From assembly GCF_000626635.1 (NCBI RefSeq), contig NZ_CP007451.1, positions 4,012,501 to 4,076,500 of the forward strand: DNA of 64,000 nucleotides. Direction: 5' to 3'. Below, piece after piece: positions 1-64,000 of the stretch. The stretch comes from Draconibacterium orientale (lineage in GTDB: Bacteria; Bacteroidota; Bacteroidia; Bacteroidales; Prolixibacteraceae). The notes under the pieces were generated by a model. That model searched no databases. It saw only the letters and a program-made list of their open reading frames with translations, and was not told the DNA's origin. Positions within the stretch are counted from its first letter, which is position 1. Every line of letters starts with the position of its first letter. The translations under genes and the position numbers were made by a program.

Positions 1-1668
1 AAACGAAATAGAATTCCTTACGAATTAACGAACCACGCCGAAATAATAGTACGGATAGAGCATTGGAAAGAAGAAATTGAGAAGCTGGAGAAAGAGATTC
101 AAAAGGCAGTTCGTCAGGCGAAAGGAGCTGTCGATAAAGATCAAAAAGATAAGGCCATTCAAAAACGTCATCAGCTTAGCTACGAGCGTAACTATTGGCA
201 GAATAAGTACAAGCGCTTTACGATGGAAGAAGTGCCTGAAGGCTTTAAAAACAGCCAAATGGTAGATATTGGTATCATTACTAAATATTCGCGACTCTAT
301 CTGAAAACCGTTTTCTCAAAAGTATATACAGTAAAAGGCAACACCGTTGCTGATTTTCGTAAAATGTGGGGCCTACAGGATATCTACACTAAAAAAGCCC
401 GTGTTAATCACGTTCACCACTGTATCGATGCCGTTACAATAGCTTGCATGGATAAAAGTAATTACGAGACTCTGGCTAAGTTTTATCACGACTGGGAAGA
501 ATTGTATGTTGCAGGAGTCGATCAACTTCCTCCGGTAAATAAACCTTGGCCAACTTTTACCGAAGATGTTAAAGGAGTTGAAAAAGAAATACTGGTATCG
601 CACCATACCCCCGATGTGTTGCCAAAACAAAGCAAAAAGAAGCTGCGGAAACGTGGAAAAATACAGTACAATAAAAATGGTGAACCAATATATCAGCAAG
701 GTGATAGTGTAAGAGGCAGTCTTCATAAAGAAACCTTTTATGGAGCCATAGAAAGAGAAATTCTGAATAAGAAAGGCGAAACTGAAAAGCAAATAAAATA
801 TGTAGTAAGGAAACCGCTTGACGGTTTGGAAGATTCGGCCATTAAAAATATTGTTGACGATAGAGTGCGCGAAATTGTAAGCCATGCACGGAAAGAAGAA
901 AAGGAAATCCAAAAGCAAATTGATGCGCTTTTAAAACAACGCAGAAAAGCCGAAGAAAATGAAGAAGCTGAAATCGATAATAAAATCGCCGAACTAAAAC
1001 AGCAGATTGTTGAACTATATTCTCTGCCCAACAAAAACGGAGCTCCTGTGCCTATAAAAAAGGTTCGGGTTTATCAAACTCCCAAAGGAATTTTAGAAAT
1101 AAAGAAGCATAGAGATTGCATAAAAAAACATAAGGCAAACTATCTTACAGAAACAGATGATAATTACATTATGGGGATTTATGAATATTCTCAGAACGGT
1201 AAAATAAAACGCAAGTTTAAAGCTTATAACAATTTTACTGCTTCTAATTATTTGCGTTCAGATATTAAAAAAAGCTTATCGCCACAAGGAATTGGAGCAA
1301 TTAGTGCTATGTTGCCGAATAATTTTATCAACGAAAAGGGCATTGAATTAAAATTGAAGGCTGCACTTAAGATAGGAACTCTTGTTATAATGCACATGCC
1401 AGATGAAAATTTAAATGATCTTACCAATTGGGATGACCTGCAAAAACGACTATACAAAGTATATGGATTTAGAGGAGATGATGGCCGAATTAAACTACGA
1501 TTTCATAATGAAGCGAGACCTGATAAGGAACAGGAGAAACCTTCTAGTTCATTTTCACTTGATATTATTCATTCAAAGCTTATTATATCACTCGGCAATT
1601 TCCACGCTTTAATTGAAGGCATAGATTTTAAAATCGACCCACTCGGAAACATAAAACGTATTAACTAA
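1..1668 (+). CDS. cas9: Cas9 endonuclease, type II-C, C-terminal part
   Basis: RNA-guided DNA endonuclease of a type II CRISPR system. The frame is open from the first base, so this is the last 555 residues of a gene that starts before the window. The RuvC-III motif HHCIDA is at bases 415-432, preceded by a charged helical segment; the roughly 410 residues after it are the WED/PAM-interacting C-terminal region. The HNH nuclease domain must lie upstream and is not visible. Type II-C is inferred from the single cas1 and cas2 and the absence of csn2 or cas4 next to them. The stop codon TAA overlaps the first base of a palindromic repeat. Unlike ordinary II-C operons, cas1 does not follow directly: an unknown gene and a transposase lie between. 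Confidence 0.95.
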   Translation, partial: KRNRIPYELTNHAEIIVRIEHWKEEIEKLEKEIQKAVRQAKGAVDKDQKDKAIQKRHQLSYERNYWQNKYKRFTMEEVPEGFKNSQMVDIGIITKYSRLYLKTVFSKVYTVKGNTVADFRKMWGLQDIYTKKARVNHVHHCIDAVTIACMDKSNYETLAKFYHDWEELYVAGVDQLPPVNKPWPTFTEDVKGVEKEILVSHHTPDVLPKQSKKKLRKRGKIQYNKNGEPIYQQGDSVRGSLHKETFYGAIEREILNKKGETEKQIKYVVRKPLDGLEDSAIKNIVDDRVREIVSHARKEEKEIQKQIDALLKQRRKAEENEEAEIDNKIAELKQQIVELYSLPNKNGAPVPIKKVRVYQTPKGILEIKKHRDCIKKHKANYLTETDDNYIMGIYEYSQNGKIKRKFKAYNNFTASNYLRSDIKKSLSPQGIGAISAMLPNNFINEKGIELKLKAALKIGTLVIMHMPDENLNDLTNWDDLQKRLYKVYGFRGDDGRIKLRFHNEARPDKEQEKPSSSFSLDIIHSKLIISLGNFHALIEGIDFKIDPLGNIKRIN

Positions 1669-1698
1669 TCCTTCAAGGTTTCCAAAACCTTGAAGGAT
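1668..1698. repeat. REP-like palindrome, copy 1 (after cas9)
   Basis: Inverted repeat with 14-bp perfect arms (1668-1681 and 1685-1698), core CCTTCAAGGTTT, around a 3-base centre. It begins in the cas9 stop codon. First of seven related palindromes spread through the CRISPR locus; an RNA copy would form a hairpin and could end or stabilise the cas9 transcript. Confidence 0.9.
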
Positions 1699-1742
1699 TT
1701 GGGGCAACCGAAAACAAGCGGCCAGCCTAAGCCAAAGTTCCA

Positions 1743-1775
1743 ACCTTTTCCAAAGTTTCAAACTTTGGAAAAGGT
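1743..1775. repeat. Perfect 33-bp palindrome of a second type
   Basis: Arms of 16 bp (ACCTTTTCCAAAGTTT and its complement) around a single C. It has the same design as the CCTTCAAGG family but a different sequence. It may be a diverged relative or a transcription terminator after cas9. Confidence 0.85.
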
Positions 1776-1850
1776 ATCCGAAACAAATACCGAATAGATA
1801 AACCGTAAAACAACACAATGTGCTAAAAACCAAAACAAAACTGCTAAAAA

Positions 1851-2078
1851 CCACTGCGGAATGGAAAAAACCAGCGCGAAACGGCATTTACCGCGGAGAA
1901 ATACAAAAAACCGGCGCGGAATGGCTCACTACCAGCGCGAAACAGAAAAAACCACCGAGGAATGGAAAAAACCACTGCGAAATGGAAAAAACCAGCGAGA
2001 AATGCAAGGCAACGCCGTTGTATTGCATTCCGCGCCGGTAAATTGCATTTCTCGCTGGTAAATTGCATTTCGCAACAG
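1851..2078. repeat. 20-bp degenerate tandem array with central inversion
   Basis: Eight direct copies of a 20-bp unit (consensus near CCASYGCGRAATGGAAAAAA) run from 1851 to 2006, with one 21-bp unit at 1911. After a short centre, two to three copies continue in the opposite orientation (2024-2043, 2044-2063, 2064-2078). The last direct copy and an inverted one pair perfectly over 16 bp (1991-2006 with 2044-2059). A-tracts recur at about 20 bp, close to two helical turns, which predicts curved DNA. Short open frames here are by-products: 20 is not a multiple of 3 and nothing resembles a protein. The remainder of 1699-2257 shows only the palindrome at 1743 and a small hairpin at 2204-2219. Confidence 0.85.
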
Positions 2079-2257
2079 AAAAAAACAGAAAACCAAAGTA
2101 TCGTTCATGTAAATATTGTTAATCGACCCGGAACAGTGGAAAAACCCAAAACTGCTGGAGAATAGCCTCCAATTTTCAGTTTCTCCCAATGTTCGTCCTT
2201 CAGCTGCCTGTTTAGGCAGGATACGTTTTAAATTTTTTCAGATTTAAATTTTCACAA

Positions 2258-2914
2258 ATGAATGCATCACAAATGAATGTGGACGAAATTTTATTTCAGT
2301 CGGGATTGCGTATTAATAACAGCTTAAGCGATCCGCTTATTCTCAATGCAGTTAGCCTTATGGGCTACAATCAGGAAAAACTTTTGGAAGGACAAAACCT
2401 GCTGGACGAGGCTACCACTTTGGTTGAAACTCAAAAGCGCGAATACGGCGAGGTGGATGCCGCCCAACAGGTTTTCGATAACCAGCGCACAAATGCACAC
2501 AAAGTTTATATGGCCGTTTTGGCCATCAGTAAAATTGCTTTTAAAGGCGATGTACAGGCTATTTCAACCCTCGATTTAACAGGGCGCCGTGCTTCTACCT
2601 TCAGCGGATGGTTAAACCAAACCCGTAGTTTTTACCGGGCCATTTTGGCCAACGAAGCCTGGAAAACGGAGCTGGCAAAATACGGGCAAACCGAAGCGAT
2701 GTTGACCGGAGAGCTCGCTATGATTGATGCTGTTGCTACCGCATCGGAGAATAAGAAAAAGGAAATGGGCGATGCCCAGAATGCGACACAAGAGCGCGAC
2801 GAAAAAATGGAAGAACTGGCCGAATGGGTAACCGACTACGAAGTTATTGCCCGTATAGCCCTGGCCGATAAACCTCAGTTGCTGGAAAAACTGGGTATTG
2901 TGGTGAAAGGCTGA
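2258..2914 (+). CDS. Uncharacterised helical protein between cas9 and cas1
   Basis: Soluble 218-residue protein with no signal peptide or membrane segment. The sequence is almost entirely heptad-like helix, with a central segment containing LTGRRASTFSGW followed by an FY pair, and a C-terminal DKPQLLEKLGI motif. I have an impression of similar proteins of unknown function in other Bacteroidota, but cannot name a family. Two start codons are possible (2258 and 2276). It lies between cas9 and the RAYT transposase, separated from each by palindromes. Position suggests cargo or an accessory protein; nothing in the sequence shows a CRISPR role. Confidence 0.75.
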   Translation: MNASQMNVDEILFQSGLRINNSLSDPLILNAVSLMGYNQEKLLEGQNLLDEATTLVETQKREYGEVDAAQQVFDNQRTNAHKVYMAVLAISKIAFKGDVQAISTLDLTGRRASTFSGWLNQTRSFYRAILANEAWKTELAKYGQTEAMLTGELAMIDAVATASENKKKEMGDAQNATQERDEKMEELAEWVTDYEVIARIALADKPQLLEKLGIVVKG

Positions 2915-2927
2915 TCTTGTTCGAACC

Positions 2928-2960
2928 AGACCTTCAAGGTTTTAAAAACCTTGAAGGTCT
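2928..2960. repeat. REP-like palindrome, copy 2
   Basis: Arms of 16 bp (2928-2943 and 2945-2960), core AGACCTTCAAGGTTTT, around one base. It lies 13 bp after the stop codon of the helical protein and just upstream of the RAYT start. Confidence 0.92.
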
Positions 2961-2977
2961 ATTAGTAAAATAAAGAA

Positions 2978-3601
2978 ATGAAAACCATCCTGCTCGAATA
3001 CGGAAATTTCTATCACATCTACAACCGTGGAATTAACGGCTGCAACCTGTTCCGCGAGAATGAAAACTATGAGTATTTTCTGCATTTGTACGATAAATAT
3101 ATTTCGCCGGTGGCAGAAACCTTTGCCTGGGTATTGATGCGGAATCATTTTCATTTTTTGATTAGAATTAAAACTGTTAAGGAACTAAACCTTCAAGGTT
3201 TCCAAAACCTTGAAGGTTTGAAAGGAACAAACAGAAATGGGGTTAATCAACAATTTGCAAACTTGTTCAACGCCTACACCAAAGCCATAAACAAACGTTA
3301 TCACCGCACCGGAAGTTTGTTCGAACATCCGTTCCGAAGAATAAAGGTTGAATCTGATGCCCATCTGAAATATTTAGTTTATTATATTCACCATAACCCA
3401 ATCCATCACGGTTTTTGCGATCATTACCTTGATTATCCGTGGAGCTCGTACCTAACAATTGTATCGCCAAAAGCTACAAAACTAAGTAGGGCAGAAGTGC
3501 TAAAGTGGTTTCGTGATAAATCGAATTTCGAAAAGTTTCATTTGCAGGAAGAAATAAGAAAATTCGATGAATTGAATATTCGTTTACCGGGAGACCTTTA
3601 A
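2978..3601 (+). CDS. REP-associated tyrosine transposase (RAYT, Y1/HUH family)
   Basis: Single-strand DNA transposase-like protein of the IS200/IS605 TnpA_REP group, 207 residues. Visible marks: N-terminal HIYNRG motif, the HUH metal site in MRNHFHFLI (H57, H59), a likely catalytic tyrosine near Y100 in NAYTKAINKRY, and the C-terminal YIHHNP and DYPWSSY motifs typical of RAYTs. RAYTs are known to be linked to dispersal of REP palindromes. Here seven palindromes of one family surround it. One copy lies inside the gene (3187-3219), keeps the frame and adds about 11 residues between the HUH and tyrosine regions; another supplies the stop codon. Those changes could impair activity, but all recognisable motifs remain. 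Confidence 0.9.
   Translation: MKTILLEYGNFYHIYNRGINGCNLFRENENYEYFLHLYDKYISPVAETFAWVLMRNHFHFLIRIKTVKELNLQGFQNLEGLKGTNRNGVNQQFANLFNAYTKAINKRYHRTGSLFEHPFRRIKVESDAHLKYLVYYIHHNPIHHGFCDHYLDYPWSSYLTIVSPKATKLSRAEVLKWFRDKSNFEKFHLQEEIRKFDELNIRLPGDL
3187..3219. repeat. REP-like palindrome, copy 3, inside the RAYT gene
   Basis: Arms of 15 bp (3187-3201, 3205-3219) around 3 bases. At 33 bp it is a whole number of codons and is read as NLQGFQNLEGL without breaking the frame. Confidence 0.92.
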
Positions 3602-3625
3602 GGTTTAAAAAAACCTTAAAGGTCT
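3592..3625. repeat. REP-like palindrome, copy 4, overlapping the RAYT stop
   Basis: Arms of 15 bp (3592-3606, 3611-3625) around AAAA. This is a variant with CTTTAAGG instead of CTTCAAGG, changed on both arms so that pairing is kept. The in-frame TAA at 3599-3601 that ends the RAYT lies inside the left arm. Confidence 0.9.
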
Positions 3626-3653
3626 GTATATAAAAACCAATTAAGTTAAAACC

Positions 3654-4544
3654 ATGCTAAAACGAACCTTATTCATCTCCAACCCCTACTACCTGTCGTT
3701 AAAAAACAAACAACTGCAGGTGAGCGAAAGGGGAGGGATGTTGCTAAAATCGGCCCCGGTTGAAGATATCGGCTTCCTGGTGCTCGACCATCCCCAAATT
3801 TCATTCTCGATGAAACTGGTAGAAGAACTGAGCGAATACAATGTGGCTACCGTTTTTTGTAACAGCAAACATATGCCCTCGTCGATGTTGCTGCCGCTCG
3901 ATGCCCATCACATTCAAAGCGAACTTTTCAGGGCACAGATAGCAGCTTCCGAACCGCTGAAAAAGAACCTGTGGAAACAAACCATCGAGGCAAAAGTGAA
4001 AAACCAGGCGGCCTTACTCGATAAATTGGGGAAGAAAAGTTTACAACTAAAAAATATTGCTAAAACAATTAAAAGTGGCGACAGCGATAACCGCGAAGGC
4101 TTTGCTGCCCGTATTTACTGGACGGCTTTACTCGGAAAAGAGTTTATCCGCGACCGCTACGGCGCACCACCCAATAATTTTCTGAACTACGGCTATATTC
4201 TGTTGCGTTCGGCTGTGGCACGGTCACTGGCGGGGTCGGGGCTGTTGGCTACGCTGGGCATCCACCACCGCAATCGCTACAACGCCTTTTGCCTGGCCGA
4301 CGATATAATGGAACCTTACCGTCCTTATGTTGATGAAATTGCCTGCGACCTGGATGAAAAATACCCGGGAACATTTGCGCTCGAAAAGGAACACAAAGCC
4401 GAACTGTTGCAGCTGATGACAGCAGATGTAAAAATTGGCGACAACAAACGTCCGCTTATGGTAGCCCTGTCGCAAACTACTGCCTCGCTGGCCCGCTGTT
4501 TTGCCGGCGAACAACGTAAAATCATTTATCCGGTGTTTGGATAA
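3654..4544 (+). CDS. cas1: CRISPR-associated integrase Cas1, type II
   Basis: Metal-dependent integrase that with Cas2 inserts new spacers into the array. At 296 residues it has the usual length for type II Cas1. The active-site residues appear where expected: Glu148 in REGFAARIYW, His204 in LGIHH, and Glu220 in DDIMEPYRP. It is preceded by the RAYT and copy 4 of the palindrome, and followed by copy 5 and cas2. The gene is intact, so adaptation is plausibly functional provided transcription passes the intervening palindromes. Confidence 0.96.
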   Translation: MLKRTLFISNPYYLSLKNKQLQVSERGGMLLKSAPVEDIGFLVLDHPQISFSMKLVEELSEYNVATVFCNSKHMPSSMLLPLDAHHIQSELFRAQIAASEPLKKNLWKQTIEAKVKNQAALLDKLGKKSLQLKNIAKTIKSGDSDNREGFAARIYWTALLGKEFIRDRYGAPPNNFLNYGYILLRSAVARSLAGSGLLATLGIHHRNRYNAFCLADDIMEPYRPYVDEIACDLDEKYPGTFALEKEHKAELLQLMTADVKIGDNKRPLMVALSQTTASLARCFAGEQRKIIYPVFG

Positions 4545-4556
4545 TCTTTTCAAATT

Positions 4557-4589
4557 AGACCTTCAAGGTTTCTAAAACCTTGAAGGTCT
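4557..4589. repeat. REP-like palindrome, copy 5 (cas1/cas2 gap)
   Basis: Arms of 15 bp (4557-4571, 4575-4589), core AGACCTTCAAGGTTT, around 3 bases, filling most of the 63-bp gap between cas1 and cas2. Confidence 0.92.
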
Positions 4590-4607
4590 GAAAACACGAA
4601 CAATGCT

Positions 4608-4946
4608 ATGCAACAAACCCGATTAAACGCCTATCATATTATGTGGTTATTCGTTTTTTTCGACCTCCCGGTTACCACCAAAAAGGAGCGCCGGCTGGCA
4701 ACCCGTTTCCGGAAAGATCTGATGAAAGATGGCTTTTCGATGATGCAGTTCTCGGTGTATAACCGCCATTGTGCCAGTAAGGAAAGTGCCGAGGTGCATA
4801 TAAAACGTATCAAAAGTTTTATCCCCGAACACGGACAGGTAAGCATACTTACCGTTACCGACAAACAATACGGAAACATCGTTAATGTATGGGGCAACAA
4901 ATCGAGCCCCTTGCCCGAAGGCCCCAAACAGTTGGAAATGTTTTAA
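4608..4946 (+). CDS. cas2: CRISPR-associated protein Cas2
   Basis: Small ferredoxin-fold partner of Cas1 in spacer acquisition; 112 residues. The conserved first strand MWLFVFFDLPV contains the characteristic Asp (D19 from the first Met). A later Met (residue 12) is an alternative start, but the first one lies at normal spacing from cas1. The C-terminus ends GPKQLEMF, a tail of a kind seen in type II-C Cas2. It is the last cas gene; a palindrome follows 11 bp after its stop. Confidence 0.93.
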   Translation: MQQTRLNAYHIMWLFVFFDLPVTTKKERRLATRFRKDLMKDGFSMMQFSVYNRHCASKESAEVHIKRIKSFIPEHGQVSILTVTDKQYGNIVNVWGNKSSPLPEGPKQLEMF

Positions 4947-4957
4947 TTGACTTTCTT

Positions 4958-4990
4958 AAACCTTCAAGGTTTCGAAAACCTTGAAGGTTT
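4958..4990. repeat. REP-like palindrome, copy 6 (after cas2)
   Basis: Arms of 15 bp (4958-4972, 4976-4990) around CGA. Its place between cas2 and the candidate tracrRNA/array region would suit a transcription boundary. Confidence 0.92.
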
Positions 4991-5017
4991 GGATGGAAAA
5001 CACTATATTCGAACTCC

Positions 5018-5150
5018 GTTCTTTGATATTGTGACCGAATATCAATTATACCACATAGAATGAAAAAAACAGTGCATCATTCCGCTTCTCTGCCGGAAAC
5101 AGGGTATTATAGCCATCGTGTTTTTACCGGAAACACCCGTAAAAACAGGG
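5018..5150 (+). ncRNA. Candidate tracrRNA
   Basis: The segment at 5037-5055 is partly complementary to both ends of the CRISPR repeat: GAATATCA pairs with TGATATTC near the repeat 3' end, and ACCACA pairs with TGTGGT near its 5' end, leaving a larger unpaired part on the repeat side. It is followed by a 6-bp hairpin (5058-5063 with 5077-5082) and a stronger one (5119-5130 with 5136-5147, one mismatch), an order resembling tracrRNAs. A TATATTCG near-match to the -7 promoter box is at 5004-5011. No clear U-tract terminator is visible, so the 3' end is a guess. The region otherwise would be the array leader. Confidence 0.45.
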
Positions 5151-5165
5151 CATACCCACCGCTTG

Positions 5166-5450
5166 GTTGTGGTTTGATGTAAAATTGAAATGATATTCAC
5201 CGCTATTGCTGATTATTTCAATCCAACTTACGTTGTGGTTTGATGTAAAATTGAAATGATATTCACCTACAGGGAAACATTAAAGAGCTGATCCCAGTTG
5301 TGGTTTGATGTAAAATTGAAATGATATTCACCACACCATACTTCCGTAACTGTCGGCTCGGCGTTGTGGTTTGATGTAAAATTGAAATGATATTCACCTG
5401 AAACATCATTAATATCGTTATGACAGAAGTTGTGGTTTGATGTAAAATTG
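5166..5450 (+). CRISPR. CRISPR array, four full repeats and a truncated fifth
   Basis: 36-bp repeats, beginning GTTGTGGTTTGATG and ending GATATTCACC, at 5166-5201, 5232-5267, 5297-5332 and 5363-5398, identical to each other. Spacers are 30, 29, 30 and 30 bp. The last repeat (from 5429) keeps only its first 22 bases and then diverges, marking the distal end; new spacers would be added at the cas2 side. A 36/30 spacing with GTTGTGG at the 5' end fits type II-C. Spacer targets cannot be judged without a search. Confidence 0.97.
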
Positions 5451-5469
5451 GTGAAATTTGTAATGGATA

Positions 5470-5500
5470 TACCTACAAGGTTTTCAAAACCTTGAAGGTA
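5470..5500. repeat. REP-like palindrome, copy 7 (array end)
   Basis: Arms of 15 bp (5470-5484, 5486-5500) with one mismatch, just beyond the truncated last CRISPR repeat and 14 bp from the end of the convergent sua5 gene. Probably acts as, or near, the terminator for both. Confidence 0.88.
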
Positions 5501-5514
5501 TAAATATTTCCTGC

Positions 5515-6471
5515 TTATTTCCCCCGATACTGATAAACAGCCTTGTTCAGGCGATCCATAATGGCAATGCCGATACCGGTTTCAGGCACCGGTTCTGCAA
5601 TAATCAGATCGACATCCGAATCCTCGAGACGGTGCAATGCCTCAAAGAAATTTGCTGCAGCCTCGCCTAAATCCGCGTTGGTTGACAACCTTTCTATCTG
5701 ATGATATTTGTCCGGATTTTTTACTTCAGAAAAAGCCAGAAATCCATATTTTTTGTTGGCAGAGTATTCCGGTTCGTTGCCCAAAAGGTACATTGGTTTC
5801 CGGGGGCTGTAGTGCGATTTTAGCAACCCCGGTGATTTGATCGGCGAATTGGCCTCTTTCGCTTTACTTTGCGGTAGCACTTTCATTAAATCCTGCTCGG
5901 TAATAAAACCGGGTCGCAGTATTTTAAATTCTCCCTGGCACAGTTCAATCACTGTTGACTCAATACCAACTTTAGGAAGTTCGCCGTTGAGTATGCATTT
6001 GAGCTCAGGAAGCTGTTTTTGAACGTGCTCGGGCGTAGTTGGGCTTAACATCCCAAATCGGTTGGCACTGGGTGCAGCAATGCACTTCCCTGAAAGTTTT
6101 AACAGTTCGCGGGCAGTTTGGTTGGCGGGCATACGAACAGCCACTGTATCCAATCCGGCTGAAACGATATCGGGTACCGCTTGTTGTTTTTTGGCAACAA
6201 TGGTTAAAGGCCCCGGCCAAAAGTGTTCGGCCAGTTTTAAAAGCGCATCATCGATCTCAACAAAAAGTTTTTCCAGTTCTGAAATATCACGAATATGTAC
6301 AATTAGCGGATTAAATGTTGGTCGTTCTTTTGTTGCAAATATTTTTGCAACCGCCTCGGCATTAAATGCATCTGCACCTAAACCATATACCGTTTCGGTA
6401 GGAAAAGCCACCAACTCACCATTCCCGATAAGCTGGGCAGCTAATTTTATATCGTTGCTAATCGAACTCAT
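5515..6471 (-). CDS. sua5: L-threonylcarbamoyladenylate synthase, Sua5 type
   Basis: Makes threonylcarbamoyl-AMP from threonine, bicarbonate and ATP for the t6A modification of tRNAs. The N-terminal YrdC domain is recognisable from PTETVYGLGADA, KERPTFNPL and the APSANRFGMLSPTTPEHV segment. At 318 residues it is the longer Sua5 form, with a C-terminal extension from about residue 215, rather than the short TsaC. It is convergent with the CRISPR array. An ordinary housekeeping gene. Confidence 0.95.
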   Translation of the reverse strand: MSSISNDIKLAAQLIGNGELVAFPTETVYGLGADAFNAEAVAKIFATKERPTFNPLIVHIRDISELEKLFVEIDDALLKLAEHFWPGPLTIVAKKQQAVPDIVSAGLDTVAVRMPANQTARELLKLSGKCIAAPSANRFGMLSPTTPEHVQKQLPELKCILNGELPKVGIESTVIELCQGEFKILRPGFITEQDLMKVLPQSKAKEANSPIKSPGLLKSHYSPRKPMYLLGNEPEYSANKKYGFLAFSEVKNPDKYHQIERLSTNADLGEAAANFFEALHRLEDSDVDLIIAEPVPETGIGIAIMDRLNKAVYQYRGK

Positions 6472-6640
6472 TCTTGCTTCAATTTTGTGGGCACAAATAT
6501 CTAAAAAATTAGGGAGAGTTGTTAAAACAAATCTCCCTTTATGATTAAAGTTTTCCTGAACTGCCGATAAGTTATCAAGTTAATTATTAAGTAGATTGTG
6601 AAAAAAACTACCTGCCTCCAGGAAAAAGACCAATATTTAA

Positions 6641-7123
6641 CTAATTACTTCTTATTGAACTGTTGTCTTCAATTAATTTTTGCCGTTGTGCCTCCTGAAA
6701 TTTTGATACCTCGGTACGCACTTCATCGTTGTTTAATCCAATAATTTTAGCTGCTGCCAGTGCTGCGTTTTTGGGATTTAAAATTACCATGGGAGCAACA
6801 CCCGAAGGCATTCGCAGGCTCGAATAAATATCGGCGCCGGCAAACGAGTCGCCAACAGGAGGACATGCAATAACCGGGCAATTGGTTTGCGCATCGGAGA
6901 ATCCGCTTAGTGCGTTGCTCATTCCTGCTATGGTAATGAATACCGGGTTGTGCATTTCCTGCTCTTTAATAATGTTATAACACTCAAGCGGTACCTTGTG
7001 CGCCGAAGCAATAAAACATTCTGAATCGATTTTAAACCCGTTTAGTGCATCAACAATTTTGTTGGCCCAGTCCAGATCGGCTTTAGAGCCCATTATTATA
7101 ACTACTTTGCTCATAGTCTTCAA
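6641..7123 (-). CDS. Class II PurE-like (AIR carboxylase family) protein
   Basis: 160-residue protein of the PurE family, whose members rearrange or carboxylate aminoimidazole ribonucleotide in purine synthesis. Motifs MGSKADL, SAHKVP, AGMSNALSGF, CPVIACPP and SSLRMPSGVAP match the class II (animal PAICS-like, CO2-using) form rather than the GGAAHLPG signature of the usual bacterial class I. The start overlaps the end of the upstream DUF4914 gene by 41 bp (31 bp if translation starts at 7114), which implies translational coupling. Its pairing with a PEPCK-like protein rather than other pur genes raises doubt about a plain purine role. Confidence 0.8.
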   Translation of the reverse strand: MKTMSKVVIIMGSKADLDWANKIVDALNGFKIDSECFIASAHKVPLECYNIIKEQEMHNPVFITIAGMSNALSGFSDAQTNCPVIACPPVGDSFAGADIYSSLRMPSGVAPMVILNPKNAALAAAKIIGLNNDEVRTEVSKFQEAQRQKLIEDNSSIRSN

Positions 7124-9074
7124 TATTATTAAATGAATATTCGTAATCCATAGGAATTATCTGGTTGTATTCTTCAATCGACGCGTTTGACAAACAAGCG
7201 TCAATAATTTTTCTTCCGGTGTGGAACAGGTCTTTGTGCATGAATTTCTTCAGCTCGCGGTTAAAGAATTCCTGTAAAACTTCTGCTCCGGCATCGTAGC
7301 CTTCGGTACCCACTTCAACCTGGTTGTACACTTTCAGGAATCGGGAAGGGATTTTTGAGCTTTCGATGGTGAGGTAATTTAGCTCGTAACCCAAAAGCGG
7401 ACAACGTGCTGCTTGTATCTGGTCGTCTTTTAATTTGGCGCCACCTCTTCGGGTTAAATATTCGCGCATTAAAAGCTGCGGTTTAAAACCAACTTCCCAA
7501 ACGCCAATGTTTTGGTTGGGTACCAGCGAAAAAATGGTACGTGGTGTTTCAATAATTTGCTTCAACAACAGGTTGGCGTGAATAATCCGGTCGCCGGTGG
7601 CAAAAGGCCAGTACGAACCAACTCCTTCGCTTTCCATGGCTCCGGTGCCAACAATACTTGGGTTTTTGTGTCCGCGAGGGGCAACCAAACGCCACAACCA
7701 GGCCAAAGCCGGTGGCAATACGTGAAACAAACCTACAATTCCGTACGTTGGATCTTCTTTCGAACATTTAGGTGTACGGATACCAAAACTACGCACATCA
7801 ACCGAAACCGATCCGTTAATGGTGTTTTCAACACTTTCGCGTGGAAGAACAACCCGTGGATTCGGACAAGGCTTGCCCGGTTCATCTTCAATATGATTCC
7901 AGATCAGGGCTGTTGATTCAGGCTTTGTGTCGATATTTAAAAACAGCAAGGGTTTTTTCGGATGTATCGTTGCCTTTTCAAGAACCGGATCATCGCCGTA
8001 TTGGTTAACACTGTCAACCCTGACAAACCATGCGTTTTCCGCATCCATAATACCAAGTTTACCGTTCTTTTTCTGGAACGATGGATGACAGAAAGCCATA
8101 TCGTCGGCAATGGGCAGGAAGTTACAGGTGCGCGGAATAGTGATATAACGGGTTTCGCCAGTAACCGAATTCTTACCCAACAGAACTCTACCGTCGGTTT
8201 CTCTTACAATGTGCTGGTGCAGTTCCGATTTTCCTCCGCCACTGGCCCCTTCGTGCATAAATGTGGTAACAATGTCGTACGGACTTATCGATTGAACGGC
8301 AGAACAGTGAGCCGTTACCCATTCTTCTTTTTCGCCCTGGGTTAACAACACGCCATACAGCCCTTTTTTGGCACTGGGACCCGGATATAGGTTGTACGAA
8401 TACAATTCGTGAATATCGTCTAAGCGGTTGTGAACAACCACTTGTTTTCCATCGAAATGGGTGTGCCTGAATACCGGCGCAACATAAATTACCGATTTTA
8501 ATTCGCTGTTTTCTGCCAGCTCATCGATAGCCACAATTTCCTGTAGCATGGATAAACCCATGGCGAAAAATCCGGCATTGGCAGGCGCAATTGCAATGCC
8601 TAATGAGCCGATTCCCTGTCGTCCGGCAAAATAGAAAAACACAGCAAGGTCATTTTCTTTTAACCAGTCAAAGGTTTCTTTCTGAATATCGGAAAACGGG
8701 TAATTATATTTTTCTGAAAAACGTTGTTTACCGGTAGGTTTATCATCTCCAATAACCATGGTTCCCGGATCGCGCCGACGCATGTACGCTTCGGTGTAGT
8801 TTACGGAAATACCGTTTTGTACGCGGTGTACTATCGCTTCTGTAAAAGTTCCTTTGCCTTCAATATCGTACGATACGGCAAACTCATTGTTCTCTTTTCC
8901 GCAGGTAGCAGCATCGGCAAGCTCTTCGGTTGTATTGTAGCATGTAAAAGATTGGCATGCACTTAATACTTTTTCAATGTTTGCAGGCAGCTTAACGCCT
9001 TTTTTATCAAGTTTAGTTTTAAAATCTGGAAAAGCTATCTTCATTCTTCTTATTTTTTGTGGTGTAATAACCAA
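7083..9074 (-). CDS. DUF4914 family PEPCK-like protein
   Basis: Large cytoplasmic protein of the DUF4914 type. It carries a phosphate-binding loop GASGGGKSE near residue 275, followed by a region resembling the kinase core of phosphoenolpyruvate carboxykinase. The family has no firm reaction assigned as far as I know. The frame allows 663 residues; the Met at about 9041 (MKIAFPDFKTK) is a likely alternative start. It is co-transcribed with the PurE-like gene and preceded by an XRE-cupin regulator gene on the same strand across a 133-bp AT-rich gap. Confidence 0.8.
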   Translation of the reverse strand: MVITPQKIRRMKIAFPDFKTKLDKKGVKLPANIEKVLSACQSFTCYNTTEELADAATCGKENNEFAVSYDIEGKGTFTEAIVHRVQNGISVNYTEAYMRRRDPGTMVIGDDKPTGKQRFSEKYNYPFSDIQKETFDWLKENDLAVFFYFAGRQGIGSLGIAIAPANAGFFAMGLSMLQEIVAIDELAENSELKSVIYVAPVFRHTHFDGKQVVVHNRLDDIHELYSYNLYPGPSAKKGLYGVLLTQGEKEEWVTAHCSAVQSISPYDIVTTFMHEGASGGGKSELHQHIVRETDGRVLLGKNSVTGETRYITIPRTCNFLPIADDMAFCHPSFQKKNGKLGIMDAENAWFVRVDSVNQYGDDPVLEKATIHPKKPLLFLNIDTKPESTALIWNHIEDEPGKPCPNPRVVLPRESVENTINGSVSVDVRSFGIRTPKCSKEDPTYGIVGLFHVLPPALAWLWRLVAPRGHKNPSIVGTGAMESEGVGSYWPFATGDRIIHANLLLKQIIETPRTIFSLVPNQNIGVWEVGFKPQLLMREYLTRRGGAKLKDDQIQAARCPLLGYELNYLTIESSKIPSRFLKVYNQVEVGTEGYDAGAEVLQEFFNRELKKFMHKDLFHTGRKIIDACLSNASIEEYNQIIPMDYEYSFNNIEDYEQSSYNNGL

Positions 9075-9207
9075 ATCGGTATAAAATCGAATTCGACCAC
9101 AAATGTATAAAAAGCTTTAGTATTGATTAATAAATAAAGTATAGCTTAATAAAAATTAGAAAATATTTAATAAATGAAGTGGTATTTAAATTACATGCCT
9201 GTTTTAA

Positions 9208-9759
9208 CTAGATATTGGGAGGTGTTACTACCCAAACAACTCGTGTAGTTCCTTCAATTATGTTTTGCGCATTATGCGTAATGTTTGAATTAAAATAGAA
9301 ACTGTCGCCCGTTTCAAGAATATACGGTTTACCATCAAGCAGAATTGCCAGTTTTCCTTCTGTTACATGACAAAACTCCTGACCCGGATGGGCAGTCATA
9401 ATACCTTTGCTATCGGATCCCGGTGCAAATTCAAGTTCATAAGTTTCCATTTGTTTGTGCGGATCGTGATGAGAAAGCAGGTATAATTTTGTGCCCGATT
9501 CATTCTTCTTTACAAACTTTTTTTCATCGTTTTTTATGAGTGGTTGATTAAGTAATGTTTCATTTTCGCCAATTAATTCGCCCACTGTGGTGTTTAAACT
9601 GTCGGCAATATTCTTAAGAGTAAGAATGGAGGGAAATGCTTTGGCTTTTTCAATTTGTGAAAGTGCACTTGAACTGATACCAACTTTTTTTGATAAGTCG
9701 TTGAGTTTTAGGTGTAAGGCGTCCCGCTTTCTTCTTATTCTTTCGCCAAGTCGTTTCAT
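9208..9759 (-). CDS. XRE-family regulator with cupin sensor domain
   Basis: 183-residue transcription factor. An N-terminal helix-turn-helix of the XRE type covers residues 3-60 (KLNDLSKKVGISSSALSQIEKAKAFPS). A short linker leads to a cupin domain at about 105-180 with the PGQEFCHVTEGKLAILLDGK motif. Such HTH-cupin proteins sense small molecules and control nearby metabolic genes. It lies immediately upstream of the DUF4914/PurE-like pair in the same direction and probably controls it. The 273 bp upstream (9760-10032) hold no recognisable gene. Confidence 0.9.
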   Translation of the reverse strand: MKRLGERIRRKRDALHLKLNDLSKKVGISSSALSQIEKAKAFPSILTLKNIADSLNTTVGELIGENETLLNQPLIKNDEKKFVKKNESGTKLYLLSHHDPHKQMETYELEFAPGSDSKGIMTAHPGQEFCHVTEGKLAILLDGKPYILETGDSFYFNSNITHNAQNIIEGTTRVVWVVTPPNI

Positions 9760-10032
9760 TAGTATAATTTGGTTTTTGCCGGGTATTAGCTTTCCGGTAT
9801 TTATGTGTTGCAGTAAATTTATTATGAGGCATAAAAGTAAAAGAAAAATGCAGAATGTTAAAATGCATTTAAATAATTAAGTGAGGGTTAATTGGTTTTT
9901 GTGTGCTACGTGCTTTGGGGTAACAACAATAAAATGCTTTAAAGCCTGTAGGTCTTCACTAATGGTTTTAGAGCAATTTTAAAAAGTGTAATACGGTTTG
10001 GTTGCAGGAATTAAATGTTGGCGGGAACAGAA

Positions 10033-10605
10033 TTATTTTCCTTTTCGAATGCGGAAACGCGCCGGATGAACAGGGAAGACGCCTTCATTTACAAATTTCA
10101 CATCTTCAACCGAATAGAATGCCTTTGGGTTGGTTGTTTTAACAATTGTTTCCACTTTTTTAATTTCCGAACGCTTGATAATACTGTGAATAATGCTCAC
10201 CCGTTCGTTGGCTCCCTGAGCGTTATGATGTGTTATTCCATAACCGGCGGCAGTAAGGTTTTCAATAAGTTTGCTTGCTTCCTTACGGGTAATTATTTGC
10301 AGCTTTACAATACCAACAGCCAGTTTCTCTTCAATAAGTAAGCCTACATAATTTCCACAGGCAAAACCGGCCGCATAAGCGATGTAACAAAACCAGTTGT
10401 CGAGATTTTGAAAAATTTTTGAAATGGCAATCAGCCAAATCAGAATTTCGAAAAATCCGAGTAACGGGGCCCATAACTTGTGCCCTTTTGAAACCATAAC
10501 AATTCGAATGGTTCCAATAGTTACATCCATAACACGCGAAAAAAAGATCAGCCCGGGAAGTAAGCCGTAGGTAAAAAATGCACTATCGTAAAAACTTGTT
10601 TCCAT
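10033..10605 (-). CDS. UPF0316/DUF2179 membrane protein
   Basis: 190-residue protein with three predicted membrane helices in the first 95 residues and a soluble C-terminal DUF2179-like domain (KLQIITRKEASKLIENL, then GITHHNAQGA). Family members are widespread and uncharacterised; the C-terminal domain resembles those of YitT-type proteins. Length and layout match the family. It stands alone between the cupin regulator and prfC. Confidence 0.85.
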   Translation of the reverse strand: METSFYDSAFFTYGLLPGLIFFSRVMDVTIGTIRIVMVSKGHKLWAPLLGFFEILIWLIAISKIFQNLDNWFCYIAYAAGFACGNYVGLLIEEKLAVGIVKLQIITRKEASKLIENLTAAGYGITHHNAQGANERVSIIHSIIKRSEIKKVETIVKTTNPKAFYSVEDVKFVNEGVFPVHPARFRIRKGK

Positions 10606-10747
10606 AATGTAAATGTATGAATTCTTACATCATTTCGATGCCGGAAAAACTGCTAAATAGTTGTTTCAAAGTTAGCGGTTTCTCTTTTTGTTCGAAATAA
10701 CAGTCCCCATACTTTTTATTTTGTACTTTTTACTTTTGCCTTTTTTC

Positions 10748-12322
10748 CTAAAACTCCGAAGTAAAATGGAACTTAATGTCTTTAAATTCGTCCTGCGCCA
10801 TTTGTAAAATAAAGGCAGAATCGGCCATAAAAACATCGCGCCCCAGTTTGTCTTTTGCCATTTTCTGGTGCTTGCGCTTTTTAAATTCGGTCAGCACTTT
10901 TTCGTCGTTGCACTCAATCCAGCAGGCTTTGTGCATCGACAGCGGCTCGAACCGACATTTTGCGCCGTATTCGTGTTCAAGGCGGTACTGAATAACTTCA
11001 AACTGAAGCTGACCAACGGTACCAATAATTTTGCGTCCGTTAAAAGCACTGGTAAAAAGCTGCGCCACACCTTCGTCCATTAACTGGTCAACTCCTTTCG
11101 CCAGCTGTTTCGATTTCATTGGGTCGGCATTTTCAACAAAACGGAACATCTCGGGCGAGAAGCTTGGCAAGCCTTTGAAATGGATATCTTCTCCATCGGT
11201 AACGGTGTCGCCAATGATGTAGTTTCCGGTGTCGGGCACACCAATAATATCTCCGGGGAAAGCCTCTTCAACGATTTCTTTTTGTGAAGCCATAAAAGCG
11301 GTTGGGCTCGAAATGCGGAAGGATTTTCCCAACCGGACATTTTTATACATTTTATTCCGCTCGAATTTTCCCGAGCATATTTTTACAAAGGCAATCCGGC
11401 TGCGGTGGTTCGGATCGATGTTGGCGTGAATTTTAAAAACAAAGCCGGTAAATCCTTTTTCCTCGGGTTTTACAACACGCTCTTCTGTTTCGCTGGGTTG
11501 TGGTGTTGGCGCAATTTTTACAAAAGAATCGAGCAATTCCTGTACGCCGAAATTATACAGCGCACTACCAAAAAATACCGGTGCCAGTTCGCCCGACAGG
11601 TAGTCTTCGTTATTAAACTCCGGGTAAATTCCTTCCACCAGTTCCAGTTCTTCGCGCAGTACGTCGGCATCTTCGCCAATGTGGTCTTCCAAAGTGGGGT
11701 CCGAAATATCTTCAAACTTAATACGTTCTTCAATTTCCTGAATATCGGGCGTAAACAATTTCAGGCTGCGGTTAAAAATATTGTAAACGCCTTTAAAGTC
11801 GGGGCCGTTGTTTATCGGCCAACTTAGCGGGCGCACTTTAATTTTCAGCTGATCCTCAATTTCATCCATCAAGGTAAACGGATCTCCCGCCGGGCGGTCC
11901 ATTTTATTTACAAAAACGATAACCGGCGTTTTGCGCATGCGGCAAACGTTCATTAGTTTTTCGGTTTGCGGCTCAACCCCTTTTGCAGCATCAATAACGA
12001 TAATTACACTATCGACGGCGGTAAGTGTGCGGAAAGTATCTTCCTGGAAATCCTGGTGACCTGGGGTATCCAGAATATTTACTTTGTAGCCGTTATACTC
12101 GAAACCCATTACCGAAGTAGCCACAGAAATACCACGCTGGCGCTCGATCTCCATAAAATCGGAAGTGGCACCCTTTTTAATTTTGTTGCTTTTTACGGCA
12201 CCTGCCACACGAATTGCTCCACCAAAAAGAAGCAGCTTCTCGGTTAGGGTGGTTTTCCCGGCATCCGGGTGACTCACAATTCCAAAAGTGCGACGACGTT
12301 GTATTTCTTCTAAAAAACTCAT
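10748..12322 (-). CDS. prfC: Peptide chain release factor 3
   Basis: GTPase that removes RF1 or RF2 from the ribosome after termination. The GTP-binding motifs are all present: [13 protein letters not shown] (G1), the ERQRGISV switch, DTPGHQDF (G3) and NKMDRP (G4). Domain 2 and the C-terminal domain follow in the usual order. At 524 residues it is close to the standard length. A normal single-gene housekeeping locus, divergent from the acetyltransferase. Confidence 0.97.
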
Positions 12323-12435
12323 TTGCTATCTTATATGTAATGCGGCCGCAAAAATAGAAAAGATATTTTAATTCAATTAAATAAAACAGAAAGAGCGCTT
12401 GGCTGTTAAAACTAAAAAGGAAAAGCAAAGGAAAC

Positions 12436-12972
12436 ATGATATTTATAAATGTCGACGAACTGAAATTCAATGCCTACAAAAATGACCTGGTGAATTTGTA
12501 TATCAACACATTTTCGGCAGGAAAAAGTTTTCAATACCATTCGGAAGAAGAAACAGCTGCCTATCTTCAGGCAATTTTTGATGTTGGATACGGAATTTTT
12601 GCCATGGAAGAGCATGAAGTGGCAGGAGTAATTTTGGTAACACCGTTAAGTTTCGATCGATTACTGCCCGAAGAGATCGCGCAAAACTTTGATGTTAAAC
12701 GTTCGGTTTATGTGGCTGAAATGATGGTTGAAAAATCAAAACAGAGGCAGGGAATTGGAAAAAGGCTACTTACCTTATTTCTTAAAGAAACAGACAGGAC
12801 GCAATTTGACCATGCTTTTATCCGCGTTTGGGAAGAGAATGAAGCCGCTGTTGATTTGTACAAAAAAATGGGATTCGAGGTTTATGCAACAATGGTTCAA
12901 CCCAAAATGCTGGCTGATAAAAGTGGAACTTTTGATTTTGAAAAGATCTATCTGCATCAAAGACTTAGCTGA
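12436..12972 (+). CDS. GNAT-family N-acetyltransferase
   Basis: 178-residue protein with a Gcn5-type acetyltransferase fold. The acetyl-CoA binding stretch is VEKSKQRQGIGKRLLTLFL, followed by the usual WEENEAAVDLYKKMGF segment. The substrate cannot be told from sequence. It is monocistronic, divergent from prfC. Confidence 0.88.
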   Translation: MIFINVDELKFNAYKNDLVNLYINTFSAGKSFQYHSEEETAAYLQAIFDVGYGIFAMEEHEVAGVILVTPLSFDRLLPEEIAQNFDVKRSVYVAEMMVEKSKQRQGIGKRLLTLFLKETDRTQFDHAFIRVWEENEAAVDLYKKMGFEVYATMVQPKMLADKSGTFDFEKIYLHQRLS

Positions 12973-13083
12973 TTTTCAGCTCAATTTTTATCAATAACTT
13001 AAACATTTTTCATCGTTGATTTGCTATAAGCTGATTATATTCGTCAATATTTTGAAATCCGATTCTCCTATATAGATTAGATT

Positions 13084-15184
13084 ATGAATAATTTTGTAGC
13101 CTGTACAACCGATTTAATTAATGGAAATGCCGAAGAAAAAAAGGCTGAAATCCGCGATTACTTTTTAAAAACATATGCGCTGGATGAAAAACTGTACGAG
13201 CACCTGAAAAACGATAAAGCTTTTTATCGCCGGGCCGATCCGCTGCGGCATCCACTCATTTTCTATTACGGACATACGGCCGTGTTTTTTATTAATAAGC
13301 TGGTGCTGGCTAAAATTATCGATCATCGGATAGATTCTCATTTCGAGTCGGTTTTCGCCATTGGTGTTGACGAAATGAGTTGGGACGATCTGAATGAATC
13401 GAACTACGATTGGCCTACTGTAAAAGAGGTATTTGAATACCGTCGGAAAGTGAAAGAAGTGGTGTTAAAGGTAATTGATTCCACTCCGCTTACTTTGCCC
13501 ATTAACTGGGAGAATCCGTTTTGGATAATTATGATGGGGATTGAACACGAACGCATTCATATCGAAACTTCGTCGGTGCTGATAAGGCAATTACCGCTGG
13601 AATTTTTAAAGCCGGATGTTTTTGATGTTCCTTGCAAAGAATCGGGAACTGCTCCCAAGAATCGTATGTTAAACGTTGAAGGAGGGGTAGTGGTTATCGG
13701 AAAACCTTACGAGCACCGATTTTACGGCTGGGATGTTGAATATGGCGAGCACCGGATTGAGGTTAATGCTTTTAAAGCATCGGAGTATTTGGTGTCAAAT
13801 GGTGAATTTTTTAGCGTTTGTAGAGGCTGGCGGTTATAAAACAGAAGATTATTGGACAGAAGAAGGTTGGAATTGGTGCCAATATAAAAAAGCAGAATTT
13901 CCGCTGTTTTGGCGGAAAAATGAGGATAAATACTTTTTGCGGCTTTTTGATCAGGAAATTGAAATGCCCTGGAACTGGCCGGTTGAGCTGAATTACCTGG
14001 AAGCAAAAGCTTTTGCCAACTGGAAGACTAAAACGACAGGTAAAACTTATCGTTTGCCAACCGAAGCGGAGTGGTATCGACTGGCGGAACAGAACGGCAT
14101 AACCGACAACAATTTTAATAAGCTACAAGCAAATATTGGTTTGGAGAAGTTTGTGTCGCCTTGCCCCGTAGATCAATTTAAGCACGGCGAATTTTACGAT
14201 ATTATCGGAAATGTGTGGCAGTGGACTGAAACGCCGGTTACCGGTTATCCGGGCTTTAAGGTGCACCCTTTATACGACGATTTTTCAACGCCTACTTTCG
14301 ATGGCAAACACAACATGATAAAAGGAGGTTCGTGGATTTCAACCGGAAACGAAGCCACCTGGCACGCACGCTATGCTTTCCGCAGGCATTTTTATCAGCA
14401 TGCCGGATTTCGCTTGGTGGAATCTGAAAATCCACTGATTATTCGAAATGATTCGTATGAAACCGATTCGGAAGTAGCACAATCGTGCGAGTTTAATTAC
14501 GGTAAGCCGGTTTTAGGATTTAATAATTTCCCGAAAAGTATTGCTGGAATCTGCAAACAATATGCGGGCAATCAAAAATCGCTGAAACTGCTCGATTTGA
14601 ATTGCGATACCGGAAGAACGGTTTTCGAATTGTCGGATTCTTTTAAACAAATTACCGGAATCGATTTTTCAGCACGTTTTATCCGAATGGCCATTCAATT
14701 GCAGGAGCAGGGCTTTATTCGCTACATTACAAAAGATGAAGGTGAACTCGTACATTATAACGATGTGCAGTTGTTGGAGCTTGGATTGAATCCAAAAGAT
14801 AACCTGCAGTTTATGCAGGCCGATGCCAACAACTTAAAACCAATTTACACAGGTTACGATGTTATTTTGGCCATTAACTTACTGGAAGAACTTTATAATC
14901 CAAAGCAGTTTCTGGCATCGATTCACGAGCGATTAAATGCCGCAGGAATTCTAATCTTAGGCTCAGCTTACGATTGGGAAAAGAACAAAATAAAACGGGA
15001 AAACTGGCCGGGAGCGTTTAAGCAGGATGGTGAGCCGGTTACTTCATTCGAAGGAATAAAAGCTTTGTTGCAGGATAATTTTGAATTAGTTGAAGAACGA
15101 CAAAACCTGCCTGCAGCAAAAATTTTGTCATCGCGTAATGTAGAGGTTTCTGTGGTTGAAATCTCTGTTTGGAAAAAGCGCTAA
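13084..15184 (+). pseudogene. ovoA: OvoA, ovothiol biosynthesis enzyme, with single-base frameshift
   Basis: OvoA joins cysteine to histidine (5-histidylcysteine sulfoxide synthase) and methylates the product on the way to ovothiol A. Three domains are seen: DinB-like N-terminus with the iron site HERIHIE (H155, H159, E161), a formylglycine-generating-enzyme-like sulfoxide synthase domain, and a C-terminal SAM methyltransferase (LLDLNCDTGR, GIDFSARFIRMA). The reading frame breaks at a T6 run, 13807-13812: with five T's the protein continues GEFLAFVEAGGY through to the stop at 15184, giving about 700 residues as expected for OvoA. As written, the two frames are 13084-13839 and the downstream frame. 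A sequencing or assembly error, true loss, or slippage at the T run are all possible. The stop lies in an AAGCGCTAAGCG repeat-like string. Confidence 0.88.
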
Positions 15185-15206
15185 GCGCCGGAAATCGAAA
15201 AGAAAG

Positions 15207-15244
15207 GAGCCCGAAGTTTGAGTTGTTCGTTAATCTTCGGGCTC
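15207..15244 (+). terminator. Stem-loop after ovoA
   Basis: Perfect 10-bp arms GAGCCCGAAG and CTTCGGGCTC around an 18-base loop, 22 bp after the ovoA stop. It lies between convergent genes, so it may serve both. Confidence 0.6.
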
Positions 15245-15293
15245 TTCATTCTGAGGCATCCGGCATACCGCTATTTTGTTGAGATATTCAACG

Positions 15294-16406
15294 TTATTTC
15301 GGCTTTTTCACGTCTTTAAACGATTTTGAAATGTGTTTCCAATAGTTCTTGTGAAACTTAACACTTGATTTTCCAAGGATGTCGTGGTAAGTGGCGGGCT
15401 CATCATCCGGATGAAAGATTTTCAGTTCCATGTTTTCGTACAAAGCCGAAACTTCGGGGTGGAACTGTACGGCAAAAACGTGCGGATAAGTGCTGTGTGT
15501 AACTCCTTCAATAATTTTTCCGTCGGGCGATAAACAGGTAACTTCCAAACCTTTTCCCAGCTTTTCAATAGCCTGGTGGTGACTGCTGTAAATCCGCGGA
15601 GTAGCCTTCTTTGATGTTTTTATGGTTTCACCAAAAAACGGATTATCGGTAAATTGGATGGTGTGCAGGTTGATGCCCATAAAAAGCGAATCTTCCCCGA
15701 TTAACTGCCAATAGTTGCGGTGCATATTGGCACGGCCAATGGCAACGGTTTCTTCGGGTGTTTCGGCCTTGTAAATTTCGGCAGGAATATCCTGAATCAA
15801 CGTTCCACCGGTGGCCACATTCATGGTTTGCATACCCAAACAAAATCCGGTTACCACATAATCGGGGCGCTCGGCAAGGAAGGGTTTAAACGATTCGTTC
15901 TGGTAACCTCCCAGCAGGTGAAACATAAAAGTGGCTTCGTAATAATGGCGGGCAGGCGTATAAACACCCGATTTCGTATTTTCCTCGCCATAAATGGTCG
16001 GAGGAATATCGGCTCCGCCAAAAAAGATAACACCGATCGAGTTATCGAAAACCTTTTTCAGTTGGTGGGTAACAGCATTTTCCCGGTACAAATTTGTTTC
16101 GTTCAACTCGCCTGTAATTTCGTGCAGGTAAAAGTTTTCAAGCTTGTTTTCGTTAATGTAATTTTGCGTTTCGGTGTAATCGGTTTTTTGCCCCTGGTAA
16201 TAAACAGCCACAAATTTCACCTTGTTTTTATTTAATTTCAGGATGTTGTTATCAGCAAGGTATTTAATAGTTTTTATGTGATTAACTGTAGGATCGCAAA
16301 GAATAATGTACTTTTTGCGGGGATTAAAATCAGTATCGAAAAAATGTTGTGCGAATGCGTTACCAAGCAACAGAAACGCAAACAGAAGTAAAAGCAGCTT
16401 CTTCAT
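15294..16406 (-). CDS. Exported class I glutamine amidotransferase-like hydrolase (peptidase C26)
   Basis: 370-residue protein with an N-terminal signal peptide (LLLLFAFLLLGNAFAQ). The C26/gamma-glutamyl hydrolase fold is shown by the nucleophile cysteine in GFCLGMQ and the histidine-glutamate pair in QFHPE. Relatives cleave gamma-glutamyl bonds, for example gamma-glutamyl-GABA or polyglutamates. A secreted or periplasmic form is common in Bacteroidota; substrate unknown. It is convergent with ovoA and has no operon partner. Confidence 0.85.
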   Translation of the reverse strand: MKKLLLLLFAFLLLGNAFAQHFFDTDFNPRKKYIILCDPTVNHIKTIKYLADNNILKLNKNKVKFVAVYYQGQKTDYTETQNYINENKLENFYLHEITGELNETNLYRENAVTHQLKKVFDNSIGVIFFGGADIPPTIYGEENTKSGVYTPARHYYEATFMFHLLGGYQNESFKPFLAERPDYVVTGFCLGMQTMNVATGGTLIQDIPAEIYKAETPEETVAIGRANMHRNYWQLIGEDSLFMGINLHTIQFTDNPFFGETIKTSKKATPRIYSSHHQAIEKLGKGLEVTCLSPDGKIIEGVTHSTYPHVFAVQFHPEVSALYENMELKIFHPDDEPATYHDILGKSSVKFHKNYWKHISKSFKDVKKPK

Positions 16407-16571
16407 CTTAAATCAGTTAATGTTTTTCGCCTCGAGTTTTCATCATCAAAATTAAAAGAATACCAGTTCCGGCAATACACTGATAGCAGTATTTAAATAA
16501 AACATAATTTAGGCCGTGCACATTCTGTAAACTTTGTACATTTGTCTAATCACATAAAAAGAAGAAAGGTT

Positions 16572-17390
16572 ATGAAATTCAATTTTAAATCATCTTACCT
16601 GGTATTGGGTGCAGTTATCTTAATTGTTTTGCTGCTTTTTGGTGGCCGCATGTTTAAAATATTAAAGCCTGGTGAAAAGGCGGTAATTTTTAAACCTTAT
16701 ACCACCGGTTTGGATAAGGATAATATTTTTGGAGAAGGATTCCATGTAATCGCTCCGTGGAACGAACTGGAAATTTATAATGTACGCGAACAACAGCGCG
16801 AGGAAACAATGGACGTGTTGGATAAAAACGGTCTTTCGGTGAATGTTGATGTGACAGTACGTTTTAATCCATCGTATAGTAAAATTGGATTTTTGCACGA
16901 ACAGTTCGGAGTTAACTTTGTAAATGTGTTGGTTATTCCTGAGGTTCGCTCATCGGTAAGGCAGGTTGCAGGTCGTTATACTGCCGAGGAAATTTACTCA
17001 ACAAAAAGGGCCGAAGTAGAGCAGTCGATAATTACAGAAACCAAAAAAGCATTAAGTGCAAACTTTATCGATATGCGTGCTTTGTTAATCCGCTCGATTA
17101 ATTTGCCGGCTCAAATTAAAGGGGCAATTGAAAATAAATTGCAGCAGGAACAGGAAGCCCTGGCGTATGAATTTCGGTTGAAACGCGAAGAGTCGGAAGC
17201 CGAACGACGCAGAATCGAGGCCGAAGGTATTGCGAATTATAACCGTATTATCAATGCCAGCTTAACTGACAACATTTTAACGCAGCGTGGTATTGAGGCA
17301 ACAACGTCGCTGGCCGAGTCGCCAAACTCGAAAGTGGTTGTTATTGGTAGTGGAAAAGACGGGCTGCCGATTATTTTAGGAAATAATTAG
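16572..17390 (+). CDS. Prohibitin-like SPFH/Band 7 membrane protein
   Basis: 272-residue protein with one N-terminal membrane helix (LVLGAVILIVLLLFGG) followed by an SPFH domain (KPGEKAVIFKPYTTGL) and a helical C-terminus rich in charged residues (REESEAERRRIEAEG), as in prohibitins. Such proteins form large membrane rings. The start at 16572 is chosen because AAGAAAGG lies just before it; an upstream TTG at 16542 falls inside a TACATTTG promoter box at 16537-16544 and is unlikely to be used. Confidence 0.9.
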   Translation: MKFNFKSSYLVLGAVILIVLLLFGGRMFKILKPGEKAVIFKPYTTGLDKDNIFGEGFHVIAPWNELEIYNVREQQREETMDVLDKNGLSVNVDVTVRFNPSYSKIGFLHEQFGVNFVNVLVIPEVRSSVRQVAGRYTAEEIYSTKRAEVEQSIITETKKALSANFIDMRALLIRSINLPAQIKGAIENKLQQEQEALAYEFRLKREESEAERRRIEAEGIANYNRIINASLTDNILTQRGIEATTSLAESPNSKVVVIGSGKDGLPIILGNN

Positions 17391-17469
17391 AAGTTTAAAA
17401 TAGGTTGAGAAACGAGCTGGTATTTGCCGGCTCGTTTTGGTTAAACAAGCGTGTGCCTAGGCTGATATT

Positions 17470-17542
17470 ACCCCCTGTCGCTTCTTCGGCGCTCCTGTCC
17501 CCCTTGAGGGGGGACAATCGGAACAAAGTGACGATAGGGGGT
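17470..17542. repeat. Nested inverted repeat, GC-rich
   Basis: Outer arms ACCCCCTGTCG (17470-17480) and CGATAGGGGGT (17532-17542) pair at 10 of 11 positions. They enclose a 7-bp GTCCCCC/GGGGGAC hairpin (17497-17515). It lies between the prohibitin-like and thioesterase genes and looks like a mobile or REP-type intergenic element. Confidence 0.75.
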
Positions 17543-17575
17543 GAATAGGCAGAGTAAGATGAAATAATACTTAGC

Positions 17576-18058
17576 ATGAAAAAAATCAAAAATCCCTGGA
17601 AAGATCCACAGAACATTGGCGAATACAATTGTTTTGCCTGTTCGCCATACAACAGTGCGGGCCTGCAGCTCGAGTTTTGGGAAGATGGCGAAGAAATTAT
17701 CACCAAATGGAAACCCGAACGTAGTTACGAAGGTTGGATTGGCGTTTTACACGGTGGAATTCAGGCTACCTTGCTCGACGAAATCGGTGGTTGGGTAGTT
17801 ATGCTGAAACTAAAAACCGCGGGTGTGACCACTGATATGCAGGTGAGCTATTTAAAGGCAGTGAAAGTTTCAAAAGGCGAAGTTACCATAAAAGGAAAAC
17901 TGGTTTCGCACGAAGGGCGGACGGCAAAAATAAGCGCATCGCTTTACGACGGAGCCGGCGAGGAGTGCGCAAAAGCAGAGCTTTCGTACTTTGTTTTTCC
18001 CGAGAAAATAGCCAAAGCACGATACCAATACCCCGGTATTGAGGCATTTTACGATTAA
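17576..18058 (+). CDS. PaaI-type hotdog-fold thioesterase
   Basis: 160-residue single-domain protein. HGGIQATLLDEIGGW is the helix of the hotdog fold with the catalytic-site Asp/Glu of the PaaI/YbgC class, and the later LKAVKVSKGEVTIKGKLV strands fit. It probably hydrolyses acyl-CoA thioesters; the substrate is unknown. Confidence 0.88.
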   Translation: MKKIKNPWKDPQNIGEYNCFACSPYNSAGLQLEFWEDGEEIITKWKPERSYEGWIGVLHGGIQATLLDEIGGWVVMLKLKTAGVTTDMQVSYLKAVKVSKGEVTIKGKLVSHEGRTAKISASLYDGAGEECAKAELSYFVFPEKIAKARYQYPGIEAFYD

Positions 18059-18108
18059 TTTTCTGCAGCCTCTGCCGTGCAGAAAAAATGAATTAATATG
18101 GAAGGAGA

Positions 18109-18291
18109 CTATTCTTCTTCTTCGTCGAATTCGGAAGTATAGTCCGGCATATCGTCTTCTTCATCGAATTCGTCGTAAATAGAATATTTATGTTTTGAAC
18201 TTTTTTCACGGGAACCTCCGTGTTTCTTTTGTTTTCGGTCGAATTTGTCCAGTTCCGGGTGTCGGGTTTTGTTTACTTTCTTTTTCATCAC
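18109..18291 (-). CDS. Small charged protein of unknown function
   Basis: 60 residues: the first half is strongly basic (lysine/arginine-rich, ending KSSKHKY), the second half strongly acidic (FDEEDDMPDY and a terminal EEEE). The gene starts ATGATG behind a weak purine stretch. The charge design and the AT-rich promoter-like region beyond its start suggest a real small gene, but no family is recognised. Confidence 0.55.
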   Translation of the reverse strand: MMKKKVNKTRHPELDKFDRKQKKHGGSREKSSKHKYSIYDEFDEEDDMPDYTSEFDEEEE

Positions 18292-18431
18292 GTCAGCAAA
18301 CCAATGTCATTAATTGTAATACTCTTAAAATAATTAAATTTACGAGGGCAAAATAGAAAAAAAATAAATAAAACAAATCATTCGTTTATTATTTTTACCA
18401 AATTGTATTTTTATACGAAAGTGTTTGTACT

Positions 18432-20348
18432 ATGTTATCAATGAGTAAATTAAAAAAACTTCTAGTGTTAATAGTTTGTGGAGTGTGCTGGGTAAGCACA
18501 TTTGCACAAGATAATAAGCGTTCAGAAAAGTTGTTTGAAGAGGCCAGAAGGTACTATGTTGAAGATAGTTATCCTGCTGCAATTGAAACAGCGGATAAGA
18601 TTTTACAGAAAGATCCCGGGTACGCTCCGGCACATTTGCTTTTGGCTGAGATTTACAAAGATATTGATTCAACCCGATTGGAAATTAAACACTTAACACA
18701 AGCTGTTGAGCTGGATGATAATCCGCTTATCGATTTCCGACTCGGAGAAGCGTTTTATAAACTGGGCATGTATTCTGAGGCACTCAGTTTCTACGAAAAA
18801 TACACGGAAAACAAAGATATCCCGGAAAAGCGGCAGTTTCTTCTGGCCTGCAAAATTGCCAGTTGTCGGTTTGCCATCAACAGTATTGCGAATCCGGTAG
18901 CTTTTGAGCCCACTAATTTGGGTGATGAAATAAATACACCTAATGATGAGTATTGGCCAACTCCTTCGTTAGATGGGAAACACTTGGTTTTTACGCGTTT
19001 AATGAAAGACGGTGGCCGGCCACAGGAAGACTTTTTTATGGCCGGGATCGACTCGTTTAACTGGGACAATGCTATTCCGATAAGCGAAGTCAATACCAGC
19101 GATAATGAAGGCGCACAAACCTTATCGGCCGATGCAAAAATACTCTTTTTTACAGCCTGTAACCGCGAAGATGGTTTGGGAAGTTGCGATATCTATTTCT
19201 CGCGATTGGTTGAAGGAAAATGGACAGAACCGCGAAATGCAGGTGCTCCGTTAAATTCTTCGTCGTGGGAGGGACAGCCATCGCTGTCGTCGGATAACCG
19301 ATACTTGTATTTTTCGAGCAACCGGCCCGGCGGAAAAGGACAAAAAGATATCTGGCGAATAGCCTTCAATGGTTTTGCTGAAAGCGGGGAACCACAATGG
19401 GGAAAGCCCGAAAATATGGATGCCTTAAATACTTCGGGCGACGAAATTTCACCGTTTATTCATGCCAATAACCATAATTTCTATTTCGCTTCCGATACGC
19501 ATGTGGGTATGGGCGGACTTGATCTGTTTACCGCCGAAATAAACGAAAACGGCAAGGTGGAAAACCTGAAAAATATGGGTTACCCCATTAATACCTACCA
19601 GGATGATATGGGGCTTACAATTAGTTCGATTGGCGATGTTGCTTATTTTTCATCGGCAAGAGAATCGGAAAACGGGCTCGATATCTTCTCCTTTAACCTC
19701 GATCGTGGTCTGCAACCGCGACCTGTTACTTACATAAGAGCAAAAGTTACGAACAAAGTAACCACAGCGCCTATTATGGCCGATATTGAACTGGTTAACC
19801 TGAATTCATCGGTTGAAGAGCCTCGCATTGAAAAGGCCGACGAAAATGGCCAGATTATGCTGGCTTTGCCTGTTGGCCGCAATTATGCCTTTAATGTTTC
19901 GGAAGATGGATTTATGTTCTACTCACAATCCATGCGTCTGGCTGATGAAAACTCATTAACCGATCCGTTTATCCTGAACATCGATTTGGAGCCCATAGAA
20001 GTTGGTGCCGAAATGGACCTTCACAATATTTATTACGAAACCGATTCGTTTGCCATTCTTTCCGAATCAGAACCGGAGCTTCAGAAACTGGTTAGCTTTT
20101 TGAAAAACAACAGCGGTTTAAAAGTGGAAATTCAGGGACATACCGATAGCTCGGGTAATCCGGAAAGTAACCTTGAACTTTCAAAACTAAGGGCAAAATC
20201 GGTGGTTGATTACCTTGTTGAAAATGGTATTCCCGGTAGTCGTTTACAATCGCAAGGTTATGGCGATACCAAAGCTGTGGCCACTAACGAAACAGTTGAA
20301 GGCCGCCGCTTAAACCGTAGAACAACGATTAAAGTCATCGCAAAATAA
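18432..20348 (+). CDS. Outer-membrane OmpA-family protein with TPR and WD40-like repeats
   Basis: 638-residue exported protein: signal peptide (LLVLIVCGVCWVSTFAQ), TPR region at about 30-140, PD40/WD40-like blades at about 165-420 (DGKHLVFTRL, DNRYLYFSSNRPGG), a carboxypeptidase-regulatory-like domain at about 440-510, and a C-terminal OmpA peptidoglycan-binding domain (IQGHTDSSGNPESNLELSKLRA). This layout is common in Bacteroidota envelope proteins, including those near gliding/type IX secretion genes, none of which are adjacent here. The second Met (18441) may be the true start. Confidence 0.92.
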   Translation: MLSMSKLKKLLVLIVCGVCWVSTFAQDNKRSEKLFEEARRYYVEDSYPAAIETADKILQKDPGYAPAHLLLAEIYKDIDSTRLEIKHLTQAVELDDNPLIDFRLGEAFYKLGMYSEALSFYEKYTENKDIPEKRQFLLACKIASCRFAINSIANPVAFEPTNLGDEINTPNDEYWPTPSLDGKHLVFTRLMKDGGRPQEDFFMAGIDSFNWDNAIPISEVNTSDNEGAQTLSADAKILFFTACNREDGLGSCDIYFSRLVEGKWTEPRNAGAPLNSSSWEGQPSLSSDNRYLYFSSNRPGGKGQKDIWRIAFNGFAESGEPQWGKPENMDALNTSGDEISPFIHANNHNFYFASDTHVGMGGLDLFTAEINENGKVENLKNMGYPINTYQDDMGLTISSIGDVAYFSSARESENGLDIFSFNLDRGLQPRPVTYIRAKVTNKVTTAPIMADIELVNLNSSVEEPRIEKADENGQIMLALPVGRNYAFNVSEDGFMFYSQSMRLADENSLTDPFILNIDLEPIEVGAEMDLHNIYYETDSFAILSESEPELQKLVSFLKNNSGLKVEIQGHTDSSGNPESNLELSKLRAKSVVDYLVENGIPGSRLQSQGYGDTKAVATNETVEGRRLNRRTTIKVIAK

Positions 20349-20369
20349 TGATCTCGGCTTCTGGCTTAA

Positions 20370-22490
20370 TTATGGAGTATTATTTCCGGTAAGGCCAATT
20401 AGTATGCTTATATAGAAATTTCGGGGATTTCCCGGATAGTAGTAGCGTGGAGGATTGCCGCCAAACGATGGGGCATTAACAGCAAGCATTGAGGCATAAT
20501 GCATATCAAAAATATTTTGAATGCCTCCGCGTATATCAAATTTAAAGTTGTCTTTTTTCCCCTGATACCTGATTTCAGCGTTTGTCAATCCAAATGCATC
20601 AGAGAAAGTGGAATTGGCATCGTTAACAGGCATCTCTCCGTTATAACGGTACCAGCCGTTTATCGACAAATTTTTGACGGGGATTAACGTGGCACCGATA
20701 CTAAAGGTCTCTTTTGCCGTTCCGGGTAAAAGATTGCCGGAATAATCGTTTCCAAGATTCACAAAATCGTTAAAATGATAGTTGGCCAATGTGGCGCTTC
20801 CGTATAAGGTAAGCAGGGGATTTCTGCGATGCGTGATTGTTACCCAGGTGAATTCGGTTTCAAAACCCGGGTGCACCGATTGTCCGGCATTAACACCAAT
20901 ATAAGCATCTTCGCCGGTGCGGTGTGCAACAAGCAGGTTGTCGATATAAATGCGGTAGTAGCTTGCCGAAAGTTTAAAACGGTTGGTAATCTGGGTTCTG
21001 AATCCTGTTTCAAAACTCCATCCCGATTCCGGTTTTATTTCTGGGTTTATGCTGCCTTCGGGCATCAGCGTTTCTTCGAAGCTTGGTGTGGAAAATCCAT
21101 GGCTGATATTTGCAAAAACAGAATTTTCGTGATTTAAAAGAACGTTAACACCTAAACGTGGCGACAAAACTGGTTTGTAATTTCGGTTGCCCGATTGGTC
21201 GCCGTTTTCGGTATAATGATCGGTGTATTTAAAACGGGTGAGGTTGCCGTTCAGCCCGGCAGAAATAAATACGCGCTCTTTAATGTTCGATTCCAGCTGA
21301 ACAAAGATATTTTCGTATTGCCTTTTTTCATTGTTATCGGAAAGTAACTGGTCGTTGTCATTGTTAAAAGTTTGCCAGTCGTACGTTTCGCGAAACATCT
21401 CCAAACCGGTTGTCATTACCAGGCGAAACTCTTCAGTGGCAACAACTTTTTGAATGTAAGCGCGCCAGCCGATATAATCTGACGATTCTTTCAGTCGATT
21501 AAACGGACGCAGTTCATCTAGATCGCGGATACTTCCGAAAACACCAATCGATATTTTCCCATCGTTAAGCGTAAAACGGTTAAACGAAGCACCAAACTGC
21601 GAGTTGGTATATTCTTCGAAGCCTTTCACCGAAGCCCAGTTTTGTGCCGCACTTTCCGGATCGTTTTTATAGGTTTCCAAATCGAGCGAACTCGGAATAT
21701 ATCCTTTCATTTTAGTGGCTTTTAGCAAAAACTGAAGGTTCGATTTTTCCGAGAAGTTGTAAATCGAATTAATGAGGAGGTTGCCCCGGTTCGTCGAATT
21801 ATTTTCGCGGTAGCCATCGCTCGATAGCAGTGAGCCAAGTGTGTAAATCTGAAGCTTATTTGTACTAACTCCAGCGGTTAGTGTGTTTTTATACGTTCCG
21901 AACGACGCCACTGTAGTCCTGTTCTGAACAAAATCTTTCACCACTGTTTTCGGGTGAAAAAGTAATACTCCGGCCAGGCCGGCACCGTACAAACTCGATG
22001 AGGGGCCTTTAATAATTTCAACGCGCTGGATAGCTGAATTTTCAAGGTCTTCCAAAACGGTTTCACCATCGCCGGTGGTTAATGGTATTTCGCCGAAATA
22101 GGCCTTAATTTTATTGGTGCCGTATGGCGTTCGCGAGCCAATTCCGCGAATGGTTAAGCGGTTGGTGTTAATGGTGCCGTGGTGCATTAAAATTCCCGGA
22201 ATGCGGTTTAATGCATCTATGGGAGTGAGCGCATCGCCCGACTCCAGTTGCGCGGGTTGCAGCAAATTAACCGGTGCCGGTGTATTAAAAATATTGTAAG
22301 GCGAACGAAATGCAGTAATGGTAATTTCTTCTATCTGGTCGCTTAAGAGCGTTGTATCTTGTCGGGTAAACGGTAATTGTGCAAACACCACCTTCGAAGG
22401 AATAAACCCAAAAATAATCAGTAAAGCCAGAAATGTACACCATCTCGTTTTCATGACACGCTTTTTTTGTTCTCTAATCAAAGTTAACAA
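20370..22490 (-). CDS. TonB-dependent outer-membrane receptor
   Basis: Transporter barrel of 706 residues, with a signal peptide if translation starts at the Met at about 22454 (MKTRWCTFLALLIIFG). The plug domain is visible at residues 55-170 (NRIPGILMHHGTINTNRLTIRGIGSRT, RVEIIKGPSSSLYGAG), and the C-terminus ends in barrel strands. There is no SusD partner and no N-terminal carboxypeptidase-like domain, so it is of the siderophore/vitamin/metal type rather than SusC. Ligand unknown. Confidence 0.92.
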   Translation of the reverse strand: MLTLIREQKKRVMKTRWCTFLALLIIFGFIPSKVVFAQLPFTRQDTTLLSDQIEEITITAFRSPYNIFNTPAPVNLLQPAQLESGDALTPIDALNRIPGILMHHGTINTNRLTIRGIGSRTPYGTNKIKAYFGEIPLTTGDGETVLEDLENSAIQRVEIIKGPSSSLYGAGLAGVLLFHPKTVVKDFVQNRTTVASFGTYKNTLTAGVSTNKLQIYTLGSLLSSDGYRENNSTNRGNLLINSIYNFSEKSNLQFLLKATKMKGYIPSSLDLETYKNDPESAAQNWASVKGFEEYTNSQFGASFNRFTLNDGKISIGVFGSIRDLDELRPFNRLKESSDYIGWRAYIQKVVATEEFRLVMTTGLEMFRETYDWQTFNNDNDQLLSDNNEKRQYENIFVQLESNIKERVFISAGLNGNLTRFKYTDHYTENGDQSGNRNYKPVLSPRLGVNVLLNHENSVFANISHGFSTPSFEETLMPEGSINPEIKPESGWSFETGFRTQITNRFKLSASYYRIYIDNLLVAHRTGEDAYIGVNAGQSVHPGFETEFTWVTITHRRNPLLTLYGSATLANYHFNDFVNLGNDYSGNLLPGTAKETFSIGATLIPVKNLSINGWYRYNGEMPVNDANSTFSDAFGLTNAEIRYQGKKDNFKFDIRGGIQNIFDMHYASMLAVNAPSFGGNPPRYYYPGNPRNFYISILIGLTGNNTP

Positions 22491-22569
22491 AAAGTAAGGA
22501 ATATTTTAAGCCATAAAATGTACGAAAACGAAATGACCAAAATTGTGTTTTTCCGGTTATCCGCTTCGT

Positions 22570-23679
22570 TTAAACGCTTATCTTTTTTAAGCCCAACAGA
22601 AAATCTTCGTTGATGCTCGCGCCAAGTCCGGGCGTGTCGGTAATGGTAATTTTGCCTTTTTCGCCATAAAGAATTCCGCCTTCAACCGGGTCTTCTTCCA
22701 TCATTAACGGTGTATCAAAATCGAAATAAACAATGTTTTTCGAAGAAAGCGCAAAATGGGCTGCTGCCGTAAATCCCAAACGTGTTTCAAGAAAACCACC
22801 AACCTGAATGTGCATTTTTGCAGCCTTGGCAATTTCCACAATTTTCAGTGCTTTAAAAATACCACCCGATTTGCTTAGTTTAATATTGATCAGGTCGCAG
22901 GCATACAAATCAATCAGTCGTTTTGCATCGATATGATCGCAGCAGGTTTCGTCGGCCATTATAGGAATTGGGCTAAACCGCCTTATTTCGGGCAGTGCCA
23001 TGTAATCCCAGCGCGGAATGGGCTCCTCGCAATGTTGTATTTTATAAGGAGTCAACGCTTTTAAAATATCGAGTGCTTCTTCGGTTTTCCATCCCTGGTT
23101 GGCATCCAACCGAATCGGGATTTTCGGGCCAATTGCTTCACGTATTTTTTTTATGCTTTCCACATCTTGTTCTTTCGAGTGGCCAAGCTTTACTTTTACA
23201 ATCTCAAAACCGTTGTCAACAATACGTTTAGCGTCGGCAGCCATCTTCTCCGGGTTGGAGAGACTTACCGTATAATCAATTTGCATCTCCTTGTTGTTTT
23301 GCCCTCCAAGAAATTGATAAAGTGGTACTCCGGCCTTTTGTGCAGAGATGTCATACAAGGCCATGTCGAAAGCGCTTTTTATGCTCGAATTACCATAAAT
23401 AGTTTTGTCCATGGCATGTGTGCATTCCTCAATATTTTCCGGGTTTTTTCCTTTTAAAACCTGGGCCAGATACTGCCCTACAATAAAACAGGTTTCCATG
23501 CTTTCGCCATTGATTGTCATAAACGGACTGCATTCGCCAAAGCCAGTAATACCCTGGTTTGTGTGAATAATAACGATCACATTTTGGGCGTGATACATGG
23601 CGCCTAACGAAATAACAAAAGGTTCTTTTAATTTGATGGGAGATTGGTAGATATCAATCTGGTTGATTAGATGGTTCAT
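22570..23679 (-). CDS. Enolase-superfamily (mandelate racemase/muconate lactonizing) enzyme
   Basis: 369 residues with the complete MR/MLE active site: the KVKLG lysine motif, metal ligands in RLDANQGW, CEEP and MADET, and the second catalytic lysine in NIKLSKSGG. The sequence is closest in feel to dipeptide epimerases or related racemases. A second, distinct member of the superfamily occurs at 45805-46818 inside the peptidoglycan cluster; this one stands alone, so its substrate is open. Confidence 0.9.
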   Translation of the reverse strand: MNHLINQIDIYQSPIKLKEPFVISLGAMYHAQNVIVIIHTNQGITGFGECSPFMTINGESMETCFIVGQYLAQVLKGKNPENIEECTHAMDKTIYGNSSIKSAFDMALYDISAQKAGVPLYQFLGGQNNKEMQIDYTVSLSNPEKMAADAKRIVDNGFEIVKVKLGHSKEQDVESIKKIREAIGPKIPIRLDANQGWKTEEALDILKALTPYKIQHCEEPIPRWDYMALPEIRRFSPIPIMADETCCDHIDAKRLIDLYACDLINIKLSKSGGIFKALKIVEIAKAAKMHIQVGGFLETRLGFTAAAHFALSSKNIVYFDFDTPLMMEEDPVEGGILYGEKGKITITDTPGLGASINEDFLLGLKKISV

Positions 23680-23815
23680 TGTAAAAGTTTAGTTTTTTAC
23701 AAAATTGATAAATCTTTTTATTAATTTGTATGACAAATAATTTAATTTAATCGATTGACAAATGAATTAAGATTGAAGGAAGCTGATAAGCAAGTTAAAA
23801 AAGCGGCATGATAGC

Positions 23816-23847
23816 AAATAAAAAGCCCGTCAGAATAGCTGACGGGC
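23816..23847 (-). terminator. Rho-independent terminator of the ilv operon
   Basis: On the minus strand a perfect 9-bp stem GCCCGTCAG/CTGACGGGC with a 5-base loop is followed by a T-rich run, 25 bp after the ilvN stop. Confidence 0.92.
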
Positions 23848-23871
23848 AGGTAGTTTTGGACTATAGATTTT

Positions 23872-24414
23872 TTAATCTAAACTTGTTAAAAACGCATCAC
23901 GTTCTTTCAGGAATTCGGATAAACGTTCAATGGGGTCGCGTGTTATCGCTACTCTTCCTGAGCGGATAAACTGCATTACCTTAAATTGGTTCAACTCCTC
24001 GAACAGCGCTTGTGTATCTTCCTTATGTCCGGTCTTTTCAATTACCACATAATCTTTGGTAATTTCAAGAATACGGGCACCTGCTTTACGCACTATCTTT
24101 TCAATGGTGTCGCTTTCGTAAATCGGCTCAATCGGAACCTTGTACAAGGCTATTTCCTGGAAAATCATTTCCTCATTGGTGTGATAAAAAGCTTTTAATA
24201 CATCGATTTGCTTTTCAATCTGGCTAACCAGTTTCACAGCCATCGCATCGGTACAGTGTATTACAATTGTGAATTTGTAAATGCCCTGCAATGCCGATTC
24301 TGATACGGTAAGACTGTCGATATTTGTTTTTCTTCGGGTGAAAACGTTTGTGATCCTGGTTAAAAGACCAATGTGGTTTTCGGAATAAACTGTAAGGATA
24401 TATTCTTTTCTCAT
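23872..24414 (-). CDS. ilvN: Acetolactate synthase small (regulatory) subunit
   Basis: 180-residue regulatory subunit that binds the catalytic subunit and mediates valine feedback. An N-terminal ACT domain is shown by TVYSENHIGLLTRITNVF and TNIDSLTVSES; the C-terminal half is the ALS small-subunit domain. It is the last gene of ilvD-ilvB-ilvN, 34 bp after ilvB, and is followed by a strong terminator. Confidence 0.95.
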   Translation of the reverse strand: MRKEYILTVYSENHIGLLTRITNVFTRRKTNIDSLTVSESALQGIYKFTIVIHCTDAMAVKLVSQIEKQIDVLKAFYHTNEEMIFQEIALYKVPIEPIYESDTIEKIVRKAGARILEITKDYVVIEKTGHKEDTQALFEELNQFKVMQFIRSGRVAITRDPIERLSEFLKERDAFLTSLD

Positions 24415-24448
24415 TTTTTTAACTTTTTTCGTTATTCAATTTACGAGA

Positions 24449-26146
24449 TTAAGGCTCTAAAATTACATCCGAAACTGATGCTCCCGTAGGAACCATCGGG
24501 AAGACATTGTCTTCTTTCTCAATTTTAACCTCCAGTAAATACGGACCGTCATGGTCGAGCATTTTTTTGATACTTGCATCCAGATCCTCGCGTTTGTCAA
24601 CGGTGTGGCCCGGAATCCCAAATCCTTTACCGATTGTTATAAAATCAGGATTATGCAGCTCGGTAAACGAATAGCGCTTCTCGAAAAATAACTGTTGCCA
24701 CTGACGTACCATTCCAAGGAAGTTGTTATTCAGTAACATGATTTTAACCGGCAATTTATTCTGTGCAATCGTTCCCAGTTCCTGAATGGTCATTTGGAAA
24801 CCACCATCGCCAACCACTCCAACCACAGTACGGTCGGGCGCTCCAAGTTGCGCTCCCATGGCAGCCGGCAAACAAAATCCCATTGTTCCCAAACCTCCTG
24901 AAGTTACATTACTTCGCGATTTTTTGAATCCGAAATAACGCTGGGCGATCATCTGGTGCTGACCAACATCGGTAACAAGAATAGCCTCATTATTTGTTTT
25001 TTCTGATACTATTCTAACAGCTTCACCCATGGTTAATCCAGGTTTTGTCGGGTACAGGTCTTTCTGAATCACCTTTTCGTTTTCAATGGCATCGCATTTT
25101 TTAAATTCGTTGTGCCAGTTCTCGTGGTTGTTCGGGTTTACATTGTCGATAAGCATTTTTAAGGCTTTTTTTGCATCGCCCAATACGGCCACATCTGTTT
25201 TTACGATCTTGTCAATTTCAGCCGGATCGATTTCAATATGAATAATCTTAGCCTTTTTGGCGTATTCGCTAACCTTACCGGTAACACGGTCGTCAAAGCG
25301 CATTCCCACAGCAATTATCAGGTCGGCTTCGTTGGTTAATTTATTCGGCCCGTAGTTTCCGTGCATTCCCAACATTCCAACATTCAGCGGATGATCTGTT
25401 GGCAGTGCAGAAAGTCCCAGCAAAGTCCAGGCTGCGGGAATTCCGGTTTTTTCGATAAAAGCTTTTACTTCTTCTTCAGCGTGGCTGATAATAATTCCCT
25501 GGCCAACAAACAGCAACGGTTTTTTAGCTTCGTTTATCAACTCGGCAGCGGCTTTAATCTGGTGCGGATCAATACTGGTCTCGGGCACGTAGCTACGAAT
25601 TTTTGTACATTTTTCGTATTTGTAGTCGAGTTCTCCAAACTGAGCATCTTTTGTTACATCAATTAAAACCGGGCCCGGCCGGCCTGTTGTGGCAATATAG
25701 AAAGCTTGTGCAATTACTCCCGGAATTTCTTCGGGTGTGGTTATCTGGTAATTCCATTTGGTAACAGGAATTGACATTCCCACGATATCCGATTCCTGGA
25801 AAGCATCGGTTCCGAGCAGCGGCTCAGCAACTTGTCCGGTAATACATACCAGAGGAGTTGAATCGATCATTGCATCAGCGATTCCTGTCATCAGGTTAGT
25901 GGCTCCCGGGCCAGAAGTGGCCAACACGATTCCTGGTTTGCCGCTTACACGGGCATAACCCTGGGCACCGTGAATGGCTCCCTGTTCGTGGCGGGTTAAG
26001 ATATGTTTTACCTCTTTGTCAAAATCATACAACGCATCGTAAACGGGCATAATTGCACCGCCGGGATAGCCGAAAATAGTATCCACCCCTTCTTCCATAA
26101 GCGACAGAATCAATGCTTGTGAGCCGGTAACTTTTTTTGCTGTCAT
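24449..26146 (-). CDS. ilvB: Acetolactate synthase large (catalytic) subunit
   Basis: Thiamine-diphosphate enzyme condensing pyruvate with pyruvate or 2-oxobutyrate, the first common step of branched-chain amino acid synthesis. 565 residues, normal length. Visible: the N-terminal GYPGGAIMPVYDAL with its catalytic Glu region (LTRHEQGAIHGAQGYAR), and the ThDP/Mg motif GDGGFQMTIQEL to NNNFLGMVRQWQ. Middle gene of the ilv operon, 73 bp after ilvD. Confidence 0.97.
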   Translation of the reverse strand: MTAKKVTGSQALILSLMEEGVDTIFGYPGGAIMPVYDALYDFDKEVKHILTRHEQGAIHGAQGYARVSGKPGIVLATSGPGATNLMTGIADAMIDSTPLVCITGQVAEPLLGTDAFQESDIVGMSIPVTKWNYQITTPEEIPGVIAQAFYIATTGRPGPVLIDVTKDAQFGELDYKYEKCTKIRSYVPETSIDPHQIKAAAELINEAKKPLLFVGQGIIISHAEEEVKAFIEKTGIPAAWTLLGLSALPTDHPLNVGMLGMHGNYGPNKLTNEADLIIAVGMRFDDRVTGKVSEYAKKAKIIHIEIDPAEIDKIVKTDVAVLGDAKKALKMLIDNVNPNNHENWHNEFKKCDAIENEKVIQKDLYPTKPGLTMGEAVRIVSEKTNNEAILVTDVGQHQMIAQRYFGFKKSRSNVTSGGLGTMGFCLPAAMGAQLGAPDRTVVGVVGDGGFQMTIQELGTIAQNKLPVKIMLLNNNFLGMVRQWQQLFFEKRYSFTELHNPDFITIGKGFGIPGHTVDKREDLDASIKKMLDHDGPYLLEVKIEKEDNVFPMVPTGASVSDVILEP

Positions 26147-26219
26147 ATTGTTTGTTTTTTAGGCCGGTGCTGAATGCCGGCTATCAGTTTGTTCTATGTT
26201 TTATTCTTTTTTATTTTAA

Positions 26220-28049
26220 TTAGTCTATTAATCTTACGGCGCCCATATCGGCCGATGAAACGAGGCTTGCATAAGCTTTAAGTGCTTTTGATACGTTGCG
26301 GACCCGCGTTGCCGGCTTCCATGCTTTTACGCCTTTTGCCTCTTCTTCGTTGCGGCGTTTTTGTAATTCTTTGTCAGAAATTACCAGGTTGATCGAGCGC
26401 CCGGTAATGTCGATGGCAATTTTATCGTTGTTGCGAATGAGTGCAATTGCACCACCACCAGCTGCTTCCGGCGATACGTGGCCGATCGACAATCCTGATG
26501 TTCCACCCGAGAAACGTCCGTCGGTAATCAGTGCACAGTGTTTATCCAGTTGCATCGATTTCAGGTACGAAGTAGGGTAGAGCATTTCCTGCATTCCGGG
26601 TCCTCCTTTTGGCCCCTCGAAGCGAATAACGATAACATCACCTTTTTGAACTTCAGCACCAAGAATCCCGTTTACGGCGTCTTCCTGCGAATCGAAAACT
26701 TTTGCTGTTCCGGTGAATTTAAAGATTGATGCATCAACACCTGCAGTTTTTACAATGCAGCCTTTTTCAGCGATGTTGCCGAAAAGAACAGCTAGTCCGC
26801 CGTCTTTGTTGTAGGCATTTTCAAAATCGCGGATACATCCGTTGGCACGGTCATCGTCCAGTTCTTTGTAAACACTTTGCTGCGATCCCATAACCAGGTT
26901 GCGCCCTCCGCCCGGAGCCGATTTAAAACGGTTTATGGCATCTTCGGTAACGGTATCGCGTTTGATATCGTATTCGGCAATGGCTTCGCCCAAGGTCCTT
27001 CCGTCGATGCGCGGAACGTTGGTTTCCATTAATCCGCCGCGTTCCAATTCGCCTAAAATCGACAGGATTCCGCCGGCACGGTTTACATCCTGAATATGAT
27101 AATGACCGTTTGGCGCTACTTTACACAAGTTGGGTGTAATGCGCGAAAGCTCGTCGATGTCGTTCATGGTAAAGTTTACTTCGGCTTCGTGCGCAATGGC
27201 CAGCAGATGAAGAACCGTGTTGGTCGATCCACCCATGGCAATATCGAGTTTCATGGCATTTAAAAAGGCATCGCGTGATCCTATACTTCTTGGAAGTACG
27301 GAATCGTCGCCATCGAAATAATAAGCTTTTGTTGCCGCTATAATTTTTTGGGCCGCTTCTTCAAATAATTTCTTTCGGTTGGCGTGTGTGGCTACAATTG
27401 TTCCATTTCCGGGAAGTGCCAATCCAATGGCTTCGGCCAAACAGTTCATCGAGTTGGCGGTGAACATTCCCGAGCACGAACCACAGGTAGGACAAGCGTT
27501 TTCTTCCACTTTTTGTACATACGAATCATCGATTTTTGTGTCGGCAGCCATAACCATGGCATCAACAAGGTCGAGGAATTTATCGTCAACTTCGCCGGCT
27601 TCCATCGGCCCGCCCGAAACAAATATTGCCGGAATATTCAGGCGCATAGCGGCCATCATCATTCCCGGGGTAATTTTATCGCAGTTCGAAATACAAACCA
27701 TTGCATCCACTTTGTGGGCGTTACACATGTATTCAACACTGTCGGCAATCACATCGCGCGACGGAAGCGAATATAACATTCCGTCGTGGCCCATTGCAAT
27801 ACCATCGTCGATGGCGATGGTGTTAAATTCAGCAGCAAAATAGCCTTCTTTTTCAATTAAACTTTTTACATACTGGCCAATTTCGTGTAAATGAACATGC
27901 CCCGGAACAAACTGTGTAAACGAGTTAACTATTGCAATCAAAGGTTTTCCAAAGTGTTCTTCTTTCATTCCGTTAGCTCTCCAGAGGCTGCGTGCCCCGG
28001 CCATTCTACGACCCTGTGTGGTTGTGTTGCTTCGTAATGTGTTATGCAT
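26220..28049 (-). CDS. ilvD: Dihydroxy-acid dehydratase
   Basis: Iron-sulfur enzyme making 2-oxo acids in valine/isoleucine synthesis. 609 residues. Cluster-binding cysteines appear in [11 protein letters not shown] and [14 protein letters not shown], and the C-terminal [19 protein letters not shown] motif is intact. First structural gene of the operon; it lies 33 bp downstream of the leader terminator at 28083-28114 and is thus placed for attenuation control. Confidence 0.97.
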
Positions 28050-28082
28050 ACTTTTTTGTCTTTTTCTGTCAGTTGTAACATT

Positions 28083-28114
28083 AAAAAAGCCTTTCTCTGT
28101 TTTGAGAAAGGCTT
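28083..28114 (-). terminator. Attenuator terminator in the ilv leader
   Basis: Minus-strand hairpin with perfect 11-bp arms AAGCCTTTCTC/GAGAAAGGCTT, a 6-base loop, and six T's directly after the stem: an intrinsic terminator placed between a leader peptide and ilvD. Its 5' arm CCTTTCTC is also complementary to GAGAAAGG within the last leader codons (28148-28155), giving an alternative antiterminator pairing. Confidence 0.9.
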
Positions 28115-28140
28115 ATAAATATCTTTAGTATCTATACAAA

Positions 28141-28212
28141 TTAATGACCTTTCTCAGTATTTCCAAGAATGACAACGAGTAGGACAATAATATTGATAGA
28201 TAAAACTTTCAT
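28141..28212 (-). CDS. ilv operon leader peptide
   Basis: 23-codon frame that starts ATG and ends TAA; 12 of its residues are isoleucine, valine or leucine, packed between residues 3 and 16 (for example INIIVLLVVIL). This composition, a promoter just upstream, and the mutually exclusive hairpins downstream are the classic arrangement for branched-chain amino acid attenuation. Stalling in the Ile/Val/Leu run would leave GAGAAAGG free to pair with the terminator arm; full translation would cover it. Confidence 0.85.
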   Translation of the reverse strand: MKVLSINIIVLLVVILGNTEKGH

Positions 28213-28232
28213 AATTTTTTATAACGATGAAG

Positions 28233-28263
28233 CAAATGTAAAAATTAAAATTTATTATCAAAA
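28233..28263 (-). promoter_or_regulatory. Promoter of the ilv operon
   Basis: Minus strand: TTTTG (28263-28259), 18 bp, then TACATTTG (28240-28233), a full match to the Bacteroidota -33/-7 consensus TTTG and TAnnTTTG. Predicted start is near 28226, about 14 bases before the leader ATG. Confidence 0.75.
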
Positions 28264-28441
28264 CGAATTGAAATCAAAATCCATAAATATGAACGAAATT
28301 TAAAGATATTTGAAGAATTACTTCTGAATTGTAATTGTTTCGGTCACAAATCTATCAATTATTTCCAGGTATGATAGGTGTGTGTTTTGAATGATTTTAT
28401 TAATTTCAGGCTTTACAATAAACGCTAACATAGAACTAACA

Positions 28442-29908
28442 ATGAGCCTGCGGTACCATTCCATATGCCTTATCGGGGTACTTTTTTTATCCGCCTGTGT
28501 ATCAAAACCCAAAGGGGATATTCTGAAAAATAGTGATTCGGTAAAAATTTATCCCGATTACACCGAAGTAATAATTCCGGCCAATATTGCACCTCTGAAT
28601 TTTTTTGTGGAGCAAGAAGGAGATGCTTATTATTTGAATATTTTAGGTGAAAATGAAGGTAATTTATCCGTTTCTTCCCGTGACGGAGCATTTCGCCTTT
28701 CTGAGAAAAAATGGAAAAAGCTTCTTGACGAAAACCGTGACGCAAAAATCAGTTATCAAATATCGATTGAGAAAGATGGCAAATGGATTCAATTTCCAGA
28801 GTTCAGCAACACTGTTTCTTCCGAAAAAGTTGATCCGTTTTTGTATTACCGATTGTTGTATCCGGGGTACGAAAGCTGGACGGAGTTGAGTATTGTACAA
28901 CGAAGCCTCGAAAGTTTTAAAGAAAAAACCGTCATTCAAAATAATGTGGTGGGGCAAAATTGCGTTAACTGCCATGCTTTTAATAACCAGAATGCGGAAA
29001 ACTTTATGTTTCACATGCGCGGAAATTTGGGCGGAACTTATTTTGTTGAAAACGGAGATTTGAAAAAGGTAAACCTGAAAACCAAAGAAATGGAAAATGG
29101 GGCGGTGTATCCGCGCTGGCATCCGTCGGGAAAATATGTGGCGTATTCAGCCAATAAGGTGGTTCAGCAATTTCATTCGATGAAAAACAAAAAGATTGAG
29201 GTTTCGGATTTAAATTCTTCGCTGGTGCTATACGATATTGATAAAAATGAAATGATGCAGGTGCCGGTTGATCCGGAAACGCAATTTATGGATACTTATC
29301 CGGAGTGGTCGGCTGATGGAGAGTTTTTGTATTTCTGCCGCGCTGCTCAAATTGCCGAAAATTACGATTACCGGGATATTAAATATGATTTGTACCGTGT
29401 TGCTTTCGATCCGGAGCAGCGAAAATTTTCAGCACCAGAGTTGGTGTTCGACGCTGCAGGCATAGGAAAGAGTGTTTCCTTTCCGCGGATATCGCCGGCC
29501 GGAAATGTGTTGGTTTTTACCTTGCACGACTATGGAAACTTTTCGATTTGGCATAAAGAGGCCGATTTGTACTCGATTAACCTGGGAAATTTGCAGGTGA
29601 AGAGATGTGAAAATAACAGCGATTTTACCGAAAGTTACCACAGCTGGTCGGCCAATAGTAAATGGTTGGTATTTAGCAGCAAACGCGGAGATGGCTTAAC
29701 GGCTCGTCCGTATATTTCGTTTGTTGATGAAAACGGAATTACCAGCAAACCTTTTGTTCTGCCACAGCAAGATCCCCGGTTTTACAGGGAATTTGTAAAA
29801 ACATTTAATATTCCTGAATTTGCCATAAAAGACGTTGATCTTACTCCGGGCGAAATTCGCAAGGCTGCGGGAAAAGAAGCCATACAAGCCCAGTGGGCCA
29901 CTAACTAA
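28442..29908 (+). CDS. Lipoprotein with heme motif and WD40/TolB-like repeats
   Basis: Chosen start MSLRYHSICLIGVLFLSAC gives a lipoprotein signal with lipobox LSAC; upstream in-frame codons back to 28391 are unlikely to be translated. About 488 residues. A single c-type heme motif CVNCH lies near residue 175, followed by PD40-like blades (YPRWHPSGKYVAYS, YPEWSADGEFLYFC, SFPRISPAGNVLVFT, SWSANSKWLVFSSKR). It is directly followed by a DUF6057 gene, and I recall this pair as recurrent in Bacteroidota. Function unknown; likely an envelope redox or sensing protein. Confidence 0.85.
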   Translation: MSLRYHSICLIGVLFLSACVSKPKGDILKNSDSVKIYPDYTEVIIPANIAPLNFFVEQEGDAYYLNILGENEGNLSVSSRDGAFRLSEKKWKKLLDENRDAKISYQISIEKDGKWIQFPEFSNTVSSEKVDPFLYYRLLYPGYESWTELSIVQRSLESFKEKTVIQNNVVGQNCVNCHAFNNQNAENFMFHMRGNLGGTYFVENGDLKKVNLKTKEMENGAVYPRWHPSGKYVAYSANKVVQQFHSMKNKKIEVSDLNSSLVLYDIDKNEMMQVPVDPETQFMDTYPEWSADGEFLYFCRAAQIAENYDYRDIKYDLYRVAFDPEQRKFSAPELVFDAAGIGKSVSFPRISPAGNVLVFTLHDYGNFSIWHKEADLYSINLGNLQVKRCENNSDFTESYHSWSANSKWLVFSSKRGDGLTARPYISFVDENGITSKPFVLPQQDPRFYREFVKTFNIPEFAIKDVDLTPGEIRKAAGKEAIQAQWATN

Positions 29909-29918
29909 ATCTATTGAA

Positions 29919-31679
29919 ATGAATTCTGTTCTGCATAAAACCAATATAATAACCCGTTTTCTTCCTGCCGCGTTGCTGTTTCTGTTCGCAACAGTTTTTC
30001 TATACCGTTTTGCCGACTATATTTTCTTTTACCAGGAGAAGTCATCCCTGTTTCAAGTCTCTTTTGCTTACCTGAACCAACATCTCGACAAACCGGGGGG
30101 TTTCCTGGAATATCTGGGGCAGTTACAAATTGCATTTTATTATTATCCTTTGGCTGGTGCACTGATTGTGGGTTTCCAGCTATTATTAATTGTTTTGATA
30201 ATTTCGGAAATTGGCAAACAGTTAGGCGCTGAAAATTTTCTGTTTGTGCCATTCTTAGCGGGAGTTCTGCTTTTTTATCTGCAAACCAATTACCAGTATC
30301 AGGCCATAAACAACCTGGGGATTTTGGCTCAGCTGCTGCTCTTTTGGGGACTGATAAATAGTAAACCCAGGTATCAGTGGTGGGTGGTAATTCTGATTCC
30401 AGCTGTGTATTTTCTTTTTGGAAGCTTCTCTTTTCTGTTGCTAGGATTGTCAACACTTTACTTCCTATACCAAAAAAGTTGGATGAAACCAGCGTTAAGT
30501 TGGGTCAGTATTGCGGTTTTCTTTTGGATCGGGAACGAATTCTTGTTTTTTTATACCACCGATTCGCTTCTGGTATTTCCGTTTTCGGTTATCGCTATCG
30601 GGGGGCAGCTTGTACTGTTTGGATTGACGGCTTTGATATTGCTGTTTATTCCAGTGTTTGCAAAAATCAGGATTAAAGCAATCGAGCGGATAAAAATCAA
30701 GAACATAAAATTGGCCGGACTGTCTCCATATTTGATTTTGGTTTTGCTGGTAATTGCTGCTTTTCAGCATATTGATGAAAAGAGTAAACACTATTTTCAC
30801 GCCGAAAAATTATTTTACGAGCAAAAATATGATGAGCTGATTCGTTATAATTTTAACGAGCCCACCAACAACAAACTAACGCTGTTTTTAAATAATGTGG
30901 CTTTGGCCGAAACCGGACGTTTGGCCGATTCGTTTTTTAAATTCAGGCAAAGCAGCGATGGTAGTACGCTGTTTTTAAAGTGGCAAAATATAGGTCAGTA
31001 TTTACAGTTTGGTGGTTATTATTATTATGCCATTGGCGTTATAAACGAAGCGCAACGCTGGGCATATGAATACACGGTAATTTATGGCTATACCCCTGAA
31101 ACGCTAAAAATGCTGATTAAAACCGAGCTGATTAAAGGAAATTACCGAACAGCAGTAAAATACATCTCGATTCTTGGCAAATCGTTGTTTTACAGGGATG
31201 ATGCGCGCCAATTCAGGAAGTTTCTGAACAATGATGCTGCCGTTTTGAGCGACGACGAATTGGGGAAAAAGAAGCAACTAGATACCAAACTCGATTTTTT
31301 TGTAAAAAGCGATACGCCCTGGTTAAACCTGCTGCCTGTTTTAGAGGCCGACTCGAATAACCCGGTTGCATTGCAATATGAACTGTCGTGGCTGATGCTT
31401 CAGAAAGACATGAAAGGAATCGTAAACTTGCTTCCGGCGATGGAAAATGCGGGTTTGAAAGAGATTCCTAAAAATGTTGAAGAAGCTGTGGTTACCTATA
31501 AATTAATGCGGGTAGGAGAGATGCCCGGGCTAACGAAGCTACAAATTGATTCCAAAACCGAACAGCGTTTTCAACGGTATTACCAGCTATATCAGCAAAA
31601 CCAGGCGAGCAAACGTAAAGCACAAATTGCGCTGCGTGATTTTGCTGATACGTACTGGTATTATGTTTTTTTCAATTAA
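29919..31679 (+). CDS. DUF6057 family membrane protein
   Basis: 586-residue protein. The first ~290 residues contain about eight to ten membrane helices; the rest is soluble and helical with TPR-like character (AEKLFYEQKYDELIRYNF). The start at 29919 lies 10 bp after the heme lipoprotein stop; the frame is open further upstream, but that part overlaps the previous gene. Clearly co-transcribed with it. No enzymatic motif seen. Confidence 0.85.
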   Translation: MNSVLHKTNIITRFLPAALLFLFATVFLYRFADYIFFYQEKSSLFQVSFAYLNQHLDKPGGFLEYLGQLQIAFYYYPLAGALIVGFQLLLIVLIISEIGKQLGAENFLFVPFLAGVLLFYLQTNYQYQAINNLGILAQLLLFWGLINSKPRYQWWVVILIPAVYFLFGSFSFLLLGLSTLYFLYQKSWMKPALSWVSIAVFFWIGNEFLFFYTTDSLLVFPFSVIAIGGQLVLFGLTALILLFIPVFAKIRIKAIERIKIKNIKLAGLSPYLILVLLVIAAFQHIDEKSKHYFHAEKLFYEQKYDELIRYNFNEPTNNKLTLFLNNVALAETGRLADSFFKFRQSSDGSTLFLKWQNIGQYLQFGGYYYYAIGVINEAQRWAYEYTVIYGYTPETLKMLIKTELIKGNYRTAVKYISILGKSLFYRDDARQFRKFLNNDAAVLSDDELGKKKQLDTKLDFFVKSDTPWLNLLPVLEADSNNPVALQYELSWLMLQKDMKGIVNLLPAMENAGLKEIPKNVEEAVVTYKLMRVGEMPGLTKLQIDSKTEQRFQRYYQLYQQNQASKRKAQIALRDFADTYWYYVFFN

Positions 31680-31717
31680 CGGTTTTCCTCACTTTTTTTG
31701 TTGATTTCTAATTGAAA

Positions 31718-32914
31718 TTATCTCGATTTTAAGTGTTCGTCGTTGTTTTTAAATAACAACATAAATGCAACAACAAGTACCACCGAGCTTAGGGTGGTTA
31801 TTCCCCAAATGGCATTCCAGTTATAACCTGCATCGCTTTTAAAGTTGGCTATCAATTCGCTGCAAATAAAGTTGCCAACCAAAAGGCCGGCACCAAATGT
31901 TACCAGGAAAATAAAACCCTGTGCCTGCGATTTTAATTCGGCAGGAGCTTTTTTATCGATATAAATCTGGCCGCCAACATAAAAGAAGCCAAAGATTAAC
32001 CCGTGAATCAAAATTCCGATAAAATACATCCAGCTTTGGTTGATAACACCACCGGCATAAAATGAAAAGTAGCGAATGGTTAAAGCAATCAGACCAAAGA
32101 TCATTACTTTGCGTAAGCCCAGCTTTTTAATGGCCAGCGGAACCAGGAGTAAAAATCCCATTTCGGCCAACACGCCCCAGTTCATGGTTATCGAAATGTA
32201 TTTGGTATTGATGTTTAAAAGGAACTCAGAAAAAAATGAGTAATACATGGCAAAGGGAATCATCGAGAGGAAAGAGAAGGCAATAAAAATGGCAAAATTT
32301 TTATCGCGCATTAGCTCAACTGTTCGCAAACCAAAAGCATCAATTAACGAACCTTTTTGCCCTTTGGCCGGAGGTGGTGTATTTGGCAAGGTAAGGTTTA
32401 CGAATACGGCAACGATACTTACTGCGGCACCGCAATAAAAAGGAATATTCGTTCCGTCGAAATCAAAGCCCAGGAAGCGAATAAAAATAACACTGAAAAT
32501 ACCGGATGCCACCCAGCCTATGGAGCCAAACACCCTTATTTTTGGAAATTGTTCGGATGGAATGTGCGCCATTGCAATAGAACTGGTTAAACTCCAGCTG
32601 GGCATGTAACCCAACATGGCAATCAGCAGAAAAATAAAGAGCAAATCGGGTTGATTTGTAGTTCCGGCAAGCAACAACATAACAGCATTCAGCAAATTTA
32701 ACGAGGCCAACACTTTTTGTCCCGGGAAAAAACGATCAGCCAGCATGCCAATTACCGGCGAAACGATACAGCCAATAGCCATTGAACTTAAAATCATCGA
32801 TTTTTCGAAACTGCTAACATCGAGGTTGGTTAAATAAGCAGCCAAAGGAACCCACCAAACAGCATACATCATGTATTGGAGGAGCATCATCAGCGACAGT
32901 TTTAGTTTAATCAT
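31718..32914 (-). CDS. MFS permease of the nucleoside:proton symporter type
   Basis: 398-residue, 12-helix transporter. The opening MIKLKLSLMMLLQYMMYAVWWVPLAAYL and the PSWSLTSSIAMAHI and RVFGSIGWVASG segments resemble NupG/XapB-type nucleoside permeases common in Bacteroidota, where relatives are also annotated for sugars. The upstream 249 bp (32915-33163) contain no gene, only the susD terminator. Confidence 0.85.
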   Translation of the reverse strand: MIKLKLSLMMLLQYMMYAVWWVPLAAYLTNLDVSSFEKSMILSSMAIGCIVSPVIGMLADRFFPGQKVLASLNLLNAVMLLLAGTTNQPDLLFIFLLIAMLGYMPSWSLTSSIAMAHIPSEQFPKIRVFGSIGWVASGIFSVIFIRFLGFDFDGTNIPFYCGAAVSIVAVFVNLTLPNTPPPAKGQKGSLIDAFGLRTVELMRDKNFAIFIAFSFLSMIPFAMYYSFFSEFLLNINTKYISITMNWGVLAEMGFLLLVPLAIKKLGLRKVMIFGLIALTIRYFSFYAGGVINQSWMYFIGILIHGLIFGFFYVGGQIYIDKKAPAELKSQAQGFIFLVTFGAGLLVGNFICSELIANFKSDAGYNWNAIWGITTLSSVVLVVAFMLLFKNNDEHLKSR

Positions 32915-33111
32915 TACAATAGGATTTTAGGCAATGGGCAAATGCCACTGCATAGGTTTTAGCAATATTATTAATTTGAGAACCGTTAACCTTTTCAGGT
33001 TCAGATAAGTTTTATTGAATGTTTGGTAAAATTCAGCTTGTATTTATTTATGTTCAGTTACTGAACTTTGTCTTTCTTATTGTGAAAAATACTGAAAGAA
33101 CAGGTAGATAT

Positions 33112-33140
33112 AAAAAGACCGGCAAACTGAGCCGGTCTTT
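33112..33140 (-). terminator. Terminator of the susC-susD operon
   Basis: Minus strand stem AAAGACCGGC/GCCGGTCTTT with a 7-base loop followed by T's, 24 bp after the susD stop. Confidence 0.9.
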
Positions 33141-33163
33141 TATATACTAACTAAACTAAACGA

Positions 33164-35040
33164 CTAGTTGTAACCGGGATTCTGTTTCAACTGTGGAGCT
33201 TTGTTTATTTCCGTACGTGAAATAGGTAACCAGTAGTTGGCATCCTTCCACGCTCTTACATCAGCATCTGATGAAGTGTCGTAGAACCATTCGTGGCTAC
33301 CATCTTCGTAATGGTAGATTTTCATCGGGTGAACAGTTTTGATCACGTCTTCTGCTATCATCCATTTACGAATCATATACCAGCGGTCGCCTTCTCCGAA
33401 GAATTCAACCATTCTCTCGTGGCGGACCCATTCTCTGGCTTCCGCCTGGTCAGTTGTCATTTTATCAGGTAGTCCTGCACGGTTACGAATCATATTCAGT
33501 GCTTCCATACCTTTTTCAACTTCGTTCAACTCAATACAAGCTTCGGCATAGTCTAATACTACCTCGGCGTATCGCATTTCAATCCAGGCATTTTCGTTGT
33601 TAAAGTATTGCCCAACGGTTGCCGGATCCTGGTATTTTTTTATGTAATAACCGTTTTTAGTACCGTTCCATGCTTCAATTGGACCCTGGCGGGTATCAAC
33701 TCCTGATGCTTTTGTGCTACCATCGGCTGCAATATAATAACCGGTTTGAACACGATTCTCGGGGTCGAAAGCTACTGCATCTGTTGGACGCTCGATCCAC
33801 GGTGCACCATCAAAAAGAACGGTTGCATAAAAGCGAGGTTCTCTTCCAACGTATGGATTGATTTCCGGATCAGCTGCTAATTCTGCAGCTGTAGCTTCGC
33901 GTACTTCTTCGTCTCCCGGATTGTATTTATCCCAAACGAAAGGACTACCATCGGCCATTTCAAATTCGCGAACAGCGAGTTCGTTCGGACCATTGTTTCC
34001 CCAGTTGTGGTACCCATTTGGGCCCCACCATCTGTTTTGTGTGGTTGTATTTCCTTGCGATTGCAGGTGTTGCACACCCCAGATCGCTTCATCATCCCAT
34101 TCTCCTTTTTGTGTAAAAAATGTTAAAGAAGTTTTTCAGAATAAGCTTCAACATCTGCTTCGGTTAATGGAGACGGAGGATCGTCGGTTCCACCGGTTAA
34201 TGAGTAATCTCCATGCATTCCGTCCATGATTTCTTTGGCTATGGTTTGCGCTTGAGTCAGTAATGACTCTCTGCTGTGCGACTGGAACGAAACCAGCGGA
34301 TCATTAGAATAGGCACCGTGCATTAATTCTCCGGTACTCCAGCTTAAAATTCGTGATTTTAATGCTGCAGCTGCACCTTTTGTGGCACGTCCCTGTTCCA
34401 TTTCGTCTTTGGTTGGAAGTCCGGCAATTGCCTTGTCAAGGTCGGCGATAATAAAATCAAGTGTTTCATCTAACGAAGACCTGTTAATAGATAAGAAATC
34501 TTCACCTAGTTCAAATGGCTCGTTAACCAGTACCAAACCACCGTAAGAGCGCATTAAGTTTACATAGTCGAAAGCACGGATAAAATAAGCTTCGGCTATA
34601 TATGTAGCCAGTAGTGCTTCTTCTCCGGAATTCTCGGTAGGCACGTTTTGTGCATTTGCAAGAAATACGTTTACGTTTTTAATATTGCTGTATAAGTTCC
34701 ACGTAATCCAGTTAAAACGCCAGTTTCCAAAGTGTCCTAATTCGTCGGGGCTCATAATCCCTTTCAGAAACGGATAGCCGCTCGGACGGTGTATGCACAG
34801 TAGCTCGTCAGTAGCTCCGGCCAGAAGGTCTTCCCTTAACCCCAATAACATATTGTTATCAACGCCAATATAGTCATAACATCTGCCCAAATATGCTTTT
34901 GTTAGGTTTAAGTCTTCAAAAACAGATTCCTCGTTAAAAGCATCAACCGCTTTTTGGTCGAGAATATCGTCGCATGATGTTGTTGCAATAATCAGCGTCA
35001 ACACCAGTATCGAACCTAATATTTTTTTCATATTCTTCAT
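33164..35040 (-). pseudogene. SusD/RagB-family glycan-binding lipoprotein, frameshifted
   Basis: Surface lipoprotein partner of SusC. The N-terminal frame (35040-34123) has a lipoprotein signal (LGSILVLTLIIATTSC) and the SusD helical repeats; the C-terminal frame (to 33164) has the conserved AWIEMRYAEVVLDYAEACIE and the terminal LKQNPGYN. The frames join if one base is added between 34123 and 34136, most simply in the T5 run at 34132-34136; reading then continues into FTQKGEWDDEAIW, as expected for SusD. The Met at 34075 is an internal residue, not a start. Joined length about 625 residues, normal. Sequencing error or real inactivation cannot be separated here. Confidence 0.9.
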
Positions 35041-35060
35041 TTTTCAAAATTCATTAATTA

Positions 35061-38000
35061 CTAAAATGTAACTTTAACACCAAGCGCCAGCGTTCTTACG
35101 GCCGGGTAGTTCATAGGAGCTCCAATTTCCGGATCGAAATTTTTCTGAGCAGCATAAATCAGGAACAGGTTGTTTCCTGCAAAATATACCTGAGCTCTTG
35201 AAATTCCCAGGTCGCCAAATACCTCGTTAGGTATGGTATAGGTGAGAACGGCATTTTTTAAACGGCAATAAGCCATGTTGTCCAGGTGGTATGTACTCAT
35301 ATTGTTATCAAACGACCAGTATAAGTCATCGCGGTTGTAGGCTCTTGCTACATCGGTATTGGTGTTTTCAGGTGTCCAGCGATCGTCGAAACTCCACTGG
35401 AAGTAGTTACCTGCTTCACCACGACGTCCGTCAGCAATGTTCATACGGTAATATTTGCCCTGGCCTTGTGCCAGTAACGAAAGGTGCCAGTTTTTGTAGT
35501 CTAAGTCGATAGATAAACCGTAAGTAACTTCCGGCATATCGGTTTGATCAACAAGGATTTTGTCGTCGCTGGTAATCGATCCGTCGCCATCTACATCGCG
35601 GAAAATAACATCTCCAGGTTTGGCGTTGTCCCAGGAAGGATATCCGTCAACAGCTGCCTGATCGGCAAAAATACCAATGGCATCGTACATTAACCAGGCT
35701 CCGTAAGGGTGTCCGGTGCGTTGTTGCCAGGGCTCTGCTCTTTCCGGCTCGTCCATAAATACCACTTCGTTGTGGTTGTACGAGAACTGGCCGGTAAGGT
35801 CGAGACGAAGATCGGAAGTAATATTCTTGTGGTATCCGGCTTCCAGCTCAAAACCACGGTTATCAACTTCTGCAATATTCTCATCAGGTAATGCCAATCC
35901 TGTAAATTGTGGTACTGAAGCATCTCTTGAAGCTAAAATATCAGAACGTTTGCTGTAGAAAACATCAGCATCGAACGAGAATAAGTTATCAAGAATTTGC
36001 GATTCGAAACCAATGTTGTAAGTCGTTTGTTTTTCCCAGGTAATATTTGGGTTTGCCACACCATCTTGTTGTACAACGGTTTCAACCTGTTTTCCTGATC
36101 CCATGGTTAAACCGGTTCCCAGAATGTATTTATTCATGAACTGGAAAGGATCACCCGGGTCCATACCCATTTTACCATACGATGCCTTCAGTTTGAAGTA
36201 GTTGATGGCAGATAAATTATTTTGCCAGAAACTTTCTTCCGAAGCTCTCCATCCCAGCATTAAACCAGGGAAATTACCCCAACGGCTGTCAGGAGGGAAT
36301 TTTAACGAACCATCGCGACGGAACAGTGCTTCAACCAGGTATTTTCCTGCATAACTATAGTTGGCACGACCAATGATTGATTTGCGCGCATAAATCCAAC
36401 TCCAGCCCCAGTTATCTTTATCGGTATCGGAACCTGCATCGATAGTTTGAACAACGTCTGAAATGTAATATTTGCGGAATGCTCCCATTTCATTTCGGCT
36501 TTGGTCAATCTGTTCATAGGCACCGAAAATTGAGAATGAATGTTCACCAAAATCACGTGCATAGTTGAAATTGAAGTTGGCTAATTTTCGAATCTTCCTT
36601 TGGTAGGTTTCAGCAAGTTCTGGAGAAGAGTATCCACGTTTAGCAGGAGTTAAATCCATATCGATGATATATCCCTCTGAATCATAGGTTGCTGAATCTT
36701 CGTTTTCAGTGTATAGTGTCCATGGTTTACGGAATTCTTTTCTATACCAGTTTGATACATCGTAAGAATAATATCCGCTAAGCGTTAAACCTTTAATCGA
36801 TGGCGGTGCAATTGTTGCCTTAAAAGTTAACTGGTTGATGTAGTCTTTCTGATCGTCGTAACCACCTTCGAAAGTTGAAGTAACAACAGGGTTGTCACCG
36901 TATTCAATATCCGGGCCGGGTAATCCGTTTGGCCAGAACGACCAACGGGTAGGCAGCAAACGGGTTGATTGACCATAAATATCGCCTGCACCTTTAGTTG
37001 GGTACATTTTGTTATTCAGGAAACCTGCATAATCAATCGAGGTGGTTAACCAATCGGTAATAGGAAGTTCCAGTTTTGCACGCAAATTATATTGCTTGTA
37101 ATTGGTTGATTCCTGCTCGTATATTGCTTCTTCGTTTTTATAACCCAACGATACGTAGTAATACATTCCGTTACTTCCACCGTCGATACTGAAATTGTGT
37201 TTGCTGGTGGTGGTCCAGTTAGATACAAGGTCGCCAACCCAGTCGCTATTCGGGTGTTTCCAGGGGTCTCTGCCGCTGTAAAACAAGGCGATATCTTCAT
37301 CAGAATACGTACGCTCTTTGTTTTCGTAGTCCTGGTATTCACTCAACATTGTGGCATAGTCGCCAGCGTTGGTTACTTCAGGAAGAATAGTTGGAGACAT
37401 AAAACCCTGATAGAACTGGTAGTTCATTCTTGGTTTTCCTGATTTTCCCCGTTTGGTAGTTACCAGAATAACACCGTTTGCTGCCGATGATCCGTAAATG
37501 GCAGCCGATGCATCTTTCAGTACCGATACACTTTCAATGTCAACAGGGTCAACATCGCCCAGCGAACGGCCAGGAATTCCATCAATAACCACAAGCGGAG
37601 CTGTAAGCTCAGGATTGTCGTTTCGGTCTCCTAAAGTGGTACGTCCACGCACAAGAATAGTAGCGTTACTCTGTCCCGGCTCGCCGGTTGTTTGAATACC
37701 GGTAACACCACTCATGCGGCCCGAAAGGGTGTTGGTAACGTCGGCAGCAGGAATAGCTTCAATTTGCTCTCCGCTAACGGTTGCAACCGAACCTACTACA
37801 TTGGCTTTTTTCTGCGAAGCGTAACCTACGGCAATAACTTCTTCCAAACCGATTGCTTCAGCCTCGAGAGTAATGTCGATGATTGCTTTGTTGCCAATGT
37901 TTACTTCCTGTGTTCTCATTCCTACGAATGAAAAAACCAGCACTTTGGCATCTTCAGGAATACCGGTTAAATTGTACTTACCGTCAACATTGGTTACAAT

Positions 38001-38519
38001 ACCTACGGTTGTTCCTTTAACGATTACCGATACGCCCGGAAGAGGCATGCCTTCTTCGTCGACTACAGTACCCGAAATGGATTTTTCCTGCTGACTGGCG
38101 GAGCTGACAGCAGATGTTTCCTTACTTGCTTCCGGATAAACAATAACTTGTCGGTCAATAACCTGGTAAGCGAGATGGTGTTGTGGTAAAATTTCATTTA
38201 AAATTTCTTCAACACGCGCATCTTCAGTCGTTACCGACACTTTTTGATTGTCGTTTACAACGTCGTTGTTGTAAACAAACTTGAACTCGCTTTGATCAGC
38301 GATGGTTTGAAATACTTCTTTCAGGCTGGCCTTTTTCATTTTTAAATCGAACTTAACCGATTCAGAATACGTGCTGGCCTGTACACTAACAACTATCGCC
38401 AGTAACAATGCCATGGTGACACCGGCTACGCGACGAAATTTTGTTAGCCATCCCGATGAACAGGAAAGCTTAGCATTAATGCATTTTTCCATACAATAAT
38501 AGTTTAGTTTGTTAAACAA
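35061..38519 (-). CDS. SusC/RagA-family TonB-linked outer-membrane transporter with STN domain
   Basis: Glycan importer barrel, up to 1152 residues (translation may start at the Met at 38492). In order: signal sequence, STN domain (about 55-125, DLKMKKASLKEVFQTIADQSEFKFVY region), carboxypeptidase-like domain (ISGTVVDEEGMPLPGVSVIVKG), plug (SVSVLKDASAAIYGS) and a long barrel. The STN domain is the part that signals to a FecR-type anti-sigma, and such a protein is encoded next door. Forms a pair with the susD gene 20 bp downstream. Confidence 0.95.
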   Translation of the reverse strand: MFNKLNYYCMEKCINAKLSCSSGWLTKFRRVAGVTMALLLAIVVSVQASTYSESVKFDLKMKKASLKEVFQTIADQSEFKFVYNNDVVNDNQKVSVTTEDARVEEILNEILPQHHLAYQVIDRQVIVYPEASKETSAVSSASQQEKSISGTVVDEEGMPLPGVSVIVKGTTVGIVTNVDGKYNLTGIPEDAKVLVFSFVGMRTQEVNIGNKAIIDITLEAEAIGLEEVIAVGYASQKKANVVGSVATVSGEQIEAIPAADVTNTLSGRMSGVTGIQTTGEPGQSNATILVRGRTTLGDRNDNPELTAPLVVIDGIPGRSLGDVDPVDIESVSVLKDASAAIYGSSAANGVILVTTKRGKSGKPRMNYQFYQGFMSPTILPEVTNAGDYATMLSEYQDYENKERTYSDEDIALFYSGRDPWKHPNSDWVGDLVSNWTTTSKHNFSIDGGSNGMYYYVSLGYKNEEAIYEQESTNYKQYNLRAKLELPITDWLTTSIDYAGFLNNKMYPTKGAGDIYGQSTRLLPTRWSFWPNGLPGPDIEYGDNPVVTSTFEGGYDDQKDYINQLTFKATIAPPSIKGLTLSGYYSYDVSNWYRKEFRKPWTLYTENEDSATYDSEGYIIDMDLTPAKRGYSSPELAETYQRKIRKLANFNFNYARDFGEHSFSIFGAYEQIDQSRNEMGAFRKYYISDVVQTIDAGSDTDKDNWGWSWIYARKSIIGRANYSYAGKYLVEALFRRDGSLKFPPDSRWGNFPGLMLGWRASEESFWQNNLSAINYFKLKASYGKMGMDPGDPFQFMNKYILGTGLTMGSGKQVETVVQQDGVANPNITWEKQTTYNIGFESQILDNLFSFDADVFYSKRSDILASRDASVPQFTGLALPDENIAEVDNRGFELEAGYHKNITSDLRLDLTGQFSYNHNEVVFMDEPERAEPWQQRTGHPYGAWLMYDAIGIFADQAAVDGYPSWDNAKPGDVIFRDVDGDGSITSDDKILVDQTDMPEVTYGLSIDLDYKNWHLSLLAQGQGKYYRMNIADGRRGEAGNYFQWSFDDRWTPENTNTDVARAYNRDDLYWSFDNNMSTYHLDNMAYCRLKNAVLTYTIPNEVFGDLGISRAQVYFAGNNLFLIYAAQKNFDPEIGAPMNYPAVRTLALGVKVTF

Positions 38520-38625
38520 TAAAATTTAGTTCATTTAAATCTCCCTTGTAAAGAGTTGATCAGACTCACCGGAAGATTTTCAGTTTTGTTCTTAATTCAT
38601 CATTTCAATCGTGTCTTGTTTTATT

Positions 38626-39594
38626 TTATTCTATAATTATTCCGTTATTATTTATTTTGTATTCAAATGTTTTGGCCACGCTCAGTAATTCGAGTATCCT
38701 TTCCAGCGATTCTTCTTCAAATTCGCCTGAATACTTAAAGTTGCCTGTAACTGAATCGGAAACAAAAATCCGTGTTTCAAAATGGCGTTCCAGTTTTTTC
38801 GAGATGCTAAACAAATCTTCATCGTAAAACCGCAATATTCCATCGCGCCATTGAGCCGGTTTGCCCAGGTCGGTGTGCAATAGCTTCATTTTGCCGGTGT
38901 TGGTGTGGTAATAAGCGCGATCGCCCGGATTCAAAATAGCGGTATTGTTATTTGTATTCGGATTTAGCTGAACCTTGCCTTCGTATAGCGAAATCTCATG
39001 AATATCGTCGGTAGGGTAGGCAACAACATTAAAATGGGTTCCCAAAACTTTTGTTTTAAGGTTCGAGGTTTCGATAATAAAAGGCTTTTCAGCGTTTGGT
39101 GCAACTTCAAAGTAAGCTTCTCCAAACAAGGTGACTTCTCTTTTGTCGCCAATAAACGGTTCGCTGGCAATTAACAACGACGATGAGTTTAACCATACTT
39201 TGGTTCCGTCGCTTAAGGTTATATTTTTAATTTCTTTGGCTCTGCACCTGTACTGGTTTAATGTGGGCGCCTGTTTTCTTTCTATTAAATAGTTTATTGA
39301 AAATGCCATTGATACAATTAATAATATAGTAGCTGCAATTCCGATCCATTTCCATTTACTGGTTTTCGGACTTTGGTGATATGTGAATCCGAGCTTTTTT
39401 TCAGTTTGCTGTATTATAGTGTGTTTCTTGGCTTTTGGGAAATATTTCCTCCAAAAGGTGTTAATTATGGAATAGCTTCGTGCAGTGGATATATGTTTGT
39501 CCATCTTATCATTAAGAAGACCATCTTCTTCTTCGCTGATGGATTCTGTTAATTCTTTTACAATAAGCTCGTAGATATTGTCTTTCTTCGTCAT
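38626..39594 (-). CDS. FecR-family anti-sigma factor
   Basis: 322 residues: cytoplasmic N-terminus, one membrane helix (about 86-105, IGIAATILLIVSMAFSINYL), periplasmic FecR domain (LSDGTKVWLNSSSLL, FEVAPNAEKPFIIET) and the C-terminal DUF4974 (LERILELLSVAKTFEYKI). It would pass the signal from the STN domain of the adjacent SusC to the sigma factor upstream. Confidence 0.93.
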   Translation of the reverse strand: MTKKDNIYELIVKELTESISEEEDGLLNDKMDKHISTARSYSIINTFWRKYFPKAKKHTIIQQTEKKLGFTYHQSPKTSKWKWIGIAATILLIVSMAFSINYLIERKQAPTLNQYRCRAKEIKNITLSDGTKVWLNSSSLLIASEPFIGDKREVTLFGEAYFEVAPNAEKPFIIETSNLKTKVLGTHFNVVAYPTDDIHEISLYEGKVQLNPNTNNNTAILNPGDRAYYHTNTGKMKLLHTDLGKPAQWRDGILRFYDEDLFSISKKLERHFETRIFVSDSVTGNFKYSGEFEEESLERILELLSVAKTFEYKINNNGIIIE

Positions 39595-39719
39595 CTTTTG
39601 TCTTTCTATCTAAAAAGACGTTTGTATTTTATTCTATACCTAATTCAACAATAAAAAAATCAATAATAATTAATTTCTAAGGTAAGAGGGCGGGAAGTAG
39701 GTTTGTACGCCGAGCGCTT

Positions 39720-40319
39720 TTACCATACAAAGGAGAATAAACTGGCTTGTTTTAACGGCGAATTTTTTGCTTTGTTTTTCTTATCAATGCCCAGCGCTTC
39801 GGTAATTTTTTTGAGTGCGGTTACCAGGTGGTTATTCACTGTTTTTTCTGAAATGTTCATTATTTCAGAAATCTCGCGGTGTTTAAACCCATTTATTTTT
39901 GCGAGCGAAAAAGCTTCTCGGCATTTCGGAGGCAGTTCGCCAATGGCTTCGTAAATTTTATTTAGCATTTCTTTTTCTATCGTCTCCTCGTCGGTACTTT
40001 CTACCGCGGGGAAAAGAAAATCGTTGTATTCGTCGATGAATACAATTTTTTCATTTTTCATTTTGCGGAGATGCGACAGGCAGCTGTTTTTTACTGCAAT
40101 AAAAAGGTAGGATCTGATATTATGGATGTTGGGTAGTTCTGATCGTTTATGCCATATCTTAACATAAACATCGCTTACCAGTTCTTCGGCAATTACCTGA
40201 TTGCGTACAAAACTTAAAGCGTACTGAAGTAATTCATCGGAGGTGACTTCCATTAATAACTGAAAGCTGCGGGTGTTACCTCCGGCAATTAACAGTTTAG
40301 TTTTTTGATCGTTTAGCAT
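39720..40319 (-). CDS. ECF RNA polymerase sigma factor
   Basis: 199-residue sigma-70 of the ECF group. Region 2 includes VSDVYVKIWHKR and SYLFIAVKNSCLSHLR; region 4 is the HTH LPPKCREAFSLAKINGFKHREISEIM. It precedes the FecR-type anti-sigma and SusC genes, the usual order for a glycan-sensing sigma system. Confidence 0.94.
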   Translation of the reverse strand: MLNDQKTKLLIAGGNTRSFQLLMEVTSDELLQYALSFVRNQVIAEELVSDVYVKIWHKRSELPNIHNIRSYLFIAVKNSCLSHLRKMKNEKIVFIDEYNDFLFPAVESTDEETIEKEMLNKIYEAIGELPPKCREAFSLAKINGFKHREISEIMNISEKTVNNHLVTALKKITEALGIDKKNKAKNSPLKQASLFSFVW

Positions 40320-40438
40320 CTAGTTATAGCTAGTTGTGTAGCTCTTCTATCAAAAAGATACACTTTAGTTTAGTTTAATTAAAATAAAAGTAGTGAACCT
40401 GAACGTAAAAAAAAGTATTTTTACATAAAATGATTTGT

Positions 40439-42085
40439 TTAGTTTATTGATATGGTTCTGTAATTGCCATAAATAGTGGCTTTTGGGTGTTTTGCAACCG
40501 TTCGGTACTGGTAGGTAATTTTTTTGTTTTTTACCGGAAGCCTGAACATAAATACGTTATCTGTTATTTCCAGATTTTTAGTTTCCGTCCATTGATTAGC
40601 AATGAGCTCATCAATAAAGTCCGGGCGAACACGATATTGAAAACAAACGTTAAGATTGTTTCCGTCGCCCTGTTCAATAATTTTACCGTTAAATTGTATG
40701 AAATTTGTGCTGCCTGATGGTATGATTTGTGCCTCTTCGGTAGCAACTACAGGCGGATGAAACGCAGGCCGGACATTGGTAATTTTTAAAACAAGCGGGT
40801 AGTTCCATTTATTATTGTTGTATAAACGCTGTGCGCGCACACACGAAATGTGCAGGCCATCTTCTTCCTGGTTAAAAAATGTAGTTCCATTTGTTTCCGG
40901 CATGTATTCAACACGTTTTCCCGATTGCCCCAGCACTTCAACATTGGAATTTTCAGTAGTACCAACCGATTTCAATACAAATTCGCGACGTTCGCCACGC
41001 GGCCATTCCGTTTGTTGGGTAAGAATGGCATAAAGTGTTTTGTCTTCCGGTTTCCAGGTAAACCAAATATTTTCTTCGTTCGGAATAATCCACGGTTTTG
41101 TTGCTTCAATTGCTTCGCCGTTAAGGAAATTCCAGGCGGCAATTTCGCGCAACAGGTTTTCCTGCTCTTCGGCAACTGCACCATTTGGTTTTGGCCCTAT
41201 ATTGAGTAGTTGATTACCTCCTTTTGCGCGTGTTTCAACCAATATTTCAATTAGCCGGGCACCGGATTTATATATTTCGTTAGCCGGTTTGTAAGCCCAT
41301 TGCGTTCCCATGGTTAAACATGCTTCCCACGCATCGGGAAGCGGGGTGCCGGGCAACGTTTGTTCCGGTGTTTCCATGGCGCCGCGGGTAATTACCACAT
41401 CGGGGTGAAGTTCCCACGCTACTTGTTTGCATTTTTCAAGTAAAGGTCCTTCGCCTCCATCGTAGAAAAGAATATCGATATCGCCATATTTGGCCATTAG
41501 TTCAATGGTCTGAAGTTCATTCAGCTCCGCATATTTGTTCATAATATGCTGAGGAATGTCGTTGATGTTTGTGCGGCGGATTTCGAGCCCGTTTTCATGC
41601 AGGAAATGAAAATCTTCAGGAGAAAAATAAAATCCAACAGCCAGCCCTGCCTCGCGCGTAGCTTCTACATATTCTTCCAGCAGGTCTTTTTTATAGGGCG
41701 TGTTGGTAATGTTAAAGTCGGTGGTTTCGGTGTCCCACATGCAAAAGCCGGAGTGGTGTTTTGTGGTGAACACAATGTATTTCATTCCGGCCAATCTGGC
41801 CAGAGTTGCAATTTCTTTGGCATCAAAATCTTTCGGGTTAAACGTTTTTGGAAGCTCGTTAATGTAACGGTCCAGGTAATCTTCAGATGCTCCAACCATC
41901 GAATGGCTGATTACAACTCCCAGTTGGCTGTCGAAACTAAAATGGATGAACAGGCCAAAACCGAGATCGCGAAACCATTCAACACGTTCGGGTTTGTTCA
42001 GGTTTAGTACTTCGTTGTTTGGTGTTTGTGCCCATAAAGCTAACGAGAATGTTAGTAGCAGAAATGTTATGCCCGACTTTATCAT
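40439..42085 (-). CDS. Secreted alpha-L-fucosidase, GH29
   Basis: 548 residues with a signal peptide (TFLLLTFSLALWAQ). GH29 features: WFRDLGFGLFIHF near the N-terminus, YIVFTTKHHSGFCMWDTE, and the nucleophile Asp (D209) in DILFYDGG. A C-terminal beta-sandwich follows from about residue 350. It would release fucose from host or algal glycans and lies directly upstream of the sigma/anti-sigma/SusCD group on the same strand, suggesting a fucosylated target. Confidence 0.92.
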   Translation of the reverse strand: MIKSGITFLLLTFSLALWAQTPNNEVLNLNKPERVEWFRDLGFGLFIHFSFDSQLGVVISHSMVGASEDYLDRYINELPKTFNPKDFDAKEIATLARLAGMKYIVFTTKHHSGFCMWDTETTDFNITNTPYKKDLLEEYVEATREAGLAVGFYFSPEDFHFLHENGLEIRRTNINDIPQHIMNKYAELNELQTIELMAKYGDIDILFYDGGEGPLLEKCKQVAWELHPDVVITRGAMETPEQTLPGTPLPDAWEACLTMGTQWAYKPANEIYKSGARLIEILVETRAKGGNQLLNIGPKPNGAVAEEQENLLREIAAWNFLNGEAIEATKPWIIPNEENIWFTWKPEDKTLYAILTQQTEWPRGERREFVLKSVGTTENSNVEVLGQSGKRVEYMPETNGTTFFNQEEDGLHISCVRAQRLYNNNKWNYPLVLKITNVRPAFHPPVVATEEAQIIPSGSTNFIQFNGKIIEQGDGNNLNVCFQYRVRPDFIDELIANQWTETKNLEITDNVFMFRLPVKNKKITYQYRTVAKHPKATIYGNYRTISIN

Positions 42086-42269
42086 AGTAAGAAAGATTGA
42101 TGTTTTAAGGACTGTTAATGTACTAAAAAATAGCTGGCGTGCAAGTTCTGAAATGGGGATGTTTTTTTTGAGAAAAGCAATGTTTTGCTAATCAGGACTA
42201 TACATTTTTTATACAATGAAATAAAACCATATCGACTGGAAAAAACCAAAATTTCTATTAAAATACTAC

Positions 42270-42291
42270 ATTTGTAATATGTAGTACATTA
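42270..42291. promoter_or_regulatory. Predicted operator 1, in front of the GntR gene
   Basis: Contains TTTGTAATATGTAGTACA with the perfect palindrome ATGTAGTACAT, 34 bp before the regulator ATG. It overlaps TACATTTG (42267-42274), a -7 promoter box, so binding would block transcription. Matches two further sites in the cluster. Confidence 0.75.
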
Positions 42292-42324
42292 AACGTATTT
42301 ACCACTCGACCAAAATTTACCAAA

Positions 42325-43050
42325 ATGGATGAAGTCTTTAGAAAAATCGGGAGCAAGTTAACGCTGAGCCAAAAAATTGAGCGCAGAATTGAAGCTGCTA
42401 TTCGTGAAAAAAAATTGCCGGTAGGATCAAGATTACCAACCGAAAGAGAATTGTGCGAATCGTTTGGTGTTAGCCGAACAGCATTGCGCGAAGCACTGCG
42501 TAGGCTAAGTGCACGAGGATTGGTAGAAATAACAAAAGGCAGCGGAATGACGGTTACCGGGTTAAAGATTGACGATGCCATTGAAAACCTGAACTTGTAT
42601 TACGACATGCAGTTCGACCACAACCTGATTGCACAAATTATTGAAGTGCGCAGGTTATTTGAGCCCGAGATTGCCGGCCTGGCAGCCAAACAACGCACAC
42701 AAAACGATTTAAGCGATATTCAGGATAATATTGAAGCTTTTAAAGCCTGTAACCCTGATAATATTCAAATGGAAGCCGATTTGGACAATAAATTCCATTT
42801 GCTTATTGCAAAAGCAACGCATAACCCGATTGTACAGATTTCGATGGAGCCAATATATTCGTTGCTGCCACGTATGAGAAACCTTATTTATGCAAATGTG
42901 GAAGGCGAAAAAGACATTACTCTGGAATATCATCTGAAGATTTTTGATGTAATAAACAAACAAAAAAGCGACGAGGCAGCAGAGCTGATGAGAGTGCATT
43001 TGCGCCGTACAATGGAAATCTATCAGAAATACCTGCACAACTCTTATTAG
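42325..43050 (+). CDS. GntR-family (FadR/FCD) transcriptional regulator
   Basis: 241 residues: N-terminal winged helix (RLPTERELCESFGVSRTALREALRRLSARGLVE) and C-terminal all-helical FCD ligand domain with metal-type histidines (HLLIAKATHNP, YHLKIFDVI). Such regulators bind palindromes of the form TnGTA-N-TACnA, which is what occurs upstream of this gene, at 44566 and at 48643. Likely a repressor of the peptidoglycan-recycling cluster, induced by a sugar acid or muropeptide-derived ligand (inference). First gene of the cluster. Confidence 0.92.
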   Translation: MDEVFRKIGSKLTLSQKIERRIEAAIREKKLPVGSRLPTERELCESFGVSRTALREALRRLSARGLVEITKGSGMTVTGLKIDDAIENLNLYYDMQFDHNLIAQIIEVRRLFEPEIAGLAAKQRTQNDLSDIQDNIEAFKACNPDNIQMEADLDNKFHLLIAKATHNPIVQISMEPIYSLLPRMRNLIYANVEGEKDITLEYHLKIFDVINKQKSDEAAELMRVHLRRTMEIYQKYLHNSY

Positions 43051-43064
43051 CATAAAATGGTTGT

Positions 43065-44498
43065 ATGAAATTTTTAACTGGAGTTTTTTTTATTGGGCTG
43101 GCATTATTTGTTTTTGCCTGTCAAAATAAAAACAGCGAAGTGTTCAACTATCAAAATTATTTATCAAAGGGAAAATTCAAAGAAGCCGAAAGCAGGTTGA
43201 ATGAGCAACTTGCTGATGACCCGCAGAACGACAAGTTGCTGGTTCAACTGGAAACCATTCGTCGTTTACGAAAAGAGTTTCCTTACACGCAGGCTGATGT
43301 AAAAGAGCAGTTGCGCGAATATTTCCCGGATATCACCGACGAAGACCTGAAGCAATGGGAAAATGCCAGGCAGTTGGAGATGCGTGTTATCGATGGTGAA
43401 AAGCGCTATTTCTCAAGGTCGGTGAGTAACTTTTTTCGTTTGAATGAAGCCGCGGGAAAAATAAGGGAAGAAAAAAACGGGAAAGCTTACGATGGCGTGG
43501 AAGATTTTCAGCAAACCGTTATTCCGCAGTGGTTTAAAAAAAACATGGAGCCACGCACGCCTTTTGCTCCGCAGCGAATAAAAGTAAATTATACGATTAC
43601 CTTGGATGCCAATGCCGTGCCGGATGGCGAACTGGTAAAATGTTGGTTGCCCTATCCGCGAACCGGATCGGAGCGTTTGCCGAAAGTGGAATTTTTGGAG
43701 GCCAGCCAGGGCGATTATACTATTGCTCCGAACGAAACCATGCAGCGAACCGTTTACATGGAGAAAAAGGCAGTGCAAGATGAGGAGACCGTTTTTCAAA
43801 TCTCCTACCTGTTTGAATCCGCAGCACAGTGGTTCGATATTAAACCGGAAGAAGTTCAGGCTTACGACAAAAACTCTGAACTATATAAAAAATTTACTGC
43901 CGAGCGTTTGCCGCACATCGTATTTAACGACCACGTAAAATCGTTAGCTAAAAGTGTTGTTGGCAGCGAAAAGAATCCGGTAAAGCGGGTCGAATTACTG
44001 TATTACTGGATGAACGATAATATTCCGTGGGCCGGTGCGCTCGAATATTCGGTTATGTCTTGTATTCCGTGTTATGTGCTCGAAAACAAGCACGGCGATT
44101 GCGGTATGCAAACCTTTTTGTTTTTGAGTATGGCCCGCAGTCTAGGAATTCCGTGTAAATGGCAAAGTGGCTGGTATTTGTTACCGCAAACCAAAAACCT
44201 GCACGATTGGGCCGAAGTGTATTACGAAGGAGTGGGTTGGGTGCCGGTAGATCCATCGTTTAAACTGATCGATTCAGACGATATGCGTATAAAAGAGTTT
44301 TACCTGAACGGACTGGATTGTTACCGTTTGGTGGTAAACGATGATTATGCCTGCGAACTGGTTCCGCCTAAAAAGTTCTACAGAAGCGAACCTTTTGATT
44401 TCCAGCGTGGAGAGCTGGAGTGGGAGGGCGGTAACCTGTATTTCGACACATGGGATTATCACCTCGATTTTGAATATTTGCCGGCTACCGAAAACTAA
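43065..44498 (+). CDS. Transglutaminase-like lipoprotein
   Basis: 477 residues; lipoprotein signal GVFFIGLALFVFAC. The transglutaminase-core triad is visible: Cys in KHGDCGMQTFLF, His in LHDWAEVYY, Asp in WVPVDPS. In bacteria such domains often act as cysteine peptidases or amidases on peptide bonds; next to an NlpC/P60 gene a role on cell-wall peptides is plausible. It starts 14 bp after the regulator gene, so both are probably one transcript. Confidence 0.88.
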   Translation: MKFLTGVFFIGLALFVFACQNKNSEVFNYQNYLSKGKFKEAESRLNEQLADDPQNDKLLVQLETIRRLRKEFPYTQADVKEQLREYFPDITDEDLKQWENARQLEMRVIDGEKRYFSRSVSNFFRLNEAAGKIREEKNGKAYDGVEDFQQTVIPQWFKKNMEPRTPFAPQRIKVNYTITLDANAVPDGELVKCWLPYPRTGSERLPKVEFLEASQGDYTIAPNETMQRTVYMEKKAVQDEETVFQISYLFESAAQWFDIKPEEVQAYDKNSELYKKFTAERLPHIVFNDHVKSLAKSVVGSEKNPVKRVELLYYWMNDNIPWAGALEYSVMSCIPCYVLENKHGDCGMQTFLFLSMARSLGIPCKWQSGWYLLPQTKNLHDWAEVYYEGVGWVPVDPSFKLIDSDDMRIKEFYLNGLDCYRLVVNDDYACELVPPKKFYRSEPFDFQRGELEWEGGNLYFDTWDYHLDFEYLPATEN

Positions 44499-44565
44499 TC
44501 GTATATTGATGTTTAGTATGAATTTTTAATGGGTTATTCTTCGGAAACATCGCTTTAAAATTTAT

Positions 44566-44587
44566 ATTTGTAATATGTAATACAAAT
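44566..44587. promoter_or_regulatory. Predicted operator 2, in front of the NlpC/P60 gene
   Basis: TTTGTAATATGTAATACA core within a 22-bp imperfect palindrome (18 of 22 positions symmetric), ending 11 bp before the ATG. Overlaps the -7 box TATATTTG (44563-44570). Confidence 0.78.
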
Positions 44588-44598
44588 CTTGTAAGGCA

Positions 44599-45786
44599 AT
44601 GAAATTTACTCACATAATTTTTCTATTCTTTTTGCTTATGGCATCTTGTACGCAGCAGCAGCAATCATCACACATTGAGCAACAAGTTGATCAGTTGATC
44701 GATCAGCAAATTAAAGATAAACGTGTAGAATACTGTAAAGTAAGTGTTTCTGAAAAAGATGGTCAGACGGCGATAACCGGAGCCACCGTTTCGAAAACTA
44801 CCTTTGATGCGTTGAAAACATTTGCATCGGAAAAAAGATGTGACTTTTCTGTTGTCCTGTTGCCCGATGACACTTTTAGCGAAAATCCGTGGGGCATTGT
44901 AACTATCTCGGTTTGTAATATTCGGAGTAATCCAAGGCATTCAGCCGAAATGTTAACGCAGGCCATTTTGGGAACACCTGTTAAAGTTTACCGCAAAGAC
45001 GATGGCTGGTATTTAATCCAAACGCCCGACCGTTATTTTGGCTGGGTTGACGGCGCCGCGATTGTCGTAAAAAGCAACGAGGAAATGGTGGAATGGAAAG
45101 CCTATAAAAAAGTTCTTTATAAAAATCAATATGGTTTTGCCTATGCTGAAGCGGATGCGAAATCAAGCATCGCAACCGACCTGGTACTGGATAACTTGCT
45201 GACTGTGGCCGATGAAACAGCCGGATTTTATAAAACTGTTTTGGCCGACGGGCGTGAGGCTTTTGTGAAAAAAGACGAATGTATGGGCCTTGATAGTTGG
45301 TACAATAAAAGTGTTGCAGCAAAAGATGTGCTGGCAACGGCCCAAAAATTTATGGGTGTTCCGTATTTGTGGGGCGGTACTTCGGCAAAAATGGTGGATT
45401 GTAGCGGATTTGTTAAATCGGCTTATTACAATTACGGAGTAATTTTGCAACGCGATGCATCGCAGCAAACTTTATACGGAGAGTTGGTTGACACGCAAAA
45501 TGGCTACGATACATTAGCGCCCGGTGATCTGGTGTTTTTTGGACGAAAAGCTACTGCTGACCAACTTGAAAGAGTTACTCATGTTGGTTTGTTTTTGGGC
45601 GATCAGGAGTTTGTTCACGCATCAGGAAAAGTGCGTGTAAACAGCTTGAATCCCGACAGTGAAAAATATACCGGGCATTACGAAAAAGGCTTTGTTCGTG
45701 CCCGCCGTATTATCGACAATGTTGATGGCGATGGAATTGAGTGGGTGGTCGACAACGTGTTTTTTAAACAGGTTTTACCGGAATAA
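44599..45786 (+). CDS. NlpC/P60 endopeptidase lipoprotein with SH3 domains
   Basis: 395 residues: lipoprotein signal ending LMASC, two SH3-like domains (about 95-150 and 165-225), then an NlpC/P60 domain with catalytic Cys in VDCSGFVKSAYY and His in VTHVGLFLG. Family members cut the D-Glu/diamino-acid bond of wall peptides, releasing L-Ala-D-Glu, the substrate of the epimerase encoded 18 bp downstream. Controlled by its own operator-bearing promoter. Confidence 0.92.
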   Translation: MKFTHIIFLFFLLMASCTQQQQSSHIEQQVDQLIDQQIKDKRVEYCKVSVSEKDGQTAITGATVSKTTFDALKTFASEKRCDFSVVLLPDDTFSENPWGIVTISVCNIRSNPRHSAEMLTQAILGTPVKVYRKDDGWYLIQTPDRYFGWVDGAAIVVKSNEEMVEWKAYKKVLYKNQYGFAYAEADAKSSIATDLVLDNLLTVADETAGFYKTVLADGREAFVKKDECMGLDSWYNKSVAAKDVLATAQKFMGVPYLWGGTSAKMVDCSGFVKSAYYNYGVILQRDASQQTLYGELVDTQNGYDTLAPGDLVFFGRKATADQLERVTHVGLFLGDQEFVHASGKVRVNSLNPDSEKYTGHYEKGFVRARRIIDNVDGDGIEWVVDNVFFKQVLPE

Positions 45787-45804
45787 TATCAAGAATAAGA
45801 ACAC

Positions 45805-46818
45805 ATGCAATTACGTTTTAAACCTTTTGAACTTCAGTTAAAACACACGTTTACACTAGCCACAAGTTCGCGCACAACCACACCAGTTATGTTGGTTGAG
45901 TTGGAACACGATGGGCTGATTGGATACGGCGAAGCTTCGATGCCGCCGTATTTGGGCGAATCGCACGAAACAGTTGCCCGATTTTTGAAAAAAGTGGACT
46001 TGACGGGTTTTAACGATCCGTTCCGTATGGACGAAATTCTGGAATATGTAGATCAGTTGGAGCCCGGAAACCGCGCGGCAAAAGCCTGTATTGATATTGC
46101 ATTGCACGATTTGGTAGGTAAAATACTGGGGCAGCCCTGGTATAAAATATGGGGATTAAAACCGGAAAACACGCCCTACACAACATTTACCATTGGTATA
46201 GATACGCGCGAAGTGGTAATTGAAAAAACCAAGGAGGCTGCCGAGTTTAAAATGCTAAAGGTGAAGATGGGGCGCGACAACGACAAAGAGCTGATTGAAA
46301 CCATTCTTTCGGTTACTGATGTGCCTTTATGTGTGGATGTAAACCAGGGCTGGAAAGATAAACATGAAGCGCTGGAAATGATTCACTGGATGAAGGAGAA
46401 AGGGATTGTTTTTGTGGAGCAGCCCATGCCAAAAGAACAGCTGGATGACATGGCCTGGCTAACAGCACACAGCCCGCTGCCAACGATTGCCGACGAAGCT
46501 TTTCAGCGCATTTACGATATTCCGAAATTTAAAGATGTTTACTCGGGTATAAACATTAAGCTGATGAAAAGCACCGGCATGCGCGAAGCAAAGAAAATGA
46601 TTGATGTGGCGCGGGCTCTTGATATGAATGTAATGATCGGGTGTATGACAGAAACTTCGTGCGCCATTTCTGCAGCCTCGCAATTATCGCCACTTTGCGA
46701 TTGGGCCGATCTTGATGGTGCCTTGCTAATTACCAACGATGTTTTTGATGGGATGAAAGTGATTGACGGAAAAGTTACTTTGTTCGATCTTCCGGGAATT
46801 GGCGTGGTTAAGCGCTAA
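45805..46818 (+). CDS. L-Ala-D/L-Glu dipeptide epimerase (enolase superfamily)
   Basis: 337 residues. Active-site motifs KVKMG, CVDVNQGW, VEQPMP, IADEAF and IKLMKSTG are all present. Context (NlpC/P60 upstream, MurQ and AmpG nearby) points to conversion of L-Ala-D-Glu from wall peptides into L-Ala-L-Glu for hydrolysis. It belongs to the same operon as the NlpC/P60 gene. The stop codon lies in a palindromic repeat. Confidence 0.9.
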   Translation: MQLRFKPFELQLKHTFTLATSSRTTTPVMLVELEHDGLIGYGEASMPPYLGESHETVARFLKKVDLTGFNDPFRMDEILEYVDQLEPGNRAAKACIDIALHDLVGKILGQPWYKIWGLKPENTPYTTFTIGIDTREVVIEKTKEAAEFKMLKVKMGRDNDKELIETILSVTDVPLCVDVNQGWKDKHEALEMIHWMKEKGIVFVEQPMPKEQLDDMAWLTAHSPLPTIADEAFQRIYDIPKFKDVYSGINIKLMKSTGMREAKKMIDVARALDMNVMIGCMTETSCAISAASQLSPLCDWADLDGALLITNDVFDGMKVIDGKVTLFDLPGIGVVKR

Positions 46819-46842
46819 TTGGTTCGAAACCGCTTAGCGCTT
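46810..46842. repeat. AAGCGCTAA palindrome over the epimerase stop
   Basis: Arms AAGCGCTAA and TTAGCGCTT with an inner GGTT/AACC pairing; related to the AAGCGCTAAGCGGTT palindromes at 60.3-61.1 kb. The gene stop TAA is part of the left arm. Confidence 0.75.
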
Positions 46843-46850
46843 ATACAAAA

Positions 46851-46893
46851 AAAAGAACCGAAAAACTGAGTCGTCAGTAGTTTCGGTTCTTTT
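46851..46893. terminator. Bidirectional terminator between epimerase and murQ
   Basis: 13-bp arms AAAAGAACCGAAA/TTTCGGTTCTTTT plus an inner ACTGA/TCAGT stem, A-run on one side and T-run on the other, between convergent genes. Confidence 0.9.
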
Positions 46894-46919
46894 TTCTTTT
46901 GTAAAGACTTTTAACTGTC

Positions 46920-47741
46920 TTAAAGCGATTTCTGTTCTTTTTTCTTGTAGTTATCGAGTACGGCCCGAACTGAACCGTGCAGGAGTAAAAGGCGTTTGGC
47001 TTCTTCAAAATCAATACCCAGTTCATCAACGATCATTGTCGATCCGCGCTCAACCAGCTTTTTGTTTGTGAGCTGCATATCCACCATTTTGTTGCCTTTT
47101 ACGCGTCCCAGTTTTATCATCAGCGAGGTGGTGATCATATTCAACACCATTTTTTGTGCTGTTCCGGCTTTCATTCGTGTGCTTCCGGTTACAAACTCGG
47201 GGCCAACAATGGGCTCTATGGCGATTTTTGCCACCTTTGCAATTTCCGAGTCCGGGTTACAGGTGATGCAGGCCGTAAGCAGTCCGTTGTTGTTGCCATC
47301 TTTCAGGGCGCCAATAACGTAAGGTGTACCTCCCGATGCTGCAATTCCAACAATGGTATCACGCTCATTCACCTGAAACTTTTGCAGGTCTTCCCAACCA
47401 CCATGAATATTGTCTTCAGCAGCTTCAACAGCTTTGCGAATGGCGCGGTCGCCACCGGCAATAAGACCGATTACAACGCCATCGGGCATGCCATATGTAG
47501 GTGGTATTTCCGATGCGTCAAGAATGCCCAATCGTCCGCTGGTGCCGGCTCCCAAATAGAACAGGCGGCCACCTGACTTGATGCGGTCAACCAGTTGGGT
47601 AACCAGTTTTTCTATCTGTGGAATTTCTTTTTGTACGGCAATATGAATTTTTGCATCCTCGTTGTTTATTCCCGTTAACAGCTCTTCAACTGTCATTTGG
47701 TCGAGGTTGTCGTATAAAGATGATGATTCTGTAACCCTCAT
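46920..47741 (-). CDS. murQ: N-acetylmuramic acid 6-phosphate etherase
   Basis: Cleaves the lactyl ether of MurNAc 6-phosphate to give GlcNAc 6-phosphate. 273 residues with the SIS sugar-phosphate domain (LGAGTSGRLGILDASEIPP, GIAASGGTPYVIGAL) and the family end segment; slightly shorter than the E. coli enzyme. The kinase gene lies 4 bp upstream on the same strand, so phosphorylation and ether cleavage are encoded together. Confidence 0.94.
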   Translation of the reverse strand: MRVTESSSLYDNLDQMTVEELLTGINNEDAKIHIAVQKEIPQIEKLVTQLVDRIKSGGRLFYLGAGTSGRLGILDASEIPPTYGMPDGVVIGLIAGGDRAIRKAVEAAEDNIHGGWEDLQKFQVNERDTIVGIAASGGTPYVIGALKDGNNNGLLTACITCNPDSEIAKVAKIAIEPIVGPEFVTGSTRMKAGTAQKMVLNMITTSLMIKLGRVKGNKMVDMQLTNKKLVERGSTMIVDELGIDFEEAKRLLLLHGSVRAVLDNYKKKEQKSL

Positions 47742-47745
47742 TTTC

Positions 47746-48582
47746 TTATAAATTGGTATGAAATTTTTTTAGACCGTTTATCGGTTTGTCAATAATATTT
47801 CCGATCTCTATTTTCCGATTGAATGCGACTTCTTTTAGTAAATCTGAATAGTGGTACGCAATAGAACCCACAAAGTTTACTGTGTAGTTCTGGTAGTTGT
47901 TATAGCGCTCAATGTTTCGGAAAAAGAAATCGGTAAAACTTCTTTTAATCAGGTTTTGAACGTAAATATGATTTCTGTTTTGGTTAAGAAAAACTGAAAA
48001 TTTAGCCAGGTAGCGACTGGGGGACGATTCGCGATAAACAGAATTTAAAACATCCGCCATTTCCAGATGCAGTTCGCTTTCCATTTTTTGTTTCAGGTCT
48101 TCGGGAACGGCACGTTTAAAATAGTCGTTCATAAGAAGTTTTCCCAAATAAGCGCCACTTCCTTCGTCGCCCAAAATAAAACCCAGCGTTGGAACTTTAT
48201 CTGTAATTTCCGATCCGTTGTAAAGGCACGAATTGGTTCCGGTGCCCAGTATGCAGGCTATGCCCGATGATCTTCCCAAGAGCGCGCGTGCGGCTCCGAG
48301 AATATCGTCTTCAACCGATATTGTTGCTTTTGAAAATACTCTTTTCAGTGCATCTGAAACAACGTGGTCGGTTTTTCCTTTTATGCATCCCGCACCATAG
48401 AAATGTACTTCGCTCACCTCTTCTTTTTGGTCGTTGGTGAATGTGCCTGAAAGAGAAGCAAAAATTTCTTCTGTTTGCTGGAAGAAGGGATTAATCCCGT
48501 GGGTGCTAATAATGAATTCTTTTTCAGGATTCAAAAACAACCAATCGGTTTTTGAGGAGCCACTGTCTGCTATTACAATCAT
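47746..48582 (-). CDS. BadF/BadG-type N-acetylhexosamine kinase (MurNAc kinase-like)
   Basis: 278-residue ASKHA-fold kinase: phosphate-1 motif IADSGSSKTDWLF, phosphate-2/adenosine region ACILGTGTNSCLYNG, and GDEGSGAYLGKLL. Members phosphorylate GlcNAc, GlcN or MurNAc. Because it is immediately upstream of murQ and no PTS-type MurP is seen, MurNAc is the likely substrate, as in the murK-murQ arrangement described in Tannerella (inference by context). Confidence 0.88.
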   Translation of the reverse strand: MIVIADSGSSKTDWLFLNPEKEFIISTHGINPFFQQTEEIFASLSGTFTNDQKEEVSEVHFYGAGCIKGKTDHVVSDALKRVFSKATISVEDDILGAARALLGRSSGIACILGTGTNSCLYNGSEITDKVPTLGFILGDEGSGAYLGKLLMNDYFKRAVPEDLKQKMESELHLEMADVLNSVYRESSPSRYLAKFSVFLNQNRNHIYVQNLIKRSFTDFFFRNIERYNNYQNYTVNFVGSIAYHYSDLLKEVAFNRKIEIGNIIDKPINGLKKFHTNL

Positions 48583-48642
48583 TCTGATATTGTTGATTTA
48601 TTTTCAGAAATTTTCTGTGACAAATGTACAAAATCTTTTCTA

Positions 48643-48664
48643 ATTTGTAATATGTAATACAAAT
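48643..48664. promoter_or_regulatory. Predicted operator 3, divergent kinase/amidase promoter region
   Basis: TTTGTAATATGTAATACA core, identical over 22 bp to operator 2. It sits between divergent -7 boxes: TACATTTG on the minus strand (48628-48621) toward the kinase-murQ pair and TACATTTG on the plus strand (48671-48678) toward the amidase, so one site could control both directions. Confidence 0.8.
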
Positions 48665-48799
48665 TTTGCCTACATTTGTTGCCATTGTCTTAGTCGGAAA
48701 CTATGAAATGGGCATGTTAATGGATTCTTGCCATTCAAAAATGACTAAATTTAAATTACGAATTCCATACGGTGCTAATCGAGTAAACAATTTTGTCGT

Positions 48800-51772
48800 A
48801 TGAAAAATTTAAACCTGACTAAATCCCACGTGCTTAAAGTAAGCAAGAAAATGGTAAAATTCCTGTTTTTCTTGTTCTTTCTTCTCTTTTCTACTTCTGT
48901 AAGTGCTCAGCAAAACGAATCGCTGAAAGAGCAGGTAAACAATGTGCTAACGCAAAAAAGCAGTTCGGCTTTCTACGTGGGTAACGAAAATTATATAAAC
49001 GGAAAAAGGGTGGCGCTTGACACTGCATACTTTTCGCCAGACAATGATACATTGTACCTCTATTTTGATAAAGCGCTGGCAGAAATGCCTTTTCGGGAAA
49101 GTAGTTTGCCGGTAGTGCAAGACTCCATCAGAGCGGTCTTGCCCGATTCTTTACAAAATATTCCTTTAAAAATATGGGCCAATCAGTTGGCGTTAGAAGA
49201 ACTGGTTCCGAATTATTACAGAAACGAAATTTCTGTGGATAAAAACAGGCTAACACCCGAAGCGCGACATCGAAAAAATGTGGTTAAAAAATTACGCCCT
49301 TATTCGATTTCGGAAGGTTTGGATGGAGCAAATATTGCCTTGTGGAACAGCCATGGCTGGTATTACGGACCTGCCCGCGACCGCTGGGAATGGCAACGTG
49401 CACGTTTATTTACCAACCTCGAAGATATTTCGCCGAGTTCGTTTGTAATTCCTTTTATTATTCCGATGCTGGAAAATGCCGGTGCCAATGTTTTTAATGC
49501 CCGCGAGCGCGACTGGCAGATTCACGAAGTGGTTGTTGATAATGACCAATCGACAGGGAAAAGCAAATTCAAAAAACCACGAAAACGCAACGATGAGGAT
49601 AAAGGATTTGTTTATTCTGAATTCATACAGGGAACAACAAATCCTTTTCAGGAAGGGACTGCAATTCAGTTTGATAGTAGAAATAAACCCAATGTTGCTA
49701 CTTATATTCCTGATTTTCCGGAGGCGGGAGAATACAGCGTTTATGTATCGTATGCAAAAGGTGATGGGCCGGTGACTTATCGTGTAACGCATTCGGGTGG
49801 TGTAAGTGATTTTCTGGTTGACCAACGAATGGGCTACGGAACCTGGATTTATCTCGATAAATTTTATTTCAATGCAGGAAAAGATAAAAAGGCTGCTAAA
49901 GTAGAGTTGATCGCCCCGGAAGGCGAGGGAAAAACATTTTCGGCCGATGCTGTACGTTTTGGCGGAGGAATGGGAAATATTGCGCGCAATGGAAGAGCAG
50001 GCGGATTGGCACGTTATTTTGAAGGTGCCCGTTACAACCTGCAATATTCCGGTGCGCCCGACACGCTGGTGTGGAATCTGCACAACGGCGAAGACGATTA
50101 CAAAGACGATTATATGAGTCGTGGTGAATGGGTAAACTGGCTGATGGGGGCGCCATTTGGCCCGACCAAAAACCGAATGGCTCCGGGATTGGAAATCCCT
50201 ATTGATCTGGCTTTTGCATTTCATACCGACGCCGGAATTTTGCCCGACAATAAAATTGTGGGGACCTTGGGCATCTATTCAACCGACCGGGATACTTCTG
50301 TTTTCCCCGATGGACAATCAAAATACGCCTCGCGCGATTTGACCGATCTGATACAAACGCAGATTGTAAGCGATATAAATGCCGTTTATAAAAGCAACTG
50401 GACGCGCCGCGGAATGTGGAATTCGCAATACAGCGAGGCCTACCGTCCACAGGTGCCGACCATGTTACTGGAGTTACTGTCGCACCAAAACCTGGAAGAT
50501 GCAAAATATGTGCTGAACCCTAAATTTCGGTTTGATGTTTCGCGTGCCATTTACAAAGGGATGTTACGTTTTATAACATCGCAAAACGGGCAGGATTACA
50601 TAGTGCAGCCTTTGCCGGTTGATCATGTAAACGCCCGGTTCACCAACGGAAATGCCGTTAAGTTAGCATGGAAACCCGTAATGGATGAGCTGGAGCCAAC
50701 AGCTGTTCCAGAAAAATATATGGTGTATAAACGAATTGGCGACAATGGTTTTGATAACGGAACATTGGTAACCGAACCGGAAATTACCTTGACCGATCTG
50801 GAGCCCGGTAAAGTTTACGGATTTCGGGTAACTGCCGTTAATGCCGGCGGTGAAAGTTTTCCCTCGGAAACAGTGGCAGTAGGTAGGGCAGAAAACAGCA
50901 AAGGACAGGTTTTGATTGTAAATGGTTTCGACCGCACTGACGGGCCGGCCATCTTTGAAACCGATTCGTTGGCCGGCGTTTGGCGTTTCCTCGATCATGG
51001 AGTGGCTTATGGTTACGATGTGTCAACCACCGGCGATCAGTACGATTTTGAGCGTGAATCGGCTTGGTTGGATGATGATAGTCCCGGTTTAGGAGCGAGT
51101 TATGCCGATCTGGAAACAACCATTTTCAGAGGCAATACCTTTGATTTTTCATTGGTTCACGGCAAGAGTTTGCTGGCCAATGGTTATAGTTTTGTAACAT
51201 CGAGCGATGAGGCAGTGGAGAATGATCTGGTTGTTCTTAAAGACTATCAACTCGTTGATTTGCTCTACGGCGAAGAAAAACAGACTTTGTTACCCGGAAA
51301 AGATTCAGTTCCTTATTTTGAAATCTACACCGAAAAAATGCTAAATGCGCTTTCGGAATATGCCGAAAATGGTGGAAACATATTCATGTCGGGAGCGTAT
51401 GTAGGAACTGAAATCCCAAAAGAAAAATTGCAAAAGGAACGAATTGGTAATCTGCTTGGGTTTAAATGGCGAACAGATCATGCGGTAAAAAACGGGCAGT
51501 TTTATTCCGTGAATTCAAATAGTAACTTTACCGGAACGTTCAACACCGATTACGTTTTGGAGCAATACCCGGTTGAAGCACCCGATGGAATAGAAGCATT
51601 TGATGAAAACGGGAAAACGATTTTCCGATACGCAGAAAACGGAATTAGTGCAGGTGTTTATTACGAAAGCAAACACAAATCGCTGGTGCTGGGCTTTCCT
51701 TTTGAGAGTGTAAAAGGGCAGAGTGAGCGTGATGCCTTAATGCGTGAGATACTTAGAATGTTAAATGAATAA
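48800..51772 (+). CDS. Large secreted amidase with golvesin-like and FnIII domains
   Basis: 990 residues with a signal peptide (FLFFLLFSTSVSAQ). An N-acetylmuramoyl-L-alanine amidase-type zinc fold appears split around an insertion: LWNSHGWYYG, then after a golvesin/xanthan-lyase-type beta domain (about 285-395, FPEAGEYSVYVSYAKG) the FAFHTDAG and LLELLSHQN segments. A fibronectin III domain follows (about 610-695), then a C-terminal domain of unknown kind. It would strip peptides from glycan strands outside the cytoplasm. First gene of a rightward set that runs to the AmpG-like permease. Confidence 0.85.
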   Translation: MKNLNLTKSHVLKVSKKMVKFLFFLFFLLFSTSVSAQQNESLKEQVNNVLTQKSSSAFYVGNENYINGKRVALDTAYFSPDNDTLYLYFDKALAEMPFRESSLPVVQDSIRAVLPDSLQNIPLKIWANQLALEELVPNYYRNEISVDKNRLTPEARHRKNVVKKLRPYSISEGLDGANIALWNSHGWYYGPARDRWEWQRARLFTNLEDISPSSFVIPFIIPMLENAGANVFNARERDWQIHEVVVDNDQSTGKSKFKKPRKRNDEDKGFVYSEFIQGTTNPFQEGTAIQFDSRNKPNVATYIPDFPEAGEYSVYVSYAKGDGPVTYRVTHSGGVSDFLVDQRMGYGTWIYLDKFYFNAGKDKKAAKVELIAPEGEGKTFSADAVRFGGGMGNIARNGRAGGLARYFEGARYNLQYSGAPDTLVWNLHNGEDDYKDDYMSRGEWVNWLMGAPFGPTKNRMAPGLEIPIDLAFAFHTDAGILPDNKIVGTLGIYSTDRDTSVFPDGQSKYASRDLTDLIQTQIVSDINAVYKSNWTRRGMWNSQYSEAYRPQVPTMLLELLSHQNLEDAKYVLNPKFRFDVSRAIYKGMLRFITSQNGQDYIVQPLPVDHVNARFTNGNAVKLAWKPVMDELEPTAVPEKYMVYKRIGDNGFDNGTLVTEPEITLTDLEPGKVYGFRVTAVNAGGESFPSETVAVGRAENSKGQVLIVNGFDRTDGPAIFETDSLAGVWRFLDHGVAYGYDVSTTGDQYDFERESAWLDDDSPGLGASYADLETTIFRGNTFDFSLVHGKSLLANGYSFVTSSDEAVENDLVVLKDYQLVDLLYGEEKQTLLPGKDSVPYFEIYTEKMLNALSEYAENGGNIFMSGAYVGTEIPKEKLQKERIGNLLGFKWRTDHAVKNGQFYSVNSNSNFTGTFNTDYVLEQYPVEAPDGIEAFDENGKTIFRYAENGISAGVYYESKHKSLVLGFPFESVKGQSERDALMREILRMLNE

Positions 51773-51789
51773 GTAAAAAACAATTTATA

Positions 51790-53256
51790 ATGACTAAAAT
51801 TAACTGTTTCGTACCCGCTGCGGCATGGTCGCAAGTAGCGGAAATGATTGGAGAATTACAGGCCAATCCTTCAGTAAATAAAATATTTTTACCCGAAAAT
51901 GTGGCCAAAGAAGCCGGCGAAAAGGCAGAGGCTTTTTCCTTTGAAACACTAACTTCTACCGATACCGTAAAAGCTATGGCTGCTTTGGCAGAAGGTGTGG
52001 ATTACGTTTTGTTGCTTACAAAAGTAACGGCTGTAAAGCTGGGGCAATTTGCCATCGAGCGTTTGGTTGACACCGCAGAATTAACCGGCGCCGTTAAAGT
52101 GTATTCCGATTATTACGAGGTGAAAGAAGGCAAACTGGCCACACATCCGGTAATCGATTACCAGCAGGGCAGTTTGCGCGACGACTTTAATTTTGGGCCA
52201 TTGGTGTTGTACAAAGCCGATGCATTTACAACGGCAGTAAAAAATATGACACAGAATTTTGAACACGCCGGAATGTATTACCTGCGTTTAAAAGTGGCAC
52301 AGCAGGGCGAATTGTTCCGCATTCCTGAGTTTTTATATACCATTGATGAGACCGACAACCGCAAAAGCGGCCAGAAAATATTTGACTATGTTGATCCGAA
52401 AAACCGCCAGGTGCAGGTTGAAATGGAGCAGGCTGCCACCGAACATTTAAAAGATGTAGGCGCGTGGTTGAGTCCTGATTTTACGCCGGTGGAGTTGGAT
52501 GAAAAGGCTTTTGCGAAAAAAGCGTCAGTAATTATTCCGGTGCGAAACCGCGAAAAGACTATTGCCGATGCTATGGAATCGGTATTGATGCAAAAGACGG
52601 ATTTCGATTTTAACCTGATCGTTATCGATAATCACTCCACTGATAAAACCACTTCAATTGTTCAATCTTTTGCAGATAAAGATGATCGCGTGGTACACCT
52701 TATCCCGGTGCGCGAAGATCTTGGAATTGGCGGATGCTGGAACCTTGGAGTTCACGATTCGCGTTGCGGAATGATTGCTATGCAACTCGATAGCGATGAT
52801 ATTTACAAAGACGAAAACACGCTGCAAAAAGTGGTTGATGTTTTTGAAGCCGAAAAATGTGCCATGGTTGTGGGCACCTATCAACTGGTGAATTTTGATT
52901 TGGAAGAAATACCACCGGGTATTATCGACCATAAAGAGTGGACACCAGACAATGGAAAGAACAATGCCTTACGAATTAACGGTTTGGGAGCGCCGCGTGC
53001 TTTCTATACGCCGGTGCTGCGCGATGTGAAAATTCCGAATACCAGCTACGGAGAAGATTATGCAGTTGGTTTGGCTATTTCACGAAATTACCAGATCGGC
53101 CGTATTTACGACAATCTGTACCTGTGCCGCCGCTGGGACGATAACTCGGATGCAGCCCTGGACATTGTAAAAATGAATGCGCATAATACGTACAAAGACA
53201 GGATACGTACTATCGAGTTAAAAGCCCGCCAGAAGAAAAATAAACGCTCCCTTTAG
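51790..53256 (+). CDS. GT2-family protein with tandem GT-A-like domains
   Basis: 488 residues, no signal peptide. Residues 245-470 form a family 2 glycosyltransferase (SVIIPVRNREKTIADAMESVL, DNHSTDKT, QLDSDDIYKDE, GEDYAVGLAI). Residues 1-220 look like a second, degenerate GT-A domain (VDYVLLLTKVTAVKLG, VYSDYYEVKEGKL) lacking a clear DxD at the usual place. It begins 17 bp after the amidase gene. Its substrate and its place in a wall-recycling set are unclear. Confidence 0.85.
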   Translation: MTKINCFVPAAAWSQVAEMIGELQANPSVNKIFLPENVAKEAGEKAEAFSFETLTSTDTVKAMAALAEGVDYVLLLTKVTAVKLGQFAIERLVDTAELTGAVKVYSDYYEVKEGKLATHPVIDYQQGSLRDDFNFGPLVLYKADAFTTAVKNMTQNFEHAGMYYLRLKVAQQGELFRIPEFLYTIDETDNRKSGQKIFDYVDPKNRQVQVEMEQAATEHLKDVGAWLSPDFTPVELDEKAFAKKASVIIPVRNREKTIADAMESVLMQKTDFDFNLIVIDNHSTDKTTSIVQSFADKDDRVVHLIPVREDLGIGGCWNLGVHDSRCGMIAMQLDSDDIYKDENTLQKVVDVFEAEKCAMVVGTYQLVNFDLEEIPPGIIDHKEWTPDNGKNNALRINGLGAPRAFYTPVLRDVKIPNTSYGEDYAVGLAISRNYQIGRIYDNLYLCRRWDDNSDAALDIVKMNAHNTYKDRIRTIELKARQKKNKRSL

Positions 53257-53312
53257 TTCTCCAATAGGGAATGCATGAAGATGAATAAAACAAATTTATA
53301 GTATATCAAATT

Positions 53313-53337
53313 CCTCCCCTCTGGGGAGGTTAGGAGG
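53313..53337. repeat. CCTCCCC/GGGGAGG hairpin repeat
   Basis: Perfect 7-bp stem (53313-53319 with 53323-53329) followed by GGAGGGG, ending a few bases before the next ATG. It is a repeat type I recognise as frequent between Bacteroidota genes; here its trailing GGAGG could act as the ribosome site of the next gene. Confidence 0.7.
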
Positions 53338-53343
53338 GGCTTT

Positions 53344-54279
53344 ATGTCAATTACAATAGAAATAAAACAACTGCTTGCCGATCAGAAAACGGAATGGGAA
53401 CTGGCAGGAAAAAACTTCGCCGGACTGGAAAATGTGCAGGTGCGCGAATTTCAGTTCGACGGATTTTCGGTAAAAGTACAGTTTAACCCCGGTCGAATTG
53501 TTTCGTCGGCAGCCAAAGTGGATAAAAAGTCGATTGAAGCGCGCCCGTGTTTTTTGTGTGCGGCCAACCGACCGGCGGTGCAGCGCGGCGTAACTTTTGG
53601 CGATTACGAGGTATTGGTCAATCCATTCCCGATTTTTCCGGAGCATTTTACAATCCCCGCCTTTGCGCACACGCCTCAGCAAATAGAAGGAAACTTTAGT
53701 GATATGCTTGATCTGGCAGAGGTAATGGAAGGTTTTACCGTGTTTTACAATGGGCCAAAATGTGGCGCCTCGGCACCCGATCATTTCCATTTTCAGGCCG
53801 GAAACGCAGGTTTTATGCCCCTTGATGAAGAAATGGTCGCATTAAAAGAAAAATATGGTGATGAGTGGGAAAAGAACAAGGTGAATTTTTGCGCCATAAA
53901 AGACGGTCTTCGCAATTTTTTGGTGTTGGAAGCGGCCGATAAAATGGCCATAACCCATGCTTTTTCACACATTTATACTGAGCTGGAAGCTTCACAAAGT
54001 GATGAGGAACCAATGCTGAATATTCTTGCCCAATATATCGGTGGCGGTTGGCGCGTTTGGGTTTTTCCACGTGCGCTGCATCGTCCGTCGCAGTATTTTG
54101 CCGAAGGCGAAGAAAATATTCTGATCAGTCCGGCCTCGGTTGATATGGGTGGTGTTTTAATTACGCCACAGGAGAAGGATTTTTTTAAGATCAGAAAAAC
54201 CGACATTGAAAGTATTCTAAAACAGGTTTTGTTGCCTGTTGACCAATTTGATAAACTAACTACAAAACTTAAGCAATGA
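53344..54279 (+). CDS. DUF4922 protein, HIT/GalT-like phosphorylase fold
   Basis: 311-residue cytoplasmic protein. It has cysteine motifs near the start (ARPCFLCAANRP) and the HIT-type signature CGASAPDHFHFQAG with the active-site histidines. Relatives of this fold transfer or remove nucleotide groups on sugar phosphates (as in GDP-galactose phosphorylases). Its last bases overlap the next gene (ATGA), so the two are translationally coupled. Actual substrate unknown. Confidence 0.85.
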   Translation: MSITIEIKQLLADQKTEWELAGKNFAGLENVQVREFQFDGFSVKVQFNPGRIVSSAAKVDKKSIEARPCFLCAANRPAVQRGVTFGDYEVLVNPFPIFPEHFTIPAFAHTPQQIEGNFSDMLDLAEVMEGFTVFYNGPKCGASAPDHFHFQAGNAGFMPLDEEMVALKEKYGDEWEKNKVNFCAIKDGLRNFLVLEAADKMAITHAFSHIYTELEASQSDEEPMLNILAQYIGGGWRVWVFPRALHRPSQYFAEGEENILISPASVDMGGVLITPQEKDFFKIRKTDIESILKQVLLPVDQFDKLTTKLKQ

Positions 54280-55607
54280 ACAGACCAAATATTCATGTAG
54301 GCATAATGAGTGCCGATAAAATCGATTTTAAATTTCACGGCGAATACCAGTTGGTGGGGACAAAACATACTTTTTCGGGAGATGGATCAGTATGTTTCGA
54401 AAATGGAACGCTTCAACTTGCCGACTCCAAAATCAGTGGCGATAAATTGTATTTTATGCCGCTCGACAAAGGGAACTCGGAGTTTGAATTAAAAGATGTT
54501 ACCATCGGTGTAAATTTTCACTGGGAGCAAAAGGAAGATCAGAAATTTCAGGGAGCACTGAAGTTTATCATCGAAGAGGGCCAAATTACTGCTGTAAATA
54601 TTTTGTCGATCGAGGATTACCTGATCAGTGTAATTTCATCGGAGATGAGTGCGAAAAGTTCGCTCGATTTGCTGAAAGCGCATGCCATAATTTCGCGCAG
54701 CTGGTTAATTGCACAAATTGAAAAGCAGGATAAACTGACCGATGCAGGAGAAGCGTATGAAAGCACTTTTAAATCTGATGAGGAGTACATAAAATGGTAC
54801 GACCGCGAAGACCATACGAATTTCCATGTTTGTGCCGACGATCATTGCCAGCGCTACCAGGGAACTACGCGTTCGCACAACCCGAATGTGGTGAAGGCGG
54901 TGAACGAAACGGCCGGCGTGGTACTTTCCTATAACGGTGCGATTTGCGATGCACGTTTCTCGAAATGTTGCGGTGGTATTGCCGAGCTTTTTGAGAATTG
55001 CTGGGAGCCTGTAAATCATCCGTATTTAACGGCAGTAATTGATAATCCGGCAGCTCCAAAAGGTTTTGAAACCGATCTGACTGTGGAAGAAAATGCCGTT
55101 CCGTGGTTAAAAAATGCACCGGAAGCGTTTTGTAATACCGATGACGAAGAGGTGCTAAAACAGGTTCTGAATGAATACGACTGGACTGCCAAAGATTTTT
55201 ACCGCTGGACAGTGGAATACAAACAAGATGAACTTTCGGCATTGATACTGAAACGCTCGGGGCATGATTTTGGAAAAATTCTGGATATGATTCCGGTGGA
55301 ACGTGGTGCGTCAGGGCGCCTGATAAAACTGAAAATAGTTGGTTCGAAAAAGACTTTGACAGTTGGTAAAGAGCTGGAAATCCGCAGATGGCTGAGTGAG
55401 TCGCATTTATACAGTTCGGCATTTCTGGTTGAGAAAGAGGATGTGGTTGATGGAGTTCCCGGCAAAATTGTTTTGCACGGAGCCGGTTGGGGGCACGGCG
55501 TTGGACTGTGCCAGATTGGAGCGGCCGTAATGGGCCACAAAGGTTATAAGTACGACGAAATTCTGAATCACTATTTTAAAAATATTAAGCTCGAAAAACG
55601 ATACTAG
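54276..55607 (+). CDS. SpoIID/LytB-domain protein without signal peptide
   Basis: 443 residues. The SpoIID core is clear: EDYLISVISSEMSAKSSLDLLKAHAIISRSWL, the TRSHNPNVVKAVNETAGVVLSY segment, and the C-terminal GAGWGHGVGLCQIGAAVMG. SpoIID is a lytic transglycosylase acting on glycan strands lacking stem peptides. The N-terminus MNRPNIHVGIMSADKIDF carries no signal peptide or membrane helix, which would place it in the cytoplasm, unusual for a wall-cleaving enzyme. Confidence 0.9.
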   Translation: MNRPNIHVGIMSADKIDFKFHGEYQLVGTKHTFSGDGSVCFENGTLQLADSKISGDKLYFMPLDKGNSEFELKDVTIGVNFHWEQKEDQKFQGALKFIIEEGQITAVNILSIEDYLISVISSEMSAKSSLDLLKAHAIISRSWLIAQIEKQDKLTDAGEAYESTFKSDEEYIKWYDREDHTNFHVCADDHCQRYQGTTRSHNPNVVKAVNETAGVVLSYNGAICDARFSKCCGGIAELFENCWEPVNHPYLTAVIDNPAAPKGFETDLTVEENAVPWLKNAPEAFCNTDDEEVLKQVLNEYDWTAKDFYRWTVEYKQDELSALILKRSGHDFGKILDMIPVERGASGRLIKLKIVGSKKTLTVGKELEIRRWLSESHLYSSAFLVEKEDVVDGVPGKIVLHGAGWGHGVGLCQIGAAVMGHKGYKYDEILNHYFKNIKLEKRY

Positions 55608-55608
55608 C

Positions 55609-58062
55609 ATGATTAAACAAGCTGTCCTTTTGTTCGTATTTGTGTTGGCTGCGGCAAGTGTTTTTGCACAGCAGAAAGTTATTCGCATCAATCAGTTGGG
55701 CTACCTGCCTCAGTCGGTTAAGGTGGCTGTTTTTCTTTCAACAGAAGCGGAAAACGCCGGACAGTTTCAGGTGTTTGATGCCTTAACCGATAAGCTGGTT
55801 TATGAGGCGAAAGTAAAGCAAGTTGATGGCTCCGATTGGGGAATGAAGGCCGCTTTTCGCCTTGATTTTTCTGCAGTAGAAAACAGAGGCGGTTATTACC
55901 TGAAGTTAGGCGAAACCCGTTCTCCGGCTTTTCAAATTGCGTCGGATGTGTACGACGGAACAGCCGATTTTCTGTTAAACTACATGCGCCAGCAGCGTTG
56001 TGGCTACAATCCGTATTTGCAGGATTCATGTCATTTGCACGATGGAATAATTGTGGATCATCCAACAAAAACAGGACAGAAAATTGATGTGACTGGTGGT
56101 TGGCACGATGCCTCGGATTACCTGCAATACCTTACAACATCGGCCAATGCTACTTACCAGCTGTTGTATGCCTACGAGCAAAATCCGGCGGTGTTTAACG
56201 ATGAATACCGGGAGAATGGTGAGTCGGGAGCCAATGGAATTCCTGATATTCTGGATGAAGCCAAATGGGGCCTCGACTGGCTGGTGAAAATGAATCCGTC
56301 GGCCGGGGAAATGTACAACCAGATTGCCGACGACAGAGATCACCGCGGTTATCGTTTGCCCAATAAAGACACGGTGAGCTACGGGCTCGAAGGAGAATAT
56401 CGACCTGTATATTTTATTACAGGGAAACAGCAGGGGGTGGCTGAGCATAAAAACCGCACTACCGGAGTTTCGTCGAGTGCTGCAAAATATGCGTCATCAT
56501 TTGCTTTGGGATCGCTGATGATGAAAGAGTTTTACCCGGAATTTGCCGAGCAAATAGCCGCGAAAGCTGCCGAAGCCTACACGTTTGCATTGAGCGATAT
56601 AGGCGCTTGTCAAACAGCCTGTAATGTGTCGCCGTATTTTTACGAAGAAGCCAATTACGTGGACGACCTTGAACTGGCGGCCACAACTTTATATCAGTTA
56701 ACCGGTGAGGCTTATTACCTTACTGAGGCCAAAAAATGGGGTAGCGTTGAAAATGTTACTCCGTGGATGTCAACAGGTTTTGCGCGCCACTACCAGTTTT
56801 ATCCTTTTGTGAACCTGGGGCATGTAAAGCTGGCCGAAAAGGATGAAACTTTTGCCACTTATCTGAAACAGGGATTAACGCATCTTTATGATCGGGGAAA
56901 GGACGATCCTTTTCTGAATGGAATACCGTTTATCTGGTGCTCGAATAACCTGGTGGCAGCAGCGATTACACAGGCCCGTACCTACGAAGAAATTACCGGC
57001 GACCGATCGTTTGCCGAAATGGAAGCCGCCTTGCGCGACTGGCTTTTTGGCTGTAATCCGTGGGGAACAAGTATGATTTGCGGATTACCAGCAGGTGGTG
57101 ATAATCCGGAGGAGCCACATTCCTCCATCACCAAAATTTTGGGTGAAACCACTTATGGCGGTTTGGTTGACGGGCCGGTTTATAATTCAATTTTTTCAGG
57201 GCTTATTGGTATCGAAATTCAGCAACCCGATCCGTTTGAAGCTTTTAACAAGGGCAAAGCGGTTTACCACGACGATCTGGGGGATTATTCATCGAACGAA
57301 CCCACCATGGACGGAACAGCAAGTTTGAGTTACTATTTGTCGTCGATGGAAAAAATGGGAAGGAAGCAGCAACAGAATTACAAAAAAGATGAACAGGGCG
57401 CTATTCGTTATTTCAATACAAACGAAAAAAATATTTACCTTGTATTTTCGGCGCATGATAAAGCTGAAGGCGCAGCGCATATCTTAAAGACACTCGATAA
57501 AAAGAACAGTAAAGCATCGTTCTTTTTTACCGGCGACTTTTTACGCGACAATCAATTTCAATCTACCATAAAAAAAATAATCAAAAGCGGCCATTATTTG
57601 GGTGCACATTCCGATAAACACCTGTTGTATTGCGACTGGATAAAACGAGATTCATTGCTGGTTGACCGTACCACTTTTGAGCAGGATTTAAAAGAAAATT
57701 ACAAGGCTTTGCAGCAATTTGGTATCAACCGCGAAAATGCAGGCTGGTTTCTACCACCTTATGAGTGGTATAATTCCGCCATTGTAAACTGGACTTCAGC
57801 AATGGGATTGACGACAATCAATTTTTCGCCCGGAATACGGAGTAACGCCGATTATACCATGCCCGATATGGCGAATTATATGTCGTCTGATAAAATCTTT
57901 AAAAGCATTTTAAAGGTAGAGGAGGAGCAGGGGTTAAACGGTGCAATTATGCTCATTCATCCCGGAACGGAGGAAAAAAGAACGGATAAATTTTATCTTC
58001 GTTTGGAAGAACTGATAGAAACATTGCAGACAAAAGGATACAATTTTAAACGATTACCATAA
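55609..58062 (+). CDS. GH9 glycoside hydrolase fused to a polysaccharide deacetylase
   Basis: 817-residue exported protein: signal peptide (FVFVLAAASVFAQ), N-terminal CelD-type Ig domain (to ~115), GH9 (alpha/alpha)6 domain (~120-580) with catalytic-base region VTGGWHDASDYLQY and acid region SNEPTMDGTASL, then a NodB-type deacetylase (~600-815) with SAHDKAEGA in place of the usual TFDDG, and the HSDKH metal motif. It lies 1 bp after the SpoIID gene and 26 bp before the AmpG-like gene. GH9 includes cellulases and exo-glucosaminidases; in this setting a role on deacetylated wall sugars is an inference. Confidence 0.9.
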   Translation: MIKQAVLLFVFVLAAASVFAQQKVIRINQLGYLPQSVKVAVFLSTEAENAGQFQVFDALTDKLVYEAKVKQVDGSDWGMKAAFRLDFSAVENRGGYYLKLGETRSPAFQIASDVYDGTADFLLNYMRQQRCGYNPYLQDSCHLHDGIIVDHPTKTGQKIDVTGGWHDASDYLQYLTTSANATYQLLYAYEQNPAVFNDEYRENGESGANGIPDILDEAKWGLDWLVKMNPSAGEMYNQIADDRDHRGYRLPNKDTVSYGLEGEYRPVYFITGKQQGVAEHKNRTTGVSSSAAKYASSFALGSLMMKEFYPEFAEQIAAKAAEAYTFALSDIGACQTACNVSPYFYEEANYVDDLELAATTLYQLTGEAYYLTEAKKWGSVENVTPWMSTGFARHYQFYPFVNLGHVKLAEKDETFATYLKQGLTHLYDRGKDDPFLNGIPFIWCSNNLVAAAITQARTYEEITGDRSFAEMEAALRDWLFGCNPWGTSMICGLPAGGDNPEEPHSSITKILGETTYGGLVDGPVYNSIFSGLIGIEIQQPDPFEAFNKGKAVYHDDLGDYSSNEPTMDGTASLSYYLSSMEKMGRKQQQNYKKDEQGAIRYFNTNEKNIYLVFSAHDKAEGAAHILKTLDKKNSKASFFFTGDFLRDNQFQSTIKKIIKSGHYLGAHSDKHLLYCDWIKRDSLLVDRTTFEQDLKENYKALQQFGINRENAGWFLPPYEWYNSAIVNWTSAMGLTTINFSPGIRSNADYTMPDMANYMSSDKIFKSILKVEEEQGLNGAIMLIHPGTEEKRTDKFYLRLEELIETLQTKGYNFKRLP

Positions 58063-58088
58063 TTCAACAAATAAACCGATCAACCAGC

Positions 58089-59930
58089 ATGGCTAAAACA
58101 AAAACTCAACGCAATCCGTGGTTTTGGATTCCCACACTTTATTTTGCAGAAGGATTACCCTACGTAATTGTAATGACCCTTTCGGTGATTATGTACAAAC
58201 GCCTGGGCATATCAAACACCGATATTGCTTTATACACCAGCTGGCTGTATTTGCCGTGGGTGATAAAACCGTTGTGGAGCCCGATTGTGGATTTGCTGAA
58301 AACCAAACGTTTTTGGATTGTAATCATGCAGTTGGTGGTTGGCGTAGGCCTGGCCGGAGTGGCGTTTACCATTCCTGTCAGTAATTTCTTTCAATATACG
58401 CTGGCGTTTTTCTGGTTGCTGGCTTTTAGTTCGGCCACTCATGATATTGCTGCCGATGGTTTTTATATGCTCGGATTGAGTCAGGGCGACCAGTCGTTTT
58501 TTGTGGGCATCAGAAGTACGTTTTATCGTTTTGCCATGCTTACGGGGCAGGGGCTTTTGGTTATTCTTGCCGGTGCTTTGGAAACGGCAACCGGCTTGGA
58601 GCCGTTAGAGGTAAATGTAACCGCACAGAATATTCCTGTTCAGGAAATTTCGTTTAATCCTGAAAGCTATCAGAAGTTGCACGAATCGGGGTATATTTAT
58701 TTTGTGTCGGAGAACGAGGTGAAAGTGCCCATTGGTTTGGTTTCAAAAGAACAGGCTGCTGACATTAAACGCAAGGTGGATGAATGGAACATCAGCAATA
58801 ACTTTTATGCCAGCGAAACGCCGGTAGCAACAAAAGATGCCGGCTGGTGGACACGAAAAGTGTCAACTCCTTTAAAAGAAACGTTAAAAGAAAAATTCAA
58901 TAAAGAAACGGTTGATCGGAGTTCGGAAGTTGGTAACCTGGCCATCATTCCTATTCAGCTTTCAACCTTACCAAAGGCAGGCGAAGAGGTGGTGCTGAAT
59001 TTTGGCTACGAAAAAGGCGATGCCAGTATAAAACTGGTACATACTTACCGTTATGTGTTTAATGAAACGAATTGCGACAAACCTGCTTTTGCCGTTGTGC
59101 AACTCGATCCGAAACTGAAGAAAGCCACACAGGCTACTTTTGTTGGGCGCTCGGGAAATATACGTTTTTCATGGTTGGTGGTTATGGCCTGCATTGCCGT
59201 TTTGTTTGTGGCCTTTTCGCTGTATCACCGTTTTGCATTGCCGCACCCTGCAAGCGATGTGGCCAACAAAACCGAAGGCAAAAGTGTGTTGGGCGAGTTT
59301 TTCGAAACCTTTGCTGCCTTTTTCCGCAAAAAGGAAATTGTGTCGATAATGTTGTTTTTGTTGTTGTACCGCCTGGCCGAATCGCAGCTGGTGAAAATGG
59401 CCTCGCCGTTTTTGCTCGATGCCCGCGAAGCCGGAGGACTGGGACTTACAACCGGCGATTTGGGTTTGGTGTACGGAACAGCCGGAATGATTGCGTTAAC
59501 AGTTGGCGGTATTTTAGGCGGGATTGTAGCCTCGCGCAAAGGACTAAAACACTGGCTGTGGTGGATGGCGCTGGCCATTAACCTGCCTAACCTTTGTTAT
59601 TTGCTGCTGTCGTTGTTCAACCCCACATCGTTGTGGTGGATTTCGGCCGCGGTAGTGATCGAGCAGTTTGGTTACGGCTTTGGTTTTACGGCTTATATGC
59701 TTTTCTCTATCTATGTTTCGGAGGGAAAACACAAAACCGCACACTACGCCATTACAACCGGATTTATGGCACTGGGAATGATGATTCCGGGAATGTTAAG
59801 CGGTTGGCTGCAGGAAATCATCGGTTACCAGAGTTTCTTTGTTTGGGTGATGATCTGTACTATCCCGATCTTTTTGGTGTTGCCTTTTGTAAAGGTTGAT
59901 CCGAAATTTGGAATTAAGGATAGGGAGTAG
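58089..59930 (+). CDS. AmpG-like muropeptide permease with a large inserted domain
   Basis: 613 residues of the PAT/AmpG branch of the major facilitator superfamily: NPWFWIPTLYFAEGLPYVIVMTLSVIMYKRLG opening, ATHDIAADGFYML, and FGYGFGFTAYMLFSIY near the end. AmpG brings GlcNAc-anhydroMurNAc peptides into the cytoplasm. This protein is roughly 150 residues longer than usual because a soluble segment of about 170 residues (about 175-345) separates two groups of membrane helices. Last gene of the cluster; a repeat block begins just after its stop. Confidence 0.9.
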   Translation: MAKTKTQRNPWFWIPTLYFAEGLPYVIVMTLSVIMYKRLGISNTDIALYTSWLYLPWVIKPLWSPIVDLLKTKRFWIVIMQLVVGVGLAGVAFTIPVSNFFQYTLAFFWLLAFSSATHDIAADGFYMLGLSQGDQSFFVGIRSTFYRFAMLTGQGLLVILAGALETATGLEPLEVNVTAQNIPVQEISFNPESYQKLHESGYIYFVSENEVKVPIGLVSKEQAADIKRKVDEWNISNNFYASETPVATKDAGWWTRKVSTPLKETLKEKFNKETVDRSSEVGNLAIIPIQLSTLPKAGEEVVLNFGYEKGDASIKLVHTYRYVFNETNCDKPAFAVVQLDPKLKKATQATFVGRSGNIRFSWLVVMACIAVLFVAFSLYHRFALPHPASDVANKTEGKSVLGEFFETFAAFFRKKEIVSIMLFLLLYRLAESQLVKMASPFLLDAREAGGLGLTTGDLGLVYGTAGMIALTVGGILGGIVASRKGLKHWLWWMALAINLPNLCYLLLSLFNPTSLWWISAAVVIEQFGYGFGFTAYMLFSIYVSEGKHKTAHYAITTGFMALGMMIPGMLSGWLQEIIGYQSFFVWVMICTIPIFLVLPFVKVDPKFGIKDRE

Positions 59931-59946
59931 TTTTCCGGTTTTTATA

Positions 59947-60298
59947 ACCGCTAAGCGCATAGTTTGCACAACAAAAGGTTCGCAAGGGATGTCATCTCTC
60001 TGAGTTTTTTATAGAGAGATGACATCCTTATTGGTACTGCAAGGATTTTACTATCCCTGCGGGCTTGCTGACCGTCCTGCAGGGGTTTGTACCGTCCTGC
60101 AGGGGGTGGCCCCTTTCCTGCAGCGCAGGGAAGCAACAAAATGTTGCAGGAAGCCTAAAAGTGCTGCAGGATTGTCAAAAAGTGCCGCAGGGCGGGTAAA
60201 AACCATGCAGGGAGAGCCAAAAGCGCCGCAGGACGCTAAAAAGTTCGCAGGACGGGAAATAATCCCGCAGGATCGGGATTTTTTGTGGACTTTTGGTT
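59947..60298. repeat. Partial repeat unit with ~20-bp GCAGG-periodic array
   Basis: Starts with half of the AAGCGC palindrome, then the GGATGTCATCTCTCT hairpin (15-bp arms 59987-60001 and 60013-60027). From about 60076 to 60275 GCAGG or a close variant recurs about ten times at 19-21 bp intervals (60079, 60099, 60120, 60146, 60166, 60187, 60207, 60228, 60247, 60267), the later ones interleaved with short A-tracts. No protein-like frame. Confidence 0.85.
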
Positions 60299-60300
60299 AA

Positions 60301-61235
60301 GCGCTAAGCGGTTTAAAACCGCTAAGCGCATGGTTTGCACAACAAACGGTTGGTAAGGGATGTCATCTTTCTGAGTTTTTTATAGAGAGATGACATCCTT
60401 GTTTGCACCTGAAATGGTGAGTTTTCGTCCTGAAAGGACAGGTAATTTTAGCCCAGGGCATCGCCCTGGGGATATTTGCAGAAGTGATATCGGGCTGAAA
60501 GCCCAGCTTAATAACCGGCCCTTTCAGGGCGATGAGCCAACAGACTGTCGGTTTCCCAAGGCGTCGCATTCGCTTTGCCGTTGGGTTAGAATAAATTGGG
60601 CTTTCAGCCCGGTAATATTTTCAATGTTTGGTTAAGCGCTAAGCGGTTCAAAACCGCTAAGCGCATGGTTTGCAGAACTAAAGGTTGGTAAGGGATGTCA
60701 TCTTTCTGAGTGTTTATAGAGAGAGATGACATCCTTGTTTGTACCAGAAATGGTGAGTTTTCGTCCTGAAAGGACAGTTTATACCGATTTAACAACAAAA
60801 TGTCGCATACTTTCACTTCGTTCAGTCTTCTCCTTTGTTGTATTATCGGCATTTACCATTGTAAACTTTCTTATTGCCATGCGGCAAAATAAAGTACAAT
60901 TGGTATAATTTTAGCCCAGGGCATCGCCCTGGTGATATTCGCAGAAGTGATTTCGGGCTGAAAGCCCAGCTTAATAACCTGCCCTTTCAGGGCGATGAGC
61001 CAACAGACTGTCGGTTTCCCAAGGTGTTGCATTCGCTTTGCCGTTGGGTTAGAATAAATTGGGCTTTCAGCCCGCTGATATTTTCAATGTTTGGTTAGCA
61101 CTAAGCGATTCAAAGCCGCTAAGCGCATGGTTTGCAGAACAAAAGGTTCGTAAGGGATGTCATCTTTCTGAGTTTTTTATAGAGAGATGACATCCTTGTT
61201 TGCACCTGAAACAGGACGTGAATTTTTCCTACAGG
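60301..61235. repeat. Composite tandem repeat block, two full units and a partial third
   Basis: Each unit carries, in order, the GCGCTAAGCGGTT palindrome (60301-60329, 60636-60664, 61098-61126), the GGATGTCATCTTTCT hairpin (60358-60398, 60693-60734, 61155-61195), TCCTGAAAGGACA, and a stretch of about 200 bp rich in small palindromes (CCCAGGGCATCGCCCTGGG, GGGCTGAAAGCCC, GCCCTTTCAGGGC). Unit 2 holds a 131-bp insertion at 60778-60908. Similar open frames ending FSMFG in both units only reflect the DNA repeat. With the previous entry this fills the 1.4 kb between the AmpG-like gene and the TPR gene. Confidence 0.88.
60778..60908. mobile_element. MITE-like insertion within repeat unit 2
   Basis: 131 bp absent from unit 1 at the same place (TCCTGAAAGGACAG continuing to TTTTAGCCCAGGG). 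Ends TTATACC and GGTATAA form 7-bp terminal inverted repeats, extended with mismatches. It encodes nothing recognisable, so it would be moved by a transposase elsewhere. Confidence 0.7.
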
Positions 61236-61347
61236 ACGGCCATTTTTTGAAACTTTGTCAGCCCCAAGGCCCGTTTTGCGACAAATCCGCCGATAACAAT
61301 TTGTGGAAAGCTTTTTGATTAGCCTTAGTCTTTATAACTTTGATAAA

Positions 61348-63570
61348 ATGAACGACAAAGACCTTAAAATAAAATACGATACCATTTGCCAGCATTTGGC
61401 TGAGCGGAAATTGAAACCGGCTTTCGATTTGCTGGAAAAGCTGATTCGTGAAAGCGGCCTGCTCATTCATCTCGACGAATGGCGCAACCTGGAGCAAAAC
61501 TACAGCTACATGCTAAAATATACGGTGGAAGGAATTCAGGATCCCGAGCGCCAAAAAGTGTATCGGAAGCTGATTATTTCGGTTTTTGAGCTGTGTGACA
61601 AACTATATGATGAGCTGAGGATGAAATTATCATCGACAGTTACCTACGAGAAAAAACGTGGTTTTAATACCACTCTTCAATTTGATACGCTTTTAGAGGA
61701 ACTGGAAGATTTTTACCTGCAGGAACAGCTGGTTTCGCTGGTTGACGATGCCGAGGTGCAACAGTCGTCGAAGCGGATTAGCGCACGCGATCATCAGCAA
61801 AAAATGGTGACTTTGTTCTATTTTGTATGGTTTCAGAACGAATTAAACGACGAGCATCGTTCATTTTTAAAAGCCTTTTTAAACAGCGAATTGATTGAGA
61901 AGTCGTATAAGTCGTTTATTGTTTCGGCCTTGCTTATAAGTTTGTTACGTTACTTCGATGAGGCCAAGTTTTCGGTGCTTTTTGATGCCTACGAACACGA
62001 ACTGCCCGAAATCAATCAGCGGGCAATTGTTGGCTTGCTCATTGCTTTTTACCGTTACGACAGTCGCTTGTCGTATTACCCGGCAATAAGCGGCCGGCTG
62101 AAACTGCTGAACGAAAACCCCGATTTCAAACACAACCTCGAACAAATAATTATTCAACTGATCAGAAGTAAGGAGACGGAAAAGATTCAGAAAAAAATTA
62201 CCGATGAGATTTTGCCGGAGATGATAAAGATTAGTCCGAACCTGAAGGACAAAATCAATCTTGACAGTTTGATGGACGAAACGCCTGGCGAGGATGAAAA
62301 CCCCGAGTGGGAGAAGATATTTGAAGATTCGCCGGGACTGATGAATAAAATGGAAGAGTTTTCGGAGCTGCAAATGGAGGGCGCTGATGTGTTTATGAGC
62401 TCGTTTGCCATGCTGAAAATGTTCCCGTTCTTCAGCGAATTTACCAACTGGTTTATGCCGTTCTTTACCAAAAATCCGGAGATAGATTTTGTGGTCAATC
62501 GCGCCGATTCGGTTACCGACCAGTTTCTGAAAGCCATTTCTGCTGCGCCGGTGTTGTGCAATTCCGATAAGTATTCGTTCTGCTTTAGTCTGCAAAATAT
62601 TCCGGCTCAAAACCGCGAATTCATGGCGGAAGGATTAAAGGCCGAAATGCAACAGTTTGACGAACTTCAAAACGATGAGATTTTGACTGATCCGGGTAAA
62701 AAGGCGGCCTTCATTTCAAATCTGTACATTCAGGACTTGTACCGCTTTTTTAAACTTCATCCGCGCAAAAACGATTTTGAAGACATTTTTAACTGGCGTT
62801 TCGATTTTCATAACAAACAAATGCTTGGCGAAATGCTGAAAGAAGATGCCGGCATTGTTCGAAATATTGCCGAATACTATTTCTCGAAAAATTATTACAA
62901 CGAGGCCGCCGAAGTATTTAATTACCTGCTGAGTGAGGAGAAAAGCGGGGAGTTGTACCAGAAGCTGGGTTACTGTTACCAAAAGCTTGGCGATTTTGAA
63001 CTGGCCCTGAAAGCGTATAAAAATGCCGAGTTGTTTGAGCTGAATAAAAAGTGGAACCTGAATAAAATAGCTTTGTGCTACCGCAATTTAAAACAACCGA
63101 AAAAAGCGCTGGAATATTACCGCGAGATAGAAATGCTGGATGAGGAGAATTTGAATGTTCAGCTGAATATCGGGCATTGTTTGCTGGAGCTGGATCGTTT
63201 TGAAGAGGCTTTAAAAACTTATTTTAAAGTAGAATACCTGATGCCGGAAAACAAGAAAGTGTGGAAACCTATTGGCTGGTGTTCGTTGGTGGCCGGTAAA
63301 TTTGAGCAGGCCGAAAAATACTTCAAAAAATTGATAGATGACAGCCCGAACAAACACGACCTGATGAACATGGGGCATGTGCAGTGGTGTTTGGGAAAAC
63401 GAAAAGAGGCGCTGGATTATTACAAGCAGTCGATTGTTAAAGCCGAATTTACCGAGCGTGCTTTTTTCGAGGTTTTCCACGAAGACCTGCATTATTTAAT
63501 CAAGTTGGGAGTTGATAAGGATGATGTGCCGATTATGCTCGATCAGCTGCGGTATTTTGTTGAAGAATAG
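61348..63570 (+). CDS. Tetratricopeptide-repeat protein
   Basis: 741 residues from the chosen start MNDKDLKIKYDT; an upstream Met at 61303 lies in a poor context. No signal peptide. The N-terminal ~500 residues are helical and unlike a known domain to me; residues ~520-720 carry five or so TPR motifs (NEAAEVFNYLLSEEK, GELYQKLGYCYQKLGDFELALKAYKNAELF, EALKTYFKVEYLMPEN, KRKEALDYYKQSI). Probably a protein-interaction scaffold. Confidence 0.85.
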   Translation: MNDKDLKIKYDTICQHLAERKLKPAFDLLEKLIRESGLLIHLDEWRNLEQNYSYMLKYTVEGIQDPERQKVYRKLIISVFELCDKLYDELRMKLSSTVTYEKKRGFNTTLQFDTLLEELEDFYLQEQLVSLVDDAEVQQSSKRISARDHQQKMVTLFYFVWFQNELNDEHRSFLKAFLNSELIEKSYKSFIVSALLISLLRYFDEAKFSVLFDAYEHELPEINQRAIVGLLIAFYRYDSRLSYYPAISGRLKLLNENPDFKHNLEQIIIQLIRSKETEKIQKKITDEILPEMIKISPNLKDKINLDSLMDETPGEDENPEWEKIFEDSPGLMNKMEEFSELQMEGADVFMSSFAMLKMFPFFSEFTNWFMPFFTKNPEIDFVVNRADSVTDQFLKAISAAPVLCNSDKYSFCFSLQNIPAQNREFMAEGLKAEMQQFDELQNDEILTDPGKKAAFISNLYIQDLYRFFKLHPRKNDFEDIFNWRFDFHNKQMLGEMLKEDAGIVRNIAEYYFSKNYYNEAAEVFNYLLSEEKSGELYQKLGYCYQKLGDFELALKAYKNAELFELNKKWNLNKIALCYRNLKQPKKALEYYREIEMLDEENLNVQLNIGHCLLELDRFEEALKTYFKVEYLMPENKKVWKPIGWCSLVAGKFEQAEKYFKKLIDDSPNKHDLMNMGHVQWCLGKRKEALDYYKQSIVKAEFTERAFFEVFHEDLHYLIKLGVDKDDVPIMLDQLRYFVEE

Positions 63571-63580
63571 CCGGGGAATA

Positions 63581-63682
63581 TTGAATGATGATTAACGAAT
63601 GCTGATTTTAGATTTGAGAAAAAGACCGTTCGTATTTTTCAATCGTCAATCAGTATTCGTTAATCGAAATTCATCATTCAAT
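63581..63682. repeat. Inverted repeat between convergent genes
   Basis: TTGAATGATG and ATTAACGAATGCTGATT (63581-63607) are mirrored by AATCAGTATTCGTTAAT and CATCATTCAA (63649-63682). It may form a long hairpin terminating both genes, and has the look of a dispersed intergenic repeat. Confidence 0.7.
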
Positions 63683-64000
63683 CTATTTCATCCACTTTTT
63701 CATCGCCTCAATATTCATTTCGTTAACGATGTTTTTGGCTTGCGCGGTGTACAAAAATTCCAGCTCTTTGGCAAAGTAAGCTGTAACCTTATCGCGAACC
63801 ATTTTCATAGTGGCGTTCAGCATTTTATTTTCGGTGGTAAATGCTTCGGGTAAGATCGCAACTGTTGCAGGCAGCCAGCGTTCGGGAAACTCTCCGTGGT
63901 ACTTGCCGCCTTTTTTGTATTCGTTAATTTCTTTCTGAATAATTTCTATTGCTGCAGTTACAGCTTCGTCGCTGCCTTTTGCAATGCCGTGGCGTTTAAG
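63683..64000 (-). CDS. AMP-binding acyl-CoA ligase, C-terminal part
   Basis: Only the last 105 residues are in the window; the start lies beyond its right edge. The segment FPERWLPATVAILPEAFTTENKMLN followed by MKMVRDKVTAYFAKELEFLYT matches the end of long-chain fatty acid-CoA ligase/AMP-dependent synthetase proteins of Bacteroidota. The catalytic parts are outside the window, so assignment rests on this tail alone. Confidence 0.7.
   Translation of the reverse strand, partial: LKRHGIAKGSDEAVTAAIEIIQKEINEYKKGGKYHGEFPERWLPATVAILPEAFTTENKMLNATMKMVRDKVTAYFAKELEFLYTAQAKNIVNEMNIEAMKKWMK

Follow-up and report, generated by a model that had tools for sequence, protein, structure and literature searches.

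The location of a gene for a REP-associated tyrosine transposase-like HUH protein (RAYT), surrounded by REP-like palindromes, within a CRISPR locus of Draconibacterium orientale (genome G000) raises the question of how this pair came to reside there and whether it serves the locus. The analyzed DNA, referred to as the window, is a stretch of 64,000 nucleotides. The order of genes at its left end proved to be the one proposed in the first-pass annotation: cas9, a gene considered unknown there, the RAYT gene, cas1, cas2 and the array. The 3′ part of cas9, encoding the RuvC III region, occupies positions 1..1668 of the plus strand (PF18541, E 3.2e-18), with the gene start lying to the left of the window. 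Its match to TIGR01865 (E 1.6e-23, 83 bits) stays, for this partial gene, below the cut-off of 100, and in the G000 assembly cas9 is split over three reading frames. The unknown gene (2258..2914, +) belongs to the PQLLE family (NF052641, E 1.2e-72, 244 bits, cut-off 80) and is found between cas9 and the RAYT gene or cas1 in eight sister loci (G024, G007, G012, G034, G029, G003, G008 and G031). It is followed by the RAYT gene (2978..3601, +), encoding 207 aa, the type II cas1 gene (3654..4544, +; TIGR03639, E 6.9e-87, above cut-off) and cas2 (4608..4946, +; PF09827, E 1.1e-18). The CRISPR array (5166..5464) contains four full 36-nt repeats at 5166, 5232, 5297 and 5363, a degenerate repeat at 5429 and spacers of about 30 nt. 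The locus contains cas9, a type II cas1, cas2 and an array and is putatively of type II-C; the scan of five proteins from the window revealed neither csn2 nor cas4. The RAYT gene would be co-transcribed with cas1 and cas2. In the promoter motif of Bacteroidetes the TTG element is spaced by N17..23 from its partner; a scan from cas9 to cas2 for TTG-N17..23-TAnnTTTG gave no match. The TAnnTTTG element itself was taken from PMC10309648. PADLOC and PHROGs profiles gave no match at E 1e-3 to the RAYT, the PQLLE protein or the product of a 590-aa gene of the locus, and the Rfam scan of locus L016 gave none above the gathering score.

All seven palindromes of one family that the first-pass annotation had reported were found in their places. 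The first follows cas9 (1667-1699); its AATCCTT..AAGGATT signature is common to G024 and G008, and G003 differs at the last base. The second lies just 5′ of the RAYT gene (2928-2960), the third lies in frame within it (3187-3219) and encodes approximately residues 71-81, where the model confidence is low, and the fourth overlaps its stop codon (3592-3625). The cas1/cas2 junction (4557-4589) and the region 3′ of cas2 (4958-4990) carry one copy each. The seventh, at the array end (5469-5501), has one arm mismatch. Six of the seven match CCTTNAAGGTTT..AAACCTTNAAGG exactly. Scans of the whole 64 kb added no member to this family, as had been noted, and 100 dinucleotide-shuffled versions of the window never contained as many exact matches (mean 0.00). 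An additional copy lies outside the window between the 590-aa gene and cas9 (G000:C1:4009930), which brings the main family to eight palindromes in about 8.1 kb. A second family (ACCTTTTCCAAAGTTT..) is represented by one perfect palindrome at 1743-1775; it has four strict copies in the G000 genome and also occurs within RAYT genes that belong to a different cas1-linked lineage (G015, G035 and G038). The window's eight hairpins, the seven and the one at 1743, fold as RNA with -17.3 to -24.5 kcal/mol (z -4.9 to -8.2). The compensatory change noticed earlier in the copy at 3592 is real: a C-G pair has become T-A with both arms altered, and the T-A pair is also present in G024, G029 and G003, with G-C in G031. 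Covariation across 38 copies likewise indicates that hairpin pairing is kept, as had been suggested. These are the copies of 33 nt among 42 from ten of the twelve group-A loci; four copies of 32 or 34 nt were omitted, and the G051 and G060 loci have no copy.

A genome-wide count of the palindrome, proposed in the first-pass annotation, gave 21 strict copies in G000, six in the window, one just to the left of it and 14 elsewhere, in addition to imperfect copies. The density of the 14 copies elsewhere predicts, by simple arithmetic, about 0.02 copies in 8.1 kb, and the CRISPR locus is the largest cluster of the family in the genome. The dispersed copies are extragenic: none of the 18 examined overlaps any of the retained frames that start with ATG and reach at least 80 aa, and no RAYT remnants were found next to dispersed copies in 19 stretches. 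A GT[AG]G motif at the 5′ foot of the hairpin, searched for within 14 nt, occurs in 2 of 69 distinct copies, with 4.5 expected by shuffling, and an identity as canonical GTAG REPs was rejected on this basis.

Its fold and motifs mark the RAYT as a predicted TnpA_REP-type nuclease of the HUH/Tyr class that would act on single-stranded DNA. It shows the TnpA_REP fold, the HUH motif (NHFH, residue 56) and the single catalytic tyrosine of the Y-x-x-x-N-P type (YIHHNP, residue 136), both invariant in the 17 alignment rows. The NCBIfam profile NF047646 matches it with E 1.5e-12 and 47.7 bits, below the cut-off of 80, and matches all 17 rows at E 1e-3. A dN/dS of 0.09 indicates that the gene is under purifying selection. 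The most likely targets of the protein are the 33-bp palindromes around and within its own gene, and we infer that this RAYT recognizes these hairpins. The proposal that a RAYT resides here together with a REP family of its own thus agrees with the fold and the motifs, with the presence of one family in the gene and at its flanks (2928 and 3592), and with its extragenic dispersal.

The pair differs from the described RAYT/REP systems. The REPtron of Escherichia coli (TnpA_REP/RAYT, 4ER8) has a canonical GT[AG]G foot, which the window palindromes lack, and its W-Q residues align with F-E (residues 115-116) of the window RAYT. Furthermore, unlike in E. coli, the family is small, with about a third of its copies concentrated in a single locus, and the gene adjoins cas1. 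REPs in frame within RAYT genes have already been published: Quentin et al. (2018, PMC6006769), as far as their main text goes, describe them as unique to TnpA_REP subclass 2.4, where they occupy a variable peripheral loop located between HuH and Y. This subclass is known from Bacteroidetes and has an enlarged HuH-Y distance (median 88, compared with 80 here). However, it comprises WQ proteins with GT[AG]G-footed REPs, and the assignment was rejected despite the in-frame REP at 3187-3219, as the window RAYT has F-E and its palindromes have no GT[AG]G. Subclass 2.6 of the same text is mostly from Bacteroidetes, has flanking structures without GT[AG]G and a Y motif, YIH[QN]NP, that resembles YIHHNP. 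Its structures are, however, described as atypical and weaker, whereas the window palindromes are strong and perfect, and the in-gene REP is also unlike 2.6. The word CRISPR is absent from the main text of that paper.

Comparison with sister species indicates how long the pair has been in the locus. The RAYT and the palindromes are found at matching places in the G024, G029, G003 and G031 loci, and all eight locus positions are matched in at least one sister locus, the position after the array only roughly. Since each position has a sister counterpart, the copies appear to be mostly inherited and not freshly spread. The first-pass annotation was therefore right that a RAYT/REP pair resides in the locus, but its picture of a colonized defence locus understates what the matching positions and the several lineages in the class suggest, namely an old and recurrent partnership. 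The annotation had also regarded orthologous loci with palindromes but no RAYT anywhere in the genome as evidence against its view. This situation was partly encountered in G034, whose locus has three palindromes and whose genome gave no RAYT match at E 1e-25. The single palindrome between the PQLLE gene and cas1 of G034 has a left flank resembling that of the pre-RAYT copy and a right flank resembling that of the post-RAYT copy, and because of these hybrid flanks the absence is read as loss. cas1 was kept in G034 despite this loss.

The RAYT gene recurs upstream of cas1 well beyond the window. It occupies this position at 20 of 40 cas1 loci (L129, a RAYT locus without cas1, was excluded) and at 35 of 47 II-C-like cas1 loci of the family, compared with 0 of 22 type I-B cas1 loci. 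In an even sample of the class, with at most ten candidates scored per genome, at least 81 RAYT rows were obtained, a few of which may be fragments of the same gene. For 16 of these, a II-C-like cas1 is found at a distance of at most 300 bp and always on the same strand; uniform placement predicts 0.005, although this Poisson figure overstates the evidence, since none of the counts is made up of phylogenetically independent rows. Judged by these counts, the linkage to II-C-like cas1 is non-random and strand-biased, and it is not seen beside type I-B cas1, the one other type compared. Linked RAYTs form nine clusters at 50% identity, and RAYTs of several lineages adjoin II-C-like cas1 across the class; a single origin was rejected. 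The RAYT trees omitted hits below 150 bits in one case and frames below 150 aa in another, and the 40 rows used for the lineage comparison were chosen after an earlier tree had been seen. In the class sample, 45 of 60 II-C-like loci have no RAYT on the cas1 strand in the 0.8-2.5 kb of flank examined, which implies that the RAYT is not needed there, and 63 of the at least 81 rows have no cas1 within 10 kb on their own contig. A wider collection, which may not include close relatives of the window, yielded at least 247 RAYT loci. Of the best 80, four have a cas1 near the RAYT and the other 76, some on short contigs, have none near. Among the four, only L197 has the RAYT directly upstream of cas1; it lies at 590 bp in L132, at 1.8 kb in L149 and on the opposite strand in L137. 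In the class locus L289 the RAYT is downstream of cas1 on the opposite strand. Broken linked RAYTs also occur, with internal stops in the G204, G240 and G368 rows and short frames in L251, L290, L292 and L296. Flanking palindromes are found upstream of 23/48 linked and 39/76 unlinked RAYTs and downstream of 13/48 and 38/76, respectively. As these rates are as high around unlinked RAYTs, the REP peculiarity at cas loci is confined to the in-gene rate (30/48 linked versus 22/76 unlinked). No frame matching both the RAYT and the Cas1 profile was found in the scanned loci. The purE gene was useless as a control, being matched in only 2 of 295 genomes.

We consider it probable that a cognate RAYT/REP pair has resided in the type II-C-like CRISPR locus over the long term and that such pairs came to adjoin cas1 recurrently. 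The locus anatomy, the sharing of palindrome families within loci, the matching sister positions, the kept pairing, the purifying selection and the strand-biased linkage are directly apparent at the sequence level. According to this proposal, RAYTs of the class would several times have arrived directly beside cas1, nearly always on the same strand, and would then have been inherited together with it; in the genus of the window, the palindromes would have become fixed at cas gene junctions. The rival explanations overlap in part with this one. Recent colonization of this single locus by a genome-resident pair could account for the family's largest cluster being here and for the strict copy number of G000, which exceeds that of every other of 101 genomes. 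It is nevertheless very unlikely: as a full account it is refuted by the matching positions in G024, G029, G003 and G031, and the 20 of 40 loci in which a RAYT precedes cas1 also speak against it, although individual copies may have been added recently. It is still harder to believe that the linkage is a product of cas1-centred sampling and related genomes; the family is over-sampled and near-relative clades share one event, but the RAYT-centred count on the even class sample agrees and the linked RAYTs fall into nine clusters.

Selection may keep the RAYT-cas1 linkage, and the readings of function range from a role in spacer acquisition over tuning of cas mRNA to selfish hitchhiking. We see about an even chance that the CRISPR locus benefits from the linkage, with hairpins protecting or partitioning cas mRNA and the RAYT acting together with the adaptation genes. 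Nearly as likely is that a RAYT unable to move itself rides often-transferred II-C loci and gives them nothing. RAYTs were described as single-copy and apparently not self-mobilizing in the part of Bertels and Rainey (2011, PMC3116915) that bears on this point. The presence of several lineages beside cas1, the abundance of RAYTs without CRISPR (76 of the top 80 among at least 247 loci), the losses and the broken copies fit such hitchhiking, whereas the shared strand and the distance of at most 300 bp in 16/16 cas1-linked RAYTs, the 0/22 beside type I-B cas1 (if type I-B loci are equally mobile) and the dN/dS of 0.09 do not. That the hairpins themselves regulate cas mRNA by end protection or attenuation, the RAYT being merely their source, is improbable. 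They are sited at gene ends and form stable RNA hairpins, a second family occupies the corresponding junctions in G003, G008, G051, G453 and G462, and a palindrome separates cas1 from cas2 in 12/48 linked versus 5/74 unlinked loci, with a RAYT lying immediately 3′ of cas1 in two of these five. However, 36 of the 48 linked loci have no such palindrome, and the in-gene copies serve no junction. A role as terminators, suggested in the first-pass annotation, was rejected, as the terminator scan lists none of the window's eight hairpins. The boldest reading, which we regard as rather unlikely, makes the Bacteroidota RAYT an accessory of II-C spacer acquisition that would be co-expressed with Cas1-Cas2 and would cut or trim hairpin single-stranded DNA for the integrase, or would use Cas1-Cas2 to insert REPs near cas genes. 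If true, REPs and CRISPR would be joined in one enzymatic pathway, an idea close to the suggestion made in passing by Bertels and Rainey (2011, PMC3116915), in the part considered here, of a possible origin of CRISPRs from REPIN-like elements.

Among the matches listed in a title and abstract search of the open-licence literature, no paper on a RAYT beside cas1 and no earlier description of the partnership was found; absence from print is not claimed. To our knowledge, the benefit of RAYTs to their hosts is a long-standing open question, as is what aids Cas1-Cas2 in II-C systems without Csn2 and Cas4. The repeated, strand-biased placement of RAYTs at II-C-like but not type I-B cas1 joins both questions and offers a simple place to test them. 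The window also resembles the palindromic candidate RNAs of Fremin and Kyrpides (2022, PMC9067536), in which palindromes overlap cas genes, with one Bacteroidetes set at the cas6 stop and one candidate near the cas1 3′ end. Those candidates are from type I and III systems and the part of that paper considered here mentions no RAYT, whereas the window locus is II-C-like and has one. Structured palindromes within cas loci may be REPs with their own nuclease and not part of the CRISPR machinery.

The first-pass annotation had placed seven REP-like palindromes around the RAYT gene (window 2978..3601) and cas1 (3654..4544), and a rescan of the window recovered all seven positions. Their usual form is AGACCTTCAAGGTTT-nnn-AAACCTTGAAGGTCT. 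A strict pattern fits six of the seven, and no shuffle of the window gave as many. The whole genome (one contig, 5.13 Mb) contains 21 strict copies: six in the window (4012501-4076500), 14 elsewhere and one at 4009930 (L016:7427-7459, L016 being the stretch that covers this locus), between a 590-aa gene and cas9. With this eighth palindrome, and with the imperfect copy at 5470 included, the locus holds eight palindromes in about 8.1 kb. None of 18 dispersed copies examined (14 strict, four imperfect) overlaps a retained ATG-started frame of at least 80 aa, and a search of 19 stretches found no RAYT remnant beside such copies. Window 1743-1775 holds a perfect palindrome of a second REP family, which has four strict copies in this genome. 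In another cas1-linked lineage this family occurs within the RAYT genes, and five compared genomes (G003, G008, G051, G453 and G462) carry it at cas junctions.

The suggestion that hairpin pairing is kept was supported by covariation over 38 copies (29 distinct) from the window's locus and its sister loci. Standard pairs occupy 97.9% of the cells and both sides have changed in 6 of 15 pairs, values reached by none of 500 shuffles; the number of pair types was reached by 29 of the 500.

RAYTs, REPs and in-gene REPs are already known, and Quentin et al. 2018 (PMC6006769) describe in-frame REPs inside such genes. Of 69 palindromes, 2 have the GT[AG]G foot, against 4.5 by chance. The RAYT of the window carries F-E where the E. 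coli-type TnpA_REP structure 4ER8 and TnpA_REP subclass 2.4 of PMC6006769 have W-Q. Since the foot is missing and F-E replaces W-Q, the protein is best filed, on its predicted fold and motifs, as a RAYT of no named subclass, and the palindromes as REP-like rather than canonical GTAG elements. Among the papers listed in literature searches, none was found on a RAYT link to type II-C cas1, and the link is absent from the portions consulted of PMC9067536, PMC6006769, PMC8266576, PMC3116915, PMC3733652, PMC3686654, PMC10910872, PMC10309648 and PMC8934634.

II-C-like cas1 was detected at E 1e-20 in 38 of 101 genomes (own included), and all 40 of its loci were compared. A RAYT lies upstream of cas1, on the cas1 strand, in 20 of the 40, and upstream of cas9 instead in two further loci (G064 and G089); among the other 18, the G021 locus starts at a contig end, so RAYT presence cannot be judged there. 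Sister species carry palindromes at matching places before and after cas9, before and in the RAYT, at its stop, between cas1 and cas2, after cas2 and after the array, some of these places being empty in some species and the last being a loose bin. Single positions have their own signatures: the copy after cas9 starts with AATCCTT in G000 (the genome of the window), G024, G003 and G008, and the copy at the RAYT stop reads CCTTTAAGG in G000, G024, G029 and G003 and CCTTGAAGG in G031. Judged from these matching places and position-specific signatures, the copies of the window's locus are old and mostly inherited. The G034 locus (L094) has no RAYT and a single palindrome between the PQLLE gene and cas1, the left and right flanks of which resemble those of the two RAYT-flanking copies in sister loci. 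The RAYT seems to have been lost here between two REPs, leaving one palindrome, which would make G034 a natural empty site in which REP-REP deletion could be studied.

Across the whole family (140 genomes), 47 cas1 loci were found in 45 genomes, with a RAYT upstream in 35 (19 of 25 previously seen loci and 16 of 22 new ones). In an even sample of the class, II-C-like cas1 was present at E 1e-50 in 63 of 295 genomes. Among 60 loci of this sample that were new to the comparison, a RAYT stands upstream of cas1 in 12, no more than 150 bp away in 11 and 1,294 bp away in one, and directly downstream of cas1 in three; in another, L289, it lies downstream on the opposite strand. RAYTs were detected in 58 of the 295 genomes, in at least 81 rows. 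Sixteen of these 81 rows, that of the window included, lie within 300 bp of II-C-like cas1, 12 upstream and four downstream, all on the cas1 strand, against 0.005 expected if RAYTs were placed uniformly in genomes of 3.9 Mb; two further rows lie within 10 kb. No RAYT was found up to 1.5 kb either side of 22 type I-B cas1 loci of the same sample, four of which fall below the family cut-off and five of which are covered by short stretches.

In a quick tree of 119 RAYTs, the linkage label (cas1 nearby or not) changes 12 times, against a shuffled mean of 23.8, and at least six of the changes are forced by well-supported branches; its 26 linked rows include the loose cases L132, L137 and L149 and the cas9-proximal G064 and G089. 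Adding 26 rows (145 RAYTs, 52 linked) gave 14 changes against about 43, and midpoint rooting gave all-linked groups of 17, 10, 4 and 4 (support 67, 86, 98 and 83). These counts do not separate gain from loss. A single clade of the 12 linked rows was rejected (AU p 3.9e-74) in a careful tree of 40 rows chosen after inspection of the 119-RAYT tree. RAYT and cas1 distances correlate over 48 loci (Mantel r 0.67, 0 of 2000 permutations). Taken together, the label changes, the rejected clade and this correlation indicate several origins of the linked RAYTs followed by shared descent.

Loci of other RAYT lineages carry different palindrome families in similar places: ACTTTTCCAAAGTT in G015, G035 and G038, GGTTTCACCC in G057 and G051, AGTGACCGGGTGACTT in G043, TCGGTGTCACTTCG in G018 and CTGACAGGGTTT in G084. 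At the setting used for the family search, no palindrome was found near the RAYT in G053 and G060. In 48 linked loci, palindromes occur in the RAYT gene in 30, just upstream in 23 and at or after the stop in 13, and in none after one letter shuffle each; the corresponding numbers in 76 unlinked loci are 22 in-gene, 39 upstream and 38 downstream. Within a locus, 22 of 31 pairs of an in-gene and a flanking copy are alike, against 105 of 638 such pairs between loci.

The hairpins are strong when folded as RNA. The terminator role proposed for them was not borne out, as none is terminator-like by scan, and no promoter of the sought pattern was found between cas9 and cas2. Of 48 linked loci, 12 carry a palindrome between cas1 and cas2; among 74 unlinked loci the number is 5, and in two of these five a RAYT stands just downstream of cas1. 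After cas2 the numbers are 22 of 41 against 15 of 63, many of these palindromes being, by eye, ordinary terminators of no REP family.

The shared orientation and direct contact with cas1, the absence beside the type I-B cas1 examined and purifying selection on the RAYT speak for its use by the CRISPR locus. The median dN/dS over ten group-A loci (the lineage of the window) is 0.093 for the RAYT and 0.058 for cas1, dS being finite in 24 and 35 of 45 pairs, respectively, and close to saturation in many. Of 48 linked RAYTs, 42 match the full HUH pattern, leading residue included, and 47 match the Y pattern. Hitchhiking, which is nearly as likely, is in turn favored by the rarity of the linkage in the class, by free-living RAYT kin with the same REP layout, and by RAYT losses and broken copies. 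Three of the six HUH exceptions are short frames (L251, L290 and L292), and the L296 RAYT ends before the Y motif; in the other three exceptions (L233, L259 and L293), which are of full length, H-F-H is retained and only the preceding residue differs.

The cas9 gene of this assembly is split into three frames (332, 313 and 755 aa; L016:7608-11668, window -2392 to 1668), while the 31 other loci listed have one frame each (30 of 890-1717 aa; 408 aa in G053). An assembly error is possible because the frame joints lie near runs of A. The PQLLE gene (NF052641; window 2258-2914) and the 590-aa gene (L016:5582-7354), which has no Pfam match, stand on either side of cas9, also in sister loci. The interval separating cas9 from the PQLLE gene contains, at window 1846-2073, about eight tandem units of 20 bp (AAAAACCACCGCGAAATGGA) that face inverted units; a few similar units occur in G003 (L096). 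An anti-repeat matching the CRISPR repeat (L016:7480-7565, minus strand), just upstream of cas9 and beside the eighth palindrome, is likely to represent the tracrRNA. Elsewhere in the genome, a longer palindromic element occurs nine times between genes of a sugar/polysaccharide locus (L025:7923-17895; G000:C1:5003923-5013895), and most of these copies share a similar left flank. This locus also holds two distant RAYT-like genes and two near-identical 394-aa genes, which we take to be transposase-like. Two near-identical palindromes, GCGCTAAGCGGTTyAAAACCGCTAAGCGC, are located 306 bases apart at window 60301-60329 and 60636-60664.
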